A stretch of DNA of 64,000 nucleotides from Acidobacteriota bacterium (GTDB lineage Bacteria > Acidobacteriota > Terriglobia > Terriglobales > Acidobacteriaceae): positions 124,001 to 188,000 of the forward strand of contig JAJXZT010000049.1 in the NCBI GenBank assembly GCA_021779935.1. Direction: 5' to 3'. This document shows positions 1 to 64,000 of the stretch, one piece after another. The translations under genes and the position numbers were made by a program. The first letter of the stretch is position 1; each line of letters opens with the position of its first letter. The notes beneath the pieces were generated by a model. The model ran no database searches. It saw only the letters and a list, made by a program, of their open reading frames with translations, and was not told the origin of the DNA.

Positions 1-796
1 GTGGCGGTTTTTTCGGATACGCCGGTGAATACGTCCATGCCACGCCGCCGTCCACAATCGTCTTTCCCAGCCCCAGCGCCAGGTTCACCACACCCTCTTC
101 CGGACGCGCCGGCCCATTCGGATAGAAGTTGTACGAGCGCCCCACTCCCGCGATGTCCGGATAATAGCGGTCTCCGTGCCTGCGCCCCACCACTTCCTGC
201 ATGATCACCGCCATCTTTTCTTCGCGCGGTTCGCGTCCCGTCGTTCGAATGTAGTCTCGCGCTTCGCGGAAGTATGTCGACGCATATACGAATTTGATCG
301 CCTCAACCAGCCGCTGGAATCTCGTATCCGCATCGAACTGGTTGTTCGGAATCATCTTCGTCGCGTACACTCCCGCGAACGGCCGGTCCAGTGCGTCTTC
401 CAGCAGGCTCGAAGACCGTATCGCCAGCGGTGTCGTCACCTGGTCGATCAGCGCCCGCAAGTCTCCCAGCAGTTCCACCGGCAGGTCTGCCTGCTGGAAC
501 GCCATTCCTATGCGCTCATCCGAGAGTTCGTCTAGTTTTAGTGTGGAGAGGTGATTTTGTGCGAGAAATTCGTCGAAGAAATCCGTGGCGATCACTGCCA
601 TCGTCGGGACGTTCACCTCGAAGTCCCGCAGCGCCGCTGTGTCGATCTCTGTTGCGAGCAGGTCTTTAATGAACGCCAGTCCGCTCGCCTTCCCGCCGAT
701 CGAACCCCTTCCGATCCGCGTGAAGTGGAAAGTGCCATCCCAGAACTTCCGGTCGAATTCCGGCAGGTCTGCCGTTACAGTCCTCGGGGCGCTCAT
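1..796 (-). CDS. PEP/pyruvate-binding domain protein, PPDK N-terminal type (partial, 3' end beyond window)
   Basis: The reading frame is open from an ATG at 796 to the window edge, about 265 residues, so the C-terminus is missing. The N-terminal part contains GSIGGKASGLAFIKD, followed by LAIRSSSLLEDA and FAGVYATK. This is the pattern of the pyruvate phosphate dikinase / PEP synthase nucleotide-binding domain, where GGK and RSS contact ATP. GGAGG lies six bases before the ATG. It follows gdhA on the same strand with about 80 bp between them, so the two may be co-transcribed. Many Acidobacteriota carry stand-alone PPDK-N proteins that are not true PPDK. Without the phosphohistidine and PEP-binding domains in view, the reaction cannot be assigned. 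Confidence 0.8.
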   Translation of the reverse strand, partial: MSAPRTVTADLPEFDRKFWDGTFHFTRIGRGSIGGKASGLAFIKDLLATEIDTAALRDFEVNVPTMAVIATDFFDEFLAQNHLSTLKLDELSDERIGMAFQQADLPVELLGDLRALIDQVTTPLAIRSSSLLEDALDRPFAGVYATKMIPNNQFDADTRFQRLVEAIKFVYASTYFREARDYIRTTGREPREEKMAVIMQEVVGRRHGDRYYPDIAGVGRSYNFYPNGPARPEEGVVNLALGLGKTIVDGGVAWTYSPAYPKKPP

Positions 797-842
797 TCGC
801 TGCCTCCGGACGTCTTCTTAAGATGACAACATATAATAAGAT

Positions 843-871
843 GCCGCGCACCGCCCCCTGCGATGCGCGGC
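843..871 (-). other. Hairpin between gdhA and the PPDK-like gene
   Basis: GCCGCGCA (843-850) pairs with TGCGCGGC (864-871), an 8-bp stem with a 13-base loop. Read on the minus strand it is followed by an A/T-rich stretch but no clean T-run. It could be a weak terminator or processing hairpin between the two genes. Confidence 0.35.
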
Positions 872-878
872 TCCAACC

Positions 879-2165
879 TTATACCCAGCCGCGGTCGTGG
901 CATGCCTGGGCAACGCGCCCAATGGCAATTGCATACGCCGCATCGCGCATGTACAGCTTTTCCCGCCGCGCCAGTTCTGACACTGCGTAGTAGGCTGCCG
1001 TCATCTTCATGTCCAGCTTGCCCAGCACTTCTTCCTTCGACCAGAAGTAGTTCATATTGCTCTGCACCTGTTCGAAGTAGCTGCACGTTACGCCGCCGGC
1101 GTTGGCCAGGAAGTCTGGAATCAGCAGGATGCCGCGCTCGCGGATCTTCACGTCCGCTTCCGGCGTTGTCGGCCCGTTCGCGCCTTCCGCGATGATCTTC
1201 ACCCGCTGGCTGATCTTTCCGATGTTGTCTCCCGTCAGCTGGTTTTCGATTGCTGCCGGAATCAGTATGTCCACTTCCTGTTCCATCCATGCATCGCCCG
1301 GAAGCACTTCGTATCCCAGTTCCTGTGCCTTGGCCTTGTTGATGCCGCCAAAGCGGTCGGTGATCGACAATAGTTGTTGCAGGTCGATCCCCTTCATCTT
1401 GCGGTACGTATACGAGCACTGGTCTGTCTGGTCCCAGCACGACACCGCGATCACCTTGCCGCCGAGCTGTTGATACAGTTCAATCGCGTACCGCGACACG
1501 TTGCCCAGGCCCTGTACGCTCGCTTCCGTGTTCTCCGCCTTGATTCCCAGTTCCTTCATCGCCTCGCGCAGCGTGAACACCACGCCGTAGCCGGTTGCTT
1601 CCGTCCGTCCCAGCGAGCCGCCCATGCCCACCGGCTTTCCGGTGATGAATCCCGGGAACCTTCCTCCCATAATTCTTTCGAACTCATCCAGCATCCACAG
1701 CATGTGTTGCGAGTTCGTCATCACGTCCGGCGCCGGAACGTCCGCCACCGGGCCCACGTTCCGCACCACCTGCCGAATCCATCCCCGGCAGAGTTGTTCC
1801 TGTTCCCGCTGGCTCAGGTTATGCGGATCGCAGATTACGCCGCCCTTTGCTCCGCCCAGTGGAATATCCACCACCGCGCACTTCCACGTCATCCACATCG
1901 AGAGCGCCTTCACCGTGTCAATCGTCTCTTGCGGGTGGAAGCGGATGCCGCCCTTGCCCGGTCCGCGCGCGTCGTTGTGTTGTACGCGGAATCCGCGGAA
2001 GATTTTCATCGACCCGTCATCCATTCTTACCGGGATGGCAAAGTGATACTCGCGCAGCGGATACCGCAACAGTTCCCGGGTCGCCGCGTCCAGCCCGAGA
2101 TATTCAGCAACTTTGTCGAATTGTGCCTGTGCTATTTGAAAGGAATTAAAAGCCTTGCTAGACAT
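879..2165 (-). CDS. gdhA: Glutamate dehydrogenase (Glu/Leu/Phe/Val family)
   Basis: The 428-residue product has the expected length for the hexameric family and catalyses glutamate + NAD(P)+ to 2-oxoglutarate + ammonia. GPGKGGIRFHP lies at about 69-78. The catalytic-lysine loop GGAKGG is at 104-109, with the lysine at about 107. The VPAPDVMT segment is at about 143-150, and a Rossmann glycine motif GLGNVS is at 219-224. Cofactor preference cannot be read by eye. The minus-strand promoter should lie in the 2166-2707 gap. It precedes the PPDK-like gene. The cytoplasmic role is nitrogen assimilation or glutamate catabolism, complementing the glutamine synthetase at 52.6-54 kb. Confidence 0.95.
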   Translation of the reverse strand: MSSKAFNSFQIAQAQFDKVAEYLGLDAATRELLRYPLREYHFAIPVRMDDGSMKIFRGFRVQHNDARGPGKGGIRFHPQETIDTVKALSMWMTWKCAVVDIPLGGAKGGVICDPHNLSQREQEQLCRGWIRQVVRNVGPVADVPAPDVMTNSQHMLWMLDEFERIMGGRFPGFITGKPVGMGGSLGRTEATGYGVVFTLREAMKELGIKAENTEASVQGLGNVSRYAIELYQQLGGKVIAVSCWDQTDQCSYTYRKMKGIDLQQLLSITDRFGGINKAKAQELGYEVLPGDAWMEQEVDILIPAAIENQLTGDNIGKISQRVKIIAEGANGPTTPEADVKIRERGILLIPDFLANAGGVTCSYFEQVQSNMNYFWSKEEVLGKLDMKMTAAYYAVSELARREKLYMRDAAYAIAIGRVAQACHDRGWV

Positions 2166-2707
2166 CTAACCTGCCCCCTTTTATGTTGCGGATCACATTC
2201 CGCAAGCGTGTGAAGCGGCGCACCTTCCATCAAACCCGCGTGTCAGCTCAATCCGTCCGAAGCTGCGGATAGTTGCTGCGATTCTCTTGTATGTGTCTGG
2301 ATCGCTTGACCGTTGATTTGCTAAAAGTGGAGGCCATACTTCATCGCAAGTCGTACCTCATCCATGGACCATTCAACTTCACGTTGGGGATGATTCCTAG
2401 CCCGCGCGCGAGGGGTCCTTTGTGTGGCCGACTCTCAATCCAACACTAAAGCTTCCCGGTTGACGGTGATATGACGCACTAGGCCAAGTGACGCGATAAC
2501 CTTTTGGAACCAGCTATTTGCGGGATTCCAACGAGGCTTGGCTTAAGGCAGAGGCGAGCTTCAGCTCGCTGTGGTGGAGGGTTTTCTCTTTCGACTTTTC
2601 ACTCTTAATTTTCCACTTACTCAAACTTTCCAAATTGCACGGCCAGCACCCACGGCACCATTAGATTTAGCTGTCCGGCAGGATTGTCTGTTCCTAGCGC
2701 CTAGCGC
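2166..2707. other. 542-bp intergenic region between gdhA and the RND operon
   Basis: No convincing gene is seen. It should hold the gdhA promoter at its left end and the 3' end of the RND transcript at its right end. A hairpin GCGAGC (2554-2559) / GCTCGC (2564-2569) and a short tandem of CCTAGCG-like units around 2695-2712, next to the RND stop codon, are the only structures noted. Confidence 0.6.
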
Positions 2708-5700
2708 CTAGTACCTAACACCTTCTTTCTCAAACTTCCCAAACCTTGCCGCCACCACCGGCAGCACCAGCAGGTTCAGCAGCGTCGACGTCGCCAGTCC
2801 TCCCAGGATCACGATTGCCATCGGCCCTTCAATCTCGCGTCCCGGAGCGCCGCTCCCCAGCGCCAGCGGCAGCAATCCCAGTCCCGTTACCAGGGCGGTC
2901 ATCAGGATCGGCACCACTCGTTCTCCTGCGCCGCGCATGGCCGTCTCCATGTTCCATGTCATACCCTCTGCGGAAACCAGGTGTTCGTAGTGCGAAATCA
3001 GCATGATCGAGTTTCGCAGCGTAATCCCGAACAGTGTCACGAACCCCACCAGCGATCCCAGTGACAACATGCCTCCCGTCGCCAGCGCCGCCAGCACTCC
3101 ACCCACCAGCGCAAACGGCAGGTTCAGCACCACCAGCATCAAGTTCCGCGTATTTCCCATCACCACCGACAGCAGCAACAGGATTCCGAACGCCGCCAGC
3201 GTCGAGTGCATAATCAGGTCGCGCCGCGACCGCGCCTGCGCTTCGGCGGTCCCGGCAAATTCCACGTAGTTTCCCGCTTGCAGGTGCAGCGTCGCAAGTC
3301 GCTTCTGCGCTGCCGTTACGAACGATTCCACTCCGCGTCCCTTCACGTTGCACGTAATCGTCTGCACCCTGCGTGCTCCCTGGTGCAGCACAATGTAGCG
3401 ACCCGAACTCTCCTGAATGTCCGCCAGTTCGCGCAGCGGAACGTAGTTTCCGTCCGGACTCCGCAGCGGCAGCGCTCCAATCTCGCTGACCGAACTGCGG
3501 TCTTTCGGCGGCAGGATCACGTCCGTGTCGAACACCTTGTTTCCCTCGTACACCTGCCCCGTCACTTCGCCGCCGTATGCCGTGCGGACTGCGTCCAGCA
3601 CATCCAGCGGGTCGAACCCCCACCGCGCCATCGCCTCCGGCCGCAGCTTCACGCTCACCTGCGGCATCCCCGGCGGCGACTGTACCAGCACGTCGGTTGC
3701 GCCCGGCACTTGCCTCAGCGTTGCCGCAACTTCCGCTGCTTCCTGGTCCAGCACGTCTAGGTCATTGCCCACCACGTTCACCACCACGCCCGACGTGTAT
3801 CCCGAAAGTGTCTCGTCAATGCGCTCGGTCAGGAACGTGTTCGCCGAAAAATTTGCCCCCGGAAACTTCTCCAACTCCGCCCTCACGTCCGACTGCACCG
3901 AGTCCGGCGCGTTCGGCTTCAGGTCCACTTCGAACTCGCTGCTCTGTGGCCCCGGCGTATCTGCCGCCAGTTCCGCGCGTCCTACTCGCTGCGCCACCAT
4001 CCTCACGTTCGGATTCTTCAGCAGCATCTTCGTCACCTGGTCGCCCAGTCGCAGCGCCTCGCCCACGGAAGTCCCCGGCACCGCCTGCATGTGAACAATG
4101 AAGTGTCCCTCGCGCAGATCGGGGATGAACGAACTCTCCAGGAAGGGAACCACTGCCACCGCGCCCAGCACCAGCACCACTACCGCCGCCATCACCATTG
4201 CCGAGTGCCGCTCCACCACTTCCAGTGCGCCGTTGTACCGCCGCTTAAAGGCCCGCAGCAATCGCGGCTCCTGCTCCGGCAGGTCGCGACTCGCCAGCAG
4301 CAGCAGTGAAAGTGCGGGCGTCACCGTCAGCGCCACCACCAGCGATGCCAGTATGGCGAGGATGTATGCAACGCCCAGCGGCGAGAACAGTCGTCCCGCC
4401 AGCCCCGACATCGTCAGCACCGGGATGAACACCAATATGACGGCGAACGTCGCGTAGACCACCGCGCTGCGCACTTCAATCGATGCCTCGAAAACCACCT
4501 GCAACGCGGGCCGCGGATGCTCCGCCGCGCGATTCAGCCGCAGCCGCCGGTAGATGTTCTCCACGTCGATCACCGCGTCGTCGACCACTTCGCCAATCGC
4601 GATTGCCAGTCCGCCCAGCGTCATCGTATTCAGGCTGAACCCGAATCGTTCCAGCACAATCACTGCCGCAATCAGCGACAACGGAATTGCCGTCGCCGAA
4701 ATCGCTACCGTCCGCAGGTTTGCCAGGAACAATGACAGCACCACCACGATCAGAATTGCGCCGATCAGCAGCGAACTTCGTATGTTATGCAGTGCGCGTT
4801 CAATGAACGTTGCTGGACGGAAGATGTCCGTGTGCAGCGTGATTCCTTCCGCCTGTAGTGCCGGCTGCAATTCGCGCAGCGCGCTGTCCACTGATTGCGT
4901 CAGTTGCAGCGTGTTCCCGCCGTACTGCGCCGTCACCATCAGGATCACCGCCGGTTGGCCCATCACCGTGCCTGCGCCAATCATCGGTGCCGGAGCATTC
5001 TCCACCTGCGCCACGTCGCCCAGCGTCACGTTCTGCCCGTTCGTGTGCACCACCACCGTGCGCGCCAGTTCCTCCGGCGTCAGCGACTGTCCCTCCGTCT
5101 GCAACACGATGCGCTGGTTGCCCGTCGAAACGAATCCCGCGCCGCGGATACCCGTCGCCCGCCGTGCTGCCGCAATCACGTCGTTGATGCCGAGGTTGTG
5201 TTCCTTCAATTTTTGCGGGCTGAACTGGATTTGCAGTTGTTGTATCTGGCCGCCAAAAATCTCCACCGCCGCAATGCCTGGCACCGCCAATAGTCTCGGG
5301 CGGATCGTCCACTCCGCTGCCGTACGCATCTCCATCAGCGAACGGTTCTTCGATGTCAGCCCTACGGCTTCCACCATTCCCGTTGAAGAGGTCAGCGGGG
5401 CCAGTCTTGGCGTGATCCCCGCCGGCAGTTGCCCCGTGATCGCGGAGAGCCGCTCCGTCACCACCTGCCGGTCGAGATAGACATTCGTATTCGCCCGGAA
5501 GATTGCCGTGATCACCGAGAGTCCCTGGATCGATCCCGAGCGCAGCAGTTCAATCCCGGACACGCCGTTCACCGCGTTCTCGATCGGCTGCGTCACCAGC
5601 AATTCCACTTGTTCGGGAGAGAGCCCCGGTGCTTCCGTCTGAATCTGTACTTCCGGCGGCGCAAATTCGGGGAACACGTCGTACCGCGCCTGCTCGATCG

Positions 5701-5788
5701 AGTACAACCCGTAGAGCATCAACGCGCATGCCAGCGCAACCACGATGCCGCGGAAGCGTAATGAAAATCGGACGATCGCATTTAGCAT
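2708..5788 (-). CDS. Heavy-metal-type RND efflux inner-membrane transporter (CusA/CzcA family)
   Basis: The 1026-residue protein has standard RND length. An N-terminal transmembrane helix is followed by a large periplasmic loop with SPEQVELLVTQPIE. TM4 carries GEVVDDAVIDVENI (399-412), whose acidic residues D403/D404, D408 and E410 match the proton-relay signature of the heavy-metal efflux (HME) branch rather than the drug (HAE) branch. It is the proton-driven pump of a tripartite envelope-spanning complex. The adaptor gene ends 16 bp upstream and the outer-membrane channel gene precedes that, so all three form one operon. The exported metal cannot be decided from sequence; copper/silver and cobalt/zinc/cadmium pumps share these motifs. 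Confidence 0.93.
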   Translation of the reverse strand: MLNAIVRFSLRFRGIVVALACALMLYGLYSIEQARYDVFPEFAPPEVQIQTEAPGLSPEQVELLVTQPIENAVNGVSGIELLRSGSIQGLSVITAIFRANTNVYLDRQVVTERLSAITGQLPAGITPRLAPLTSSTGMVEAVGLTSKNRSLMEMRTAAEWTIRPRLLAVPGIAAVEIFGGQIQQLQIQFSPQKLKEHNLGINDVIAAARRATGIRGAGFVSTGNQRIVLQTEGQSLTPEELARTVVVHTNGQNVTLGDVAQVENAPAPMIGAGTVMGQPAVILMVTAQYGGNTLQLTQSVDSALRELQPALQAEGITLHTDIFRPATFIERALHNIRSSLLIGAILIVVVLSLFLANLRTVAISATAIPLSLIAAVIVLERFGFSLNTMTLGGLAIAIGEVVDDAVIDVENIYRRLRLNRAAEHPRPALQVVFEASIEVRSAVVYATFAVILVFIPVLTMSGLAGRLFSPLGVAYILAILASLVVALTVTPALSLLLLASRDLPEQEPRLLRAFKRRYNGALEVVERHSAMVMAAVVVLVLGAVAVVPFLESSFIPDLREGHFIVHMQAVPGTSVGEALRLGDQVTKMLLKNPNVRMVAQRVGRAELAADTPGPQSSEFEVDLKPNAPDSVQSDVRAELEKFPGANFSANTFLTERIDETLSGYTSGVVVNVVGNDLDVLDQEAAEVAATLRQVPGATDVLVQSPPGMPQVSVKLRPEAMARWGFDPLDVLDAVRTAYGGEVTGQVYEGNKVFDTDVILPPKDRSSVSEIGALPLRSPDGNYVPLRELADIQESSGRYIVLHQGARRVQTITCNVKGRGVESFVTAAQKRLATLHLQAGNYVEFAGTAEAQARSRRDLIMHSTLAAFGILLLLSVVMGNTRNLMLVVLNLPFALVGGVLAALATGGMLSLGSLVGFVTLFGITLRNSIMLISHYEHLVSAEGMTWNMETAMRGAGERVVPILMTALVTGLGLLPLALGSGAPGREIEGPMAIVILGGLATSTLLNLLVLPVVAARFGKFEKEGVRY

Positions 5789-5804
5789 CGGCTAGGTCCC
5801 CGGC

Positions 5805-6857
5805 TCAGTCATCATCGCCAGCCGGCGCTGCCGGCGGACGAGACTCTTCTGAAAGCATCAATTGCGCGCCGCCGGTTACCACGCGGTCGCCAGTTGCAAA
5901 ATTGCTGGTCACAAAATATCCGTCGTCTACCGGCATCTCCGTGGAAACCTCGCGACGCACAAACGTCGTCGCTCCCGTCTGCACGTAGGCCCACGCCTTG
6001 CCCTGCCACCACAGCACGGCCTTCCCCGGAATCAGCACGCCCTTCGTCCTCGCGCCATTCGCCCACGTCGCCGCCAGATTTAATCCCGGAACCAGCCCCG
6101 CGCGAGCCGCCACTATATAAAGACTGCTGCCATGCTGGAATCGCGGATCGATCTGCGGGAACGGCGAAACGTAGCTCGCCTCCGCGCGCCCTCCGCTCGG
6201 AAGTGTCAACCAAAGTCTGCGCGGTGCCACCGTCGCTGAATCAGCCGTGGAATCAAATGTCACCTGCACCAGCAACTCCTGCTGACTGAGCACCCGCTTC
6301 ATCTGCGGCACGTCGCTCGTCATCCATTGCGCCACCGCCGCTCCCCACTGTTGGCGAACCGTATCCTCCTGCAACCGCACCGCGTCTTTCGCAGCCACAA
6401 GATCGGCGTCCGCAATTTGCATTGCCGCACGTTGGGCTTCCAGCGTCTTCTCGGCGACATTCTGGTCATCGTCGTACAGCTTTTTCAGCCGCTCGAACTC
6501 CTTGCGTGTCATCTCCATCGTCGCTCGCGCCTTCTTCACGTTCGCTTTCGCCAGCGACGCGTTGCCCTCCAGCGTCAACAGCTTCTCCGCCGGAAGAATC
6601 ACCGCTGCCGCAGTCGCCTCCTGTTGGTGCGAACTCACCGCAAGTTGCACTGTTTCCAGTGCAAGCTTCGATTGGTCCTGTTTCGAGAGCGTCAGTTCCG
6701 TTTCTCCGTGGCTCACCGTTACTCTTGAGTTATTGGGGAGTTTCTGTGGGGAACTAGTCGCAGTGTCTTGCTTGCCATTGGCGAAAGCGACAATAAGAAC
6801 GGCTGCTCCCAGCACTGCCGCCGCAATCGCTACTTTTACGGTCGTATTTCTGCTCAT
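5805..6857 (-). CDS. RND periplasmic adaptor (membrane fusion) protein
   Basis: The 350-residue protein has one N-terminal hydrophobic segment (about residues 8-26) that anchors or exports it. A basic/acidic coiled-coil hairpin (about 95-165) is followed by barrel-sandwich and beta-barrel regions. It bridges the RND pump and the outer-membrane channel. No Met-rich metal-binding N-terminus of the CusB type is visible, and the C-terminus ends in an acidic Asp run. Its ATG overlaps the stop codon of the upstream channel gene (ATGA, 6854-6857), which implies translational coupling. Confidence 0.88.
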   Translation of the reverse strand: MSRNTTVKVAIAAAVLGAAVLIVAFANGKQDTATSSPQKLPNNSRVTVSHGETELTLSKQDQSKLALETVQLAVSSHQQEATAAAVILPAEKLLTLEGNASLAKANVKKARATMEMTRKEFERLKKLYDDDQNVAEKTLEAQRAAMQIADADLVAAKDAVRLQEDTVRQQWGAAVAQWMTSDVPQMKRVLSQQELLVQVTFDSTADSATVAPRRLWLTLPSGGRAEASYVSPFPQIDPRFQHGSSLYIVAARAGLVPGLNLAATWANGARTKGVLIPGKAVLWWQGKAWAYVQTGATTFVRREVSTEMPVDDGYFVTSNFATGDRVVTGGAQLMLSEESRPPAAPAGDDD

Positions 6858-8287
6858 GGCGTCTCTCGCTTTGCGCCTTCCTGTAGCGCCTGCGCACCCG
6901 GCGCAATCGTCAATGTTGATGCAGGTTCCAGTGGCCTCTGTACCGCGTCTTCCAGCGCTCCCAGCGCCGCCTGTGCGCGGTACATCGCCTGCGCTACCGT
7001 GCTTTTTGCTGTTAACGTTTGTATAACCGCCGTCTCCACCGCAAGCCTGTCAGCCGCTCCCAGGGCCTGTTGGCGCCGTGTCGCTTTCTCCCGCTCTTCT
7101 TGTATCTTTAGAAAATCTTGTCTCGCGCGCAGCTCCTGCAAGCTTGCGTGATACGTCGCAAGCGCATTCTCACTGGCCCCAATCGCATTCGCCTGCACCG
7201 CCACAAAGCGCGCCGCCATCTCTTTCCGCGTGGCCATCGCCTCCGCCACCGGCCCCTGGTTGTGATTGAAAACGGGTAGCACAAGGTCAACCGCCAGCGT
7301 GAAGAGATCCTTGCCTTCCTCGAAAGTGTACGTAGGCCCAATGACAACATTCGGATATTGATTCGCAATCTCTAATCGGAGGGATGCTTCCGCAACCGCA
7401 TAGTTGGCGAGTGCGGCGCGTATGTCCATGCGATTCAAAACCGCGTCGCGCTGAATTTCCTTCTCGGAAAAACTCTTCGGCGGATCGTCGTATCCGCGCC
7501 ACGTGAACTCCAATCCATTCAGCGCCGCGACCGAAACTCCGATTGCCGCGGCCAGTGCCGTGCGCGTCTGCTGCATACGCCCTTCAGCGGCTCGCAACTG
7601 CACGCTGGCACTCGAAAGATCCGCGCGCGCTGCATCAAGTTCAGGACGCGCGATTTCGCCCTCGGATAATCGCGCCTGTAGAAGTTGAACTACTTCTTCG
7701 TTTGTCTGTTGAGACAAACGAAGAAGTTCGACGCTGCGCTGCGCGTCGATATAGTCGAGCAGGGTCGCGCGCAATTGGCTGCGAACCTTCCATGCCTGCT
7801 GCGCGACGGCTATTTCCGCGGAGTTCGCTGCATTCCGTGCGAGTCGTTCGCGGTGGCCGCGCTTGCCCGCGGTCTCAAAGGGTATGCCGAGACCAAGGTT
7901 AAAGAGCCAGGGAGTCCCCGGCGACGACGTCTCTCCGCCGGGCGCGACTCCGAACGAGGGATTCGGTCTCTGCGCCGCCGTGATCTTTCCGGCCTCAACC
8001 GTCGCAAGCTGCGCCCGTGCGACCTCCAGCGTTGGGTTGAAATAGAACGCCGCCAGCGTGAGCGTGTCCATATTCCATTGGCGCATCGGCCACGCGTCCA
8101 CCTTGTGCCCAAGGTTCTTCTCGATGAATGCCCGCAAGTTTGGATCTTGCAGGCTGCGCGCCCGCAGGCTCGCCGCCGTCTGGGCAGGAGAGAGAGGAAC
8201 TGGATGGTAATGCTGATAGGCGCACGAAGTCAGCAACAGAACGAGCGCGAGCGCAGTGACACCTGTTGCTGATTTTCCTGTGTGCAT
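6854..8287 (-). CDS. TolC-family outer-membrane efflux lipoprotein
   Basis: The 477-residue product is the first gene of the RND operon and forms the outer-membrane exit duct. The ATG at 8287 is preferred over a TTG twelve bases upstream because GAGG lies at the correct distance before it. The N-terminus is a lipoprotein signal with lipobox LLTSC followed by AYQHY. The body is rich in long Ala/Gln/Glu helices typical of the two OEP repeats, e.g. around VARAQLATVEAGKI in the first half. An inverted repeat at 8375-8408 lies in the upstream promoter region. Confidence 0.9.
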   Translation of the reverse strand: MHTGKSATGVTALALVLLLTSCAYQHYHPVPLSPAQTAASLRARSLQDPNLRAFIEKNLGHKVDAWPMRQWNMDTLTLAAFYFNPTLEVARAQLATVEAGKITAAQRPNPSFGVAPGGETSSPGTPWLFNLGLGIPFETAGKRGHRERLARNAANSAEIAVAQQAWKVRSQLRATLLDYIDAQRSVELLRLSQQTNEEVVQLLQARLSEGEIARPELDAARADLSSASVQLRAAEGRMQQTRTALAAAIGVSVAALNGLEFTWRGYDDPPKSFSEKEIQRDAVLNRMDIRAALANYAVAEASLRLEIANQYPNVVIGPTYTFEEGKDLFTLAVDLVLPVFNHNQGPVAEAMATRKEMAARFVAVQANAIGASENALATYHASLQELRARQDFLKIQEEREKATRRQQALGAADRLAVETAVIQTLTAKSTVAQAMYRAQAALGALEDAVQRPLEPASTLTIAPGAQALQEGAKRETP

Positions 8288-8374
8288 CTCTCGCCTCAAG
8301 CATGAGGGGATTGCGAATCCTCGCCCGGCAGGTAATTGCGGGGACTCAACGAACTAGACTTATATCTAAAGGAA

Positions 8375-8408
8375 AACAGCGCGTGAGTCACGAAGATTCC
8401 GCGCTGTT
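8375..8408. other. Inverted repeat upstream of the RND operon
   Basis: AACAGCGCG (8375-8383) is matched by CGCGCTGTT (8400-8408), nine of nine bases, with a 16-base spacer. It lies in the 190-bp gap before the RND operon and after the stop of the glycosidase-like remnant. It could be an operator or a transcription-end hairpin; no T-run follows. Confidence 0.4.
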
Positions 8409-8477
8409 CGCTTAGGTGTCTCCCATCTTTGTCGTAGCGTACGCAGAGGCAATGTTTATGCGCCGTTTCAGCGTCAT

Positions 8478-9050
8478 TTAAGGAACGAACTGCATTGCAA
8501 AAAGTTTCGCTCCACGCATGCAGAATACGAGTTGCACCGCCTTGCCGGCCAGTGAAGACACGTCGCTACCTTTGTTCAGCCATGGGACGGTTGCCGCCAC
8601 ATCGTCCGTATTGACATAGATGCAATCGTCCACTGCATAGCCGGGGATCGGCTTGCCTTCTGCATCTTCGATTCCGACTTGCACGTCTCCTGTTGCCTCT
8701 GTCTTCACGTTGAGCACAAGTTTCTTTCCGGAGAGCACGAATGGGCGTGTCTCCATCGTGCCTCCGGTATATGGCGCATCGGCGGATACAAAGCCGTCCA
8801 GACGCTGCACCACGCGGAAGATCGCGCGTTGCGGAGGCGTCCTGTTGAACCACGAGTGGTAGTGAGGGTTGCTGAGGTAGTACTGCCAGATTTCATTGCC
8901 GTGGCGAACCATGCCTTCGCCCATATAGGCCATGTGCAGCACGCGATGCCCGTGCACGCCGTGGCCGATATACGCAGGGCGCGGATAACGCTTCCAGTGC
9001 TCTCCATCGCGACTTACCGCTACCTCTGTTTCCACCACGCCCGAACCTCG
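8478..9050 (-). pseudogene. C-terminal remnant of a glycosidase/sialidase-like protein
   Basis: The open frame runs about 186 residues from an arbitrary GTG. It begins mid-domain with VAVSRDGEHWKRYPRP, the Asp-box-like 'SRDG-x-x-W' stretch of five-bladed propeller glycosidase-like proteins. It ends in a beta-sandwich with VGIEDAEGKPIPGYAVDDC and KGSDVSSLAGKAVQLVF. These C-terminal segments resemble secreted glycoside-hydrolase-related proteins of Planctomycetes and Acidobacteriota. There is no signal peptide and no N-terminal propeller. Similarity stops where an SDR fragment of opposite orientation begins (about 9045-9060). It is best read as a 5'-deleted gene; the family assignment is moderate. 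Confidence 0.6.
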
Positions 9051-9354
9051 AGCCGCTTCCTTGAATGCCGTTGCTCCCGGCCTGATCGAAACGCGCTGGC
9101 TTGATGGAGTCGCACGCGTCGATCAATTGCGAAAGTCGTTTATAGCGAACTCACTGCTTGGCCGCGTCGGTACTCCGGAGGACGTTGCGGAAGTCGCGAC
9201 AAGCTTGGTCACAAATATGAACTTCGTTACTGGGCAGACGATTGTGGTTGATGTCGGACGAATGATGTATCCGTACCCGGAGTGCAAGTTTGTTCCAGCG
9301 CGACGGGCAATCCACCACCACCACCTTTGTAGAGCGATCGTGATTTGGGATTGA
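9046..9354 (+). pseudogene. C-terminal remnant of a short-chain dehydrogenase (SDR)
   Basis: Starting at about 9061 the frame encodes LNAVAPGLIETRW, then GRVGTPEDVAEVATSLV and FVTGQTIVVDVG. These are the conserved end of an SDR (RVNAVAPG, P-E-D-V-A, TGQ-x-x-x-V-D-G-G). The Rossmann N-terminus and the catalytic YxxxK are absent. The frame runs on about 30 residues past the normal C-terminus, through a His run, to a TGA at 9352-9354. The fragment abuts the oppositely oriented glycosidase-like remnant. It probably has no function. Confidence 0.7.
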
Positions 9355-9380
9355 CGAGCGCGCGGAAAGTGCGCTAGTTT
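9351..9380 (+). promoter_or_regulatory. Possible sigma-70 promoter of the thr operon
   Basis: TTGACG (9351-9356) is followed after 18 bases by TAGTTT (9375-9380). The -35 is close to consensus and the -10 is poor. A start near 9387 would leave almost no 5' UTR before the leader ATG at 9392, so the leader might be translated leaderless. The true promoter could lie further upstream. Confidence 0.3.
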
Positions 9381-9391
9381 AGTGCATCCTC

Positions 9392-9478
9392 ATGAAGACC
9401 AACGTCCAGATTTGCACGTCGATTACGATTACAGCCACAACAATGGTTGCAATCCATCCGTGCTTCTGGCGAACATGA
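9392..9478 (+). CDS. Thr/Ile-rich leader peptide of the hom-thrC-thrB operon
   Basis: A 28-codon frame from ATG 9392 to TGA 9476-9478 contains seven Thr and four Ile. The densest part is T9-S-I-T-I-T-A-T-T17. The composition matches the regulatory (not sequence-conserved) design of the enterobacterial thr leader, where scarcity of charged Thr- or Ile-tRNA stalls the ribosome. Codons 24-27 encode the strand that can pair with the downstream terminator arm. No good Shine-Dalgarno is visible. The peptide itself is expected to have no function; translation of it is the sensor. Confidence 0.8.
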   Translation: MKTNVQICTSITITATTMVAIHPCFWRT

Positions 9479-9543
9479 GCGAAAGCTAAATAGAGATTAA
9501 GTTTTCTAACCGCCGCCAGAAGCCCTGGCGGCGGTTTTGTTTT
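9462..9543 (+). promoter_or_regulatory. Threonine attenuator (antiterminator plus terminator)
   Basis: GCTTCTGGCG (9462-9471), inside the last leader codons, is perfectly complementary to CGCCAGAAGC (9514-9523). The latter includes part of the 5' arm and the loop of the terminator. A ribosome resting at the leader stop (9476-9478) would cover 9462-9471 and let the terminator form. A ribosome stalled on the Thr/Ile codons would leave it free to form the antiterminator. This is the classical attenuation geometry, read by eye without folding software. Confidence 0.8.
9509..9543 (+). terminator. Intrinsic terminator of the threonine attenuator
   Basis: ACCGCCGCCAG (9509-9519) and CTGGCGGCGGT (9525-9535) form a perfect 11-bp stem with a five-base loop. 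TTTTGTTTT follows. It sits between the leader peptide and hom, so it must be regulated rather than an end-of-gene terminator. Confidence 0.88.
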
Positions 9544-9568
9544 GGCCGGAATCGAAAGGGCAAACTTT

Positions 9569-10930
9569 ATGGAGGCACCCTTGGAGCCGTATTTCGCAGA
9601 ACCTGACCCAGCCGTAATGCAGTTCTCGCAACACGCGCCATTGCGCCACGCGCCACGCGCGGCGTTTCCTTCTGTGCCCGAGAAAGTCGCTGCGTGCCGC
9701 GTGGCGATTCTTGGATTCGGGACCGTTGGATCGTCGGTCACAAGGTTGATTGCCGAGAATCCAGCCAGCCCGGTTCGCCTCACGCACATTTTTAACCGCA
9801 ATGTCGCGAGGAAGCGCGCCGAATGGGTTCCGAAGGATGCGCAGTGGACCGAATGCTTCGATGATGTCCTCGATTCCGATGCGGAAGTTGTCGTTGAATT
9901 GGTCGGCGATGTAGTGGCTGCCCGGGAATTTGTACGGCGTGCCCTGGAAGCAGGCAAGCATGTCGTAACCGCCAACAAACAACTGATCGCACACGAAGCG
10001 GGCGAACTGCTGGCCTTGGCTCGGCGGCACGGCCGGCGTCTTGGCTTTGGAGCCGCCGTGGCGGGTGGCGTACCGGTGATCGCAGGAATTCTGGAGGGTC
10101 TTGCGGCAGACAGGTTGGAGAAAGTCACCGGGATTTTGAACGGCACCTGCAACTACATTCTCAGCCGAATGGAAAAGGACCACGTGCCGATGGCGGAAGC
10201 CGTTCGCGAGGCGCAGAAGCTAGGGTATGCCGAGGCAGATCCGAGTGCCGACGTCGACGGATTCGATGCGCGCGCGAAGATCGCAATTCTCGCTGGAGTC
10301 GCGCTCGGTGTATCGGTCACACCCGAACATATCGCATGCCGATCTATTACCCCGCTTGCCCCGCTCGATTTTGAATATGCGCGCGAGTTGCATTGCACCA
10401 TCCGCCAGCTGTCGGTGGCGGAACTCAAGGATGGCCAGGTGTTCGCCCATGTACAACCGGCGCTTGTTCCACTTACGTCTCCGCTGGCCCGCGTGAACGC
10501 AAACGAGAACATGGTGGTCGCCACCGGAAGGTACGGCGGGAACACGGTGTTTTCAGGGCCGGGCGCTGGCGGCGCTCCAACTGCCGTTGCCGTGCTTTCG
10601 GACGTAATGGCTATTGCCCGGGGACATGCCCCAGCGCCGGATCGCGCGATGGTGTCACTGCCGGTTACCTCGGTCTCGCGCCAGCGAAACTACCTGCGCT
10701 TTGTTGTCGATGATCGCCCAGGAATTCTGGCAACGCTTGCCAACGCGCTCGCGCGTGAGGGAATAGACATCGACGCCGTATTGCAGCATCCCGGCCATCC
10801 GAAGACGCGCCTTCCTTTTGTCATCACGACCGAGGCATGCGAAGCGGACGCTCTCGCACGTGCCGCCGGCCATTTCTCGCAATGTGACTTTCATGTCGAG
10901 CCACCGCTATGCGTGGCGATGGTGGAGTAG
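9569..10930 (+). CDS. hom: Homoserine dehydrogenase with C-terminal ACT domain
   Basis: The 453-residue enzyme reduces aspartate semialdehyde to homoserine. The ATG at 9569 is chosen because AAAGGG precedes it at good spacing and because an earlier TTG falls in the terminator tail. The Rossmann motif GFGTVG is at 49-54, GKHVVTANKQLIA is the usual core motif, and VTGILNGTCNYIL is the substrate-domain signature. A C-terminal ACT domain (about 380-453, RPGILATLANALA) indicates threonine feedback. About 40 residues before the Rossmann fold are unusual. It is first in a tight operon, three bases from thrC. A second homoserine dehydrogenase lies in the methionine operon at 33.6-35.4 kb. Confidence 0.95.
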   Translation: MEAPLEPYFAEPDPAVMQFSQHAPLRHAPRAAFPSVPEKVAACRVAILGFGTVGSSVTRLIAENPASPVRLTHIFNRNVARKRAEWVPKDAQWTECFDDVLDSDAEVVVELVGDVVAAREFVRRALEAGKHVVTANKQLIAHEAGELLALARRHGRRLGFGAAVAGGVPVIAGILEGLAADRLEKVTGILNGTCNYILSRMEKDHVPMAEAVREAQKLGYAEADPSADVDGFDARAKIAILAGVALGVSVTPEHIACRSITPLAPLDFEYARELHCTIRQLSVAELKDGQVFAHVQPALVPLTSPLARVNANENMVVATGRYGGNTVFSGPGAGGAPTAVAVLSDVMAIARGHAPAPDRAMVSLPVTSVSRQRNYLRFVVDDRPGILATLANALAREGIDIDAVLQHPGHPKTRLPFVITTEACEADALARAAGHFSQCDFHVEPPLCVAMVE

Positions 10931-10933
10931 CCC

Positions 10934-12157
10934 ATGCAGATACGATGCAGCAATGAACGATGTCACGCCGCAGTGGACCGCATGTTCAGCGGTTACGAAT
11001 GCCCTTCGTGCGGCGACCTGCTTGAGATTTCCTATGAGCCCCTGGGGCTTTTGCCGGAAGAGTTGAAACGCGTGTGGCTGGAGCGCCGCCTTTCCAACGA
11101 ACGTGTTGACCGTAGCGGGGTCTGGCGCTTCCGGGAATTGCTTCCGAATTACGCGCCGTGCGATGTGGTGACGATGCAGGAAGGCAACACGCCCGTCCTG
11201 GAAGGCCGCTTGTCGGCGGATCATGCCGGTCTCGCGCGTCTCCGCTTCAAGCATCTCGGATGGAACCCAACGGCATGCTTCAAGGATCTTGGCATGACCG
11301 TCGCAGTCACCGAGGCAAAGCATCGCGGCGTGCGCATCGTCGCTTGCGCCTCGACGGGAAACACCGCCGGATCGATGGCGGCGTTTGCGGCGCGCGCTGG
11401 AATCACGGCACGTGTTTATCTTCCCAAGGGCAAGGTGTCGCGTGCCAAACTCGCGCAGGCGTTGGACTACGGAGCGGAGATTGTGGAGATCGACGGCAAC
11501 TTCGACGATGCGCTCTCGACGCTTACTCAGCAACACGATGATGAAGTCTACTTCCTTAATTCCATTAATCCGTTCCGCATTGAAGGGCAGAAGACCGCCG
11601 TCTTCGAGTTGATGGAGCAGCTAGGCTGGAATCCGCCTGACTACATCGTTCTGCCTGCGGGAAATCTCGGCAACACCTCGGCATTCGGCAAGGCGCTCAG
11701 CGAGTTGTTCGACGCCGGTATGATCGCGAAGATTCCGCATCTGGTATCCGTGCAGGCATCGGGAGCAAACGCGTTCGTGCGCACGTTCCACGAAGGTGGA
11801 GAGAGTTTGCACGTCGTTTCACAGCCGAGCACGCGCGCAACGGCAATCTGTATCGGAGCGCCGCGCTCGTGGAGAAAAGCGACGAAGGCAATTCGCTTCA
11901 CGCAGGGTTTCGTGCTCGACGCTCCTGATGACGAAATACTTGCGGCGAAGCGCATGATTGGCCGCGACGGTATCGGTTGCGAACCTGCTTCGGCCGCAAC
12001 CCTCGCGGGCATTCGACGACTGGTTGCCGTGGGGCGAATCCATCCCGGAGCAAATGTCGTCGCCATCCTCACCGGCCATGTTCTCAAGGACACCGATCCC
12101 ATTGCTTCCACGGCTAGCACAGACCACACACGAACACCCGCATACACAGCCAACTGA
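10934..12157 (+). CDS. thrC: Threonine synthase
   Basis: The 407-residue PLP enzyme converts O-phosphohomoserine to threonine. An N-terminal zinc-ribbon-like segment has C5, C10, C23 and C26, as in many archaeal and bacterial thrC forms. NPTACFKDLG follows, with the PLP lysine at about K117. A fold-type-II phosphate-binding region (CASTGNTAGSMAAF) comes next. EGNTPVLEG is the family's N-terminal substrate loop. It starts three bases after the hom stop and is followed by thrB, so the operon converts aspartate semialdehyde to threonine. Confidence 0.95.
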   Translation: MQIRCSNERCHAAVDRMFSGYECPSCGDLLEISYEPLGLLPEELKRVWLERRLSNERVDRSGVWRFRELLPNYAPCDVVTMQEGNTPVLEGRLSADHAGLARLRFKHLGWNPTACFKDLGMTVAVTEAKHRGVRIVACASTGNTAGSMAAFAARAGITARVYLPKGKVSRAKLAQALDYGAEIVEIDGNFDDALSTLTQQHDDEVYFLNSINPFRIEGQKTAVFELMEQLGWNPPDYIVLPAGNLGNTSAFGKALSELFDAGMIAKIPHLVSVQASGANAFVRTFHEGGESLHVVSQPSTRATAICIGAPRSWRKATKAIRFTQGFVLDAPDDEILAAKRMIGRDGIGCEPASAATLAGIRRLVAVGRIHPGANVVAILTGHVLKDTDPIASTASTDHTRTPAYTAN

Positions 12158-12199
12158 GTGGTCTGGACACTAACCCTAGCCTGGAACAGGAGATCGAAA

Positions 12200-13156
12200 A
12201 TGAGCATATACGAAGGAATGGAAATTGCCGTACCGGGATCCATCGCGAACCTTGGCCCTGGACTCGACACGCTGGCCGTGGCCGTGCAGATTTATCTGAG
12301 AGTTCGCGTCCGCCGCATTTTCCCCGAGCGAAAGGGCGAACTGTCGTTTGATTTCGGGCGACTGCCGCTCAAGGGAGAGAACCTGATCGAGCGCGCTTTC
12401 CGTCACCTTGCGGGAGCCGGCGCAGAATTTCCGTCGCTCGACCTTGCGGTGGAGAGCGACATCCCGATGGGCGCGGGGCTTGGCAGCAGTGGAGCAGCGG
12501 TCGTCGCGGGATTCCAGTTATACCAGGCGTTGTTCGGCCCGTGCGAATTGCCTGTGTTGCTGCACGCCACGCGGGAACTTGAGGGGCATTGTGAAAACGC
12601 GGCGGCATCGATGCTGGGCGGACTGGTTGCCTGCTGCGAGCGAAGCGATGGTTCAGTCTCGGCGGTTTCCGTCGGATGGCCGGCGGAGCTCTCGTTCCTG
12701 GTCTTTACTCCCGGTGTGCAACTGCTGACGCATGAGTCGCGCAAATTGTTGCCCGCCAGCGTCACGCGCGAAGACGCTGTCTCAAATATTCAGCGAGTCG
12801 CTTTTCTGCTTTCCGCGCTGCAGGCGGGAGATCTTTCCGTACTGCACGGCGTTTTCGACGATCGGCTGCACCAGCCATACCGCTCATGTGCAGTTCCTGG
12901 ACTCGATGCCGCCCTGCATGTGCGGCACCCGGACCTGCTTGGCGTGTTCCTGAGCGGAGCGGGACCGTCCATTGTCGGACTCACGAATTCCGACAAGCCG
13001 GAAGTTGTGCAGCGGATGATCGATGCATTCTCTGGATCGGGTGTGAGCTTCCAAATTCGCAAGTTGCGTTCCCACTCGCCGGGATGTGTTGCGGGATGGG
13101 CATGGAACTCCGACGCTACGGCTCCAGCACGTGCAAGCGTCTTACCGTGCTCGTAG
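12200..13156 (+). CDS. thrB: Homoserine kinase (GHMP family)
   Basis: The 318-residue product phosphorylates homoserine for ThrC. The start at ATG 12200 is fixed by AGGAGA six bases before it; an in-frame extension back to 12158 lacks a ribosome site. The N-terminal VPGSIANLGPGLDTLA stretch and PMGAGLGSSGAA (89-100), the GHMP ATP-binding loop, are clear. The C-terminal SGAGPSIVGL motif is also present. It is the last gene of the attenuated thr operon, with 42 bp between the thrC stop and its ATG. Confidence 0.94.
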   Translation: MSIYEGMEIAVPGSIANLGPGLDTLAVAVQIYLRVRVRRIFPERKGELSFDFGRLPLKGENLIERAFRHLAGAGAEFPSLDLAVESDIPMGAGLGSSGAAVVAGFQLYQALFGPCELPVLLHATRELEGHCENAAASMLGGLVACCERSDGSVSAVSVGWPAELSFLVFTPGVQLLTHESRKLLPASVTREDAVSNIQRVAFLLSALQAGDLSVLHGVFDDRLHQPYRSCAVPGLDAALHVRHPDLLGVFLSGAGPSIVGLTNSDKPEVVQRMIDAFSGSGVSFQIRKLRSHSPGCVAGWAWNSDATAPARASVLPCS

Positions 13157-13204
13157 AGAGAAGAGAATTACGCACGCGGTGAAGGGGTGGTGCCCACGGG
13201 AAAA

Positions 13205-14803
13205 CTACTTATTTGCCTTTGTCGGTTTTCCCCATCCCCCGCCACCGGGAGTCTCGATGCGAATGGAATCGCCCTTCGCCATGGCGACGCTGCACTTTGC
13301 CGGGAGCGTCTCCTGCGTGCCGTCGCTGTGGACTACGATGCTGCGGCCTGTTGTACCCGGTTCACCGCCGGAGAGTCCATAAGGATTGAACTTGCGACGC
13401 TCCGCGAGAAGTGTTACCTGCGCATCGCCAAGCACTTCAATTTCGCGGACCAATCCGTCTCCGCCCCGGTACTTTCCATCTCCGCCCGAACCTGGCCGGT
13501 AGCTGTATCTGCGGACGCGGAATGGATATGCATACTCCAGCGCTTCCACCGGAGTGTTCAGCGAGTTCGTCATGTGCGTGTGCACCCCGGAGAGTCCATC
13601 CGCAGTTGGGCGCGCACCCATTCCGCCCGCGATTGTCTCGTAATAAGCAAAAGGCTCGCCGTTGCGCGGATCGATGCCGCCAATCGTCAGGTTGTTCATC
13701 GTGCCGGAACTCGCGGCCGGAACGCGATGAGGTGCGGCTTTCGCCAATGCCCTCAGCAGAACGTCAACGATGCGCTGCGAAGTTTCCACATTTCCGCCCG
13801 CCACGGCCGCCGGAGGCCGCGCATTTACGAACGATTTCTCCGGGGCATGCAACGTGATCGGCCGCATCAATCCGGCGGTTGCCGGTGCATCTTCCGCCAG
13901 CAGGCAGCGGAAAACGTAGTAGCACGCGGAGTAAGTGATGGAGTAGACGGCGTTGATACTTCCTGCAACCTGTGGATCGGTGCCGCGAAAGTCGATCGCG
14001 GCGGAAGCCGTAGACGGATCAAAGCGAATGCTGACGGCGATTCGTATGGGCTTGTCCGTTACGCCGTCATTGTCCATCACATCCTCGGCGCGAAATTCTC
14101 CCGCCGGCATTTTGCGCAGCTCAGCGCGCATTAATCGTTCGCTATAGGCGAGTAGCTCATCGATCAGTCCGGCAATTTTTTTCCGGCCGTACTTTGCCAC
14201 CAGTTCGCGCAGCCGGTTCTCGCCGACGCGGCATGATCCGATCTGCGAAGTAAGGTCTCCCTCACGTTCCACGGGTGTGCGAACGTTGCTCAGGATCATC
14301 GCGAGGATGCCGCGGTCGATCTCGCCGCCGTGTGCGATCTTCACCGGAGGAATGCGAATGCCTTCCTGGTAGATCTCCCGGCATGGTCCCATCGAGCCGG
14401 CATACATACCGCCTACATCGGCATGGTGCGCGCGCGACGCCACGTAAAACAGCGGACTCTTTTCATGATCGACATAAACCGGCAGGACCATCGTGATGTC
14501 CGGCAGATGCGTGCCGCCGCCATAAGGATCATTGAGAATGGCGATGTCGCCGGGCGCGAGCGTGAGCGCGTCCACGGCGGTGCGGACTGACATCGGCATC
14601 GATCCAAGATGGACGGGCATGTGATCGCCCATCGCAATGGCGTTTCCCTTTCCGTCGAAGACTGCGCACGAGTAGTCGCGACGCTCCTTGATGTTCGGAG
14701 AAAACGAAGTACGACGCAGCGTCGCGCCCATCTCTTCAGCCACGGAATGAATCGTGCTCTTAAAAACCGCGAGTTCGATAGGGTCCACCTTCGAGATCGC
14801 CAT
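13205..14803 (-). CDS. hyuB: Hydantoinase/oxoprolinase B-type subunit
   Basis: The 532-residue protein belongs to the HyuB / 5-oxoprolinase / acetone carboxylase B-subunit superfamily. Seen motifs are VDPIELAVFKSTIHSVAEEM near the N-terminus, ILNDPYGGGTHLPD, and a glycine-rich C-terminus ending TPGGGGWGKP, typical of these subunits. With HyuA it would perform ATP-dependent ring opening of hydantoin- or oxoproline-like cyclic amides. The substrate is not decidable. The start codon overlaps the hyuA stop at 14803, which indicates coupled translation. The divergent MFS transporter may import the substrate. Confidence 0.9.
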   Translation of the reverse strand: MAISKVDPIELAVFKSTIHSVAEEMGATLRRTSFSPNIKERRDYSCAVFDGKGNAIAMGDHMPVHLGSMPMSVRTAVDALTLAPGDIAILNDPYGGGTHLPDITMVLPVYVDHEKSPLFYVASRAHHADVGGMYAGSMGPCREIYQEGIRIPPVKIAHGGEIDRGILAMILSNVRTPVEREGDLTSQIGSCRVGENRLRELVAKYGRKKIAGLIDELLAYSERLMRAELRKMPAGEFRAEDVMDNDGVTDKPIRIAVSIRFDPSTASAAIDFRGTDPQVAGSINAVYSITYSACYYVFRCLLAEDAPATAGLMRPITLHAPEKSFVNARPPAAVAGGNVETSQRIVDVLLRALAKAAPHRVPAASSGTMNNLTIGGIDPRNGEPFAYYETIAGGMGARPTADGLSGVHTHMTNSLNTPVEALEYAYPFRVRRYSYRPGSGGDGKYRGGDGLVREIEVLGDAQVTLLAERRKFNPYGLSGGEPGTTGRSIVVHSDGTQETLPAKCSVAMAKGDSIRIETPGGGGWGKPTKANK

Positions 14804-16767
14804 CAGTTCACCTCAATCACAATGTTCTCGTACGCATCCACGCGTGCCGAGCAGCCGGGTGGGACCACCGTAGTGGCGCTGTACTCGGCGATTACAGCCG
14901 GTCCGCGGAAGGTGTCGCCGCGTCGCAAAAGATGCCTGTCATAGACCGGAGTTGGCCGCGCTGTTCCATCGAAAACCACGCGACGTTTCTTCACCACGGC
15001 CTGCCTGCCGTCGCCGTTACGCGGTTTTCCCTTGGGCAAGGACACAGGTTCCGCCGCGGCCACCATGCGCACGCGCACGTTCACTATTTCCACGGTTCGT
15101 TGTTCGTCGGCATATCCGTATCGCTGACGGTGCGCGCGATGGAAGTCGGCAAGCATCTTCGGGCTGAAGGGAATATTCAGCTCGTAGCCTTGTCCGACAT
15201 AGCGGACGTCGATGGAGCGGCTGGCAACGCCGCGCAATCCCTCCGCTTTCATCTCGGCGTGTCCGCGTTTCTCCAGAGCTGCAAAATGCTCCTCAAGCAG
15301 CTTTACTTCCGGAGGCTGCATCACCGTTCGCGAATAATCTCGCACTGTGTCGGCCATCAGGATGCCGAGTGCGGAAAGTGCTCCAGGCATGCACGGCACC
15401 AGCACGCGCGGAATATGCAATGCGCGCGCCAGTGCGCAAGCGTGGAGCGGACCGGCGCCTCCGAAACATACGAGAGTAAAATCGCGTGGATCGTAACCGC
15501 GTTCCACGGAGATTACGCGAATAGCTTTTTCCATCGTCGTCTCGGCCAATCGCAGAATACCCGCCGCAAACTCCTCCACGTGTTTGACCGGACCCTTGGT
15601 TTGTTCCATCAGGGTGCGTGTGCGTTTTTCATCGAGACGAACCGCGCCGCCAAGGAACATATCCGGGTCGAGCCGTCCAAGCAGAAGGTTTGCGTCGGTC
15701 ACGGTTGGCTGTGTGCCGCGTCCGTAACAAATCGGGCCGGGATCGGAGCCTGCGGATTCAGGCCCAACGGTCAGAGCGCCGCCGCTATCGAAGCGCGCCA
15801 GCGATCCGCCACCCGCACCTACCGTGTGTATGTCGAGCATCGGAACGCTGATCGGCATTCCGGAGACAATGGATTCGTTGGTAGTGTGTGGGCCGCCCTC
15901 GCTGGCATCCACCAGCGAGACGTCGGTAGAAGTTCCTCCCATGTCGAAGCCGATAATGCGGTCAAACCCTGCCAATCGCGCAACGTGGTAGGCGCCCATC
16001 ACTCCGCCCGCCGGTCCCGACAACACTGTGCGAACCGGCTCCGCCGCGGCGAGCCTCGCGGAAACAATGCCGCCGGACGACTGCATGACTTTTACCTGCC
16101 CGCCCTTGAACTCCTTTTGCACTGTGTCTTCCAGGTTTCGGATGTAGTGACCCATCTTGGGCGACAGGTATGCGTTCACCACAACGGTTGTTGCCCGCTC
16201 GTATTCGCGAAACTCCGGCAGTATGACGTGCGAACGCGAGACCGGAATTCCGAGTCGATCAAGCGCCTCGGCAACCATCCGTTCATTCGCCGGATTGGCG
16301 AAGGCGAAGAGCAGCGAGACCGCCACAGCCTCCGCGCCGGATGCTTGGATGGCCGCGCAGAGCCTTTCGAGTTCGGAGTCGCTCGGCGCCTGCAGAATGT
16401 TTCCCTCGGCGCACGTGCGTTCGTGCACGCCAAAGCGCAGGCCGGCGGGAACCATCGGCGGAGGTGGCGTTGCGAACCAGTCGTAGAGATTTGCGCGGGC
16501 CTGTCGCCCTATCACCACCGTATCCTCGAATCCCTCTGTTGTGACAAACGCCACGCGTGCGCCCTTGCGCTCGAGTACGGCATTCGTGCCCACCGTTGTG
16601 CCGTGGCGGACCTCGGGATTCACCCCGGGCTGAATCCGCCGCAATCCTTCGACGACGGCGTTGGCCGGGTTGGCAGGGGTGGAGAAGAGCTTCAGTACCT
16701 TGGGAACTCCATCCTGAAGATAAACGCAGTCTGTAAAAGTACCGCCGGTATCAATGGCTATGCGCAT
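14803..16767 (-). CDS. hyuA: Hydantoinase/oxoprolinase A-type subunit
   Basis: The 654-residue HyuA-like protein starts with MRIAIDTGGTFTDCV, the ASKHA-type phosphate-binding motif of this family. GTTVGTNAVLERKGARVAF and FDMGGTSTDVSL follow, and then GYDPRDFTLVCFGGAGPLHA. It is the ATP-binding partner of HyuB in hydrolysis of cyclic amides. The length is close to that of other A subunits. Its promoter lies in the 200-bp divergent region shared with the MFS gene at 16968. An IclR regulator 2.7 kb away is a candidate controller but is not adjacent. Confidence 0.92.
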   Translation of the reverse strand: MRIAIDTGGTFTDCVYLQDGVPKVLKLFSTPANPANAVVEGLRRIQPGVNPEVRHGTTVGTNAVLERKGARVAFVTTEGFEDTVVIGRQARANLYDWFATPPPPMVPAGLRFGVHERTCAEGNILQAPSDSELERLCAAIQASGAEAVAVSLLFAFANPANERMVAEALDRLGIPVSRSHVILPEFREYERATTVVVNAYLSPKMGHYIRNLEDTVQKEFKGGQVKVMQSSGGIVSARLAAAEPVRTVLSGPAGGVMGAYHVARLAGFDRIIGFDMGGTSTDVSLVDASEGGPHTTNESIVSGMPISVPMLDIHTVGAGGGSLARFDSGGALTVGPESAGSDPGPICYGRGTQPTVTDANLLLGRLDPDMFLGGAVRLDEKRTRTLMEQTKGPVKHVEEFAAGILRLAETTMEKAIRVISVERGYDPRDFTLVCFGGAGPLHACALARALHIPRVLVPCMPGALSALGILMADTVRDYSRTVMQPPEVKLLEEHFAALEKRGHAEMKAEGLRGVASRSIDVRYVGQGYELNIPFSPKMLADFHRAHRQRYGYADEQRTVEIVNVRVRMVAAAEPVSLPKGKPRNGDGRQAVVKKRRVVFDGTARPTPVYDRHLLRRGDTFRGPAVIAEYSATTVVPPGCSARVDAYENIVIEVN

Positions 16768-16967
16768 AAGTGTGCGATCCAGAATGTCATCTTAGACGAG
16801 CATCGCAAGATTGAGTATGACGAGTTTTGGAAGAGGCATTTTCACGCGGCATACGATATCATCGTCCGCACTTATTCCACGTCGCGCTGCCGCAGTGGCC
16901 GGAGAGACCCGTCCCCCAGCCGATTTCGCGATGGGTTAACTTTCCGAGGAGGGAGCTCACTCCGTTC

Positions 16968-18215
16968 ATGGACGCCGCTGATTCGGTTCGCACCGCCAAG
17001 GGAAAACATTGGTTACTCTCGGCTTCGCCTCTTCAGCGGCGAGCCCTTCTCGCGGCCTCCCTCGGCTGGATGCTCGATAGCATGGACGTGATGCTCTACG
17101 CGCTGGTGCTGCCGCAGGCGCAGAAGGATTTGCACATGAGCACGGCCGTTGGCGGGCTGCTCATGTCGCTGACTCTGATTTCGGCGGCTGCCGGCGGCAT
17201 CACCTTTGGCTGGCTGGCTGACCGCATCGGGCGTGCGCGGGCCCTCATGGCCAGCATCCTTATTTATTCGATATTCACGGGCGCGTGCGGCTTTGTGCAT
17301 ACAGTGGTGCAGCTCGCCGTCTGCCGAATTCTCCTCGGAATCGGCATGGGTGGTGAATGGGCCGCGGGGGCAGCGCTGGTGGCGGAGACATGGCCGGATG
17401 AGCATCGAGGCAAGGCTCTCGCCGTTGTGCAGAGTTCCTGGGCGATTGGCTATGCCCTCGGCGCAGCCATCACCGCACTCGTCATGCCCCACTTCGGATG
17501 GCGCGCCGTGTTTTTTGTCGGCGTGATTCCTGCGCTCATTACGTTGTGGATTCGGAGACGCGTCAAAGAACCGGAGATCTGGCGCGAAAAAAAGACCAAG
17601 TCTGTCGCGGGATTACGTGTGATTTTTCGTGGCGAACTCGGACGCCGGACATTGATCGCCACCAGCATGAACGCAGCGACATTATTTGCCTGGTGGGGCC
17701 TGTTCTTCTGGATTCCCGGATTTCTCTCCATGCCCGCCTCGCAGGGAGGCCGCGGCCTGACCGTCGTGCAGACATCTACCTGGACCATCCTGATGCAGGT
17801 CGGCACTTTCCTTGGCTACGTCAGCTTCGGATTTTTCGCCGATCGCTTCGGCCGCAAGCGGACGTATATCAGCTACCTCGTGATGGCGGCTATCGTCGTG
17901 CCGTTCTATGCGCACATACAGAATGACATTTTGCTGCTCTGCGTGGGACCACTTGTAGGCTTCTTCGGCTCCGGCTACTTTAGCGGCTTTGGCGTCATCT
18001 CCAGCGAGTTGTTTCCAACTGCCGTACGCGCCACGGCAATGGGCTTCACCTACAATTTCGGACGCATTCTCAGCGCCGCTGCGCCGTTTGCCGTCGGGCG
18101 CATCTCCGAGCACAGCGGCCTGGGAGGTGCGCTGTCGATCACCTCGTTCGGATTCCTGCTGGCGGCCATTCTTGCTTGCGGTCTCACTGAGACCCGCGGG
18201 AAATCGCTCGAGTGA
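16968..18215 (+). CDS. MFS transporter (aromatic acid/sugar:H+ symporter type)
   Basis: The 415-residue protein has about 12 hydrophobic segments. LGWMLDSMDVMLYALVLPQ opens TM1 with the acidic residue typical of acid:H+ symporters. Two MFS motif-A loops are seen, GWLADRIGRARAL and GFFADRFGRKRTY. ATG 16968 begins MDAADSV; GAGGAGGG lies 14 bases upstream, slightly far, and a longer frame back to 16827 looks non-coding. It is divergent from hyuAB and is a plausible importer of their substrate. Specificity is not decidable. Confidence 0.88.
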   Translation: MDAADSVRTAKGKHWLLSASPLQRRALLAASLGWMLDSMDVMLYALVLPQAQKDLHMSTAVGGLLMSLTLISAAAGGITFGWLADRIGRARALMASILIYSIFTGACGFVHTVVQLAVCRILLGIGMGGEWAAGAALVAETWPDEHRGKALAVVQSSWAIGYALGAAITALVMPHFGWRAVFFVGVIPALITLWIRRRVKEPEIWREKKTKSVAGLRVIFRGELGRRTLIATSMNAATLFAWWGLFFWIPGFLSMPASQGGRGLTVVQTSTWTILMQVGTFLGYVSFGFFADRFGRKRTYISYLVMAAIVVPFYAHIQNDILLLCVGPLVGFFGSGYFSGFGVISSELFPTAVRATAMGFTYNFGRILSAAAPFAVGRISEHSGLGGALSITSFGFLLAAILACGLTETRGKSLE

Positions 18216-18275
18216 GTGTCTGGAAGTCGTATCCGAATTCGATCAATAACGAACGGCTCCGCCATTTCTCTTTCT

Positions 18276-18475
18276 CTACGGTAGAGGCGCGGGCCGTTGG
18301 ATCAGGTGCAGGAAATTGCCTTCTGAGTCGTTGAAAAAACGACTTTGTTGCCACTGGCTGGAAACGGTTCGCTCACGAACGGAACCCCCTTTGCCAGCAG
18401 CGCTTTGCATGTACTGTCGAGATCGTCCACGGCATCACTCCAGGCCGTCACCCCGGTGCAACCTTCGGGTGATCA
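18276..18475 (-). pseudogene. Glyoxalase/bleomycin-resistance fold remnant with a frameshift
   Basis: On the minus strand an N-terminal part reads VDDLDSTCKALLAKGVPFVSEP, the VOC-family pattern. Just after it the frame breaks in a run of six T. One added base would restore VVFFNDSEGNFLHLIQRPAP and a TAG at 18276-18278, exactly the expected C-terminus with the metal-ligand region. Upstream the frame is cut by a TGA at about 18475, so the first half is also gone. It is a gene fragment. The single T could be a sequencing error, but the missing 5' half argues for true decay. Confidence 0.65.
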
Positions 18476-18507
18476 CGCGTCGGGCCGTGTAGACGTATCT
18501 TCGGCAC

Positions 18508-18654
18508 ATGCAAACCCTGCAACAGATCAAGCTGGTTTCCGAACAGCCGCCGAAGACTCTGCGCGAGATTATCGAGGAAATGGCAAAGCGCGAAAATGCA
18601 ATGATTCGCCAGGCCAAGGAACTCGCAGCAAAGTCCAGGCCAGCGAACCAGTAG
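18508..18654 (+). CDS. Possible 48-residue hypothetical protein
   Basis: ATG 18508 to TAG 18652-18654 encodes a hydrophilic, probably helical 48-residue peptide with KTLREIIEEMAKRENAMIRQ in the middle. Codon choice looks coding, but no ribosome-binding site is visible and the family is not recognised. It may be the 3' end of a decayed gene, given the neighbouring glyoxalase remnant. Confidence 0.3.
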   Translation: MQTLQQIKLVSEQPPKTLREIIEEMAKRENAMIRQAKELAAKSRPANQ

Positions 18655-18668
18655 CCCTCGCGTAATTC

Positions 18669-19082
18669 TTACAGGTAGGAAGCACGCAGAGTGCGAACTT
18701 CATCGGCCAGCATCTTGATTACTTCCAGAGATGCATCGGGGCTGTTCCGGACGAACGCGAGAAACTGGTCGCGGGCAATGAATCCCAGCACCGCAGGCTT
18801 CTTGCACTCCGCCGTCAGGCTGTACCGCTTTTTCCCCATCGCCGCAGGCAGACCAAGAACGCTGCCGGATCCCGCCATCCTCTGTATCGCATCACCGCCA
18901 TCCGTCAGCAGTACTTTGCCGCGGATCACCAGGAACACTCCTTCGCAGCGTTCTCCCTTGCGGAACAGAATCGACTCCGCTCCGATCTCACACCGTTCGC
19001 CAATCTTGTCCAACTGGCGCTGCAGTGACTTTGATGCGAGGAAGGCTTGTGGTTCCGTTTTTGTGCGACTTGCTGTGGCCAT
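18669..19082 (-). CDS. Cyclic-nucleotide-binding domain protein (Crp-like, no HTH)
   Basis: The 137-residue protein carries a single cNMP-binding beta-roll: ILFRKGERCEGVFLVIRGKVLL, then a phosphate-cassette-like region GSVLGLPAAM, and a C-terminal helix ending TLRASYL. No DNA-binding helix-turn-helix follows, so it is probably a stand-alone sensor or effector rather than a classical Crp. The start ATG 19082 is set by GAGGAG six bases upstream (19089-19094); longer in-frame starts lack this. Ligand-binding Arg/Thr are not clear, so cAMP binding is doubtful. Confidence 0.75.
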   Translation of the reverse strand: MATASRTKTEPQAFLASKSLQRQLDKIGERCEIGAESILFRKGERCEGVFLVIRGKVLLTDGGDAIQRMAGSGSVLGLPAAMGKKRYSLTAECKKPAVLGFIARDQFLAFVRNSPDASLEVIKMLADEVRTLRASYL

Positions 19083-19464
19083 CCGATACTCCTCATTCAT
19101 GCCGTAAGTAGAAGCAGTATCCTTCCACCACAGTTGAATCACCATGACATCCGTCACACACGTTATGTGCAAATTGCCGCATCTCTGATCAAGAATCAAT
19201 CCGTGTGACGGCATTCCCCATGACGGATAAGCCGCCATTCCGATAAGATCAGTTTTGTCGGCGGAATTCTCAGATTGAATGGCATGTTGGTGCCATTCTT
19301 ATGCGTAAGTTTGAATCGCGGGAACGCGGAAGCATCCGAATCACTAACCCCGGCCTGATGAACTCTCGTCGGGGAGACGTTTTGTCCGTTCGGTCACTTT
19401 AGGGGGTGACCAGCCTCACATCTTGGGGTACAGTCGCACACCTAGTATAAATCTGTGAAATGTT
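19083..19464. other. 382-bp intergenic region with an 8-bp inverted repeat
   Basis: No gene is seen between the divergent cNMP-binding and IclR genes. GAATGGCA (19277-19284) and TGCCATTC (19291-19298) form a perfect palindrome with a six-base spacer. Its size fits an IclR-type operator, and the position, about 170 bp before the IclR start, allows autoregulation or control of the divergent gene. Confidence 0.5.
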
Positions 19465-20271
19465 ATGCCACAATCTGAAACAAAATCGATGCGCACCTAC
19501 AAAGTTCAGGTGCTGGATCGGGCAATTGCAATCCTCGACGTCCTCTCCCGTACCGGATCGGAGATGGCGCTCAATGAAGTCACCGAAGCTGTTGGACTAC
19601 ACAAGAGCACCATTTTTCGCCTCCTGATGGTTCTGGAGCGCGAGCGGTTGGTGAATCGGAATCCCCTGACGGGTCGCTATCGGCTGGGGATGAAGCTCTT
19701 CGAACTTGGCAGCAAGGCGGTCTCGAATCTCAGCATACGTGAATGCGCGCGCACCCAACTGGAGCATCTGGCTTTTGAGACCGGCGAGACAGTCCATCTT
19801 TGTGTGCTCGACCATGGCGAAATGCTCTACGTCGACAAGGTCGAACCGGAACGCAGTGTCCGTCTGGCGTCCAGTGTTGGCCGTCGAATCTGTATGCACT
19901 GTTCCGCCGTCGGCAAAGTCATGCTGGCATTCCTCCCCAACGATGCCGTAACCGACATCATTCAACAGCACGGCATGACTCGCGTGACGAAGAACACCAT
20001 TACCACCCTGGAAAACCTCAACGCCGAGTTGGCGCAGATCCGCGAGCGCGGTTATGCCATCGACAACGAAGAGAACGAAGAAGGTGTTCGTTGCGTCGCG
20101 GCGCCGATTCGGAATTACACCGGGACGGTAGTGGCCGCCGTGAGTATTTCCGGGCCCACTTTTCGGGTAAAGGCCGAAGATATCCCCGCGCTGGCGGCTG
20201 TTCTTGTCAAAGTCGCAGATAAAATCTCTGCTGAACTTGGAGCATCGTTGGCCAAGGCCAGCGGCGCGTAA
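19465..20271 (+). CDS. IclR-family transcriptional regulator
   Basis: The 268-residue protein has an N-terminal winged HTH (VLDRAIAILDVLSRTG, then GLHKSTIFRLLMVLERERLV). The IclR effector domain follows (VHLCVLDHGEMLYVDKVEP, then RGYAIDNEENEEGVRCVAAP). This layout is typical, and members usually repress catabolic operons until a small carboxylate binds. Possible targets are hyuAB/MFS to the left or genes under the palindrome at 19277-19298. The start ATG at 19465 lacks a strong ribosome site; ATG 19489 is an alternative. Confidence 0.92.
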   Translation: MPQSETKSMRTYKVQVLDRAIAILDVLSRTGSEMALNEVTEAVGLHKSTIFRLLMVLERERLVNRNPLTGRYRLGMKLFELGSKAVSNLSIRECARTQLEHLAFETGETVHLCVLDHGEMLYVDKVEPERSVRLASSVGRRICMHCSAVGKVMLAFLPNDAVTDIIQQHGMTRVTKNTITTLENLNAELAQIRERGYAIDNEENEEGVRCVAAPIRNYTGTVVAAVSISGPTFRVKAEDIPALAAVLVKVADKISAELGASLAKASGA

Positions 20272-20419
20272 CAGCGCTTCTAGTCCGCGTGTTGCTGGCG
20301 CGGCGAGAGAAACGAACGGCGGTGCTCTACTTGGCTCCACCCGTTTTCTTTTTGGGAACATTCGACAACTAACATAAACGCCACTGCTCCCTACGGCCAG
20401 GTTCTGGAATCAATAGAAC

Positions 20420-20800
20420 ATGCGTCGTGTGATCGCCATCACGCTATTCGTGTGCATGTCGGCGGTGGTGGTATTGCCGCTGCTGTTCAGCGATCCCGAC
20501 GATCAATTGCCTCCCTGTTGCCGCCGTGACGGCAAGCATCATTGCGCCATGATGGCCATGATGATGGCGCGCAACCACCCGTTGTCCGGCACATCGTTTC
20601 GCGCGGCAATTCAACCCTGTCCCTATTGGCAATGTGGGCCGGTTTCACCGCTCACCTTGAAGCACTCACGGTTCGTATCCGTCATTGCGTTCGATCCGGC
20701 GGCTGTCCCCTTCATGTCGGGATTGCGCGTCTCTCACGGGCACCCTCTGCCTTTCCTGTGCACCTGGGATAAGCGCGGCCCTCCTGTTTCCGTCGCCTGA
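20420..20800 (+). CDS. Small exported protein rich in Cys, His and Met
   Basis: The 126-residue product has an N-terminal export signal or anchor (about residues 4-23). LPPCCRRDGKHHCAMMAMMMA follows within about 20 residues. That segment is dense in soft-metal ligands, suggesting copper or another thiophilic metal. The rest is hydrophobic or mixed, with CPYWQCG and HGHPLPFLC. It is 41 bp upstream of the TonB-dependent receptor on the same strand, so the two are probably co-transcribed. The family is not recognised. Metal binding is inference from composition. Confidence 0.65.
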   Translation: MRRVIAITLFVCMSAVVVLPLLFSDPDDQLPPCCRRDGKHHCAMMAMMMARNHPLSGTSFRAAIQPCPYWQCGPVSPLTLKHSRFVSVIAFDPAAVPFMSGLRVSHGHPLPFLCTWDKRGPPVSVA

Positions 20801-20841
20801 TCAATCATCCATTTCACCCCATTCAGGCTAACGGAGGAGTC

Positions 20842-23067
20842 GTGTCTCTCGCTTTGTCCATCCGTCGCGGGCTTATGGCCGTTGCGGGCATTTGTGTATT
20901 TTCTTTTGCCGCGTTTGCCGGAGTTGTCGGCAACGTACGTGGCATTGTCCATGATCCGCATCACAGGCCCATTCGCGGTGCTCGTGTTCTGCTGCGATCC
21001 TCAACCTCGCAATGGAAGGACTCGCGGACTTCCAATGGCGAAGGTTTCTTTGAATTTTCCGCTGTTCCGCTCGGAGAATATTCCGTCACGGTTCAGGCGA
21101 AGGGCTTTCGCGAGCAAACCACCACTCTTCTTGTTACTTCTGGAAGTGCGCCGATCCTGCATTTTCCGCTTGAGGTGAAAGGCATAAACGAAGCGGTGGA
21201 GGTCTCCGGCACGCCCATTGGTCCATCCGTGGAATCTGCCGTGGCGGAAACCGTTGTCAATCGCAGCCAGATCGCACGCACCCCGGGTGCCGATGGCTCC
21301 AACAGCATGGCATTCATCACGGATTATGTGCCCAGTGCGGTCATGGTTCACGACCAGTTGCATCTTCGCGGCGGACATCAGGTCTCCTGGGCCATCGACG
21401 GCGTGCCTTTGCCCAACACGAATATTGCCAGCAACGTCGGCCCGCAGTTCGATCCGCGTGATATCGACTACGTTGAACTTCAGCGCGGCGGATACTCAGC
21501 GGAATACGGAGATCGCACTTATGGCGTGATCAATGTCGCCACTCGTACCGGTTTTGAACGGGATCGCGAAGCGGAGCTCATCACCAGTTACGGCAACTAC
21601 AACACCACCGATGACCAGTTGAGCTTTGGCGATCACACAACCCGCTTTGCTTACTACACCAGTCTGCGCGGGAACCGCACGGATTACGGTCTTGAGCCTC
21701 CCACCAGCGTCAATCTCCACAACCTGAATTCCGGCGGCGGGATTTTTACTTCGCTGATATTTAATGCAACTCCCGCCGACCAATTCCGTTTCACCGGAGC
21801 CTCTCGCGCCGACTACTATCAGGTGCCCAACGATCCCAGCCAGCAGGTCGCCGGAATCCGCGATCGCCAGCGCGAGCAGGACGCCTTCGGCACGTTCACC
21901 TGGCTGCACACGTTTTCACCCGGAGCGCTGCTTTCCGTCTCGCCCTTCTATCACTTCAATCGAGCCGCATTCGAAGGCGGTCCAAACGACGTTCCCAGCG
22001 CAACTGACAATCGCTCGTCGCAATATGCTGGAGGCCAGGCAAGCCTGGCGATCATTCACGGCAGACACAACGCGCGTGTCGGTGTCTATGCATTCAGCCA
22101 GCACGACAACTCTCTTTTCGCGGTTGCGGCCAATGACGGTTCCGGCAATCATCTGCGACAGCGGAGACTGACGGATGGCAATCTTGAAGCCGTCTTTGCC
22201 GAAGACGAATACCGCATATCTTCCTGGCTTACCTTGACCGGTGGTGTGCGCTTTACCCATTTCAGCGGAGTCCTCAGCGAGACTGCCGCCACTCCCCGTG
22301 TTTCCGCTTCGCTGCGAATTCCGTTTGTGCACTGGTACATCCATGGCTCCTACGACCGCTTCTATCAGGCGCCTCCGCTGGAGACCGTCTCGGGGCCTCT
22401 CCTCGAATGTGCACTTTCGCAGGGCGTGGGATTTCTTCCTCTACACGGCGAGCGTGATGAGCAACACGAAGTCGGACTGACGATTCCGCTTCGCGGATGG
22501 ACCATTGCGATCACCAATTTCCGTACAGGCGCCCGCAACTACTTCGACCACGATGCCGTCGGCAACTCCAATATCTTCTTTCCCCTCACCATCGCGCACG
22601 CACGCATTCAGGGCACGGAAGTTGCTATCCGCTCGCCGCAGATTCACAAAACAATTTCCCTTCACCTCGCGTATTCCAATCAGATGGCGCAGGGTTATGG
22701 GGCGATTTCTGGCGGGCTTACCAACTTTAGTCCTCCGCCGGACGTTGGTTTCTATCTCGATCATGACCAGCGCAATACTCTGAGCACGGGATTCATCGCG
22801 GGCTTGCCGCATCATGCCTGGCTCTCGTCGAACTTCGAGTACGGCTCGGGTTTTCTGAACGCGGATGGTCCGCAGCATCTGCCCAGCTATCGCACCGTTG
22901 ATCTTGCTGTTGGCAAGGACTTTGGCGAGCGCTGGTCGGCGAAAGTTGTCTCCACCAATCTCACCAACAAGCGCTACCAGATCGATCTCAGCAATACGTT
23001 TGGCGGATCGCACTTCGGTGCTCCGCGCATGGTTTCCGTGCAACTTCGCTATCGTTTCCACTACTGA
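20842..23067 (+). CDS. TonB-dependent outer-membrane receptor
   Basis: The 741-residue protein starts at GTG 20842 after GGAGGAG. After a signal peptide it carries a carboxypeptidase-regulatory-like (beta-sandwich) domain, about 30-115 (GNVRGIVHDPHHRPIRGARV). A plug (LHLRGGHQVSWAIDGVPLPN, then DIDYVELQRGGYSAEYG) and a beta-barrel ending in aromatic VQLRYRFHY follow. It imports an energised substrate across the outer membrane. At 741 residues it is shorter than the large 'Oar-like' receptors common in this phylum and nearer to siderophore/metal receptors. The upstream metal-ligand-rich protein hints at metal uptake. Confidence 0.9.
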   Translation: MSLALSIRRGLMAVAGICVFSFAAFAGVVGNVRGIVHDPHHRPIRGARVLLRSSTSQWKDSRTSNGEGFFEFSAVPLGEYSVTVQAKGFREQTTTLLVTSGSAPILHFPLEVKGINEAVEVSGTPIGPSVESAVAETVVNRSQIARTPGADGSNSMAFITDYVPSAVMVHDQLHLRGGHQVSWAIDGVPLPNTNIASNVGPQFDPRDIDYVELQRGGYSAEYGDRTYGVINVATRTGFERDREAELITSYGNYNTTDDQLSFGDHTTRFAYYTSLRGNRTDYGLEPPTSVNLHNLNSGGGIFTSLIFNATPADQFRFTGASRADYYQVPNDPSQQVAGIRDRQREQDAFGTFTWLHTFSPGALLSVSPFYHFNRAAFEGGPNDVPSATDNRSSQYAGGQASLAIIHGRHNARVGVYAFSQHDNSLFAVAANDGSGNHLRQRRLTDGNLEAVFAEDEYRISSWLTLTGGVRFTHFSGVLSETAATPRVSASLRIPFVHWYIHGSYDRFYQAPPLETVSGPLLECALSQGVGFLPLHGERDEQHEVGLTIPLRGWTIAITNFRTGARNYFDHDAVGNSNIFFPLTIAHARIQGTEVAIRSPQIHKTISLHLAYSNQMAQGYGAISGGLTNFSPPPDVGFYLDHDQRNTLSTGFIAGLPHHAWLSSNFEYGSGFLNADGPQHLPSYRTVDLAVGKDFGERWSAKVVSTNLTNKRYQIDLSNTFGGSHFGAPRMVSVQLRYRFHY

Positions 23068-23223
23068 TGATTATTCCGGCGGCCTGCCCGGGTCGCCGGC
23101 TTCTGTTTTCCGCATGACAGTTGTCACATCCGAATCCTGATGTTGTGCACTGTCGGGGGTTTCTCATCTGCGCGAACATCGTCTTGCTTGATCAATCGGC
23201 GAAGCCGGTTGTGGAGGTAAGAG

Positions 23224-24180
23224 ATGTCGATGGAGATGATGACCGCCGGCGCGACACCGCTCACGCAAAAGGCCGCTCCGCCAATCGCGTGGTTGCAAGG
23301 CGTCAGCAAGAATTACGGGACCGTGCAGGCGCTGCGCAGTGTCGACCTGTTGATTCCCGCAGGAGAGATTCTCGCGCTGCTTGGGCCGAATGGCGCGGGC
23401 AAGACGACTGCCGTGAATCTTCTGCTCGGACTGGCCACGCCCACCGGCGGAACCGTGCGTGTCTTCGGGGCGGACCCCAGTTACCCCGAAGCGCGCACCC
23501 GCATCGGAGCCATGCTGCAAGTTGCCCGCATCCCTGAGACGTTGCGCGTCCGCGAGCACATTGATCTGTTTTCCAGTTACTATCCGTCGCCACTGCCGCT
23601 CAGTGAGACTCTGCGCATAGCGGGTCTCACGGATCTGAAAGATCGTCTCTTTGGTCAGCTTTCCGGCGGACAGAAGCAGCGTGTCTTATTTGCGTTGGCT
23701 ATTTGCGGAAATCCCGATCTATTGCTGCTCGATGAACCCACCGTCGGCCTCGATGTCGAAGCCCGCCGTCTCATGTGGGACCAGATCCGCCACCTCGTGC
23801 GTAGCGGCAAGACGGTTCTTCTCACCACTCATTACCTGCAGGAGGCTGACGCCCTTGCTGATCGCATCGTCGTGATCAACAAGGGAGAGATAGGCGCCGA
23901 AGGTACTCCCGCGCAGATCAAGGCCAAAACCGCCGGCAAGCGCATTCAGTGCGTCACCGCTCTTTCGACGGATGAGATCGGCGCGATCGCTGGAGTCAAC
24001 TGTGTTGCGCGCAATGGAAGAAATACCGTGATCGATTCGCGCGAACCGGAAAAAGTCATTCGCGAACTGATGAGTCGCGATGCTGCCCTGACGGATATCG
24101 AAGTCAGCAGCGCAGCGCTGGAAGATGCATTCCTGGCTCTCACCCGAGACACCCAGGTGCAGGAAGGACAGGTGCAGTAA
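23224..24180 (+). CDS. ABC-2 type transporter ATP-binding protein
   Basis: The 318-residue ATPase contains Walker A GPNGAGKTT, signature LSGGQKQR, Walker B LLLLDEPTVGLD and the H-loop TTHYLQEADALADR. The C-terminal part (about 235-318) is the usual extension of drug/antibiotic-type ABC-2 ATPases. GGAGG precedes ATG 23224 by six bases. It is two bases from the permease, then comes the histidine kinase and response regulator; such four-gene modules usually have the two-component system controlling the exporter. Confidence 0.94.
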   Translation: MSMEMMTAGATPLTQKAAPPIAWLQGVSKNYGTVQALRSVDLLIPAGEILALLGPNGAGKTTAVNLLLGLATPTGGTVRVFGADPSYPEARTRIGAMLQVARIPETLRVREHIDLFSSYYPSPLPLSETLRIAGLTDLKDRLFGQLSGGQKQRVLFALAICGNPDLLLLDEPTVGLDVEARRLMWDQIRHLVRSGKTVLLTTHYLQEADALADRIVVINKGEIGAEGTPAQIKAKTAGKRIQCVTALSTDEIGAIAGVNCVARNGRNTVIDSREPEKVIRELMSRDAALTDIEVSSAALEDAFLALTRDTQVQEGQVQ

Positions 24181-24182
24181 CC

Positions 24183-24992
24183 ATGGCAACCACCACGTCG
24201 GTTTCATCGCTTGCTTCGCATGCAACTCCGCCGCGCTATCGCGTCTACCTGAAGGAAGCCAAGTACGACTTCCTGAAGATGATCCGCATGCCGGCCTACG
24301 CTCTGCCGACCATTCTGTTTCCCGTGATGTTCTATGTATTGTTCGGCATCCTTCTTGCTTCCCGGCAACCCGGCCACTCCGTCCAGATGTCGACATACCT
24401 TCTCGCGACCTATGGCGCTTTTGGTGTGATAGGCGCGGCGTTATTCAGCTTTGGAGTAGGTGTCGCTACCGAGCGCGGCCAGGGTTGGCTGCAGGTGAAA
24501 CGTGCCAGTCCCATGCCGCCGACGGCATATTTCTTCGCCAAGGTCGTAACGTGCATGATCTTCAGCCTTGTCATCGCCGCCTGCCTGATTCTGCTTGGCG
24601 TCTTTTTTGGCAACGTGCATATCACGGCAACGATGGCTGCCAGCCTTAGTCTTGTCCTGGTACTTGGTTCCATTCCGTTCTGCGCGATCGGATTGGCCAT
24701 CGGCTATCTCGCGGGACCAAACTCAGCCGTGGCTGTCGTCAACCTCATCTATCTGCCGGCCGGCTTCTGCTCGGGGCTTTGGATTCCCCTTGAATTCCTG
24801 CCGCACTTCCTGCAGCGCGTTGCTTACCAGTTACCGCCTTATCATCTCGGACGCCTCGCGCTTGCCACGGTAGGCTATGCCCATGGTGGACACATTCTTC
24901 TTCACGTCGCCGAACTCGTATTCACGACCATAGCGGCCCTTGTCATCGCGCGGATTGCTTACCAGCGTGACGCAGGAAAATTGTACGGATAA
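24183..24992 (+). CDS. ABC-2 type transporter permease
   Basis: The 269-residue integral membrane protein has six hydrophobic spans and the ABC-2 C-terminal motif region (YLPAGFCSGLWIPLEFLPHFLQ). It would pair as a homodimer with the preceding ATPase to export a lipid, drug or peptide. The start lies two bases after the ATPase stop. Confidence 0.9.
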   Translation: MATTTSVSSLASHATPPRYRVYLKEAKYDFLKMIRMPAYALPTILFPVMFYVLFGILLASRQPGHSVQMSTYLLATYGAFGVIGAALFSFGVGVATERGQGWLQVKRASPMPPTAYFFAKVVTCMIFSLVIAACLILLGVFFGNVHITATMAASLSLVLVLGSIPFCAIGLAIGYLAGPNSAVAVVNLIYLPAGFCSGLWIPLEFLPHFLQRVAYQLPPYHLGRLALATVGYAHGGHILLHVAELVFTTIAALVIARIAYQRDAGKLYG

Positions 24993-25014
24993 GGTGTAAT
25001 CTGAGCCGATCATT

Positions 25015-26115
25015 ATGCGATTACTGCCTGATGACAAAGATATCGGATGGGTGCCTTACGTTTGGCTCATTTACCTCAGCATCTTTCTGGTGCTGCCGGG
25101 ATTCAACCACGCCACGCCTGGGGTGTGGGTAGCGACTGGATTGGGAGCAGCCGCGTTTCTTGTCCTTTACTTTTGGGGACACTGGGTACGCGGCACTCGT
25201 CTCCTTCCCATTATTTTTGGGATACTTGCCATCGGCGTCATTTACGCGCCCTTCAATTCCGGTGCTTCCGTATTTTTCATCTATGCCGCGGCATTCGCCG
25301 GCTTCGCGGGGAGCCGGCGTTTTGCCCTCGGGATCGTCGCTGCCATCGCGTGCGTCGCGCTTGCCGAGACGTTGTACTTCCATCTCGATATATATTTCTG
25401 GTTCTGGTCCCTTTTGTTCACCATCCTGATTGGTGGCATCAATATCCACTATGCGCAGCGCAGAATTGCCAATGAAAAGCTGCGCATGGCCCAGGAAGAA
25501 ATCGAACATCTTGCGAAAGTTGCCGAACGCGAACGCATTGCCCGCGATCTTCACGACGTTCTCGGGCATACCCTTTCGCTCATCGTTCTTAAGTCCGAGC
25601 TTGCTTCCAGGCTTGTCGACCGAGACCCCGCCCGCGCCGGCGACGAGATGCAGCAGGTTGAAATCATCGCTCGCGATGCTCTTACCGAGGTTCGCAACGC
25701 GATTCGCGGCTATCGCGCCAATTCGTTTGGCGAAGAACTGAGTCGCGTGCAGTCTGTTTTGCAGACGGCTGGCGTCGAGTTGCGCTCGGATGTCACGGTC
25801 TCGCAGATGCCGCCATTGCATGAAGGGGTCCTCGTGCTGGCCGTGCGCGAAGCGGTCACCAACATCGTCCGCCACGCACATGCTCACACCTGTTGGTTAA
25901 AGATCGGACAGACGAACGACTCCCTCAAGCTTGAAATTCGTGATGATGGCTGGGGCGCAACCGCATCGGAAGGAAATGGCCTGCGTGGTATGCGGGAACG
26001 GATCGAGGCTCTTGGCGGAACGCTCGAGCGCAGAGTCGACAACGGCACGGTTCTCAATATTCTGCTGCCGCTCGCAAAGTTCAACGATACTCAGACCGGG
26101 GAGTGTGCTTCATGA
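25015..26115 (+). CDS. Sensor histidine kinase, DesK/NarL type
   Basis: The 366-residue protein has about five or six N-terminal membrane spans (residues 10-145). HisKA_3 dimerisation helices with the phospho-accepting histidine in ERIARDLHDVLGHTLSLIVL follow. The HATPase domain has EAVTNIVRHAHAH and GNGLRGMRERIEALGG. It is a membrane stress or lipid-state sensor type. It overlaps the response regulator by four bases (ATGA at 26112-26115). The adjacent ABC exporter is its likely regulatory target. Confidence 0.92.
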   Translation: MRLLPDDKDIGWVPYVWLIYLSIFLVLPGFNHATPGVWVATGLGAAAFLVLYFWGHWVRGTRLLPIIFGILAIGVIYAPFNSGASVFFIYAAAFAGFAGSRRFALGIVAAIACVALAETLYFHLDIYFWFWSLLFTILIGGINIHYAQRRIANEKLRMAQEEIEHLAKVAERERIARDLHDVLGHTLSLIVLKSELASRLVDRDPARAGDEMQQVEIIARDALTEVRNAIRGYRANSFGEELSRVQSVLQTAGVELRSDVTVSQMPPLHEGVLVLAVREAVTNIVRHAHAHTCWLKIGQTNDSLKLEIRDDGWGATASEGNGLRGMRERIEALGGTLERRVDNGTVLNILLPLAKFNDTQTGECAS

Positions 26116-26741
26116 GCGCACCGGTCAAGCCACGCGCAGGCACTCGCGTTGTGATTGCGGAAGATCAGGGTATGGTGCTTGGCGCTCTCGCCGCGCTGCT
26201 GGAGATGGAGGGAAATATTCAGGTCGTGGCCCAGGCGCGCAACGGCCGCGAAGCTCTCGACGCGGTACTTAAACTCTCGCCTGACGTTCTTATCACTGAC
26301 ATCGAAATGCCTGTGATGACGGGTCTGGAACTCGCCGCCGAACTCAAGCGGCGCCGCCATGAAACTCGCGTCATTATTCTTACTACCTTTGCCCGCGCCG
26401 GCTATCTGCGTCGCGCGCTGGAAGCTGGCGCGCTCGGATACCTCCTCAAGGACATGCCGGCCAGTCAGCTTGCCGAAGCCGTGCACCGCGTGCAGGCTGG
26501 GTTGCGTGTCATCGATCCCCAGCTCGCCACTGAGGCCTGGACCGAACCCGATCCCCTCACCGACCGCGAGCGCCAGGTTCTTCGCCTTGCCGCCGAGGGA
26601 ACCACCAGCGCGGAAATTGCAGAACAGTTACATCTCTCCGAGGGCACCGTGCGCAATTACCTCTCGGAAGCCATCAGCAAGCTTGGCGCAAACAACCGCG
26701 TTGAAGCCGCGCGAATCGCTCGATCAAAAGGATGGCTCTAG
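26112..26741 (+). CDS. NarL/DesR-type response regulator
   Basis: The 209-residue protein has a receiver domain with the phospho-Asp in VLITDIEMPVMTG and a LuxR-type HTH (LTDRERQVLRLAAEGTTSAEIAEQL, in part). ATG 26112 is preferred over GTG 26103 because GGGGAG is correctly spaced and it forms the ATGA junction with the kinase. It ends four bases from the convergent LysR gene, with no terminator visible between them. Confidence 0.94.
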   Translation: MSAPVKPRAGTRVVIAEDQGMVLGALAALLEMEGNIQVVAQARNGREALDAVLKLSPDVLITDIEMPVMTGLELAAELKRRRHETRVIILTTFARAGYLRRALEAGALGYLLKDMPASQLAEAVHRVQAGLRVIDPQLATEAWTEPDPLTDRERQVLRLAAEGTTSAEIAEQLHLSEGTVRNYLSEAISKLGANNRVEAARIARSKGWL

Positions 26742-26745
26742 TCCG

Positions 26746-27666
26746 CTAGGAGCGTTCTCTCTGGAACGTATATCGCCCCTTCTCTTGCGTCGCCATTAAC
26801 TCCTGTATCTTCATGAAGGCCCGCGCGGCGTGCGACAGCGCTGCATCCTTCCTGTACACCAGGCGCAACTTACGTTCCAGTCGCAGCTCCCGCACGGAAA
26901 TCTCCACCAGTTCGCCTCGTGATACTTCCGCCTCCACCGCGATGCGCGGCAGCAGTGCGACTCCGTTTCCCATTCCAACGAACGCCTTGATCGCCTCGAT
27001 ATTCGGCAACTCCACGGGCATGTGCAGCGTGGTCTTGTGCTTGGCGAATGCCTGCACCACTTTCTCGCGATACGGCGACAGTACATTATGTGCAACGAAC
27101 GACTCGGCACCCAGCTCGCGTATGCTGACGTTCTTCGTTCCAGCCAGCGGATGCTGCGGATAAACCACGAATGCCAGTTCGTCGTGATAGACGACGACCG
27201 AGGCAATCTGTTCGTCCTCTGGACGAAAAGACAAAATGCCCAGCTCGACGTGATGGTTCAATACTGCTCGCGCCACGTTCGAAGCCAGTGCCCGCTGGAT
27301 TTCGATATGAATCGTCGGATGCGCTCTGCGGAACTTGTTGAGTGCGCGCAATAGGTAGAGCACCGTGAATTCGTTTGCCGCGATCGACAGCTTGCCGTGT
27401 TGCAACTGTCGCAGCTCGCGGAGCGCGTCCCGGGCCCGGCTTCGCAGGTTCAGCAGCTCTTCGGCGTACTTCAGCAGCAAATCGCCCGCGTCCGTAAGCA
27501 TTCCATCGCGCGACGACCGTTCGAACAGCGTTTCTCCCAGTTCGTCTTCCAGCTTGCTGATCGTCTGGCTTACCGCCGACTGCGTCCTGTGCAGGCGATT
27601 TGCCGCGCGCGAGAATCCCTTCTCTTCTACTACTGCAAGAAAAGTCTCCAATTGAAACAAATCCAT
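26746..27666 (-). CDS. LysR-family transcriptional regulator
   Basis: The 306-residue protein has an N-terminal winged HTH (LETFLAVVEEKGFSRAANRL, then SAVSQTISKLEDELG) and a periplasmic-binding-like effector domain. It is transcribed divergently from leuABCD across a 137-bp region that contains a T-N11-A palindrome. The leucine operon is therefore its predicted target, as for other divergent LysR-biosynthesis pairs. The co-inducer is unknown; a branched-chain intermediate is a reasonable guess. Confidence 0.92.
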   Translation of the reverse strand: MDLFQLETFLAVVEEKGFSRAANRLHRTQSAVSQTISKLEDELGETLFERSSRDGMLTDAGDLLLKYAEELLNLRSRARDALRELRQLQHGKLSIAANEFTVLYLLRALNKFRRAHPTIHIEIQRALASNVARAVLNHHVELGILSFRPEDEQIASVVVYHDELAFVVYPQHPLAGTKNVSIRELGAESFVAHNVLSPYREKVVQAFAKHKTTLHMPVELPNIEAIKAFVGMGNGVALLPRIAVEAEVSRGELVEISVRELRLERKLRLVYRKDAALSHAARAFMKIQELMATQEKGRYTFQRERS

Positions 27667-27738
27667 CCATCACCTCGGGCTATCACCGTGGGTTAAGTTT
27701 CTTATTGAATCAGATTTTGTAATGATACTGCAATAAAT

Positions 27739-27753
27739 ATAAGTTTGACTTAT
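27739..27753. promoter_or_regulatory. LysR-type operator in the leu divergent region
   Basis: ATAAGT (27739-27744), TTG, ACTTAT (27748-27753) is a perfect 6-bp palindrome fitting the T-N11-A rule (T27740, A27752). TTGACT inside it could double as the -35 of the leuA promoter, so binding would directly affect polymerase. Confidence 0.65.
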
Positions 27754-27803
27754 CAGCACTCTACCACGAAATTGGAAGAACCAGTACTCGAAGAGGAGGG
27801 CGC

Positions 27804-29000
27804 ATGGGCACCGATCGCGTGTTGATTTTCGATACTACCCTGCGGGATGGCGAGCAGTCTCCCGGATGCAGCATGACTGTCGACGAGAAGATGACACTGG
27901 CACGAAAGTTGGAAACTCTCGGAGTCGACGTGCTTGAAGCCGGGTTTCCCGTCGCGTCGCAGGGGGACTTCGAAGCCGTGCAGCGCATCGCACGCGAAAT
28001 TCGCGGACCTCGCATCGCTGCCCTGGCTCGTTGCAAGCGCGAAGACATTGCTCTCGCCTGGGACGCACTGCGCGAAGCACGCCATCCGCGTATTCACATA
28101 TTCCTCGCCACCTCGGACATCCATCTTGCCTTCAAGCTGAAAATCACCCGTGCCGATGCCTTGCAGCATGCGGCCGAGTGCGTAGCCTACGCAAAGTCTC
28201 TCTGCGACGACGTCGAGTTTTCGCCGGAAGATGCCACTCGCTCCGACGTGGAGTTTCTGTGCCGCGTGCTTGAAGTCGCCGTCGAAGCGGGAGCCACCAC
28301 GCTCAATATTCCTGACACCGTCGGCTACACTACTCCCACGGAATACGGTGAACTGATTCGCACCATCCGCCAGCGCGTGCGGGGCATCGAGAAGGCGACC
28401 ATCTCTGTTCACTGCCACAACGATCTCGGTCTCGCCGTCGCGAACTCACTGGCTGGTGTGGAAGCCGGGGCGCGTCAAATCGAGTGCACCATCAATGGCA
28501 TCGGCGAGCGCGCCGGCAATGCGGCCCTGGAAGAAGTCGTAATGGCCATGCATGTCCGCGCCGATCGCCTGCCCTTCACCACCGGTATTCAGAAGCAGGA
28601 AATCTACTCGGTCAGCCAGGCGCTCTCGGAGATTACCGGTTCACAAGTGCAGCCCAACAAAGCCATCGTCGGACGTAACGCCTTTGCGCACGAGGCTGGC
28701 ATTCACCAGCACGGTGTACTCAGCAATCCCCTGTGCTACGAAATCATGACACCGGAGTCCGTCGGCGTTTCCGCCAATCACCTGGTGCTCGGCAAGCACT
28801 CCGGACGCCATGCCCTCCACATGCGCTTCCACGAGCTTGGTTATGAGCTGACCAAACAGGACCTCCAGGGCGTCTATGAACGCTTCATTCAACTTGCCGA
28901 CCGCAAGAAGCGCATCTACGATCAGGATTTGATCTCGCTCCTTGCGAATCGTCCTCCGCAGGATCACTCGCAGGGACAATCGGTGGCGGTGATGCAATGA
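27804..29000 (+). CDS. leuA: 2-isopropylmalate synthase lacking the C-terminal regulatory domain
   Basis: The 398-residue enzyme condenses acetyl-CoA and 2-oxoisovalerate. The HMGL-like TIM barrel starts with [24 protein letters not shown] holds metal ligands; GIGERAGNA and [15 protein letters not shown] are LeuA-type. Typical LeuA is over 500 residues because of a C-terminal leucine-binding dimer domain; that domain is missing here and the next gene starts at once. It may be leucine-insensitive, with control moved to the LysR protein. Homocitrate or citramalate synthase are alternatives, but the leuBCD context favours LeuA. GGAGG lies before ATG 27804. Confidence 0.92.
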
Positions 29001-30100
29001 AGTTGCGGATCACGGTTCTCCCCGGAGACGGAGTTGGACCTGAAGTAACGCAGGAAGCGGTGGGCATCCTGCGAACGGTTGCGGACATCAACGGTTACAA
29101 CTTTGAATTCAATGAGTGTCCGATCGGCGGTGCGGCCATCGTCGCAGAAGGCCATCCATTTCCGCGCAAGACAATGGATGCCTGCCTGGACAGTGATGCC
29201 GTGTTGCTCGGTGCGGTTGGCGGCCCCGGCTTTGACTCGCTTTCTCCGCAGCAGAGACCGGAGGCCGGCCTTTTGCAGCTCCGCAAGGCGCTTGGCGGAT
29301 TCGCCAATCTTCGTCCTGCGGTTGCCTACGACTCCATCGCCGCGTCGTCACCCCTTCGCCCGGAAATTCTGAAGGACGCCAACGTGCTATTCGTTCGTGA
29401 GTTGCTGGGCGGTCTTTACTTTGGCGAACCGCGTGGTGTCGACGACGCTTACGAAAACGGCTACAACACCATGCGCTATTCAGCGGAAGAAGTTCGCCGT
29501 GTCGCAAAGGTAGCCTTCGGACTCGCTCGCGGTCGCCGCCAGAAGCTCACATCGGTTGATAAGGCGAATGTGCTGGAAACTTCGCGTCTCTGGCGAAAGG
29601 TCGTCAACGACGTTGCGCGCGACTATCCCGACGTCACGCTGGAACATTGCCTGGTGGATTCGTTCGCGATGCAACTGATCCTTGATCCCCGGCGCTTCGA
29701 TGTCGTCGTCACCGAGAATCTCTTTGGCGACATCCTCTCCGATGAAGCTTCCGTCATCAGCGGCTCTCTTGGCATGCTCGCTTCGGCCACCATCGGCGGC
29801 GCCATCGATCTTTACGAGCCTGTCCACGGTTCCGCGCCTGACATTGCAGGGAAGGGAATTGCCAACCCCCTTGGCGCGATTGCTTCCGCGGCGATGCTGC
29901 TGCGGCACACCGCCAAGCTTGAACACGATGCCGCCGATATCGAGTCGGCAATCGTCGCGATTCTTGACTCGGGGCTCGTAACGCCTGATCTGCAAACTGC
30001 CGGCGGTCGTGGTACTGCGCACACGCAGGAAGTTGGCTGTGCCGTGGAGCGAATGGTTGCCGATCTACTTAATCGCCGCATGGCCTATCATGCAGTGTAG
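28997..30100 (+). CDS. leuB: 3-isopropylmalate dehydrogenase
   Basis: The 367-residue NAD-dependent oxidative decarboxylase starts in an ATGA overlap with leuA. It shows [10 protein letters not shown] at the N-terminus, the [14 protein letters not shown] loop of IPMDH rather than isocitrate dehydrogenase, the metal/substrate region [14 protein letters not shown], and [23 protein letters not shown]. Third step of leucine synthesis. Confidence 0.96.
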
Positions 30101-30105
30101 TCATC

Positions 30106-31524
30106 ATGCCGAATCCAAAGACGCTATTCGAAAAAATCTGGGAGCAGCATCTCGTCCGTCAAGCTGAGGGCGAGCCCGCGCTGCTTTATATCGACCTGCA
30201 TCTCGTTCACGAAGTCACCTCGCCTCAGGCGTTTGAAGGGCTTCGTATCAACGGTCGCAAAGTCCGGCGTCCCGATCTCACCGTCGCCACCGTTGACCAC
30301 AATGTCCCTACCACGGCTGCCGATCGATTCGATATCAAGGATCTTGTCGCCGCCCGTCAGGTCGAGGCTCTTCGCACGAACTGCGCGGAAAACAACATTC
30401 GTCTTTTCGATATTGGTTCCGTCGAGCAGGGAATCGTGCATGTCATCGGTCCCGAACTTGGACTCACGCGCCCCGGCATGACGATTGTTTGCGGTGACAG
30501 CCACACCAGCACGCACGGCGCATTCGGCGCTCTCGCCTTCGGCATCGGAACCTCGGAGGTCGAACACGTGCTCGCCACCCAATGTCTCCTGCAGCAGATG
30601 CCTAAAACCATGCGCGTCGAGGTCAGTGGCAAGTTGCCCGAGGGTGTCACGGCAAAGGATCTTGCGCTCGGAATCATCGGACGTATCGGGACCGACGGCG
30701 GTACCGGCTACGTCATCGAGTACGCCGGCGAAGCCATCCGTGCGCTTTCGATGGAATCGCGAATGACGCTTTGCAACATGAGCATCGAGTCCGGCGCGCG
30801 TGCCGGCATGGTCGCTCCCGACGAGACTGCTTTCCGTTATCTCGAAGGCCGCCGATTTGCGCCCAAGGGTGCGGAGTGGGACGCAGCCCTTGCGCATTGG
30901 AAATCGCTTGCTACCGATCCGGGTGCTGCATACGACCGCGTCGTGGAAATCGATGCCGCGTTGCTGACGCCTTATGTCACGTGGGGCACTAACCCCGGCA
31001 TGGTGGCGCCAATTACCGGGAGTGTCCCCGATCCCGCGAACGCCACATCCGATGCCGAGAGCGTTTCGATTCGTCGAGCCCTCGAATACATGGATCTGCG
31101 TCCTGGCACACAGCTTGCCGATGTCGCTGTTGATCGTGTCTTCATCGGTTCGTGCACCAACGCGCGCATCGAGGATCTTCGCGCCGCCGCCCGTGTGCTT
31201 CGCGGACATCACGTTCACCCCAAGGTGCGCGTCATGGTCGTCCCAGGTTCGCAAACAGTAAAGGCCGCCGCCGAGCAGGAAGGTCTCGACCGCATCTTTA
31301 AGGACGCCGGTGCCGAGTGGCGCGAATCCGGTTGTTCCATGTGTCTCGGCATGAACCCGGACACTCTTTCTCCCGGCGAGCGCTGCGCCAGCACCAGCAA
31401 TCGCAACTTCGAAGGCCGGCAGGGAAGAGGCGGACGCACGCACCTCGTCAGTCCATCCATGGCTGCCGCCGCTGCCGTGATGGGCCACTTCACCGATGTT
31501 CGTAGCTGGGATTACAAGGACTGA
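30106..31524 (+). CDS. leuC: 3-isopropylmalate dehydratase large subunit
   Basis: The 472-residue aconitase-family subunit binds a [4Fe-4S] cluster. One ligand Cys is in [14 protein letters not shown] and the CxxC pair is in [20 protein letters not shown] and [20 protein letters not shown] are conserved substrate and cluster-side segments. Bacterial-type length. It lies between leuB (5 bp) and leuD (3 bp). Confidence 0.97.
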
Positions 31525-31527
31525 GTC

Positions 31528-32142
31528 ATGCAACCACTGCGCGTACACAAGGGACTCGTTGCTCCGCTCAATCGCTCCAATGTTGATACGGACCAGATTA
31601 TTCCGAAGCAGTTTCTCAAGCGCATTGAGCGCACCGGCTACGGCGACTTTCTTTTTTACGACTGGCGTTTGTGCGCCGATGGTTCGCCGGACCCCGGCTT
31701 CGTGCTCAACTCGCCTCGCTACAAGGGAGCCAGCATCCTTGTTGCCGGTCGCAACTTCGGCTGTGGTTCTTCGCGCGAACATGCTGCCTGGGCGCTCTCC
31801 GACTTCGGCTTCCGCGTCGTCATCGCGCCATCGTTTGCGGATATTTTTCTTTCAAACTGTTCGAAGAACGGGATGCTGACCGTTGTTCTTCCCGAGGATT
31901 CGGTTGCGCACCTTTTGCAGAATGCAGAAGCAAAACAGAATTACGAACTGACCGTCGACGTCGAGAAGGCGACTGTTTCCGATGCATTCGGATTCGCGGC
32001 TGCTTTCCCCATCGATCCCTTCAAGCAGTACTGTCTCCTGAATGGCCTCGACGATATTGGCCTCACGCTGCGCCATCAGGATGACATCGCTCGCTTTGAA
32101 ATCGCCCGTCCGTCGTGGCTTTCGGGTGTGGGCGGCTCGTAA
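31528..32142 (+). CDS. leuD: 3-isopropylmalate dehydratase small subunit
   Basis: The 204-residue swivel-domain partner of LeuC. NVDTDQIIPKQFLKRIERTG near the N-terminus and GRNFGCGSSREHAAWAL are the family signatures. Last gene of leuABCD; no terminator is evident before the methionine operon promoter at 32171. Confidence 0.96.
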   Translation: MQPLRVHKGLVAPLNRSNVDTDQIIPKQFLKRIERTGYGDFLFYDWRLCADGSPDPGFVLNSPRYKGASILVAGRNFGCGSSREHAAWALSDFGFRVVIAPSFADIFLSNCSKNGMLTVVLPEDSVAHLLQNAEAKQNYELTVDVEKATVSDAFGFAAAFPIDPFKQYCLLNGLDDIGLTLRHQDDIARFEIARPSWLSGVGGS

Positions 32143-32170
32143 TGCTTCCGGGGATGCGCGAAAAGAGGAT

Positions 32171-32198
32171 TTGACAAATTCGATCGTCCTGCTAAAAT
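32171..32198 (+). promoter_or_regulatory. Sigma-70 promoter of the methionine operon
   Basis: TTGACA (32171-32176), a 16-base spacer, and TAAAAT (32193-32198). The -35 is perfect and the -10 has five of six consensus bases. Transcription would begin near 32205, about 34 bases before the leader-peptide ATG. Confidence 0.75.
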
Positions 32199-32238
32199 TC
32201 TTGTCACTGACCTGTGTGACGCGGTCGGAATCAAAGTT

Positions 32239-32319
32239 ATGCTTCACTTGCTCAGCAACTCGCGAATGCCTATGGCCATGTGCACCCCAGGTGGTGTCAT
32301 GCCGGCGTCGGGAGTCTGA
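32239..32319 (+). CDS. Met-rich leader peptide of the methionine operon
   Basis: A 26-codon frame from ATG 32239 to TGA 32317-32319 has five Met, three in alternate positions (M10, M12, M14), followed by Cys15 and a later M21. No Trp and few charged residues are present. It lies between a strong promoter and an intrinsic terminator ahead of methionine-synthesis genes, so it fits a leader peptide sensing Met-tRNA (or formyl-Met/Cys supply). Only a weak GGA precedes the ATG. Confidence 0.7.
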   Translation: MLHLLSNSRMPMAMCTPGGVMPASGV

Positions 32320-32386
32320 GTAAACACAAATCTCCCTTCACTGAGCGGCCGCCTGGGGGTTCCCAACTGGCGGCGGTTTTGTTTTT
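32245..32386 (+). promoter_or_regulatory. Methionine attenuator with alternative pairings
   Basis: CACTTG (32245-32250) can pair with CAGGTG (32288-32293). CCCCAGGTGG (32285-32294) can instead pair over ten bases, one of them a wobble, with CCGCCTGGGG (32349-32358), the 5' arm of the terminator. A ribosome stalled at Met10-Met14 would cover the first strand, free the second, and so favour antitermination. This is the 1:2 / 2:3 / 3:4 logic of classical attenuators. Pairings were found by eye only. Confidence 0.65.
32348..32386 (+). terminator. Intrinsic terminator of the methionine attenuator
   Basis: GCCGCC (32348-32353) pairs with GGCGGC (32369-32374). Inside, TGGG (32354-32357) pairs with CCCA (32362-32365) around a GGTT loop, with a three-base bulge. 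GGTTTTGTTTTT follows. The tail resembles that of the threonine attenuator. Confidence 0.8.
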
Positions 32387-32424
32387 AGCCACTTTTCGCT
32401 CAATAGCCTCGAAGGGAGACTACC

Positions 32425-33639
32425 TTGTCATCCGACAAAGATTTTCGTGTATCCACGCTCGCCATTCACGGCGGGCTCTCGCCTGATTCGGCCACCGGCG
32501 CGATCCTCACTCCGATTTATCAGTCCACAACGTTTGTGCAGGAAGCTGTTGGCGTGCACAAGGGCTTCACCTACTCGCGCGCGGCGAACCCCACCGTGGA
32601 CGCGCTTGAACGTGCACTCGGTGCGCTCGAGCACACTCCGCCCGCGGTTTGCTTCGCAACTGGCATGGCCGCCATCGCGACTCTTTGTCTGTCGGTGCTC
32701 AAGTCCGGCGATCACGCCGTGCTTGGCGATGTCGTCTATGGTGGCACGGTTCGCCTCTTCCAGCAGGTGCTTGAAGGCCTCGACATTTCGTGCACATTCG
32801 TCGATGCTGCCGATCCACAGCAGGTGGAAGACGCCATCACCGCTAAGACGAAGCTCGTGCTTGTCGAATCTCCCGGCAATCCGACGCTCAAGCTTTGCGA
32901 CATTGCCGCCATCGCTTCCATCACCCGTCGCAAGGGCGTACTTCTCGCCGTTGACAATACGTTTCTCACTCCCGTCGTGCAGAAGCCGCTCGAACTCGGT
33001 GCTGATATCGAGGTTCTTTCCACCACCAAGTACATCGAGGGCCACAACTCAACCGTCGGTGGATCGCTCGCAACGCGCGATCAGAAACTTCTTGACCGCT
33101 TCCGCCTCATTCGCAAAACGCTCGGATGTATTCAGTCGCCCTTCGAGTCGTGGCTGACTCTTCGCGGACTCAAGACTCTTCCGGCCCGCATCAAACTTCA
33201 TTCTGAGAACGCATTGGCGGTCGCTCAATGGTTGGAGAAACATCCTGCCGTCGCGCGCGTGTATTACCCCGGGCTTGATTCCTTCCCGCAAAAAGCTCTT
33301 GCGGAACGCCAGCAATCGCTTCCCGGCGGCATGATCGCTTTTGAACTGAAGGCCGGCTCTCCGGCGGCGATTGCCCTGATGAATACCGTGAAGCTCTGTT
33401 CTCTTGCTGAAAATCTTGGCGCGGTCGAAACCCTCATTACGCATCCGGCCTCCATGACGCATGCCGACGTGGCTCCCGCCAAGCGCGAGGCCATCGGAAT
33501 CACCGAAGGTTTGATCCGGCTCTCCGTCGGGCTTGAAGCTCCGGAGGACATCATCGCCGATCTCGAAAGTGCGTTAGCGGAAGTTGCCGGCAAGGATGCC
33601 GCAGTTGTGGGAGGAGACAAATGCGTCGCTACCCGATAA
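32425..33639 (+). CDS. metB: Cystathionine gamma-synthase / O-acylhomoserine sulfhydrylase family
   Basis: The 404-residue PLP enzyme of the Cys/Met-metabolism family starts at TTG 32425 after AAGGGAG. YSRAANPTVDALERALGALE and the PLP-lysine site STTKYIEGHNSTVGG are clear. It replaces the acyl group of homoserine with cysteine (MetB) or sulfide (MetZ). With a metC-type gene two genes downstream, the transsulfuration role is more likely. It is the first structural gene after the Met attenuator and overlaps the next gene by 19 bases. Confidence 0.88.
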   Translation: MSSDKDFRVSTLAIHGGLSPDSATGAILTPIYQSTTFVQEAVGVHKGFTYSRAANPTVDALERALGALEHTPPAVCFATGMAAIATLCLSVLKSGDHAVLGDVVYGGTVRLFQQVLEGLDISCTFVDAADPQQVEDAITAKTKLVLVESPGNPTLKLCDIAAIASITRRKGVLLAVDNTFLTPVVQKPLELGADIEVLSTTKYIEGHNSTVGGSLATRDQKLLDRFRLIRKTLGCIQSPFESWLTLRGLKTLPARIKLHSENALAVAQWLEKHPAVARVYYPGLDSFPQKALAERQQSLPGGMIAFELKAGSPAAIALMNTVKLCSLAENLGAVETLITHPASMTHADVAPAKREAIGITEGLIRLSVGLEAPEDIIADLESALAEVAGKDAAVVGGDKCVATR

Positions 33640-35351
33640 TCGTTCTCAAGTTCGGCAGCTCCGTGCTGCGAAAAGAAGAAGATCTCGCGCACGCCGTGCA
33701 CGAAATCTACCGCTGGGTGCGCCAGGGGCAGCGAGTAATCGCCGTCGTCTCCGCCATCGGATCATCCACCAACCAACTGCTCGCGCAATCGCAGGCCTAC
33801 GGAGACCGCATCAACGAGCATGCCATTGCCGCCCTCGTCTCCACCGGAGAGGCGCAATCATCCGCGCTGCTCGCGCTCGCGCTCGATCGCGCTGGCGTGC
33901 CGGCGTCCATTTTTGACGAGTCACGTCTCGGTCTGCGGGCCGAGGGTGCCGTGCTCGACTCGGAACCCGTCAGTCTCGATGCGGAAGCGGTCTTCCGCTC
34001 ACTGGAGAAGCACGCTGTCGTTGTAGTCCCCGGATTCGTGGGGCGCCAGCACGATGGCAGCATTTGTCTCCTCGGGCGTGGCGGGTCCGATCTCACTGCC
34101 GTCTTCGTCGCGCAGCAACTTGGCGCGGAGCGATGTCGCTTGATCAAGGATGTCGATGGAGTCTTCGAGTCCGATCCCGCTCTCGGAAAATATCCCCGCC
34201 GTTACCGTTTCATTCACTTCGCCGAAGCCCGCAAGATTGCTGGCCGTCTCGTACAGGCCAAGGCAATCGATTACGCCGCCCATCATCACCTGCCGATTGA
34301 AGTTGCGACCCTTGGTTCCACTTCGCCAACTACGATCAATGACAGCGCGCCGATCTTCTACACCGATCGCACGGACCTTCCGCAAGTGCGTGTTGGGTTG
34401 CTCGGTGCGGGCACGGTTGGCCTCGGCGTTTACCGTCGTCTGTCTGAAATTCCAGACTACTTCGACGTCGTCAAAGTTGCAGTTCGCAACGTCGTTCGCC
34501 ATCGCGATATCCCGCGTGAACTGCTTACCGACGACCCGTGGCAGGTAGTTGAGAGCGATTGTGATCTTGTCATCGAGTTGATTGGCGGCCTCTCTCCTGC
34601 TGCGGAATTGATTGAAGCTGCGCTTCGCTCCGGCAAGCACGTCATTACTGCAAACAAACTGGTCATCGCACACAAGGGCCAGGAGCTTCGCCACATCGCT
34701 GCTGAAAAGGGTGTCGCATTGCTCTACTCGGCCGCCGTTGGCGGAGCCGTTCCAATGCTGGAAGAGGTAAGTCGCCTCGCGCTTGATGCATCGATTCATC
34801 GCGTGCAGGGAGTCATCAACGGCACCACGAACTTTGTCCTTGATCGCATCGCCGAAGGTTTCGATCCCGACGAAGCTCTGTGTGAAGCGCAGCGCCTTGG
34901 ATTTGCCGAGCAGGATCCCAGTTCCGATCTTGACGGTCGCGACGCCGCTCATAAACTTTCTCTGCTCGCCCACAGCGCCTTCGGTGCGTGGATTGAGCCT
35001 GGGGAGATCGCGCGCACGGGGATCGAAGGCCTCGACGTCGAATTTATTCGCGACGCCACTGCATCCGGTCGAGTCGTGCGGCTCATCGGTGAAGTCGAGC
35101 GCCACGCAGACGGAATCCGTGCGCGAGTCGCCCCTGCTGCCGTTGACGCCGGCGATCCTCTCGCCAACACGCGCAACGAAGAAAACTGCCTTGTTGTTCA
35201 TTCCGCATCCGGGGAATTGCTCCAGGTACGCGGCAAGGGTGCTGGCCGTTGGCCCACCACGGAAGCCGTCATCGGCGACATCTTCGAACTGCATCGCTCG
35301 GGCAAACTACGCCCAGCTTCGCTGTCGATTGCAGAGCGGAGGATCTCGTGA
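33621..35351 (+). CDS. Fused aspartokinase-homoserine dehydrogenase without ACT domains
   Basis: The 576-residue bifunctional enzyme has an aspartokinase domain at about 1-245 (VLKFGSSVLR, ALVSTGEAQSSALLA, LLGRGGSDLTA, LIKDVDGVFESDP). This is joined almost directly to a homoserine dehydrogenase at about 255-576 (GAGTVG 262-267, GKHVITANKLVIA, VQGVINGTTNFVLDRI). Enterobacterial ThrA/MetL are about 810-820 residues because a regulatory ACT region separates the halves; none fits here. Feedback inhibition may therefore be absent and control transcriptional. GGAGGAG precedes ATG 33621. It is the middle gene of the Met operon. Confidence 0.93.
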   Translation: MRRYPIIVLKFGSSVLRKEEDLAHAVHEIYRWVRQGQRVIAVVSAIGSSTNQLLAQSQAYGDRINEHAIAALVSTGEAQSSALLALALDRAGVPASIFDESRLGLRAEGAVLDSEPVSLDAEAVFRSLEKHAVVVVPGFVGRQHDGSICLLGRGGSDLTAVFVAQQLGAERCRLIKDVDGVFESDPALGKYPRRYRFIHFAEARKIAGRLVQAKAIDYAAHHHLPIEVATLGSTSPTTINDSAPIFYTDRTDLPQVRVGLLGAGTVGLGVYRRLSEIPDYFDVVKVAVRNVVRHRDIPRELLTDDPWQVVESDCDLVIELIGGLSPAAELIEAALRSGKHVITANKLVIAHKGQELRHIAAEKGVALLYSAAVGGAVPMLEEVSRLALDASIHRVQGVINGTTNFVLDRIAEGFDPDEALCEAQRLGFAEQDPSSDLDGRDAAHKLSLLAHSAFGAWIEPGEIARTGIEGLDVEFIRDATASGRVVRLIGEVERHADGIRARVAPAAVDAGDPLANTRNEENCLVVHSASGELLQVRGKGAGRWPTTEAVIGDIFELHRSGKLRPASLSIAERRIS

Positions 35352-36547
35352 AATTCGCAACCCGTCTTCTTAACTTCGATGCCTGTCCCGGCGATCCCTA
35401 TCGTCCCGTGGCCACGCCCATCTATCAGACTGCGACTTTCGAGCAGGAGCGTGCTGACGGATTTGGCCCTTACGATTACTCGCGCAGCGGCAATCCCACT
35501 CGCAGTGTTGTCGAGGAGCAGTTGGCGCGACTGGAGAACGCATCGCGTGCATTTTGTTTTGCCAGCGGATTAGCTGCCATCACTGCTGTCACGCGCCTGC
35601 TCGCCTCGGGTGAAGAAATACTTGCCGGCGATGATCTCTATGGCGGTTCTTATCGTCTCTTCTCGCGCATACTCAGCCGCACTGGCATCGGCGTTCGCTA
35701 TGCCGATGCCTGCAATCTCACGGCTTTTCGCGATGCATTCACGCCGGCAACCAAGCTCGTCTATATTGAGTCTCCAACCAATCCACTGCTGCGCATTGCG
35801 GACATTCCCGCACTTGCCGAACTAGCTCATCGACATGGCGCGTTGTTGTGCGTCGACAACAGCGCAATGTCGCCGTATCTCCAGAATCCTCTCGACCTCG
35901 ACGCCGACATCGTGCTTCACTCGGCGACGAAATACCTTTGCGGACACAGCGACGTCACTGCCGGTGTTGTCGCCGTCAGCGACCCCGAACTTGCCGAGCA
36001 GATTTACTTCCTGCAGAATGGCGAAGGCAGCGCTCTTGGTCCGTTTGATTCCTATCTCCTGTTGCGCGGATTGAAAACTCTCAAACTCCGTCTCGATTGC
36101 CAGCAGCGCAACGCGCAATACGTTGCAGAGTTCCTTGCTTCTCATCCGCTCGTGCAAAAGGTGCACTATCCCGGACTCGCCAGCCATCCCGGCCATGCGC
36201 TCCACGCTACGCAGGCCCGCGGCGCCGGAGCTGTCATTAGTTTTGAGACTGGCTCTTACGAGTTCTCCCGCCGGTTCGTGGAGGCCGTAAAGCTCTTCCA
36301 CATCACCGTGAGTTTCGGCAGTGTTAACAGTTCTATAAGCCTGCCGGGATGCATGTCCCATGCCAGCATTCCTGCGGAAGTGCGCGCCGCCCGTTCGCTC
36401 GCTTTGGATCTTGTCCGTCTCTCCATCGGTATCGAGGATGAGTCCGACCTGGTCGCGGATCTTGCTTCCGCTTTCGAGTATGCCAGCAGTGGAACTGCGG
36501 CGGCTCCGGCGGTCAGGACTCGGGGTCCCGTAGTTGATTTGGACTAG
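35348..36547 (+). CDS. metC: Cystathionine beta-lyase-type PLP enzyme
   Basis: The 399-residue protein starts at GTG 35348 (GTGA overlap with the previous stop, GGAGG upstream); an upstream in-frame extension lies inside the previous gene. YDYSRSGNPTRSVVEEQLA and SATKYLCGHSDVTAGVV (PLP lysine in SATKY) resemble beta-lyases of the plant/Bacillus type more than gamma-synthases. It would split cystathionine to homocysteine, completing transsulfuration after MetB. An O-acetylhomoserine sulfhydrylase activity cannot be excluded. Confidence 0.85.
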   Translation: MKFATRLLNFDACPGDPYRPVATPIYQTATFEQERADGFGPYDYSRSGNPTRSVVEEQLARLENASRAFCFASGLAAITAVTRLLASGEEILAGDDLYGGSYRLFSRILSRTGIGVRYADACNLTAFRDAFTPATKLVYIESPTNPLLRIADIPALAELAHRHGALLCVDNSAMSPYLQNPLDLDADIVLHSATKYLCGHSDVTAGVVAVSDPELAEQIYFLQNGEGSALGPFDSYLLLRGLKTLKLRLDCQQRNAQYVAEFLASHPLVQKVHYPGLASHPGHALHATQARGAGAVISFETGSYEFSRRFVEAVKLFHITVSFGSVNSSISLPGCMSHASIPAEVRAARSLALDLVRLSIGIEDESDLVADLASAFEYASSGTAAAPAVRTRGPVVDLD

Positions 36548-36589
36548 GTATGCGCCGTGCGGCCCTTGCGTTCCTGCGAATCAAATATC

Positions 36590-37480
36590 CTATCGCCCGC
36601 AGTCGTGGTACGTGTGGGAGTGCAGTGCGCCTTGCAGAACTCCCGCGGGCGCCGTCGGCCAGAGATTCTCGTCCATATCCTCTTCCTTCGGTGGCTCCGC
36701 GAGAATGTGCGGGCAAGAAGACAATAGTTGCTGTGTATACGGATGCCGCGCCGCGCGAAACAATTCTTCTGTCTTGCCTGACTCCACGATCTCGCCATCA
36801 TGCAGGATCGCGATCCGGTGGCAGATCGTGGAGACCGATGCCAGATCGTGCGATATATAAAGGATGGCCATCCCATACGCCTGGTTCAACTTCGCAAACA
36901 GCTCAAGAATCTCCGCCTGCGTAATCATGTCCAGTGCGCTTGTTGGTTCGTCGGCAATCAGCAGCGCCGGGCGATGCATCGTTGCCATTGCGATCAGCAC
37001 TCTCTGCCCTTGTCCCACGCTGATCTGCGACGGTCGCCGTGCCAGGAAATCATCCGTGTCGGGAAGGCTTACGCTGCGCAATCCTTCGCGTGCCTGCTTG
37101 AGCCAGTGTTGCTTCTCCGGATCGTGCGCCATCCACGCTTCCCGCAGTTGCGCTCCAATTGTCAGCGCTGGATTCAGTGCCGAGAGCGGGCTTTGCAGCA
37201 CAAGCGCAATTTCTCTGCCACGCAACTCCCTCATCTCCCTCGGACGCAGCCCCATCAGCTCACGGCCCATCAATTGAACGCTGCCTGCGATTTTTCCCGA
37301 TTTGGCCGTCAGCAATCCCAGGATGGCCAGCGCCAGCGTGCTCTTGCCCGAACCGCTCTGGCCCACCAACCCAAGAATCTCTCCGCGCTCTACCGTCACC
37401 CGAACCCTGCGGAGCACATCGTGCCCGTCGGCATAGCGGGCCGAAACGTCCACCGCCAGCAATGGAGTCGTTGTCTCCAT
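36590..37480 (-). CDS. Peptide ABC transporter ATP-binding protein (DppD/OppD-like)
   Basis: The 296-residue ATPase has Walker A GQSGSGKST (40-48), Walker B LLIADEPTSALD and an OppD-like C-terminal tail with RHPYTQQLLSSCP. The signature is ISVGQGQR (153-160) in place of the usual LSGGMxQR, an unusual change in the ATP-contact loop. Only one ATPase is present, whereas Opp/Dpp systems normally have two. It is the last gene of the transporter operon and overlaps the SBP gene by one base. Confidence 0.88.
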   Translation of the reverse strand: METTTPLLAVDVSARYADGHDVLRRVRVTVERGEILGLVGQSGSGKSTLALAILGLLTAKSGKIAGSVQLMGRELMGLRPREMRELRGREIALVLQSPLSALNPALTIGAQLREAWMAHDPEKQHWLKQAREGLRSVSLPDTDDFLARRPSQISVGQGQRVLIAMATMHRPALLIADEPTSALDMITQAEILELFAKLNQAYGMAILYISHDLASVSTICHRIAILHDGEIVESGKTEELFRAARHPYTQQLLSSCPHILAEPPKEEDMDENLWPTAPAGVLQGALHSHTYHDCGR

Positions 37481-39105
37481 CAGTGCACCTTCTTCCCGTC
37501 CGTCAGTGACATCCGTTCAATATTCCAATACGCCTGCGGACGCATCGCCACCGGCGCCGCGCCGCGAATGCTTGTCGAAATTGCCGAAAGTGCATTGCGA
37601 TTCACCAAGTAGATGAATGGCGCTTCCCTTACCACGATTTCCTGCACGCGGTCGAAATACACCTTGCGCTTCATCGGGTTCGATAGCTGCGACTGCGCTT
37701 TCATTGCACGGTCTATTTCTGCCTCCCAGGTGGTTTCCGGCGATTTCTGTCGTGGGTTCCACTGGTGGTTTTCTCCCGAGCTCAGCCACATGTTCATCTG
37801 CTCATTCGGGTCGAGTCCCGCATTCACCGTGCCCAGCAGCGCTGCTTCGTAGTTGAATTTCTCCGCGATGCGTTCAATCAGCGACGGAAAATCCAGTGTC
37901 ACGATATTCAGCCGTATCCCGATCTTTCCTAGGTCCTGCTGAATCATCGTTGCCATCCGCTCGCGATATTTGTTTCCTGCGTTCGTGATCACCGAAAACT
38001 CCACCGCATGGCCTTCGCGGTCGCGCAACACGCCGCCGTTCAGCCGGAACCCGTCTTGCTGCAATTGCCGAAGTGCCACTCCAGTGTCGTACTGGGTCGG
38101 GCGCAGTTTCCGGTTAAACCAGAATTTGTTTGCCGGAGACACGGGGCCAATTGCCGGCTGCGCGTGAGAACCAAACACTATTCGCGCCAGGTCCGCGCGG
38201 TTGATCGCCATCGACACGGCGTGGCGGAAGTTTGACGAGCGAAACCATTTCAGCTTGTACGCCGCGACGGGTGCGTTCGGAACCTGGTTAAACCACATCT
38301 GCTCGGAGTCAAGCGACGGTCCCGCGTCATACACAAGCGAAGGATTGATCGACTTCAATCTATCGAAATACTCCGCATCCAGCGAATTGATCAGGTGGAT
38401 CTCTCCGCGCTGCATGCGCAGCAGTTCGATGTCGCGGTTCGCCTGTATGTCCAGCCGGATCGCCTCGATATATGGCATCGCTTGTCCCGAGGAGTCTTTT
38501 TTCCAGTAGTTTGGATTTCGCCGCAGGTAGACGTACGATCCCGCCTTGTGGTCGGCGACGTAGTATGGACCGAGTGCGGCCATCTCTTTTCTCGGCGAGC
38601 GCGATGACACGATTGCCACTTCGTCAAACAGCCGGTCCAGTCCCGCGATCGGTGCTGCGAACGTGATCGTCACTCGTGTTGGCGACAGCACCTTGATGTC
38701 TGTCTTTTCTCCGCCGGCCCCAAACGCATCCGCCATCGGCGAGTGAGTTTCCGGCGCCATCATTCTTTTGACCGTCGCCGCCACATCGTCCGCGGTAAAC
38801 GGCGAACCGTCCGAGTAGAAAATACGATCGCGCAGCGCGAATGAGATCGAGCGTGAGTCCTTCGATACCTTCCATGAACTCGCCAACTCCGGTTCCAGTG
38901 TCTGGGTCTGCCGGTTGATTCGCACCAGCACCCCACCCGTCAGGTAGCGCACCGTGTCGGAAGCCTCGTCGGAAACCAGCAGCGGATCAAACGTCCTCGG
39001 TTCTGACCGGAGACAGAAGCGCAACTCGCCCGCCGATTGCGCCATTGCGGTCAACGTCATCACCGCCGCCAACAGCACCAGACCTAAAGTTCGAAACGCT
39101 TTCAT
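37480..39105 (-). CDS. Peptide ABC transporter substrate-binding protein
   Basis: The 541-residue family-5 solute-binding protein has a signal peptide (residues 1-22, ending AMAQ). LRSEPRTFDPLLVSDEASD and LEPELASSWKVSKDSRSISF are the typical N-terminal lobe motifs. The length fits Opp/Dpp/nickel-type binders. It overlaps both neighbours by a few bases. Confidence 0.92.
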   Translation of the reverse strand: MKAFRTLGLVLLAAVMTLTAMAQSAGELRFCLRSEPRTFDPLLVSDEASDTVRYLTGGVLVRINRQTQTLEPELASSWKVSKDSRSISFALRDRIFYSDGSPFTADDVAATVKRMMAPETHSPMADAFGAGGEKTDIKVLSPTRVTITFAAPIAGLDRLFDEVAIVSSRSPRKEMAALGPYYVADHKAGSYVYLRRNPNYWKKDSSGQAMPYIEAIRLDIQANRDIELLRMQRGEIHLINSLDAEYFDRLKSINPSLVYDAGPSLDSEQMWFNQVPNAPVAAYKLKWFRSSNFRHAVSMAINRADLARIVFGSHAQPAIGPVSPANKFWFNRKLRPTQYDTGVALRQLQQDGFRLNGGVLRDREGHAVEFSVITNAGNKYRERMATMIQQDLGKIGIRLNIVTLDFPSLIERIAEKFNYEAALLGTVNAGLDPNEQMNMWLSSGENHQWNPRQKSPETTWEAEIDRAMKAQSQLSNPMKRKVYFDRVQEIVVREAPFIYLVNRNALSAISTSIRGAAPVAMRPQAYWNIERMSLTDGKKVH

Positions 39106-39908
39106 GCGCTTGTCTCCTCGTCACCCATGACCAGTTGCAAACTGTTCACCACCAGCATCAGCAATCCCAGCGGCACCAACCGCCACGGAGCGCTCGTCAA
39201 TCCGTAGAGCGATTCCATTTCGCGCAGCAGGCTTCCCCATGACGGTAGCGGTTCTGCCACTCCCAGTCCCAGCATTCCCAGGTTTGCTTCACTCAGCACG
39301 AACACCGGCACCAGGATCAGGAACTGCGCTGACAATATCGGCAGAAGTCGTGGAAAGATGTGGCGCAACAGAATCCGCCATTCCGTTGTACCCACCGCCC
39401 TCGCTTGCAGAACGCACTCGGAATCGCGTAACGCAGCTACCGATGCCGCCACTACGCGCGCCGGGCCTGCCCATCCCAACGCACCCAACAGACCGAATGT
39501 CACCAGCACTGAAACCATCGGAGAAACGTTCAGCGGCAGCATCGCTCGCGCAATCACCAGCAGGAACAGCCACGGCAGACAGAGAAACAGGTCGATCATC
39601 ACCGTCATTCCGCGTTGCCATCTTCCGCCGAGATACCCCGCCCCGCCGCCAATTGCCGCTGCCAGCGCCGTCGCAAGCAACGCCGCCACAGGCGCCAGCC
39701 CAAGGGAAATTCTTGTTCCGTAGAGCAGCCGCGCAAAGCGGTCGCGGCCAAGTTCGTCCGTTCCCAGCCAGTGTTGGCGTGAAGGCGCGGCGCTCGTTTC
39801 TTCGCGGAATTGTGTCGCGTATCCGGACGTGGAAAGCACGCTGGCCATCGCGGAGAGCGCCGCAACCGTCAGCAGGATGATCCAGGCGAGTTTGCGCAGG
39901 AGTTTCAT
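39102..39908 (-). CDS. Peptide ABC transporter permease (DppC-like)
   Basis: The 268-residue permease begins at ATG 39908 in an ATGA overlap with the upstream permease; longer frames enter that gene out of frame. HWLGTDELGRDRFARLLYGTRISL is the classical DppC/OppC N-terminal motif (shown within 20 of its residues as GTDELGRDRFARLLYG). The EAA-like loop is RAVGTTEWRILLRHIFP. Five to six spans. Confidence 0.9.
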   Translation of the reverse strand: MKLLRKLAWIILLTVAALSAMASVLSTSGYATQFREETSAAPSRQHWLGTDELGRDRFARLLYGTRISLGLAPVAALLATALAAAIGGGAGYLGGRWQRGMTVMIDLFLCLPWLFLLVIARAMLPLNVSPMVSVLVTFGLLGALGWAGPARVVAASVAALRDSECVLQARAVGTTEWRILLRHIFPRLLPILSAQFLILVPVFVLSEANLGMLGLGVAEPLPSWGSLLREMESLYGLTSAPWRLVPLGLLMLVVNSLQLVMGDEETSA

Positions 39909-40768
39909 GACTGTGGAAGATGCAACGCTTCGCTTACGATTTCCGCGCACGAATTCGCCGCAAGTGTCGTCACCGTCACCAGGATCGTGATCGTCACCAG
40001 CAGCGGAAGATCTCGCGCCAGCGCGCTCTGCCACGCCAGTTGCCCAATTCCCGACAGGTTGCACAACGCCTCCACCGGAATCGCTGCTCCAATCGCAATG
40101 CTCACCGACACTCCTCCCAGTGCCAGCAGGGACCGCCCGCACGACGGCAGCGCGTGAAACAGAAGGATGCGTGTTTCGCTGATGCCGCGTGCTCGTGCCG
40201 CCAGGATGTGCGGTAGCTCGTACGCGCACGCCAGCAGATTTCTGCAGTAGCGGTAGAGACGTGGCGAAACGATCAGCGCAATGGCGATTGCCGCCGAGCC
40301 TTCCACCATTACCGTTAACAGTCCAATCGCAGCCGCCGGGACCGATAGCAGCGTCCCTGCCGTGAACATCGTCCCCACGTCCACGGTTCTTTTTCTGCTC
40401 TTGCAAACCACAATGGCCAGCCCGAGCGATATCACCCATGCGGCTGCCAGCCCCATGCCGGCAATCCTCACGGTTGTCCACGCCCTTTCGCGGATCAACT
40501 CCGACACTGGCCGTGAATACATCTGCGATTCGCCGAGGTCGCCATGCAGCGCCTTGCGCCAATAACGCATGTAGAACGCGACGATATTTCTGTGCGCCTG
40601 CCGTCCCTGCCGCAGGTATTCAACGCTTGACACACCCAACCGCGGGTCAAGTTGACTCTCGTCCACATCGAATCCCGGCGCCAGCCGCACCAGCGTCGCC
40701 GCCAGGAATCCCCCCAGCAGTACGGTTGTCAGAAACCCCATCGCATTGCGAAGCAGGATTGTCCGCAT
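39905..40768 (-). CDS. Peptide ABC transporter permease (DppB-like)
   Basis: The 287-residue permease has a first span, then a periplasmic loop with YWRKALHGDLGESQMYSRPV (DppB pattern of 'G-D-L-G-x-S'). The EAA loop is RARGISETRILLFHALP. ATG 40768 is chosen; a GTG three bases earlier is possible. It starts 16 bp after the HD-GYP/GGDEF gene and is probably on the same mRNA. Confidence 0.88.
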   Translation of the reverse strand: MRTILLRNAMGFLTTVLLGGFLAATLVRLAPGFDVDESQLDPRLGVSSVEYLRQGRQAHRNIVAFYMRYWRKALHGDLGESQMYSRPVSELIRERAWTTVRIAGMGLAAAWVISLGLAIVVCKSRKRTVDVGTMFTAGTLLSVPAAAIGLLTVMVEGSAAIAIALIVSPRLYRYCRNLLACAYELPHILAARARGISETRILLFHALPSCGRSLLALGGVSVSIAIGAAIPVEALCNLSGIGQLAWQSALARDLPLLVTITILVTVTTLAANSCAEIVSEALHLPQS

Positions 40769-40784
40769 CACCTGAGCCGCCCTT

Positions 40785-43208
40785 CTAGTTCACTGTCGTT
40801 GTTTGCTCCGGGCGTACGGGGAAGGGAATCAGCTTGGCGCGATCTTCGTGATGCATCTGCTTCTCCGCATACATTCTGTGATCCGCCGCGGCCAGCAGTT
40901 GTTCCGCGTCGCTGCCGTCGTCCGGAAAGAATGCCACTCCCGTACTCACTCCCAGCAGATGCTCTCCGCACACCCTGTATCCCGCTTCTCCCGCGAATTC
41001 GTTCATCTTTGCCGCCTTGTCGTGCGCCGCGTCTGGACGCAGCCCCGGGACCACCAGCACGAATTCGTCGCCGCCCATGCGTGCCACGTAGTCGTACTCG
41101 CGACACACACCGCGCAACGACTGCGAAAAAATCTTCAGCACCTTGTTGCCTTCCAGGTGGCCGTAGTGGTCGTTCACCTGTTTGAAACCGTCCAGGTCGC
41201 AGACCATCACCGCCAGCGAAGTGCTCTCGCGTTTGCAACGTGAAAGTTCGCGGTCCAGATGCAGGAACAGCGAACGCGCATTCGGAAGTCCGGTCAGGTA
41301 ATCCGTCACCGCCGAACTTTCCGCCTGCTGATAGCGCAATGCGTTTTCAATCGACAGCGCTACCTTTGAGCTGATCGCCAATAGGATCCGCAGGTGATCT
41401 CGCGTAAACGCATCAATGTCCGCGCGATAGAGCGTCAGCACCCCCATCACGCCCGTCAGCCCACTTAGTGGAACGGCAATCGCCGAGTGAAGCTGTATAG
41501 TGTTCGCCGGGATCTCCGCTTTGCCCCATTCCACCGCGGGACTGCCGTTCAAAATGGGGCTGCCGTTCTGCGCCACCCAGCCGGAGATTCCCTGTCCCAC
41601 CGGAATTTCCAGCGATGACAACAGGCGGAAGTTTTCTCCGCTTACGTGCTGCGGTACCAACCGGTCATCTGTCTTCAGGTAGATCGCAATCGAGTCGTAT
41701 GGCACCAGCTTGCGCAGTCTCACCGAGAGCAGCGAAAGCGTTTCATCCAGGCTGAGTGAATTTCCCAGCTCATGACTCAACTCGAACAGCGTTTGCGCCT
41801 CTTGCCGTGCCGCCGCAATCGATGACAGGAATGTCGCTTCGTTGCGGGGTTGCTGCGGAGGTTCATAGCCCGTGGCCGGCGCAGCGTCCTTCTCCACGCG
41901 CAGCGCGCTCGATACGTTTGGCTCTTCCATCGGCTCCGCCTGCACATGTGCCGTCGCTTCCAGTTCTTCCGCGTTTGCCCGTAGCACTTCAACCACCGCT
42001 GGATCAAAATTCGTTCCCGCCATCGAATACACTTTTTCCAGCGCCGAGGACAGGTCCAGCGCCCGCCTGTATTGCCTGTCTGAAGCCAGCGCGTCCAGGC
42101 AGTCGGCCACCGCCAGAATGCGCGCGCCCATCGGAATGTCTTCGCCCTTCAGCCCATAGGGATACCCCGAACCATCCCAGTGCTCGTGATGCGCTTCCAC
42201 AATCGGCACCACCGGGTACGGAAAACTCACCCGCTTCAAAATCTCTGCGCCCACCCGCGGATGGATCTTCATCTTCTCGAACTCTTCCGGCGTAAGCCGC
42301 CCGGGCTTGTTGATGATGTGCTCCGGTACCGCCAGCTTGCCGATGTCATGCAACAGCGAAGCCGCCCGCAGCGCCTCCAGTTGGTCGTGCTCCAACTCCA
42401 TCTTCTTGCCCAGTTCCACCGCATACGTGCGCACGCGATTCAGATGGTCGTGCGTCGTGTGGTCCTTCGCTTCAATGGCCAGCGCCAGCGCCTCGATCGT
42501 CCGCAAGTGCAGCGACGCCATGTCCTCCACGTGCTTCTTCTCCGCCTCCAACCGCTCCAGGTAAAGCCGGTATGACCGGTAAATGAAGTACCCGATCGGA
42601 AACACCAGCAATGTCTTCTGCCATCCGGCATTGCGATTGATGATGCCAAGTAGACCGGCAATCGCGGCACCTACGATGTAGTGCGGGAATGACCAGAAGT
42701 AGCATTCCTTCCAGATTTTGATGGATTGTTTCTTTTCTGTAATCCCAATGATGATGGCGACTGGAGCTGTATTGGCGATAAAAAAGACACATCCAACCAC
42801 AATCAAGGCCACCACACTCAGGGGACCAGCCCATCTAACAATCCAATGGTAGATATGGAACGAGAGCGTAACTGCCCCTGCAATCATCGCGAAATTGAAA
42901 GTGATCTGTACGATTGTCGGGCGTTTTTCGCACCAGATGGTCTGCAGCGTCGACGCTGCAAATCCCATGAGCAGAGTTTCCCACAGGCTGAGTTGGACAA
43001 TTCCAATGAGAATAAACAGGAAGTTCACTGACATAGTCCCGTCTATCCCCGGCAGCTTCACCTTCATCCCAGACCCGACAAGGGCAATTACAAGATATGT
43101 CCCAAATCGGAGCCAGTTCTGGCATCCAGGGTGAAGCGTCGCCTCATAGACGGAGTACGCCCCAGTCATGGTGACCAGAAAGATGAAGAGCTTTGCGCGT
43201 AATGGCAT
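40785..43208 (-). CDS. Membrane HD-GYP / GAF / GGDEF hybrid c-di-GMP protein
   Basis: The 807-residue protein has about six to seven membrane spans (1-215). An HD-GYP domain follows (about 235-415; HDIGK 287-291, HHEHWDGSGYP 340-350), then a GAF domain (about 465-620) and an intact diguanylate-cyclase domain (about 640-790; DLDGFK about 671, GGDEF 712-716). HD-GYP hydrolyses c-di-GMP and GGDEF makes it; finding both here suggests a switch between degradation and synthesis, or that one half is regulatory. The order HD-GYP before GGDEF is uncommon. It precedes the peptide importer genes by 16 bp. Confidence 0.92.
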   Translation of the reverse strand: MPLRAKLFIFLVTMTGAYSVYEATLHPGCQNWLRFGTYLVIALVGSGMKVKLPGIDGTMSVNFLFILIGIVQLSLWETLLMGFAASTLQTIWCEKRPTIVQITFNFAMIAGAVTLSFHIYHWIVRWAGPLSVVALIVVGCVFFIANTAPVAIIIGITEKKQSIKIWKECYFWSFPHYIVGAAIAGLLGIINRNAGWQKTLLVFPIGYFIYRSYRLYLERLEAEKKHVEDMASLHLRTIEALALAIEAKDHTTHDHLNRVRTYAVELGKKMELEHDQLEALRAASLLHDIGKLAVPEHIINKPGRLTPEEFEKMKIHPRVGAEILKRVSFPYPVVPIVEAHHEHWDGSGYPYGLKGEDIPMGARILAVADCLDALASDRQYRRALDLSSALEKVYSMAGTNFDPAVVEVLRANAEELEATAHVQAEPMEEPNVSSALRVEKDAAPATGYEPPQQPRNEATFLSSIAAARQEAQTLFELSHELGNSLSLDETLSLLSVRLRKLVPYDSIAIYLKTDDRLVPQHVSGENFRLLSSLEIPVGQGISGWVAQNGSPILNGSPAVEWGKAEIPANTIQLHSAIAVPLSGLTGVMGVLTLYRADIDAFTRDHLRILLAISSKVALSIENALRYQQAESSAVTDYLTGLPNARSLFLHLDRELSRCKRESTSLAVMVCDLDGFKQVNDHYGHLEGNKVLKIFSQSLRGVCREYDYVARMGGDEFVLVVPGLRPDAAHDKAAKMNEFAGEAGYRVCGEHLLGVSTGVAFFPDDGSDAEQLLAAADHRMYAEKQMHHEDRAKLIPFPVRPEQTTTVN

Positions 43209-43246
43209 ATTTATCAGCCTTTGGCGTGCACTTCACAAAACAGTCG

Positions 43247-43275
43247 AAACGGCGTCAGCGAAGCTGACGCCGTTT
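43247..43275 (-). terminator. Strong hairpin terminator after the S8 peptidase gene
   Basis: AAACGGCGTCAGC (43247-43259) and GCTGACGCCGTTT (43263-43275) form a perfect 13-bp stem with a three-base loop. It lies 20 bp past the peptidase stop on the minus strand and before the HD-GYP start, so it should isolate the two transcripts. Confidence 0.82.
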
Positions 43276-43295
43276 CTTCTATCGGCAAAACTTCC

Positions 43296-45257
43296 TTAGT
43301 TTTCACCACCAAGTGGATTTAGAGACGATCCCCAGATGATGATTCCGTCACCATCGCCTGGGAGCGCAACATCTCCCCCTCCTGCGATGCTAGATCCCCA
43401 GATGATGATTCCGACGTCGCTGCCAGATGTATCCCAGAGAGTCCCAGCTAGGGATGATCCCCAGATGATGATTCCATCGCCGTCAGGTGGGGTTAGTCCA
43501 TCTGCCGCGCCGAGGACACTGGATCCCCAGATGATGATGCCACTCCCATCGCCTGGAGCAGGAGAGAGCACTTCATCGCCCCAGACCGCTTGCGCTCCGC
43601 CCAGCGACGATCCCCAGATGATGATTCCACTACCATCCGCGCCACCCATCAGTCCGTCCGCGCTGGCTGCTTGCAGGCTCAGCGACACCTGCTGCGTCGT
43701 CGCGTCATACACGGCGGTTGGCGAGAGTGCGATGCCTACCGGTTTTTCCGTGTCATTCAACGCGGCGGCCACGTCTAGGTATCCGGCGCCCACCGTGAAT
43801 ATGTCGTACTGGATGAGGTAGCTCGTGCCGCTCGCGTCATAAGACACGCTCGACTTCGGATATCCCTTCCAAGCCGTCTTCATCAACCGGGCCTTGATCT
43901 GGTCCGGAGTCAGTGTCGGATCCTGCTGTAGCAACAGAGCTGCAGCTCCGGCCACGACTGGTGTCGCCATGCTCGTGCCGCTCATCGCCAGATATTGCGC
44001 TTGGCCTGCGCAATTCCCCGGCATCGCGGCGCACGCCGAATCCGTCGGGAACACTTGCATGGACGGGTACTCCGTGGAGATCGTGCTGTTCGGTGCGTTC
44101 AGCGACACAATCCGATTACCCGGAGCCACGATATCCGGCTTCACGATGTGGTCGATCAGTGTCGGACCCTTCGAGCTGTAGCTCGCCATCAAATCGTCGA
44201 GCATCGAAGGCGTATCTTCCGTCTTTGTAGCGCCCACCGTGATCACGTACGGATCATTGCCCGGGGCATTGATTGTTCCGTAACCATGCGTGTTCGCATC
44301 GTTGACCCTGCCCTGGTTGCCGGCCGCCACTACCACGATGATGCCCGCGCGGTACGCCGCTTCCACGGCCTGGTCCAGTGGATCGTCCACGTAGCTGTCG
44401 TAGACGCCGCGGCCCAGTGAAAGGTTAATGATGCGGATGTTGTACTGGCTCTTGAGTTCAATCGCGCGATCGATGGCGGCGATCACCATGCTGTCCGTGC
44501 CGGCGCCGTTTGCGTCCAGCACTTTCAGGTTGATGATGTTGGCCTTCGGTGCAACGCCCTTGAACGTGTTGCGATACAGTCCCGGATACGATCCGGCACC
44601 GTTGCTGGCGATGATGCCCGCAACATGCGTGCCATGTCCGTATTCGTCATTGGTGTTTTTGTTGTCCGTCAGGAAACTCTCGCTGTACACGACGCGGCTC
44701 TTACCCGTCTCCGGATCGCGTAGGTCCGCCACGTCTGACACGCCGCTGTCGATCACGGCCACGCCGATTCCATTGCCGTCCACGCCGAGTTCCCATGCCA
44801 CCGTGGCGCCGATCGCCGGCGTTACCGTGTCCAGCGACGCCTTCACCGGCCGGTCAGGGCTGATAAAACGCACGTTGCTGTCGTCAGCCAGCGCCTGGGC
44901 CTGTTTTGCCGAGATCGCATATACCCGGCTCTTGATTGCGCGCATCTTCCGTTCGTGCTTTAGCTTGCGGCCACCAAAGCGCATTGCGATCAAGTCGTAC
45001 TGCGCCTCTTTATCGCTTTTGAACTGCACAATCACGTTGACTGTGCTGTTGAGCGAGCACGCCTTCTGATATTTCTTGGCCAGCCCCGGCGGCAGTTGCA
45101 TCTGGCTCGCCGAGTCGCACATCAGTTCGCGCCCGATTTTCGGACGCTGTTTTGCGTACCCCAGGTTCGTGGCGCCCAATAGCACCGCCAACACGCCCAG
45201 TACCGCCCAGGCCCTGGAAGTTCCGCGAGGTTTCGAATGTCGGTTTTGCACGGTCAT
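43296..45257 (-). CDS. Secreted S8 (subtilisin-like) peptidase with five C-terminal GIIIWGSS repeats
   Basis: The 653-residue preproprotein has a signal peptide (about 15-35), an inhibitor-I9-like prodomain (about 70-135) and a complete subtilase domain. Asp170 is in AVIDSG, His208 in GHGTHVAG, Asn314 in AAGN, and Ser429 in SGTSMATP. After about residue 540 the tail carries five copies of GIIIWGSS (544-551, 573-580, 595-602, 616-623, 638-645) joined by Gly/Asp/Pro-rich linkers. The start at ATG 45257 follows AGAGGGA; a longer frame into the promoter looks non-coding. A 75-residue ALWG-repeat protein is 44 bp upstream. The role of the repeats is unknown. Confidence 0.92.
   Translation of the reverse strand: MTVQNRHSKPRGTSRAWAVLGVLAVLLGATNLGYAKQRPKIGRELMCDSASQMQLPPGLAKKYQKACSLNSTVNVIVQFKSDKEAQYDLIAMRFGGRKLKHERKMRAIKSRVYAISAKQAQALADDSNVRFISPDRPVKASLDTVTPAIGATVAWELGVDGNGIGVAVIDSGVSDVADLRDPETGKSRVVYSESFLTDNKNTNDEYGHGTHVAGIIASNGAGSYPGLYRNTFKGVAPKANIINLKVLDANGAGTDSMVIAAIDRAIELKSQYNIRIINLSLGRGVYDSYVDDPLDQAVEAAYRAGIIVVVAAGNQGRVNDANTHGYGTINAPGNDPYVITVGATKTEDTPSMLDDLMASYSSKGPTLIDHIVKPDIVAPGNRIVSLNAPNSTISTEYPSMQVFPTDSACAAMPGNCAGQAQYLAMSGTSMATPVVAGAAALLLQQDPTLTPDQIKARLMKTAWKGYPKSSVSYDASGTSYLIQYDIFTVGAGYLDVAAALNDTEKPVGIALSPTAVYDATTQQVSLSLQAASADGLMGGADGSGIIIWGSSLGGAQAVWGDEVLSPAPGDGSGIIIWGSSVLGAADGLTPPDGDGIIIWGSSLAGTLWDTSGSDVGIIIWGSSIAGGGDVALPGDGDGIIIWGSSLNPLGGEN
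43323..43628 (-). repeat. Coding repeats specifying GIIIWGSS, five copies
   Basis: On the plus strand the core GATCCCCAGATGATGATTCC, or a close variant, recurs five times (copies near 43325, 43389, 43454, 43521, 43607) with spacers of unequal length. The nucleotide identity of the cores is higher than needed for the protein, suggesting recent internal duplication. They are in-frame and not a CRISPR array. Confidence 0.85.
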
Positions 45258-45301
45258 GTTCGTTTCCCTCTCTCTCTCGCTGTATGGTCCGGGACCTTCA
45301 T

Positions 45302-45529
45302 TCAGACCTGTAGTGAACCGGAGGTGATGCTTGCGTCGCCTTGGATCGTTCCCCATAGCGCGCTCGCGTCTAGTTCGGGTACCTCCTCGGAGCGTTCCAC
45401 CGCACCCCATAGTGCGGAAGCCCGCCACTCATACCGTGTGTCATGTCCTTCTGCCTCTGCGGCAGTGGCTGCCCTTTGTGCCACGGCATGCCCCGCCGGT
45501 TTGCTGCCCGCTTTCTTTTCTTTGTTCAT
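45302..45529 (-). CDS. 75-residue protein with two ALWG repeats, partner candidate of the S8 peptidase
   Basis: ATG 45529, preceded by AAAGGTG, opens a 75-residue hydrophilic protein with no signal peptide or membrane segment. It starts with a Lys-rich MNKEKKAGSKP, followed by an Ala-rich helix. The second half holds ASALWG at 37-42 and again at 55-60. The Trp-Gly element recalls the WGSS repeats of the peptidase encoded 44 bp downstream on the same strand, implying a shared operon. Family not recognised. It could be a substrate, signal precursor or chaperone for the peptidase; this is inference. Confidence 0.6.
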   Translation of the reverse strand: MNKEKKAGSKPAGHAVAQRAATAAEAEGHDTRYEWRASALWGAVERSEEVPELDASALWGTIQGDASITSGSLQV

Positions 45530-45884
45530 GTGGCGCACCTTTAGAATCGGATTAAGCCAATTGGCCGACCGCTCCTTCCAGAGCGGCTCCACAGGGGAGA
45601 GTAGGAGCAACGCACGCCACCTTCGTTGCACGTCCTCCGCCAATCTCTAACTCTCGCAAGTGCTTGATCCTGCACGGTCGTCGCACATCACCGACGAACC
45701 CCGCGCGACTCCGTGTCCCGTATCTCCGGGCCAGCGGGACATTCAGTCCCGCTTCGTCAGTTCCACTTCGGACTTCGGGCCATTTCCGGTGCGTATTCAT
45801 TCACTTCCTTCAATGTGTTGCATGCAACTCACGGGCCCTTTGCTATAAGCAGTAAAGGGAAAGCACTGGCTTTCAGGCGCAATC
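45530..45884. other. 355-bp divergent region between the ALWG/S8 genes and the sigma-54 activator
   Basis: No gene is seen. It must contain promoters for both directions. CCGCTC (45569-45574) and GAGCGG (45581-45586) form a small hairpin just before the ALWG gene. I looked for a -24/-12 sigma-54 promoter (GG-N10-GC in a TGGC/TTGC context) on both strands and did not find a convincing one. Confidence 0.5.
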
Positions 45885-47213
45885 GTGTCCGCGACCAACT
45901 ACACAGTCGTGCAGTCCGATGTTCCTCTCGTCTGCCCTTTAGGCGACGAAGGCGAGATTGTGCTCGCCAGCGACAAGATGCTGCGCCTCATGGACGACGT
46001 TCGCCGCGTCGCCTCCGGGTCGGACGCAGTTCTCATCACCGGCGAAACCGGCAGCGGCAAGGAGTTAATCGCGCGCGCCGTCCATCAGGCTTCCTTGCGA
46101 TGCTCCAAGCCTTGGGTCGACATCAACTGCGGCGCGCTCCCTGACAACCTCGTTGAGAGTGAACTCTTCGGCTACGAGAAGGGAGCCTTCAGCGGCGCCG
46201 AAACTTCCAAGCCCGGACTCTTCGAACTCGCCAATCACGGCACGCTTTTCCTTGACGAGGTCGGCGAACTCGAGCCGCGCCTTCAGGTCAAACTCCTGCG
46301 TGTCCTTGATGGCGTTCCTTATTACCGTCTCGGCGGGACGAAGAAGGTCGATGTCGACGTGCGCATCGTTGCCGCCACCAATCAGCCGTTGGAGCGACAG
46401 ATTGAGTCCGGCTATTTCCGTCGTGACCTCTTCCATCGCCTCAGTCACTTCCAGTTGCGTGTGCCGCCGTTGCGCGAACGGCCGGAAGATGTGGTTGCGC
46501 TGGCGGAGTATTTCCTTCGCCGCCAGGAACCGGTCAAGACTCTGACCAGCGCGGCCATCGAGGTGTTGCAGTCGTACGCTTGGCCGGGCAATGTGCGGGA
46601 GTTGCAGAACGTCATACGTCAGGCGGCTTCGGCGGCTACCGGCGAGGAGATTCAGGCGCAGCATCTTCAGGCCTTGCGAACGTCGTTGCCCGGAGCAACC
46701 GTTCGCGCGCCCGGAACTCCGGATCTCGATGCAATGGAGCGCGAGGCAATCTTCGACATGCTCACTCGCACTGGAGGCCGCAAGACTTTGGCCGCGGAGC
46801 AGCTTGGCATTTCGCGCCGCACGCTCAGCCGCAAGCTCAAGCTCTACCAGGCGCAAGCTCCCGATCCTGCGCAACTCTCGGACCGGATCATTCTCAGTCC
46901 GTTTGCGTATCGTTGTCCGTTGCGCGTTCCGGTCTGGTTGCGCAACGCATCTGGAGGCAAGACGCGCGTCAGTAGCGAGAACCTGACGTTGGGCGGAATC
47001 GGAATCTCGGGACTTGACGATGCGCTCGCATATTCGGGACGTCTCCAGATCGAGTTCACGATTCCGGGCCGTTCGTTGCCCGCGACGATGGAGGGCGAGA
47101 TCGCCTGGGCCGATAATTCGGGCGCGGCAGGATTGCGCTTCGTGCACGTTCCTTCCAGCGTGCAGATGGATATCGCTTACTGGCTGAAGCAGCAGAAGTC
47201 GGAGATGCAGTGA
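45885..47213 (+). CDS. Sigma-54-dependent activator with C-terminal PilZ domain
   Basis: The 442-residue protein starts at GTG 45885. It has no receiver or GAF input domain: the AAA+ domain starts at about residue 25. Walker A is GETGSGKE (53-60), the sigma-54 loop is GAFSGA (100-105, Ser for the usual Thr), and Walker B is TLFLDEVGEL. A Fis-type HTH (LAAEQLGISRRTLSRKL, about 302-318) follows. A PilZ domain then fills 335-440 with R-x-x-x-R (RCPLR) and N-L-T-L-G-G, the c-di-GMP-binding signature. This domain order is unusual; c-di-GMP is the predicted input. The target is unknown, with the divergent S8 genes as the nearest candidates. Confidence 0.9.
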   Translation: MSATNYTVVQSDVPLVCPLGDEGEIVLASDKMLRLMDDVRRVASGSDAVLITGETGSGKELIARAVHQASLRCSKPWVDINCGALPDNLVESELFGYEKGAFSGAETSKPGLFELANHGTLFLDEVGELEPRLQVKLLRVLDGVPYYRLGGTKKVDVDVRIVAATNQPLERQIESGYFRRDLFHRLSHFQLRVPPLRERPEDVVALAEYFLRRQEPVKTLTSAAIEVLQSYAWPGNVRELQNVIRQAASAATGEEIQAQHLQALRTSLPGATVRAPGTPDLDAMEREAIFDMLTRTGGRKTLAAEQLGISRRTLSRKLKLYQAQAPDPAQLSDRIILSPFAYRCPLRVPVWLRNASGGKTRVSSENLTLGGIGISGLDDALAYSGRLQIEFTIPGRSLPATMEGEIAWADNSGAAGLRFVHVPSSVQMDIAYWLKQQKSEMQ

Positions 47214-47255
47214 TTCCCGGCGAATCCCGCTAGAATAGAGGCGGGGAAAACCAGG

Positions 47256-48206
47256 ATGGCGAATCCGAATCGTGTTGCAATCGTGGGACTGGGAAATGTT
47301 GGCGCGAGCTTCGCGTATGCGTTGCTGCTGAGCGGACTGGCTGCCGAAATCGTATTGATTGATGTGAATGTATCAAAGGCCGAAGGCGAGGCCATGGACC
47401 TGAACCATGCCGTGCCCTTCGCCCACCCCACACGGGTCTGGGCGGGCAGCTACGCCGACTGTGCCGGAGCGGCGGTCACGGTCATCACGGCCGGGGCCAA
47501 CCAGAAGCCCGGCGAAACCCGGCTCGACCTTGTCCAGCGCAACGCGAAGATCTTCGGCTCGATCGTTCCGCGCGTGGTGGAAAACAATCCCGGCGGCATC
47601 CTGCTGGTCGCCACCAACCCGGTCGATGCGCTCACCTACTTCAGTTGGAAACTCTCCGGCCTACCCTGGACGCGGGTGCTCGGCTCGGGCACCATCCTCG
47701 ATACGGCGCGTTTCCGCTACCTGCTCAGCCAGCACTTCGCGGTCGACGCGCGCAGCGTCCACGGCTTCATCCTCGGCGAGCATGGCGACAGCGAAGTGCC
47801 CGCCTGGTCGCTGGCCAACATCGCCGGCATGAGGCTCGCGGACTACTGCCGCCTGCAGGGCATCCCCTGCGACCAGGCCACGCTCGACGGCATCTACCGC
47901 CAGACGCGCGACGCCGCCTACGAGATCATCCAGCGCAAGGGCGCGACGTACTATGCCGTGGCCGCCGGACTGATGCGCATCGTCGAGGCCATCCTGCGCG
48001 ACCAGCGCACGGTGCTCTCGGTCTCCGCGCTGGTGCAGGGTTTCTGCGGCATACAGGATGTCTGCCTCAGCTTGCCTGCGGTGATCCATCGCGACGGCAT
48101 CGAACGCGTGCTGCAACTCGACCTGACCGAGGACGAACAAAACCGCCTGCGCCACTCCGCCGACGTCCTGCGCCAGACGCTCCAGCAGATCGATCTGCCG
48201 AAGTGA
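47256..48206 (+). CDS. ldh: L-lactate dehydrogenase
   Basis: The 316-residue NAD-dependent enzyme has Rossmann motif GLGNVG, catalytic-loop GANQKPGETR with Gln83, and active-site GEHGDSEVP. Gln rather than Arg at the specificity position marks lactate over malate dehydrogenase. Codons are visibly richer in final G/C than in the flanking genes after about codon 45. A 9-bp repeat tract follows the stop by 41 bp. Confidence 0.9.
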   Translation: MANPNRVAIVGLGNVGASFAYALLLSGLAAEIVLIDVNVSKAEGEAMDLNHAVPFAHPTRVWAGSYADCAGAAVTVITAGANQKPGETRLDLVQRNAKIFGSIVPRVVENNPGGILLVATNPVDALTYFSWKLSGLPWTRVLGSGTILDTARFRYLLSQHFAVDARSVHGFILGEHGDSEVPAWSLANIAGMRLADYCRLQGIPCDQATLDGIYRQTRDAAYEIIQRKGATYYAVAAGLMRIVEAILRDQRTVLSVSALVQGFCGIQDVCLSLPAVIHRDGIERVLQLDLTEDEQNRLRHSADVLRQTLQQIDLPK

Positions 48207-48246
48207 GTGATACCCCACCCGCGTCCTCTTGACAGGTGACAAAGAC

Positions 48247-48282
48247 AGTTTCGGAGGTTTCGGATGTTGCGGAGGTTTCGAA
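48247..48282 (+). repeat. Four-unit 9-bp repeat, NGTTTCGGA type
   Basis: Units AGTTTCGGA, GGTTTCGGA, TGTTGCGGA, GGTTTCGAA run in tandem (48247-48282). The same unit flanks the four-helix-bundle gene at 63.3-63.9 kb. No gene of that family is found here, so this is a solo tract. Confidence 0.85.
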
Positions 48283-48340
48283 AGGCAAAAGCGAAGGATG
48301 AACGCAGAGGCCGCGGAGGGGCGCAGAGGGATTGTCGATC

Positions 48341-48664
48341 TCAGGCGCAGGCGTTGCGGGCGGTTGCGGGGAGGGGACGAACATTCTGGGCGATCTTGTG
48401 CGCCAGTTCGTCTTCGGCGACTTCAAGGTCGTAGGCGGACTGAAGGTTGAGCCAGAAGCGCGCGCTGGTATTGAAATAACGGGCCAGCCGGAGGGCGGTG
48501 TCCGGCGTAATGGCGCGGCGCTCGTGTACGATCTCCGCGATGCGCGTCACCGGCACGTGAAGATCGAGCGCCAGCCGGTTCATGCTCAGCCGCAGCGGAA
48601 CCATGTACTCCTCGCGCAGAATCTCGCCGGGATGAATCGGAGGAAGTTTCCGGGACTTAGCCAT
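48341..48664 (-). CDS. higA: HigA-family antitoxin (XRE-type HTH)
   Basis: The 107-residue protein contains IHPGEILREEYMVPLRLSMN, the canonical HigA N-terminus, then an HTH (ALDLHVPVTRIAEIVHERR, in part) and NTSARFWLNLQSAYDLE. ATG 48664 is preceded by AGGAGA. It normally follows higB and represses the operon while neutralising the toxin. Here the preceding higB is truncated, so the antitoxin is probably an orphan. Confidence 0.9.
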   Translation of the reverse strand: MAKSRKLPPIHPGEILREEYMVPLRLSMNRLALDLHVPVTRIAEIVHERRAITPDTALRLARYFNTSARFWLNLQSAYDLEVAEDELAHKIAQNVRPLPATARNACA

Positions 48665-48672
48665 GGTGTCTC

Positions 48673-48819
48673 CTAGTGGTAATCGGTGATCTCGACATCG
48701 TGCGCATCGCCATCCTTCCAGAGAAAGCAAACGCGCCACTGATCGTTGATTCGGATGCTGTACTGTCCCTCGCGGTCGCCGTGCAGCGCTTCGAGACGAT
48801 TTCCCGGTGAGGGGACGCG
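48673..48819 (-). pseudogene. higB: 5'-truncated higB toxin (RelE/HigB fold)
   Basis: On the minus strand, the frame ending at TAG 48673-48675 encodes [20 protein letters not shown], followed by [27 protein letters not shown] (shown in part). This is the C-terminal half of HigB. About 45 N-terminal residues are missing: upstream of 48819 the frame is open to a TAG near 48895 but lacks family similarity and a good start. The toxin is probably inactive. Confidence 0.75.
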
Positions 48820-48894
48820 TCCTCCCACATTATCGCTGAACAAAAGGGCGCGGTCGAAAGGCGCCCGATGTAGTTGCCCTCGAGACCGATCTTT

Positions 48895-49365
48895 CTACCG
48901 AGTGTAACCAGATATATCCTGCCAGTCGCTACGAGAAGACAGCACTTTGTCCGCTTTAGGTCGGCGCTCAAATTTCACATAATCGCAGACAGTACACTTT
49001 CTTCGAAGGCCATCATTTCCCCATTCTTCAAGCGGCGGGAGGAAAACCTCTTTGCCATCCTTCTGGAAACATTTCGGACAAAGGGGAGAATCGTCGCCAT
49101 CTTTGTAGAAGTACCCGAACTCACCTTTGAGTTTGACGTTTTCTTTTTGAAGGAGCCTTTTCCGGAGTTCTTCGTTATCATCCGAGAGCTTGTTAACTTC
49201 GTCTTTGACTTCCATAAGGGCATCCTGAATCTCGCTGAGCTTCTGCTTCAGCTCGATATCTTTAGAATGCTTTGCAAACTCTCGGGCCTGATTAAGGAGG
49301 CCCAAGGCACCGTTTAAGGTATTTACGATAAGGGTTGCCGGCAATTGGTCTGTCATGCCGGGCAT
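48895..49365 (-). CDS. Coiled-coil zinc-ribbon hypothetical protein
   Basis: The 156-residue protein has an N-terminal helix and a heptad-rich coiled coil (about 35-75, KQKLSEIQDALMEVKDEVNK). A zinc-ribbon-like C-terminus has CPKC and CTVC pairs separated by about 28 residues, around GKEVFLPPLEEW. Family function unknown; similar small proteins are scattered in bacterial accessory DNA. Its stop falls exactly at the edge of the truncated higB, suggesting arrival with the event that cut higB. ATG 49356 is an alternative start. Confidence 0.7.
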   Translation of the reverse strand: MPGMTDQLPATLIVNTLNGALGLLNQAREFAKHSKDIELKQKLSEIQDALMEVKDEVNKLSDDNEELRKRLLQKENVKLKGEFGYFYKDGDDSPLCPKCFQKDGKEVFLPPLEEWGNDGLRRKCTVCDYVKFERRPKADKVLSSRSDWQDISGYTR

Positions 49366-49607
49366 TGTACGTCCTCGTGTGGCTAACTTCTAGCGGCTTG
49401 CGCGAGCCACGTTGCATTGTCCCCGCGTTATTACCCGACAATAGGGAGCGAACCAGAGACACCCAGGCGGGTGAGCGTCGATGTCCCACAGGTGTTCTAT
49501 ATCTGAGAGTGAACCTTTGTGTCTCAAATTCATTTTCAGCAGCGATGTAAGAGGAGTAAGATTCCGCAGAATTCCACATTGTGATTAATCTATGTGCCGA
49601 GGCGGAT

Positions 49608-50186
49608 ATGAAGCGAACCCTTGTACATGTTCTTATATGCTCTGCTTTGGTTCTGATCGGATGTAATCGGATGTCTGAGCGGTTCCGACACGATGCATCG
49701 TATGCGTATGAACTTGTCCTGTCGGCTGACAACGGAAACACGGTTCTAGAAGCCGATGTCCAAAAGGCAATGGCAACTGTGAGGGCCGACGCAAAGACGC
49801 CTCAGGAGCGTAGAGCAATCGAGGCGATTGAGAGCTATCTGACTGCGATTAAAGGGGCGGACAACACACCACTTGATCGTCGCTACGTTGAAGTGTGCCG
49901 ATGGGAAGCCGCCAAACAACTCGACCGCCAACCGCCAACGCTCACCAGACCCGCTCAGATGGGCGTTTGCAACAGTCTAAGGGATATAAGGCGACAACGG
50001 GCAGCCGTTGAGTGGAATTGCAACCATAGTGATTCGGAATTGAACGGGTATGAATCCAAACTAGACACAATAAAAGGAAATCCCTCCGAATGGCTACGCG
50101 TCTACTCGGAGCGCAACGTTCGTCAGCAGGTAGTCAAGGAAAACTGCAAGAAGTTGGCAGATTCACAATTGCCGCCGATTCCGTAA
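49608..50186 (+). CDS. Hypothetical lipoprotein
   Basis: The 192-residue protein has a lipoprotein signal peptide MKRTLVHVLICSALVLIGC (Cys19 lipobox). A hydrophilic, mostly helical mature part follows with five further Cys and many charged residues. ATG 49608 follows GAGGCGG; earlier starts lengthen only the N-region. No family recognised. Confidence 0.7.
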   Translation: MKRTLVHVLICSALVLIGCNRMSERFRHDASYAYELVLSADNGNTVLEADVQKAMATVRADAKTPQERRAIEAIESYLTAIKGADNTPLDRRYVEVCRWEAAKQLDRQPPTLTRPAQMGVCNSLRDIRRQRAAVEWNCNHSDSELNGYESKLDTIKGNPSEWLRVYSERNVRQQVVKENCKKLADSQLPPIP

Positions 50187-50224
50187 GAGAGGATCGGATG
50201 CATGGAATAGACTTTGCCGGGCAC

Positions 50225-50261
50225 CCCACGTTCGCGCCCTTCTTCTGGGCGATAACGTGGG
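50225..50261. other. Intergenic two-part hairpin
   Basis: CCCACGTT (50225-50232) pairs with AACGTGGG (50254-50261), with an inner CGCCC (50235-50239) / GGGCG (50247-50251). A second related motif (GGGGCACCCTCACG) lies near 50350. Similar GC-rich hairpins with 'GGCACCCCA' flanks are common intergenic repeats in this phylum. No T-run is present. Confidence 0.5.
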
Positions 50262-50456
50262 TATGATGCAATACTGAAACTCAGCCATTAGTGCGATTCC
50301 TATGCCGCGCGATCTCCATCGTGATCCCATCCTTCGCGATGCTCAGGATGGGGCACCCTCACGTGAAAAGTTAAAAGGATAAAGAGGAAAGTAGATCCCT
50401 GCTGTGCGGTGAAGAGGGGTGCGAGTTCAGACGGGAGCCATGCCCGACGGCAAGAC

Positions 50457-50807
50457 TCACCGTCCGTGGTGCGTGATCCCGATGATGCGGACGACGCGTT
50501 CGATTTCGGCGTATTCGTCGGGGGTGAGGCCGTCGAACGAGATGCCGTAGCGGAAGCCGTTACGGTTGCGGATTTCGCCTTTCACCCCAAAGCGTACGTG
50601 CGAGTGCGGCAGTTCAAACGAAAGCTGGACGGCGTCGCCTACGGCACAATCGGCGGGAACATAGACGGCGATGCCGCCGCATCCGATATCCTCGGCGCGT
50701 CCGAGTACGGCTTGTCCGTGCGGCGGAAATACGCGCACAGAGATGTCCACGGGTACGCGCGGATGCAGCCTGATGCTGGTGTGGGCAAGTTGAGCTTCCA
50801 AATTCAT
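50457..50807 (-). CDS. Stand-alone PilZ domain protein
   Basis: The 116-residue protein has R-L-H-P-R (RxxxR) and D-I-G-C-G-G, where the usual Ser of (D/N)xSxxG is Gly. ISFDGLTPDEYAEIERVVRI forms the C-terminal helix. It probably binds c-di-GMP, perhaps weakly. Start chosen at ATG 50807; a longer frame up to 50900 shows no ribosome site. Confidence 0.8.
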   Translation of the reverse strand: MNLEAQLAHTSIRLHPRVPVDISVRVFPPHGQAVLGRAEDIGCGGIAVYVPADCAVGDAVQLSFELPHSHVRFGVKGEIRNRNGFRYGISFDGLTPDEYAEIERVVRIIGITHHGR

Positions 50808-51229
50808 CGTGAGCCAGCTTAGTGTCGGGAAACGTTGCGGAAGAAGAGAACTGCCGTCGCAGATATCAAAGCGGCATGGAACCCATGCGGCACTTCTCAC
50901 TGCGAACTACTCATTCTCTCATCATCATTTCCGGTGGAAATGATGCACCCTCGGTCAATCGCCGAGGTTTATAACATCCAAAACGTTACCGACAATGACT
51001 TTGTCTTACAGCCACGCGCAAGGCGTGTCACACCTGGGATTCCTGCAATCATTTTCGTCGAGAGGCAAGGGAATGGCGAATGATTTTCCGCTGAATTCCT
51101 GTATCGAAGGTAACCGTCAGGGAGGGGGAGTTTCGAGAGTCGAGATGGACAACATTGCTTCCCACGCAAGCAAAGGAAGCTTGCATGGGCCACCCAAGCA
51201 TTAATAAATCGATGATTGCAAATATATAG
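50808..51229. other. 422-bp intergenic region with two palindromes
   Basis: No credible gene. ATCATTTCC (50924-50932) and GGAAATGAT (50936-50944) are a perfect 9-bp inverted repeat around GGT. CCTCGG (50949-50954) and CCGAGG (50962-50967) form a second stem. They could be operators for the pilZ gene or a small RNA; no terminator T-run. Confidence 0.5.
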
Positions 51230-52462
51230 TTACTGCTTCCCGTAGTAGCCGTCGCGGGTCTGGACGATGAGCCCCTTCTTCGCCGCCAGGGTGATCTTGT
51301 GATAGCCGGTGGCGTTATCCACGGTGTCGGGGGTAAAGCCGAGGCTGTACTGGTTGCGGAGTTCTTCCTGGATCGTCTTATAGATCTCTTCGATGGGATG
51401 CTTCTTGGAGACTTCGAAGAGCCGTCCGCCGGTTTCGTTCGAGATCTGCGCGAGGATTTTCTTGCCGTCGGGACGGTTGCGCTCGGGCATTCTTCGTCCG
51501 CCGCCACCACCTGGCCATCCGCCACCGCCACCGCCGGGCCAACCCATACCGCCGCGTCGCCCGCCGCGTCCCATGCCGCCACGGCGATCCATGTCGCGGA
51601 AGCCGCCGCCTTCGTCCCCCTTGAAGAGGATGGAGTAGACGACGGTGTTGGCGCGTTGCGCGGATTCCAGCGCGCTGACGAGCGAGACCTTGCTGCCGAT
51701 ATCGACGCCGTCGGAGAGGATGATGAGCGCCTTGCGTCCGTGCTGTTTGGCCATCAGTTCGTTGGAGGCGAGGTAGACGGCGTCATAGAGGCGCGTGCCC
51801 ATGCCGCGCATCCCCATGCCGCCTCGGCCGCGATCATCACCGCTGCGCCGCGGATACTGGCCTCCGCCGTTGGGATCATTAGGATCGTTGCCTCCGCCGT
51901 CCTGCCGTCGCGAGAGTTCCGGCTGCTGCACGGAGAGCGATTGCAATCCTGCCTGTAGCTTGGAGCGCGACGAAGTGAGGTCCTCGAGGAGTTCGACCTG
52001 GTGATCGAAGTGGATGAGGAACGCCTTGTCCTTGTCCTCGCGCAGCATCTGGTCGAGAAAGGTGTAACTGGCGCTGCGTTCCTTGTCGATGACGCTGCGC
52101 TGGCTCAGGCTGGTGTCGACCAGCAGGCCGAGCGTGAGCGGGAGATCGGTTTCGCGCGAGAAGTAACGGATGGTCTGCGGATGGCCGTCGGCCTGGAGCG
52201 TGAAGTCATCCTTCGTCAGATTATTGATGATGTGGTCGTGCTTGTCGCGCACGGTGGCGTAGACGTTGACCACGTTGACATCGACGGAGATGGTGGACGG
52301 CTTCTGCGCGAAGAGCAGTGCGGGGTTGCAAAGCAAAACGAGCGTGGGCAGGAGCATCCATAGCCATTGCAGACGGCAATAGCGTAACTTCCGGCACGAT
52401 TGTGCTGTCATCGGAACGATCCAGTAGGGGGGTGCCGTCGCGCGGGCAGGCGCAATGGACAT
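51230..52462 (-). CDS. Secreted von Willebrand factor A domain protein with Gly-rich inserts
   Basis: The 410-residue protein has an export signal ending PALLFAQ, then VDVNVVNVYATVRDKHDHII (Acidobacteriota VWFA-protein N-domain). A VWA domain with an intact MIDAS D-T-S-L-S follows. Two long low-complexity insertions rich in Gly, Arg, Asp, Met and Trp interrupt the domain. ATG 52462 is preferred because GGGGGAG precedes it; ATG 52411 would give a shorter signal. The C-terminus (QYSLGFTPDT, then YHKITL) is shared with the two paralogues at 57 and 60 kb. Function unknown; presumed protein-protein contact at the envelope. Confidence 0.85.
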   Translation of the reverse strand: MSIAPARATAPPYWIVPMTAQSCRKLRYCRLQWLWMLLPTLVLLCNPALLFAQKPSTISVDVNVVNVYATVRDKHDHIINNLTKDDFTLQADGHPQTIRYFSRETDLPLTLGLLVDTSLSQRSVIDKERSASYTFLDQMLREDKDKAFLIHFDHQVELLEDLTSSRSKLQAGLQSLSVQQPELSRRQDGGGNDPNDPNGGGQYPRRSGDDRGRGGMGMRGMGTRLYDAVYLASNELMAKQHGRKALIILSDGVDIGSKVSLVSALESAQRANTVVYSILFKGDEGGGFRDMDRRGGMGRGGRRGGMGWPGGGGGGWPGGGGGRRMPERNRPDGKKILAQISNETGGRLFEVSKKHPIEEIYKTIQEELRNQYSLGFTPDTVDNATGYHKITLAAKKGLIVQTRDGYYGKQ

Positions 52463-52529
52463 AACGACTCCCCCCGCATAACCAAACACGAGTGGGGAAG
52501 AATAGTAGCGGCGGACAGCTTCAGTCTGA

Positions 52530-52563
52530 GCAAAGCAAAACGCCCTGACCATTGGCCAGGGCG
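52530..52563 (-). terminator. Terminator of glnA
   Basis: CGCCCTG (52541-52547) pairs with CAGGGCG (52557-52563). On the minus strand the stem is followed by TTTTGCTTTGC. It lies 18 bp past the glnA stop and upstream of the VWA gene. Confidence 0.8.
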
Positions 52564-52580
52564 CTTGCGGAGTATTCAGT

Positions 52581-54011
52581 CTAGAACTGGTTCCAGAGGT
52601 ATTGGTTGTAGACGTCGTGGTGATATTGCACCTCCGGCGCCTTGACGAAGGTGCCGAGCAGGCGGGCGCAGCGGTCGGCTGAAGCCTGCTTCAGGTCGGC
52701 GTAGCGGCCCTTTACGTCCTCGCCCAGCAGGGTCGTTGTCCAGTCGGCGGTGCGGAAATTCTCCAGCGCGGTGTAGATATTGTCCGGCAGGTAGCGTTCG
52801 GCCTGGCGCAGGTTCTTGATCTTTGCCGTCTGGCCGTCGAGGCCCGACTTGAAAACCGAGAGCATGACCATGTAGGGGTTGGCGTCGGGACCGACCGAGC
52901 GAACTTCCACGCGGGCGCTCTTTTCGTTGCCGATGGGGATGCGCACCATGGAGCCGCGGTCAACGGCCGAAGCCTTGATCTGGTTCGGCGCTTCAAAGTG
53001 CGGATCGAGGCGGCGATAGGCGTTGACGCTGGCGTTGAGCAGCAGGCAGATGTCGTTGGCGTGCGTCAGAATGCGATCGACGAACGACCACGCGAACTTG
53101 CTCATGTTCTCTTCGCCCTTGGGATCCCAGAAGAGGTTCTTGCCGTTCTTGCTGACGGAAACGTTGGTGTGCATGCCGTTTCCGTTGACGCCGACAACCG
53201 GCTTGGGCAGGAACGATGCGGTCAATCCCATGCGCGTGGCCACCTGGCGGCAAATCAGCTTGTAGAGCTGGATGTGGTCGGCGGCGGCGACGACTTCCGA
53301 ATACCCGTAGTTGATTTCGAACTGCGAAGGCGCGACTTCCGGATGGTCCTTCTCGTTCTGGAAGCCCATGGCGCGCTGCACTTCCGCCGTGGTGTCAATG
53401 AAGGTGCGCAGCGGATCGCCGGGCAGCGAGTGGTAGTAGCCGCCGGTGTTGACGTACTCGAACTTGCCGGTCTCGTGGTAGCGGCGCTCGGCGTCGGATC
53501 CCTGGAAGAGGAAGCCCTCGATTTCGTTGGCGGCGTTGAGCGTGTAGCCCTGCTTGGCGTGGAGTTCCTCGGCATAGCCCTTGAGCATGCCGCGGATGTC
53601 GCCGGTGTAGGGCGTACCACCCTTGTCGATGACGTCGCCGAAGACCAGCACCTTGCCGGAGCCGAAGACGTCGGCGGGCGCCCAATAGAAGGCGCTCCAG
53701 TCGATGCCGAGGCGAAGGTCGCTCTCGCGCTGCGCGGTAAAGCCGCGGATGGAGGAGCCGTCAAAGGTCAGGTTGTCGTAGCTCTTTACGAGGAACTTCT
53801 TGTCGTAGTCGAGCATGTGCAGACGGCCTTCAAGGTCGCTGAAAAGCACGGTGACTGCCTTGATGCGCTTCTCGTCGGCCAGGTACTTGAGCCGTTCTTC
53901 CTGGATCTTGTGGAAGGGAACGCGCTTCAAACGCTGTTCCTTTGCGTTCAGGTTCAGCTCTTCCAACTCGTCATAGGAGAGCGCCAAAAAGTTACGCAGT
54001 TCTGTCGACAT
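52581..54011 (-). CDS. glnA: Glutamine synthetase
   Basis: The 476-residue type-I enzyme makes glutamine from glutamate, ammonia and ATP. DGSSIRGF, NEIEGFLF, GVNGNGMHTNVSVSKNGKN and PNQIKASAVDRGSMVRIP are catalytic segments. The C-terminal part lacks an obvious NLYDLP adenylylation loop, so GlnE-type control is doubtful. Single gene with its own terminator. It complements gdhA at 0.9-2.2 kb. About 50 N-terminal residues before the beta-grasp domain are somewhat long. Confidence 0.94.
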   Translation of the reverse strand: MSTELRNFLALSYDELEELNLNAKEQRLKRVPFHKIQEERLKYLADEKRIKAVTVLFSDLEGRLHMLDYDKKFLVKSYDNLTFDGSSIRGFTAQRESDLRLGIDWSAFYWAPADVFGSGKVLVFGDVIDKGGTPYTGDIRGMLKGYAEELHAKQGYTLNAANEIEGFLFQGSDAERRYHETGKFEYVNTGGYYHSLPGDPLRTFIDTTAEVQRAMGFQNEKDHPEVAPSQFEINYGYSEVVAAADHIQLYKLICRQVATRMGLTASFLPKPVVGVNGNGMHTNVSVSKNGKNLFWDPKGEENMSKFAWSFVDRILTHANDICLLLNASVNAYRRLDPHFEAPNQIKASAVDRGSMVRIPIGNEKSARVEVRSVGPDANPYMVMLSVFKSGLDGQTAKIKNLRQAERYLPDNIYTALENFRTADWTTTLLGEDVKGRYADLKQASADRCARLLGTFVKAPEVQYHHDVYNQYLWNQF

Positions 54012-54223
54012 GAATCTCCTCGGTTGTCGGTGGTGACGGTAAAGCGATGCGGGACCAATCGCTCTACCACTAGCCTATCCGCCAGCCGAGGACGTAAACA
54101 AATTCAAAGGATTTATGAGGCGTATCAGGGAAACTTATAGCAAAGTGCCCCGCCAAAAGGTGGGGGATGGGGATCGCACGCCGACCGCTCGCCGGAGAAC
54201 TCGCGCCATATGTCCCGCGCAGG

Positions 54224-54787
54224 CTAGAAACGAATTACGATTCCTGCCGAATAGCGAAAGCGGTTCCAATTGATGCCGCCGAATCTGGTCAATAGCCAGT
54301 CCGCCTGCACCGGGCGAAAGGCGATGCGCCTGGTCAAATTAACGTCAATGCCTCCGCCAGTCAGCATGGCGAACGCATGGTCACTTCCACTGAGCCTGTA
54401 GGACGGCACCGATGGGAAGGATGGGTATGACACTGTCGACGTTCCTCCGCTGCGCGCTCCTCCAATAAGGACGTGTGCGAAGGGTGTGAACTTTGACGTG
54501 CGGTACGACAATGTGGGACCGACCGTAAAGGTGTGCAAACTGTCCGTGTAGTTGATCGTCGATAAGCCAAGATCGATGTGCGTGTTGCCGTAATGGCCGG
54601 CGACATCTGTTGTGATGCCAAGCCACCGATTCAGATTCAGCGTGGCCTGAGCGTTCCACCCGGAACGCGTTTGAGCCTTATCGTGTGTCAAAGAGTATCC
54701 GCCAAAGACCTCCACTCTTGGAACCTCCTGGCAAAGAGTGGGGACAGCAAGAATGCTGAGAGCCAACAAGTATGCGAACTTTCGCAT
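54224..54787 (-). CDS. Outer-membrane beta-barrel protein
   Basis: The 187-residue protein has a signal peptide MRKFAYLLALSILAVPTLCQ and short amphipathic strands with VEVFGGYSL near the start. It ends RYSAGIVIRF, with the C-terminal aromatic of outer-membrane barrels (OmpA-like/porin_OMP_beta_brl type, eight strands). ATG 54787 follows GGGAGA. A short tandem repeat lies just upstream. Function not assignable. Confidence 0.8.
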   Translation of the reverse strand: MRKFAYLLALSILAVPTLCQEVPRVEVFGGYSLTHDKAQTRSGWNAQATLNLNRWLGITTDVAGHYGNTHIDLGLSTINYTDSLHTFTVGPTLSYRTSKFTPFAHVLIGGARSGGTSTVSYPSFPSVPSYRLSGSDHAFAMLTGGGIDVNLTRRIAFRPVQADWLLTRFGGINWNRFRYSAGIVIRF

Positions 54788-54808
54788 GGAGAATTCTCCC
54801 TGGATATG

Positions 54809-54840
54809 ACTTGGGTCCCGTACGACTTGGGTCCCGTACG
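54809..54840. repeat. Tandem duplication of a 16-bp unit
   Basis: ACTTGGGTCCCGTACG occurs twice in direct tandem (54809-54824, 54825-54840), immediately upstream of the barrel-protein gene. GTACGA/TCGTAC content makes part of it palindromic. Confidence 0.9.
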
Positions 54841-55041
54841 ATGAGCACCTTATACATGACAGAGCGGTTCGCCATCGATGAATTCCGCTGGCCGTTCGGA
54901 TATTGGGTTCTGTTACGGGAGGCACGGCGGAAACGACATTGCCGCGAGAAGTCCCTGTGTGAACCACGCCTTCGAGCGTCACCGCTATTTCCCTTGCCAT
55001 CGCCGCGTCCCCGCTCTACGCTTCGCCCGTGGGAGGTAACT

Positions 55042-55137
55042 ATGCCCTGCGCAAAAGGACCGAAGGGGAAGGGAACCCGGCTCGGCAGAGTCTGTGGTAA
55101 TGCCAAGAGACCAGAACCGAAGAAGAAGATGAAGTAG
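55042..55137 (+). CDS. 31-residue lysine-rich microprotein
   Basis: ATG 55042 is preceded by GGGAGG with five-base spacing, an excellent ribosome site. The 31-residue frame contains ten Lys, three Arg and two Cys (positions 3 and 18), beginning MPCAKGPKGKGTRLG and ending PKKKMK. It is too basic for a membrane peptide and could bind RNA, DNA or anionic surface polymer. No family recognised. Confidence 0.5.
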   Translation: MPCAKGPKGKGTRLGRVCGNAKRPEPKKKMK

Positions 55138-55215
55138 CGCTTCTCGCCGCAGATTTTTCCGCGCACAGTTTCCATGTCTCCCCTCGGAGACAGATGCCGG
55201 TGATGAGGTGCGCTC

Positions 55216-55821
55216 ATGACGGATGCGCCCAAAGACGAGGAAAAGAGTTCTTCTGGCAGAAAGCTCTGGCAGGCCGTCAACCAGCCCGTCGTAGTCACGG
55301 TCCTGGGCGGACTCGCCGTCTTCTTTATTTCCAACTACATTCAGAACCAGTACTGGATCTCGCAGCAAAAATTCCTCGTTCAGCAGGCCACGCTCAACAA
55401 GCGGCTGGAACTCTCCAACGCCGCCGTCGAGGACCTCGTGCGCGCCGTGGGACGCCTGATTACGGCCAGCGCCTCGGTGGTCGCCGCGCATGAACGGGGC
55501 TTCGACCGCCGCCAGCTCAACGAAACCATCGACCACTACAACGCGTTGCAGGATGAGTGGGACCAGTCGGAAGAGGTGCTGAAGCTGAAGCTGCGCACGT
55601 ACTTTCCGCAGGCCGGGATCGACGCGCAATGGCACGATCTGCGGCTCAAGCTGGGCGCGCTCGATGCCGAAATCGTCACGCTGCACGGCTTCTCCACGAG
55701 CGACGCCTCGGCCGCGCATCGCGCACAGTTTGCTGCCTGCCGGAAATCGATGAAGGAGGCCGAGGACTCGCTGGCGCGGCTCTCCACGGCGATGGTGAAG
55801 GCGACAGCGGAAGGCAAATAA
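55216..55821 (+). CDS. Membrane-anchored helical hypothetical protein
   Basis: The 201-residue protein has a single transmembrane segment (about 24-40, VVVTVLGGLAVFFISNYI) after a charged N-terminus. A long alpha-helical, coiled-coil-prone region follows, with periodic Leu/Ala. No enzymatic motif. Topology and function unknown. Single gene, GAGGTGCGCTC before the ATG. Confidence 0.7.
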   Translation: MTDAPKDEEKSSSGRKLWQAVNQPVVVTVLGGLAVFFISNYIQNQYWISQQKFLVQQATLNKRLELSNAAVEDLVRAVGRLITASASVVAAHERGFDRRQLNETIDHYNALQDEWDQSEEVLKLKLRTYFPQAGIDAQWHDLRLKLGALDAEIVTLHGFSTSDASAAHRAQFAACRKSMKEAEDSLARLSTAMVKATAEGK

Positions 55822-55965
55822 AGACCATTTTTCCCTCAAAAACAAAGACTTGTGAGGTTTTTGAGCCAGAAGAAAGCGAGTATCGGTGAAAGATCGTATT
55901 GTCTTGTTATGAAATTGGATTTTCCTGATACTACATTCACCTGCAACTGCGGGTGAGGAAATGCA

Positions 55966-56184
55966 ATGAAGAAGTTGGATGTTCTGAGCCTGATTCTGCT
56001 CGTCGTGGGAGGGATGAATTGGGGACTGGTGGCGGTGGCGAAGTTCGACCTGGTGGCCGCGATCTTTGGTATGCAATTCGGCGAGAAATCGGTGATCAGC
56101 TCGATCGTGTATTTGCTGGTAGGGCTGGCAGCGATCTACCAGGCCGTGAGCTTCAAGGCGATTCAGCGTCGCTGGGCCCAGTAA
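55966..56184 (+). CDS. DUF378 family small membrane protein
   Basis: The 72-residue protein has two hydrophobic spans and the DUF378 pattern LDVLSLILLVVGGMNWGLVA, then VYLLVGLAAIYQ. The family is widespread with unknown function. TGAGGAAATGCA precedes ATG 55966. Confidence 0.85.
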   Translation: MKKLDVLSLILLVVGGMNWGLVAVAKFDLVAAIFGMQFGEKSVISSIVYLLVGLAAIYQAVSFKAIQRRWAQ

Positions 56185-56274
56185 CCGGGGCGAGGCAGGC
56201 GGGGTGAGGTTCCTCAAGCGGCGTACACAGCCGACGAGACGCCCCGCCCTCGCTCCGCAAGCATGGCGGCGCGG

Positions 56275-57075
56275 TCAATGCGATGGTGTGGCCGCCGCGG
56301 CGCTTCTTCTCAACGTGAACAGCAGGAACGTATATTCCAGTCCGTACTTCTCCCAGCGGACGGGCTTCTCCGCGCACTCCAGATCGATGTCGCCGGTTGG
56401 TGCGAAGCCCGCACGACGTGCGGCTTCCAGCACGTCGAGAATTTCCGCCTTCGAGAAAACCTTGATCGGTGCGCCGTGCGCCATCTTTCCGGCTGTGTCC
56501 ACCGGAGTCGGGAAGTAGTCGGTGGAGGTGATGAGCAGCCCGCCCGGCTTGAGCACGCGATACATCTCGCGGAAGTAAGCCTCGATGGGAACGCCGTGCT
56601 CAATGACGCTCATGCAGGTAACGGCGTCGAAGTAGCCGTCCGGGAACGGAGTTTGCGTCAGGTCTCCGCGCCGGTACTCGATGGGCCCGCGCCGCGTGGT
56701 GGACTTGAAATCCAGGTTGATGCCATAGAGATTGCGATAGCCGTAAAGAAAGAGCGCGGGCAGCACGTTGCTGTAGAGTTCCGCCCCGGCATCGAGAATG
56801 CGAGCGTCCGGCGCGGTGTTGGCCAGAATCGCGGAGACCGCCGCGAGATGGTCCCAGTTCTTCGCCGGGTCGCGATGCAGCGGAAGATGCATACGGCGGC
56901 CCATGCCGTCGGCGGCTTCCCACGCGGCGCGATTCTTCAGCGCGCCATTCATCGCCATCGCGGCGGGCTTCTCCGTGAGGCTCCCGGCGCCGAACTTCAT
57001 CTTTAGATAGAGACGGTAAGAGAACTCTGGGCGCAGCAAGAGTGCCTTAAGACGCTTCGCACCGGGAAAGGCCAT
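56275..57075 (-). CDS. Class I SAM-dependent methyltransferase
   Basis: The 266-residue protein has motif I ILDAGAELYSN (a degenerate DxGxG), an acidic post-I residue in YGINLDF, TPFPDGYFDAVTCMSVIEHG and MYRVLKPGGLLITSTDYF, the Methyltransf_11/25 pattern. It probably methylates a small molecule or glycan; the substrate is unknown. Single gene. Confidence 0.85.
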   Translation of the reverse strand: MAFPGAKRLKALLLRPEFSYRLYLKMKFGAGSLTEKPAAMAMNGALKNRAAWEAADGMGRRMHLPLHRDPAKNWDHLAAVSAILANTAPDARILDAGAELYSNVLPALFLYGYRNLYGINLDFKSTTRRGPIEYRRGDLTQTPFPDGYFDAVTCMSVIEHGVPIEAYFREMYRVLKPGGLLITSTDYFPTPVDTAGKMAHGAPIKVFSKAEILDVLEAARRAGFAPTGDIDLECAEKPVRWEKYGLEYTFLLFTLRRSAAAATPSH

Positions 57076-57152
57076 TCAAACGCTCCAAGATAAATCACCA
57101 TGAATCATACCCGAGTGCAGCGAGCGCGAACCCTGCGGGTTGGAGCGGCCTA

Positions 57153-58745
57153 CTATTTTTGTGCAACTGGCGCGGCGAAATCGATCTCGGCGGACACCGA
57201 TCCGATTTTCTGCGATGCATTGTCGCGCACCAGCACACGAACGCCATACCGGCCGGGAGCGAGCGGAATGCGCGTGCGGAAGACAAAACCGTTGCGGGCC
57301 AGTCGGTCTCTCTCGGGCGGTGTCAGCGTTTGAGTGACGGTGGCCGGAAGATACTGGCCGCGCTCCGCGGCTTCGCGGCGGATAAAGGTCAAGATGCTGA
57401 CATCGACGGACATGGCGTCATCAGCGGTGACGTTGCCGGGCGGAGAAGTCAGCGTCAATTCGATGATGGATTGGCCATTTCTGATGACAGGTGTCCAAAC
57501 GAGCTTCAAAGGCAGCGCGGTGTAGTCCAGCGGGGAGGCCAGTGCGATGTTGGCGAGGAAGTCCTTTTCGTCGAAGGGTTGCGCGGAGGGCGCAGCCGGG
57601 TTCGAGACGATAAAACCGGTTCGGCTTCGCACCGAATACTTGTCACTCCGTGCGCGCACTTGCAATTCATGCCATCCGGGCTTGGTGTCCCGAGGCAGAT
57701 AGAACCCTAGCACGTAGTAGTGCTGTGCATCGGACAACGCGCGCTTTACGCAAAGCTCCGGCTTATCGTTGCAAATACTCCCACCAGTTTTGTAAACCAG
57801 TGAGAACTCAGGACTCATTGCACTCCCGCAGGGGCTAAATCCTCCAATTGCCTGCAATTGATTCACCAAGACCGGATAGACGACGATGTCGCCGTCCATC
57901 AGAGTCTTCCACAATCGCAGGGACGTCTCGCTGGGAGCGAGCTCGGTGGGTACTCCCGCCGCGCGCTGCACGAACTCCGGTAAGTCTGAAGTGATCCAGA
58001 TCAGCTTCTTGCGTCCAGGCACACCACGGAATGCCTGTGCGATCTGTTCGACGGCTCGAACAGTCATGGCGTATCTGTCGAGGCCGGAAGCGTCAATATG
58101 CATCGGTCCTTTGGGCGCATATTCCGGAGCGATTGCATATTGCTGTAAGGAATACGAGGCGTGAGCCGGGTCGAGCGGGGCGCTGTAGCCAACAGAGGGG
58201 TCGGCGGTGCTACTGTTCTTCAGGGGCTTCTTGAGCTGCCAGAGCTCAATTGCCTCCTGCAAGTGAGACAGGTCATCGTTTACGGTGTGAACGGGCACAA
58301 GGCCGTGGTAGGAGAGAATCAGGACCGCGACGGCAGCGTGCGAGTCCAGGAAGCCTTTCGCAATTGTGGGAAGCTCTCTGCGAATACTCCCGGCAGTGAC
58401 CGGCGTTGCATTCAGGAAGTCGAGCAGAAGGATCACCGTGTCCTGGCGATCCTCTCCGGGTGCAACGTTCCAGGCGCTCTTCTCCACCTGTAATGCGGCG
58501 CCAGTCGCGGCAGGAACGGCGTCGATCTCCTCGAAGACAGCGATCTTTTCTGGCTTCCGGTTGTGCAGCACCACGAAGTTGCTTTTCGTGAGCCCACGGA
58601 CATACTCTCCGTGCTCCATGACCACGGTCGGAACCAGCACGAGTTGGGAGTCGCTGCGGAAGGTTGTGCCGGACGGCGTCTGCGCACACACAGGCCCCAG
58701 CCAGCACAACATAGCGACAGCAACCGAAGCGAATGCCTTGGCCAT
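57153..58745 (-). CDS. Secreted VWFA-domain protein (Acidobacteriota type)
   Basis: The 530-residue protein has signal peptide MAKAFASVAVAMLCWLGPVC. LVLVPTVVMEHGEYVRGLTK (N-terminal domain of this family) and a VWA fold follow. The MIDAS region reads D-F-L-N-A instead of DxSxS, so metal binding is doubtful. FRGVPGRKKLIWITSDLPEF and HYYVLGFYLPRDTKPGWHEL are family segments. A C-terminal sandwich domain follows. ATG 58745 is selected because it gives a proper signal peptide. Paralogous to 51230-52462 and 60262-62016. Confidence 0.85.
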   Translation of the reverse strand: MAKAFASVAVAMLCWLGPVCAQTPSGTTFRSDSQLVLVPTVVMEHGEYVRGLTKSNFVVLHNRKPEKIAVFEEIDAVPAATGAALQVEKSAWNVAPGEDRQDTVILLLDFLNATPVTAGSIRRELPTIAKGFLDSHAAVAVLILSYHGLVPVHTVNDDLSHLQEAIELWQLKKPLKNSSTADPSVGYSAPLDPAHASYSLQQYAIAPEYAPKGPMHIDASGLDRYAMTVRAVEQIAQAFRGVPGRKKLIWITSDLPEFVQRAAGVPTELAPSETSLRLWKTLMDGDIVVYPVLVNQLQAIGGFSPCGSAMSPEFSLVYKTGGSICNDKPELCVKRALSDAQHYYVLGFYLPRDTKPGWHELQVRARSDKYSVRSRTGFIVSNPAAPSAQPFDEKDFLANIALASPLDYTALPLKLVWTPVIRNGQSIIELTLTSPPGNVTADDAMSVDVSILTFIRREAAERGQYLPATVTQTLTPPERDRLARNGFVFRTRIPLAPGRYGVRVLVRDNASQKIGSVSAEIDFAAPVAQK

Positions 58746-59123
58746 GAACTTGCACCAACCGTTCAAGTGTCCATCGACTGACGTTCGTACAATACCGCCG
58801 CTGGCTGGGGATGCGAGGTGCGAGAAACACTCGGTTCCACTTTCAGAACGCCATTTTGGAACCCGTTTATTCGCTTCTAATTCGATGTTGGGTGAATAGG
58901 AAAGATGGCGCCTTAGCCAGAACAGGCGTAAGGGTCTCCTTCTTTCCCCTCTCCCCATCATTTCCCTTCGCCCTGTGACCTCGTTTATACTCTTCCGTCC
59001 TGCAACTGTAGCCTGGGTTGCTGACAGGGCCTGGGTTAATTTGCCGTCGAGTGACGGCTCCCGATTTCATTTTTGAGTTTTGAACTCATGCTTCGGCCCA
59101 ATGGGCCGGTCGCGAGGTGTTGG
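58746..59123. other. 378-bp divergent region before etfB
   Basis: No gene is apparent. TATACT (58986-58991) is a good -10 on the plus strand for etfB, though the -35 region is weak. The rest holds the minus-strand promoter of the VWFA gene. Confidence 0.4.
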
Positions 59124-59894
59124 GTGAAGATCCTGGTTTGCATGAAGCAGGTTCCGCAGAAGGACGCTCCTCTCAAGTTGAACGAGGGCGGCACGTGGAT
59201 CCGCGAAGACGTTTCCTATGAAGTCAACGAGCCGGATGCCTATGCGCTGGAAGAGGCGTTGCGGCAGAAGGAAAAGCATGGCGGCGAGGTCGTCGTCATC
59301 ACGGCCGGTCCGGCGCGGGCGCAGCAGGTGTTGCGCGAGGCGCTGGCCAAGGGCGCTGACCGGGCCATTCATCTCGAGGACGACCGCTTTGTCGGGTTGG
59401 ACGCCTTCAACGTGGCGCGTGCCTTTGCCGCCGCTATTAAAGAAGATGCGTTTGACCTGATCTTTACCGGCCTGCAGTCGGACGACTACGGTTACGCGCA
59501 GACCGGCGTCTTGCTGGCCGAGCTGATGGGGTGGCCGCACGCCACCATCATCATGCAGATCGAGAAAAAGGACTCGGGCATCCGCGTCAAGCGCGAGCTT
59601 GAGGCCGGGTTCTTCCAGTTTGTCGAGATGCCGCTGCCGGCCGTGCTGACCATCCAGTCGGGCATCAACAAGCTGCGTTATGCCACGCTGATCGGCATCA
59701 AGCAGGCGAAAAACAAGCCCATGCGCAAAGTATCGTGGGACGATGTATCTGGCGCCGTGGGCGAAAACCTCCAGAAGGTCGAGAAACTCTACGTTCCGCA
59801 GAAGACCAAGAAGACGGAGTATCTCGAAGGCTCGCCCGCGGAAGTGGCGAAAAAGCTGGTGGACAAGCTGCGCAACGAAGTGCGCGTGCTGTAA
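59124..59894 (+). CDS. etfB: Electron-transfer flavoprotein beta subunit
   Basis: The 256-residue protein starts at GTG 59124 after GAGGTG (VKILVCMKQVPQ); the longer frame from 59073 lacks a ribosome site. NEPDAYALEEALR, GADRAIHLEDD and FDLIFTGLQSDDYGYAQTG are EtfB motifs that bind AMP and contact acyl-CoA-type dehydrogenases. Its partner etfA lies 2.4 kb downstream, separated by three genes, an unusual split of a normally adjacent pair. Confidence 0.94.
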   Translation: MKILVCMKQVPQKDAPLKLNEGGTWIREDVSYEVNEPDAYALEEALRQKEKHGGEVVVITAGPARAQQVLREALAKGADRAIHLEDDRFVGLDAFNVARAFAAAIKEDAFDLIFTGLQSDDYGYAQTGVLLAELMGWPHATIIMQIEKKDSGIRVKRELEAGFFQFVEMPLPAVLTIQSGINKLRYATLIGIKQAKNKPMRKVSWDDVSGAVGENLQKVEKLYVPQKTKKTEYLEGSPAEVAKKLVDKLRNEVRVL

Positions 59895-59974
59895 ACCCGC
59901 GTCCGGCGCGATTTTCGGCGTCCATGGCAAACGGCGCCGCCGGAATCCGCATCCAATCCTCCAAGGAGGGTGCC

Positions 59975-60205
59975 ATGGGTGTGGATGTGCAGCGGCAGGA
60001 CGCCAGGATTGACGGTCTGCGGAAGGGTTCCATCGCGATGGTGTGCGGTTGGGCCGTACTGGCGATGTCGGGAATGTTCGGAGTTTTTTTCTTTCAGTCG
60101 CTTCGTGATGGCACGGATTTAATGAAGATCACCGCCAGTGTCATGGGAGCGCTGGGAGTGATCCTGCTGGCAGTGGGAACGCGAATGAGGCACGCCAACG
60201 GTTAG
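59975..60205 (+). CDS. Small two-span membrane protein
   Basis: AAGGAGGG precedes ATG 59975. The 76-residue product has two hydrophobic helices (about 22-42 and 52-70) and no known motif. It sits between etfB and the VWFA gene, a position mirrored by the similar 77-residue membrane protein on the VWFA gene's other side. Confidence 0.7.
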   Translation: MGVDVQRQDARIDGLRKGSIAMVCGWAVLAMSGMFGVFFFQSLRDGTDLMKITASVMGALGVILLAVGTRMRHANG

Positions 60206-60261
60206 GCGCTTCGCGAGTCCGCCGCCAACAGGCGCAGTGGAAAGCCCGGGAGGGCTCGCGA

Positions 60262-62016
60262 ATGCAATGCCAAAAGCACAGAATGGTTGGTCTGGTCTGC
60301 GCTGCCCTGGCACTCACCGCCCCGGTGATGGCCAGTGCGCAGCAGGGCGCCGCTCCTGTGCCTGCCAGCGGGCAGACGGTTCGCGCCACTTCGCAACTGG
60401 TGCTGGTTCCCACCAGCGTGCTGGACAAGGGCAAGCCGGTGCGCGGCCTGAAGGTCGAAAACTTCATCGTTGAGGAAGACGGCAAGGCACGCCCGGTGCA
60501 GGTCTTTGAAGCCGTCGATACGCAGGTAACGCGGGTCCACAAGGCCGCTACGCCGGGCGAGTTTTCCAATCTCGATTCCGACAGTATTCCGCGCTCGATG
60601 GTGCTGATCGTCGTCGACGCCGTCAACACGCCGTTCGGATACCAGGAAGCCAGCCGCAAGGAAGTCATCAAGTTCCTCTCGCGCAATGTGGTGCCCAACC
60701 AGCTCATCGGCATGGTGGTGATGAGTTCCAAGGGCGTGCGCATCATTCAGGACTTCACCGGCGACACCAATCTTTTGCTGACCGCGTTGCAAAAGGTGAG
60801 CGGCGAGAACAACCGCTACAACGCCGTGCAGGAAGTCGGGGCCGATCCGCGCAGCCAGCAGCCGATGAACAATCGCGGCGAGCCGGCCGTTACGTCGATG
60901 GATGCGGGATTTCCCGCGCCCACGTCGCCATCGCTGGCAAGCGATACGAGCGCTCCGCCGGATGGCGGCCAGCAGATGCTCAATTTCGTGACGCGCTCGT
61001 TACAGCTTTATCTAAAGGGCGAGGATGCCGCGAACGAATTTGTTCTTCAGCGACGCATTGAGTTGACGTTGCAGATGTTCCAGCAGATTGCGCAGGGTCT
61101 GGCGGGTTATCCCGGACGCAAGGCGATGATCTGGGCGTCGGCGAGTTTCCCCAATCCCATGGATCCCACGCGCATGAGGGACTCCTATCTCTCCGATCTC
61201 TACGAGCGCACGCTGAAGGTGCTGGCGGATGCCAACGTGATCGTTTACCCGGTCGACGTCAAGGGATTGCAGATCGGCAATCCGGGCGCTGACGCGTCGT
61301 ATACGAATTACGATCGCGCCGCCGGGGTCGATCCTTCCGGAAATTACCGCGAAAACGGCTACAAGATCGATACCTTCCGCACCTTTGCCGAAAGCACCGG
61401 AGGCCGCGCCTACTTCGACATCAACGACAACGCCAAGGCGTTTCAGGACGCAGCGGAAGAGTCGCAGTCGTATTACATGCTCGGCTACTACGTGCCGCAG
61501 TCGACCGCGAAGGGATGGCACAAGCTGAAGGTGCGGTTGAAGGACGCCGACGGCAAAGTGCACGCGCGCAACGGCTACTACTACACGCCCGCTGCTTATG
61601 ATCCCGAAGCCAGCCGCAAGGCCGACCTGCAACTCGGTACCCGTTCGCCCTTCGATTACACCAGCCTGCCGCTGACTGGCCGCTGGATGGAAGTGAGCGA
61701 GGCGGGCGGCAAGCGGCGCGTCAATTTCGAATTGCGCGTGCTGCCGCAGGGAAACATTCTGCCGGCCGATTCCAGCGCGCTGAATCTCGACATTATTGCC
61801 GTGGCGCGCAAGCTCGATACCACGGTGGCGGCGCAGTCGGGCCGGACCATCACCAACCAGTTGAAGCCGGAGGCCGTCGCGACGATTCGTTCGCAGGGCA
61901 TTACCTATCACAACTGGCTGGACCTGGAACCGGGCGAATATCGTGTGCGCTTCCTCGTGCGTGAAAACCAGACGGGACGCATGGGAAGCGTGGAAGCTCC
62001 GCTGACGGTGAAGTAG
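60262..62016 (+). CDS. Secreted VWFA-domain protein (Acidobacteriota type)
   Basis: The 584-residue protein has a signal peptide ending MASAQ. LVLVPTSVLDKGKPVRGLKV and a VWA domain follow; the MIDAS region reads D-A-V-N-T rather than DxSxS. YPGRKAMIWASASFPNP and YYMLGYYVPQSTAKGWHKL are shared with the paralogue at 57-58.7 kb. A C-terminal domain ends GRMGSVEAPLTVK. Location between etfB and etfA is odd for a secreted protein. Confidence 0.88.
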   Translation: MQCQKHRMVGLVCAALALTAPVMASAQQGAAPVPASGQTVRATSQLVLVPTSVLDKGKPVRGLKVENFIVEEDGKARPVQVFEAVDTQVTRVHKAATPGEFSNLDSDSIPRSMVLIVVDAVNTPFGYQEASRKEVIKFLSRNVVPNQLIGMVVMSSKGVRIIQDFTGDTNLLLTALQKVSGENNRYNAVQEVGADPRSQQPMNNRGEPAVTSMDAGFPAPTSPSLASDTSAPPDGGQQMLNFVTRSLQLYLKGEDAANEFVLQRRIELTLQMFQQIAQGLAGYPGRKAMIWASASFPNPMDPTRMRDSYLSDLYERTLKVLADANVIVYPVDVKGLQIGNPGADASYTNYDRAAGVDPSGNYRENGYKIDTFRTFAESTGGRAYFDINDNAKAFQDAAEESQSYYMLGYYVPQSTAKGWHKLKVRLKDADGKVHARNGYYYTPAAYDPEASRKADLQLGTRSPFDYTSLPLTGRWMEVSEAGGKRRVNFELRVLPQGNILPADSSALNLDIIAVARKLDTTVAAQSGRTITNQLKPEAVATIRSQGITYHNWLDLEPGEYRVRFLVRENQTGRMGSVEAPLTVK

Positions 62017-62032
62017 TCGCAAGGAGGCTGCT

Positions 62033-62266
62033 ATGTCCAGTCCTCAGGTTGGACCGGAGAAGGACCCGGCCGAGCGCAGTGAAAATGCAACCGCGATGAT
62101 CGTGGCCGGCTGGATGTGCTGGATGTTCATGCTGCTGGTGCTGTTCTTTGAACCGGCGGCACGGCGGTACAACAAGAGCGAGATCATGGCCTGGATCGGT
62201 GGCGTGCTCGGCGTGGTGGGCCTCGCGCTCAACATCATGGGTTACGTCATTCGCAAGCGAGCGTAA
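62033..62266 (+). CDS. Small two-span membrane protein
   Basis: The 77-residue product follows the VWFA gene by 16 bp (AAGGAGG before ATG 62033). Two hydrophobic helices (about 22-40 and 52-71) flank a basic loop. Unknown function; similar in size and topology to 59975-60205. Confidence 0.75.
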   Translation: MSSPQVGPEKDPAERSENATAMIVAGWMCWMFMLLVLFFEPAARRYNKSEIMAWIGGVLGVVGLALNIMGYVIRKRA

Positions 62267-62343
62267 GCCGGCCTGAAGAAAAGTTTTAATCGCGCGGCGG
62301 AAGTGTGCCGCGGCATTTGAGTTCACAAGGAAGAGATATCGAA

Positions 62344-63333
62344 ATGGCAGAAACAATCCTGATAGTCGTCGAACAGCGTGAAGGCAAGTTGAACCGCGTC
62401 TCGTGGGAGACCATCACCGGCGCACAAGCCATCGCGGCGCAAACCGGTTGGACCATCGAAGCGGCGGTCGTCGGCAACGGCATCGCCGGCATCGCGGCGG
62501 AAGTCGCGGCAAAGAGCGTCGCCAAGGTCTACGCCCTGGAGTCGCCGAAACTCGCGGCCTATACGCCGGACGGTTTCGCCTCGGCGCTCAAGCAGTTCAT
62601 CGCGCAACGCCAGCCCAAACTCGTGCTGATGCCGCACACCTACCAGGTGCGCGACTTCTGCCCCAAGCTGGCCGCCTCGCTCGGAAGCACCGTCATCCCC
62701 GACTGCATCGGCTACAAGTACGAGGGCGGACGTCTGCTCTTTACGCGCCAGATGTTCCAGGGAAAGTTTGCCGCTGACGTTTCCTTCACCGGCCAAGGCC
62801 CGTGGTTCGCCACCTTCCAGAACGGCGCTTTCCGTGGCGATCAGGTGCAGGAAGGCGCAAGCGCCGCTCCGATCGAGAACGTCGCAGCGGAAGTCGCCGA
62901 TGTGCGCACCTCGCCCGAAGAGCCTTTCAAGGAAGCGAAGCAGGCCGTCGATCTCACGCAGGCCGAAATCATCGTCTCGGTTGGGCGCGGCATCAAGGAA
63001 CAGAAGAACATCGACATGGCCAAGCAACTGGCCGACGCGCTCGGCGGAGAAATCGCGGCGTCGCGCCCGATCTGCGATTCGGGCTGGCTGCCGATGGAGC
63101 GCCAGGTCGGCTCGTCGGGCCAGACGGTCGCGCCCAAACTCTACCTCGCCCTCGGCATCAGCGGCGCCATCCAGCACATCGTCGGCATGAAAGGTTCGCG
63201 TTCCATCGTCGCCATTAATAAGGATGCGGAAGCGCCCATCTTCGAAATCGCGGACATCGCCGTCGTCGGAAATCTCTTCGACATCGTTCCGCCACTCATT
63301 GAGGAAGTGAAAAAGGCGAAGGCAGGGGCGTAA
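62344..63333 (+). CDS. etfA: Electron-transfer flavoprotein alpha subunit
   Basis: The 329-residue protein starts at ATG 62344. The N-terminal domain has [19 protein letters not shown]. The FAD domain has [56 protein letters not shown]. With EtfB it passes electrons from dehydrogenases to the quinone pool. The 9-bp repeat cassette starts seven bases after its stop. Confidence 0.95.
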
Positions 63334-63339
63334 AAAGCA

Positions 63340-63375
63340 GGTTTCGGAGGTTTCGGGAGTTTCGGATGTTTCGGA
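63340..63375 (+). repeat. Left 9-bp repeat tract of the four-helix-bundle cassette
   Basis: GGTTTCGGA, GGTTTCGGG, AGTTTCGGA, TGTTTCGGA in tandem (63340-63375), with another GGTTTCGGA at 63391-63399 that supplies GGAGG before the downstream GTG. Its inverted counterpart is at 63844-63870. Confidence 0.88.
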
Positions 63376-63406
63376 AGTTGGAACGCCGAAGGTTTCGGAG
63401 GGTCGA

Positions 63407-63793
63407 GTGGGAAGTTCGTATCGCGATTTGATCGTGTGGCAGCGGGCCAAGACACTGGCGGTCAGTGTGTACAGAGCGACCGAGCCGTTTCCGAAGTCTG
63501 AGTTGTATGGGCTCACCTCGCAGATGAGGCGTGCCGGGATTTCGGTTGCGTCCAACATCGCCGAAGGTCAGGGGCGCGCGACGCCCGGCGAGTTTGTCTA
63601 GTTCCTCGGTCATGCACGAGGATCGCTTCTCGAGTTGCAGACGCAGGCGGAAGTCGCGATAGAGCTTGAGTTCTTGACTCGCAATTCAGGTGCGGATCTC
63701 CTGAGGGATTGTGGCGAAGTGCTGTTTCTGCTCAATCGGCTGATGAATTCGCTGACTGGGAAGAGCAAGACGAACATGCGAAGCAGTAATTAA
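63407..63793 (+). pseudogene. Four-helix-bundle protein (S23 / 23S IVS family) with an internal stop
   Basis: GTG 63407 opens [20 protein letters not shown] and GLTSQMRRAGISVASNIAEG, the diagnostic start of the four-helix-bundle family. The frame hits TAG at 63599-63601. After the stop it continues as FLGHARGSLLELQTQAEVAI and ends at TAA 63791-63793, giving the normal length of about 128. A Q codon fits the TAG position, so a single C-to-T change inactivated the gene (or it is read through). Confidence 0.85.
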
Positions 63794-63843
63794 CAAAATG
63801 AAGTTTTGGAGATGTTGCCATCGAAGTCTCCGGCAGTGGAACT

Positions 63844-63870
63844 TCCGAAACTTCCGAAACGTCCGAAACC
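63844..63870 (-). repeat. Right 9-bp repeat tract, inverted relative to the left
   Basis: TCCGAAACT, TCCGAAACG, TCCGAAACC in tandem, the reverse complement of NGTTTCGGA units. Together with 63340-63375 it frames the four-helix-bundle gene as an approximately 530-bp inverted-repeat-bounded unit. Confidence 0.88.
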
Positions 63871-63879
63871 AGTATTTTT

Positions 63880-64000
63880 ATGAAACCTCCCGTCGTCTTA
63901 CTTCTTCCCGGTCTGCACAACTCCGGGCCGCAACATTGGCAGACGCTGTGGCAGCCGCAGATCGCCAACTGCGAACGCGTCGAGCAGCGCGACTTCGATC
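63880..64000 (+). CDS. RBBP9/YdeN-type serine hydrolase (partial, start only)
   Basis: ATG 63880 encodes VVLLLPGLHNSGPQHWQTLW and about 20 more residues before the window ends. G-x-x-N-S-G-P-x-H-W-Q is the N-terminal signature of the RBBP9/YdeN alpha/beta-hydrolase family. No ribosome site is evident, and the start abuts the repeat tract. Confidence 0.75.
   Translation, partial: MKPPVVLLLPGLHNSGPQHWQTLWQPQIANCERVEQRDFD

Follow-up and report, generated by a model that had tools for sequence, protein, structure and literature searches.

Bacterial methionine genes are best known under the control of riboswitches, T-boxes and protein regulators, and leader-peptide transcription attenuators run the trp, his, leu, phe, thr and ilv operons. 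In Arabidopsis, cystathionine gamma-synthase is autoregulated by SAM via the nascent peptide, within the coding sequence and at the level of mRNA stability. Amino-acid leader-peptide attenuators are discussed in passages of PMC2965389 and PMC1262725; according to the survey passages, hardly any of the attenuators predicted in Acidobacteria had been given a function (PMC2965389). In the consulted part of a comparative study of Actinobacteria, cysteine leader peptides with Cys codons near the stop are described for the Mycobacterium cys operons, with no conserved hairpins reported, and no conserved RNA structures are reported before methionine operons (PMC1262725). Passages of a further paper propose metL, a Met-containing leader peptide before metNIQ, in Streptomyces lividans, without a typical Rho-independent terminator (PMC8079986), and the Xanthomonas campestris SAM-I riboswitch is described, in an excerpt of its report, as also answering uncharged initiator tRNA (PMC7270179).

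We analysed a stretch of 64,000 nucleotides from a member of the Acidobacteriaceae (the window), in which a short Met-containing frame precedes methionine genes. Comparison of related genomes indicates that this leader represents a real methionine leader-peptide attenuator family of the Acidobacteriaceae with two outputs, the sensing step of which we infer. This family is not described within the literature searched (open-licence PMC text), where no Met leader peptide beyond the S. lividans proposal appeared among the matches listed. An earlier note on this DNA had stated that no well-characterised example of Met leader attenuation was known; that statement needs softening, given the proposal of metL in passages of PMC8079986.

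Gene organization of the locus

The leader region lies downstream of leuABCD, named via NCBIfam models, and ahead of metB. The end of leuD is at 32142 and metB starts at 32425, with a promoter-like site, the leader frame and a hairpin in between:

32171-32198, forward strand: promoter-like site (TTGACA, 16 nt, TAAAAT), 11 of 12 consensus matches
32239-32319, forward strand: leader open reading frame, MLHLLSNSRMPMAMCTPGGVMPASGV and stop, with an in-frame open ATG conserved across loci
32347-32386, forward strand: predicted terminator hairpin (3:4) and T-tract, in the minimum-energy fold
32425-33639, forward strand: metB, a Cys/Met-metabolism PLP enzyme, whose best NCBIfam model is cystathionine gamma-synthase with a score below its cut-off
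33621-35351, forward strand: aspartokinase-homoserine dehydrogenase fusion, from model matches
35312-36547, forward strand: metC, cystathionine beta-lyase, TIGR01329 above cut-off

The earlier note had described a near-consensus promoter, a 26-codon frame with Met at codons 10, 12, 14 and 21 and a terminator with a T-tract, and all of these are present in the window sequence. The predicted promoter has its -35 TTGACA at 32171-32176 and its -10 TAAAAT at 32193-32198, and a promoter scan of 31800-32800 found this one site, where shuffled sequence gave a mean of 0.2. The 26-codon frame also has Met at codon 1. The T-tract TTTTGTTTTT occupies 32377-32386, and the minimum-energy fold of 32205-32387 contains the predicted hairpin (z -2.1, with 9 of 200 shuffles folding as well); a simple terminator scan of the window left the hairpin at 32347-32386 unflagged.

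Some observations concern the neighbouring genes. At only 576 aa, the aspartokinase-homoserine dehydrogenase fusion has Pfam matches to kinase and dehydrogenase domains and none to an ACT domain, which might point to an escape from feedback inhibition. A gene for a LysR-family regulator (26746-27666) is divergent from leuABCD, and no leader peptide was seen by eye ahead of leuA/leuABCD. The matches of LeuA (27804-29000, 398 aa) to 2-isopropylmalate synthase models, which are 494-516 positions long, cover only the initial 385-392 or so; from these alignments LeuA seems to be without the C-terminal part, which we take to be the leucine feedback domain.

Occurrence in the Acidobacteriaceae

A pattern search of 398 genomes of the family, a covariance model and the reading of the matches gave 44 loci in 40 of the 398 genomes and 14 of 79 genera. 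The pattern search yielded 71 places in 58 genomes, 55 of which were read; the 16 unread matches have codons unlike the leader, and none of them was reported by the covariance model. At E <=0.001 the model matched 42 of the 398 genomes, which became 40 after two matches (G046 and G279) were judged false on reading. The model search across more than 40 genomes used strict filters and scored 10 candidates per genome, so that 40 of 398 is a lower bound. No credible match was found with the model outside the family among 399 genomes of the class, six weak matches there (G110, G117, G144, G465, G555 and G652) being judged false on reading. A strict exact-pattern scan of named genomes returned 20 stretches, titled Acidobacteria, Acidobacteriota, Acidobacteriaceae or Granulicella.

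The gene downstream of the element, identified by blastp against the window proteins (three queries aligned over just 22, 49 and 75 residues), is metB at 42 loci and metC at the other two. The latter belong to genus g40 (two genomes, G039 and G158), in which metC lies on a different contig from metB and has its own copy of the element (L073 and L075). Two genomes (G284 and G424) have two copies each, and these may be mixed bins. Identity of metB to the window copy is 53-78% at 40 of the 42 metB loci, the remaining two being the window's own copy and a fragment of 75 residues with 83% identity.

The stretch ATGNNNATGNNNATG alone occurs three times in the 64 kb when both strands are counted; it is not rare by itself, and the case for the element therefore rests on conservation. 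The check proposed in the earlier note was a conserved Met-rich short frame upstream of metB in relatives, and such a frame was found at the 44 loci of 14 genera. Because the frame, the Met codons and the helix between regions 2 and 3 (2:3, see below) are kept despite the divergence of metB to 53-78%, their conservation is more than chance.

Evidence of selection on the leader frame

The part of the leader that is conserved across the loci is a short segment in the middle of the frame:

32263-32280, forward strand: control segment CGA-AUG-NNN-AUG-GCC-AUG (R-M-x-M-A-M), conserved in 44 loci

Its Met codons lie at 32266-32268 (Met1), 32272-32274 (Met2) and 32278-32280 (Met3). The frame test covered 33 of the 44 loci, one further locus being cut by a contig end. 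At 31 of the 33 loci, the 30 nt ahead of the Met segment contain an in-frame ATG with an open frame, compared with 1 of 33 in each of the other frames, and the remaining two loci start the leader with an in-frame GTG. Since the in-frame start is kept so consistently (31/33 versus 1/33 and 1/33), this comparison indicates that the leader frame is under selection. Ahead of the Met segment the N-terminus is variable in sequence, and its length varies by whole codons. Counted from the first base of the CGA codon, the leader stop falls 54 nt further on in 29 of the first 34 loci, and the tail is unconserved as peptide, with early stops, one lost stop and one frameshift among the loci.

Within the segment, the CGA codon is kept at 41 of the 44 loci, Met1 at 39, Met2 at 43, and both Met3 and an Ala, Gly or Ser before it at all 44; it should be considered that the search pattern itself fixed some of these bases at the loci it found. 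The codon of the small residue between Met2 and Met3 is GCC at 38 loci, GCT at three, GGC at two and AGC at one. The five losses of Met1 are all in genera g34 and g64. One genome (G271) has Met2 replaced by Ile together with one 2:3 mismatch, which counts against invariance, and it was kept in the set. The mean entropy of the Met segment is 0.13 bits at wobble bases, against 0.25 at first and 0.39 at second bases. CGA makes up 8% of the 196 Arg codons in seven genes of the window, and it stands before Met1 at 41 of the 44 loci. We also observed that the codon before Met2 (32269-32271) ends in T at 34 of the 44 loci, for most of which the search pattern required a pyrimidine. The CGA before Met1 and the T-ending codon before Met2 may be decoded slowly and so pace the ribosome, or they may reflect an RNA constraint.

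Two groups of loci deserve separate mention. At five loci (L010, L013, L015, L016 and L074) the leader ATG lies, by eye, about 6-10 nt past a -10-like box, and the transcript from which the leader is translated there may be almost leaderless. At six loci of g34 and g64 (L052, L102, L103, L136, L137 and L138), some leaders have lost Met1, stop early and have a doubtful terminator, and judging from these sequences some leaders of the two genera look as if they are decaying.

Alternative pairings and the metB start

The RNA between the Met segment and metB contains the following elements, in addition to the terminator hairpin:

32285-32295, forward strand: region 2, antiterminator 5' arm, within the leader frame, pairing with 32348-32358
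32305-32314, forward strand: leader codons GCGUCGGGAG, able to extend the antiterminator helix and to hold the anti-Shine-Dalgarno, from the tail x linker test
32331-32346, forward strand: linker with the anti-Shine-Dalgarno UCUCCCUUC (32331-32339) and UGAGC (32342-32346), from the linker x Shine-Dalgarno test
32348-32358, forward strand: region 3, antiterminator 3' arm and terminator 5' arm, with both-sided changes in L073, L075 and L103
32398-32402, forward strand: GCUCA, which may pair with UGAGC at 32342-32346 and lengthen the sequestering stem, from the sequence and a weak test
32411-32419, forward strand: metB Shine-Dalgarno GAAGGGAGA, target of the anti-Shine-Dalgarno, from the sequence and genus-by-genus complementarity

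The earlier note had drawn two mutually exclusive pairings and expected compensatory changes in both. One of them, between 32285-32294 and 32349-32358, is exact in the window, is lengthened by one extra pair (32295 with 32348) and has these changes. The comparison used two alignments, A1 with 28 of 31 loci and A2 with 41 of 44, without G174, G246 and G198, which are identical to G259 in this stretch. Across 41 sequences, 98.4% of 451 cells of the 2:3 helix are paired, and slid versions of the helix pair at most 58.4% of cells. Four pairs, in 14 cells, are changed on both sides, whereas shuffled alignments have a mean of 2.8 such cells and none of 500 reached as many; the number of both-side pairs was reached by 16 of 500 shuffles and the number of pair types by 14 of 500. 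In a permutation between genera, none of 5000 gave complementarity as good. In the metC copies of g40 (L073 and L075), 2:3 is kept by partly different bases. Region 3 is shared by 2:3 and the terminator hairpin of the window, which makes the two mutually exclusive.

The other pairing drawn earlier, between 32245-32250 and 32288-32293 (1:2), has no such signal: complementarity of the leader N-terminus with region 2 across genera equals that of permuted combinations (z 0.0). We rejected it as a pairing that is drawable in the window sequence and without comparative support. To our knowledge, the 1:2 protector hairpin of trp-type attenuators is not required in all leader-peptide attenuators. Likewise, no genus-specific pairing of the Met segment with region 2, region 3, the linker or the Shine-Dalgarno was detected, all values being near the permuted ones.

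For the terminator, 3:4 complementarity is weakly better than permuted (262 of 5000 as good). The T-tract is not kept in all genera, and by a crude count 9 of the 14 genera have one or more loci with at least six T in eight. Complementarity of the leader tail with the linker was equalled by 51 of 5000 permutations between genera, and by 14 of 3000 in the first set of loci.

The strongest genus-by-genus signal came from the sequestration of the metB ribosome-binding site, a feature absent from the earlier note. The anti-Shine-Dalgarno at 32331-32339 is perfectly complementary to the ribosome-binding site at 32411-32419. With one locus per genus, the linker and its own Shine-Dalgarno have a mean of -16.85 kcal/mol, compared with -12.52 kcal/mol for permuted partners, and none of 5000 permutations was as good; with the GGAG core masked, 15 of 5000 were. 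Pairing of the 3' part of the linker with the bases before the Shine-Dalgarno gave a weak result, with 83 of 3000 permutations as good. The anti-Shine-Dalgarno:Shine-Dalgarno helix, which would provide a translational output, is thus supported by the comparison of genera.

Folding in the presence of a ribosome

Folding with a ribosome mask was predicted for 34 of the 44 loci, on the assumption that a waiting ribosome shields some 12 nt downstream from the start of its A-site codon. With the mask at Met1 or Met2 (+12 footprint), 2:3 is favoured in 31 and 32 of the 34 loci, respectively. For a mask at Met3 the outcome varies with the footprint, 2:3 leading in 2 of 34 loci (+12) or in 23 of 34 (+8), and beyond Met3 (+12) it leads in none of the 34. 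With the +12 footprint, the predicted fold thus flips from 2:3 to 3:4 once the ribosome stands on Met3 or one codon further. When the ribosome is placed on the stop codon and no pairs are allowed across it, 3:4 has a mean of 0.73 and the metB Shine-Dalgarno a mean opening of 0.08. Enforcing 2:3 raises this opening to a mean of 0.29, with the site more open in 31 of the 34 loci; the opening in the predicted on state is modest. From the masked folds, slow decoding of Met should let transcription proceed and leave the metB start accessible, and fast decoding should terminate transcription and hide the start.

When spanning pairs are allowed with the ribosome on the stop codon, 2:3 averages 0.86. 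In RNA that begins at the CGA codon, with no ribosome, it has a mean of 0.87 and leads in 32 of the 34 loci; with 24 nt more of upstream RNA, untranslated, it leads in 20 of 33 and with 58 nt in 18 of 33. The untranslated RNA of the window favours 3:4 (0.88) when the upstream leader is included, and in G000 the value of 2:3 changes from 0.78, starting from the CGA codon, to 0.00 with 24 or 58 nt more upstream. The modelled resting fold is therefore dependent on the amount of upstream RNA included. As 2:3 is still favoured in many loci, the off state there would need timing or steric separation.

Search for known methionine regulators

Discovery of a known SAM aptamer over the leader would have spoken against the earlier proposal. 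At the gathering score, Rfam models had no match in the window or in 16 relatives, and at E <=10 only three chance-level, non-SAM matches fell in 32143-32440. SAM-I was present in 6 of 20 genomes checked (four of g34, one of g31 and one of g18), and a genome-wide search did not find it in the genome of the window. The four g34 genomes with SAM-I also have the leader, and those of g31 and g18 gave no leader match in the pattern or model search. Regarding the SAM-I loci themselves (L111-L116), the next gene is thrC at L114, with a model above cut-off, and the other five look alike by eye; SAM-I in some Acidobacteriaceae would accordingly stand ahead of threonine synthase and not of a methionine gene. 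T-boxes were found in none of the 20 genomes, with controls positive in five, and none was found in the window; MetJ was found in none of the 20, with a positive E. coli control. SAM-II was also found in none of the 20, but its controls were equally silent, so that this search says nothing on its absence. In a genome in which SAM-I, T-box and MetJ were not found, the element offers a possible answer to how methionine synthesis is regulated in a little-studied group.

Model of regulation and alternatives

Comparison of the loci establishes a frame under selection, the Met codons, the 2:3 and anti-Shine-Dalgarno:Shine-Dalgarno helices and the restriction to met genes. On this basis the leader is probably a ribosome-operated attenuator for methionine. 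We infer that it is translated while the RNA is still being made, that the ribosome is the switch and that the charging of Met-tRNA is the signal. A shortage of charged Met-tRNA would make the ribosome wait at Met1 (32266) or Met2 (32272), with its front edge just short of region 2, and region 2 would pair with region 3. The 2:3 helix would remove the 5' arm of the terminator and transcription would continue, while the leader tail could hold the anti-Shine-Dalgarno and leave the metB start exposed. When Met-tRNA is plentiful, the ribosome would pass region 2 to the UGA stop, the 3:4 terminator would form and the linker would pair with the metB Shine-Dalgarno. With both the terminator and the sequestration in place, the operon would be off at two levels. 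One leader would thereby join two outputs, a terminator and the sequestration of a ribosome-binding site.

Some of the evidence counts against this model. Met3, at which a stall would mask region 2 (+12), is never lost, and a sensor of charging alone would need neither the strict M-x-M-A-M spacing nor the CGA codon nor the small residue. The cross-genus support of the terminator is weak, the predicted folds give no clean off state in many loci, the Shine-Dalgarno opens modestly in the on state, and two of the pair-count measures of 2:3 are less extreme. An alternative is a nascent-peptide arrest sensor, in which R-M-x-M-[A/S/G]-M would act from within the exit tunnel and methionine or SAM would be the co-effector; the abundant metabolite would arrest the ribosome on or just after Met3, covering region 2, so that the terminator forms and the Shine-Dalgarno is sequestered. 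We consider this reading unlikely. It stays alive because of the invariance of Met3 (44 of 44, with Met2 in 43 and an intervening residue that is always small despite codon changes), the low wobble entropy, the CGA codon and the off-state folding, in which a ribosome at Met3 or the next codon gives the predicted flip to 3:4. It is opposed by the loss of Met1 at 5 of the 44 loci and by a tail that is unconserved as peptide, and an active mask is less needed when the full untranslated leader prefers 2:3 in just 18 of 33 loci. If true, such a sensor would follow in bacteria the same logic as the arrest that SAM triggers in plant cystathionine gamma-synthase. The leader is a clean system in which to ask whether tRNA charging or the metabolite itself is read.

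The same low wobble entropy of the Met segment (0.13 versus 0.25 and 0.39 bits) would also be expected if the Met codons were an RNA constraint and the leader were translated without sensing methionine specifically, for instance reporting general translation capacity or helping ribosomes to reach metB. The anti-Shine-Dalgarno:Shine-Dalgarno helix suits such control by leader translation, but the position of the element before metB at 42 loci and before metC at two argues against it, and the leader stop, 105 nt upstream of the metB start, is far for reinitiation; we regard this explanation as distinctly unlikely. The strong nucleotide conservation from CGAATG to ATGGCCATG, wobble positions included, could alternatively come from an undescribed aptamer, a SAM or methionine riboswitch that overlaps the frame by accident. 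This is very improbable, as Rfam gave no match in the window and the 16 relatives and none above chance in 32143-32440, and the start codon is kept in frame while the sequence ahead of the Met segment varies. Moreover, in five relatives (G062, G088, G019, G039 and G158) the leader ATG stands so close to a -10-like box, by eye about 6-10 nt past it, that an aptamer could not fit upstream. A functionless chance combination of open frame and hairpin could appeal to the three occurrences of ATGNNNATGNNNATG in the window, and it is contradicted by the conservation in 14 genera and by the permutation and pair-count tests, which reduce its probability to nearly nothing.

Relation to described systems

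The attenuator proposed here resembles those of the trp, his, leu, phe, thr and ilv operons in having a short leader frame with control codons for the end product of the pathway, a region 2 that would start just ahead of a ribosome waiting on the control codons, and an antiterminator and a predicted terminator that are mutually exclusive. It differs from them in its amino acid, methionine, and in codons that are spaced M-x-M-A-M and do not form a run. Furthermore, a conserved 1:2 hairpin is absent here, the anti-Shine-Dalgarno:Shine-Dalgarno helix, with its genus-by-genus support, would add translational control, and the element was found only in Acidobacteriaceae. Arabidopsis cystathionine gamma-synthase belongs to the same enzyme class as the product of metB and is also controlled through a peptide under translation, in which it resembles the nascent-peptide alternative; it is eukaryotic, the control lies inside the coding sequence and it acts on mRNA stability.

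The Mycobacterium cys leaders share a leader peptide for a sulphur amino acid and control beyond an intrinsic terminator alone, whereas two helices are supported here and, in the passages on the cys leaders, the Cys codons are near the stop (PMC1262725). The X. campestris SAM-I riboswitch, as described in the excerpt, also senses Met supply via the state of a tRNA, with a mainly translational output in a met operon; it is an aptamer RNA, and that excerpt mentions no leader peptide (PMC7270179). With S. lividans metL, the element has in common that methionine genes are preceded by a short frame containing several Met codons; according to the passages of that paper, metL precedes a transport operon, its peptide MSTTSDRTPATEATTTPGARCMCRRMCAF also has three Cys and no R-M-x-M-A-M, and those passages hold no conservation evidence (PMC8079986). 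The logic proposed for the Acidobacteriaceae leader is that of a classical amino-acid attenuator plus a translational lock.
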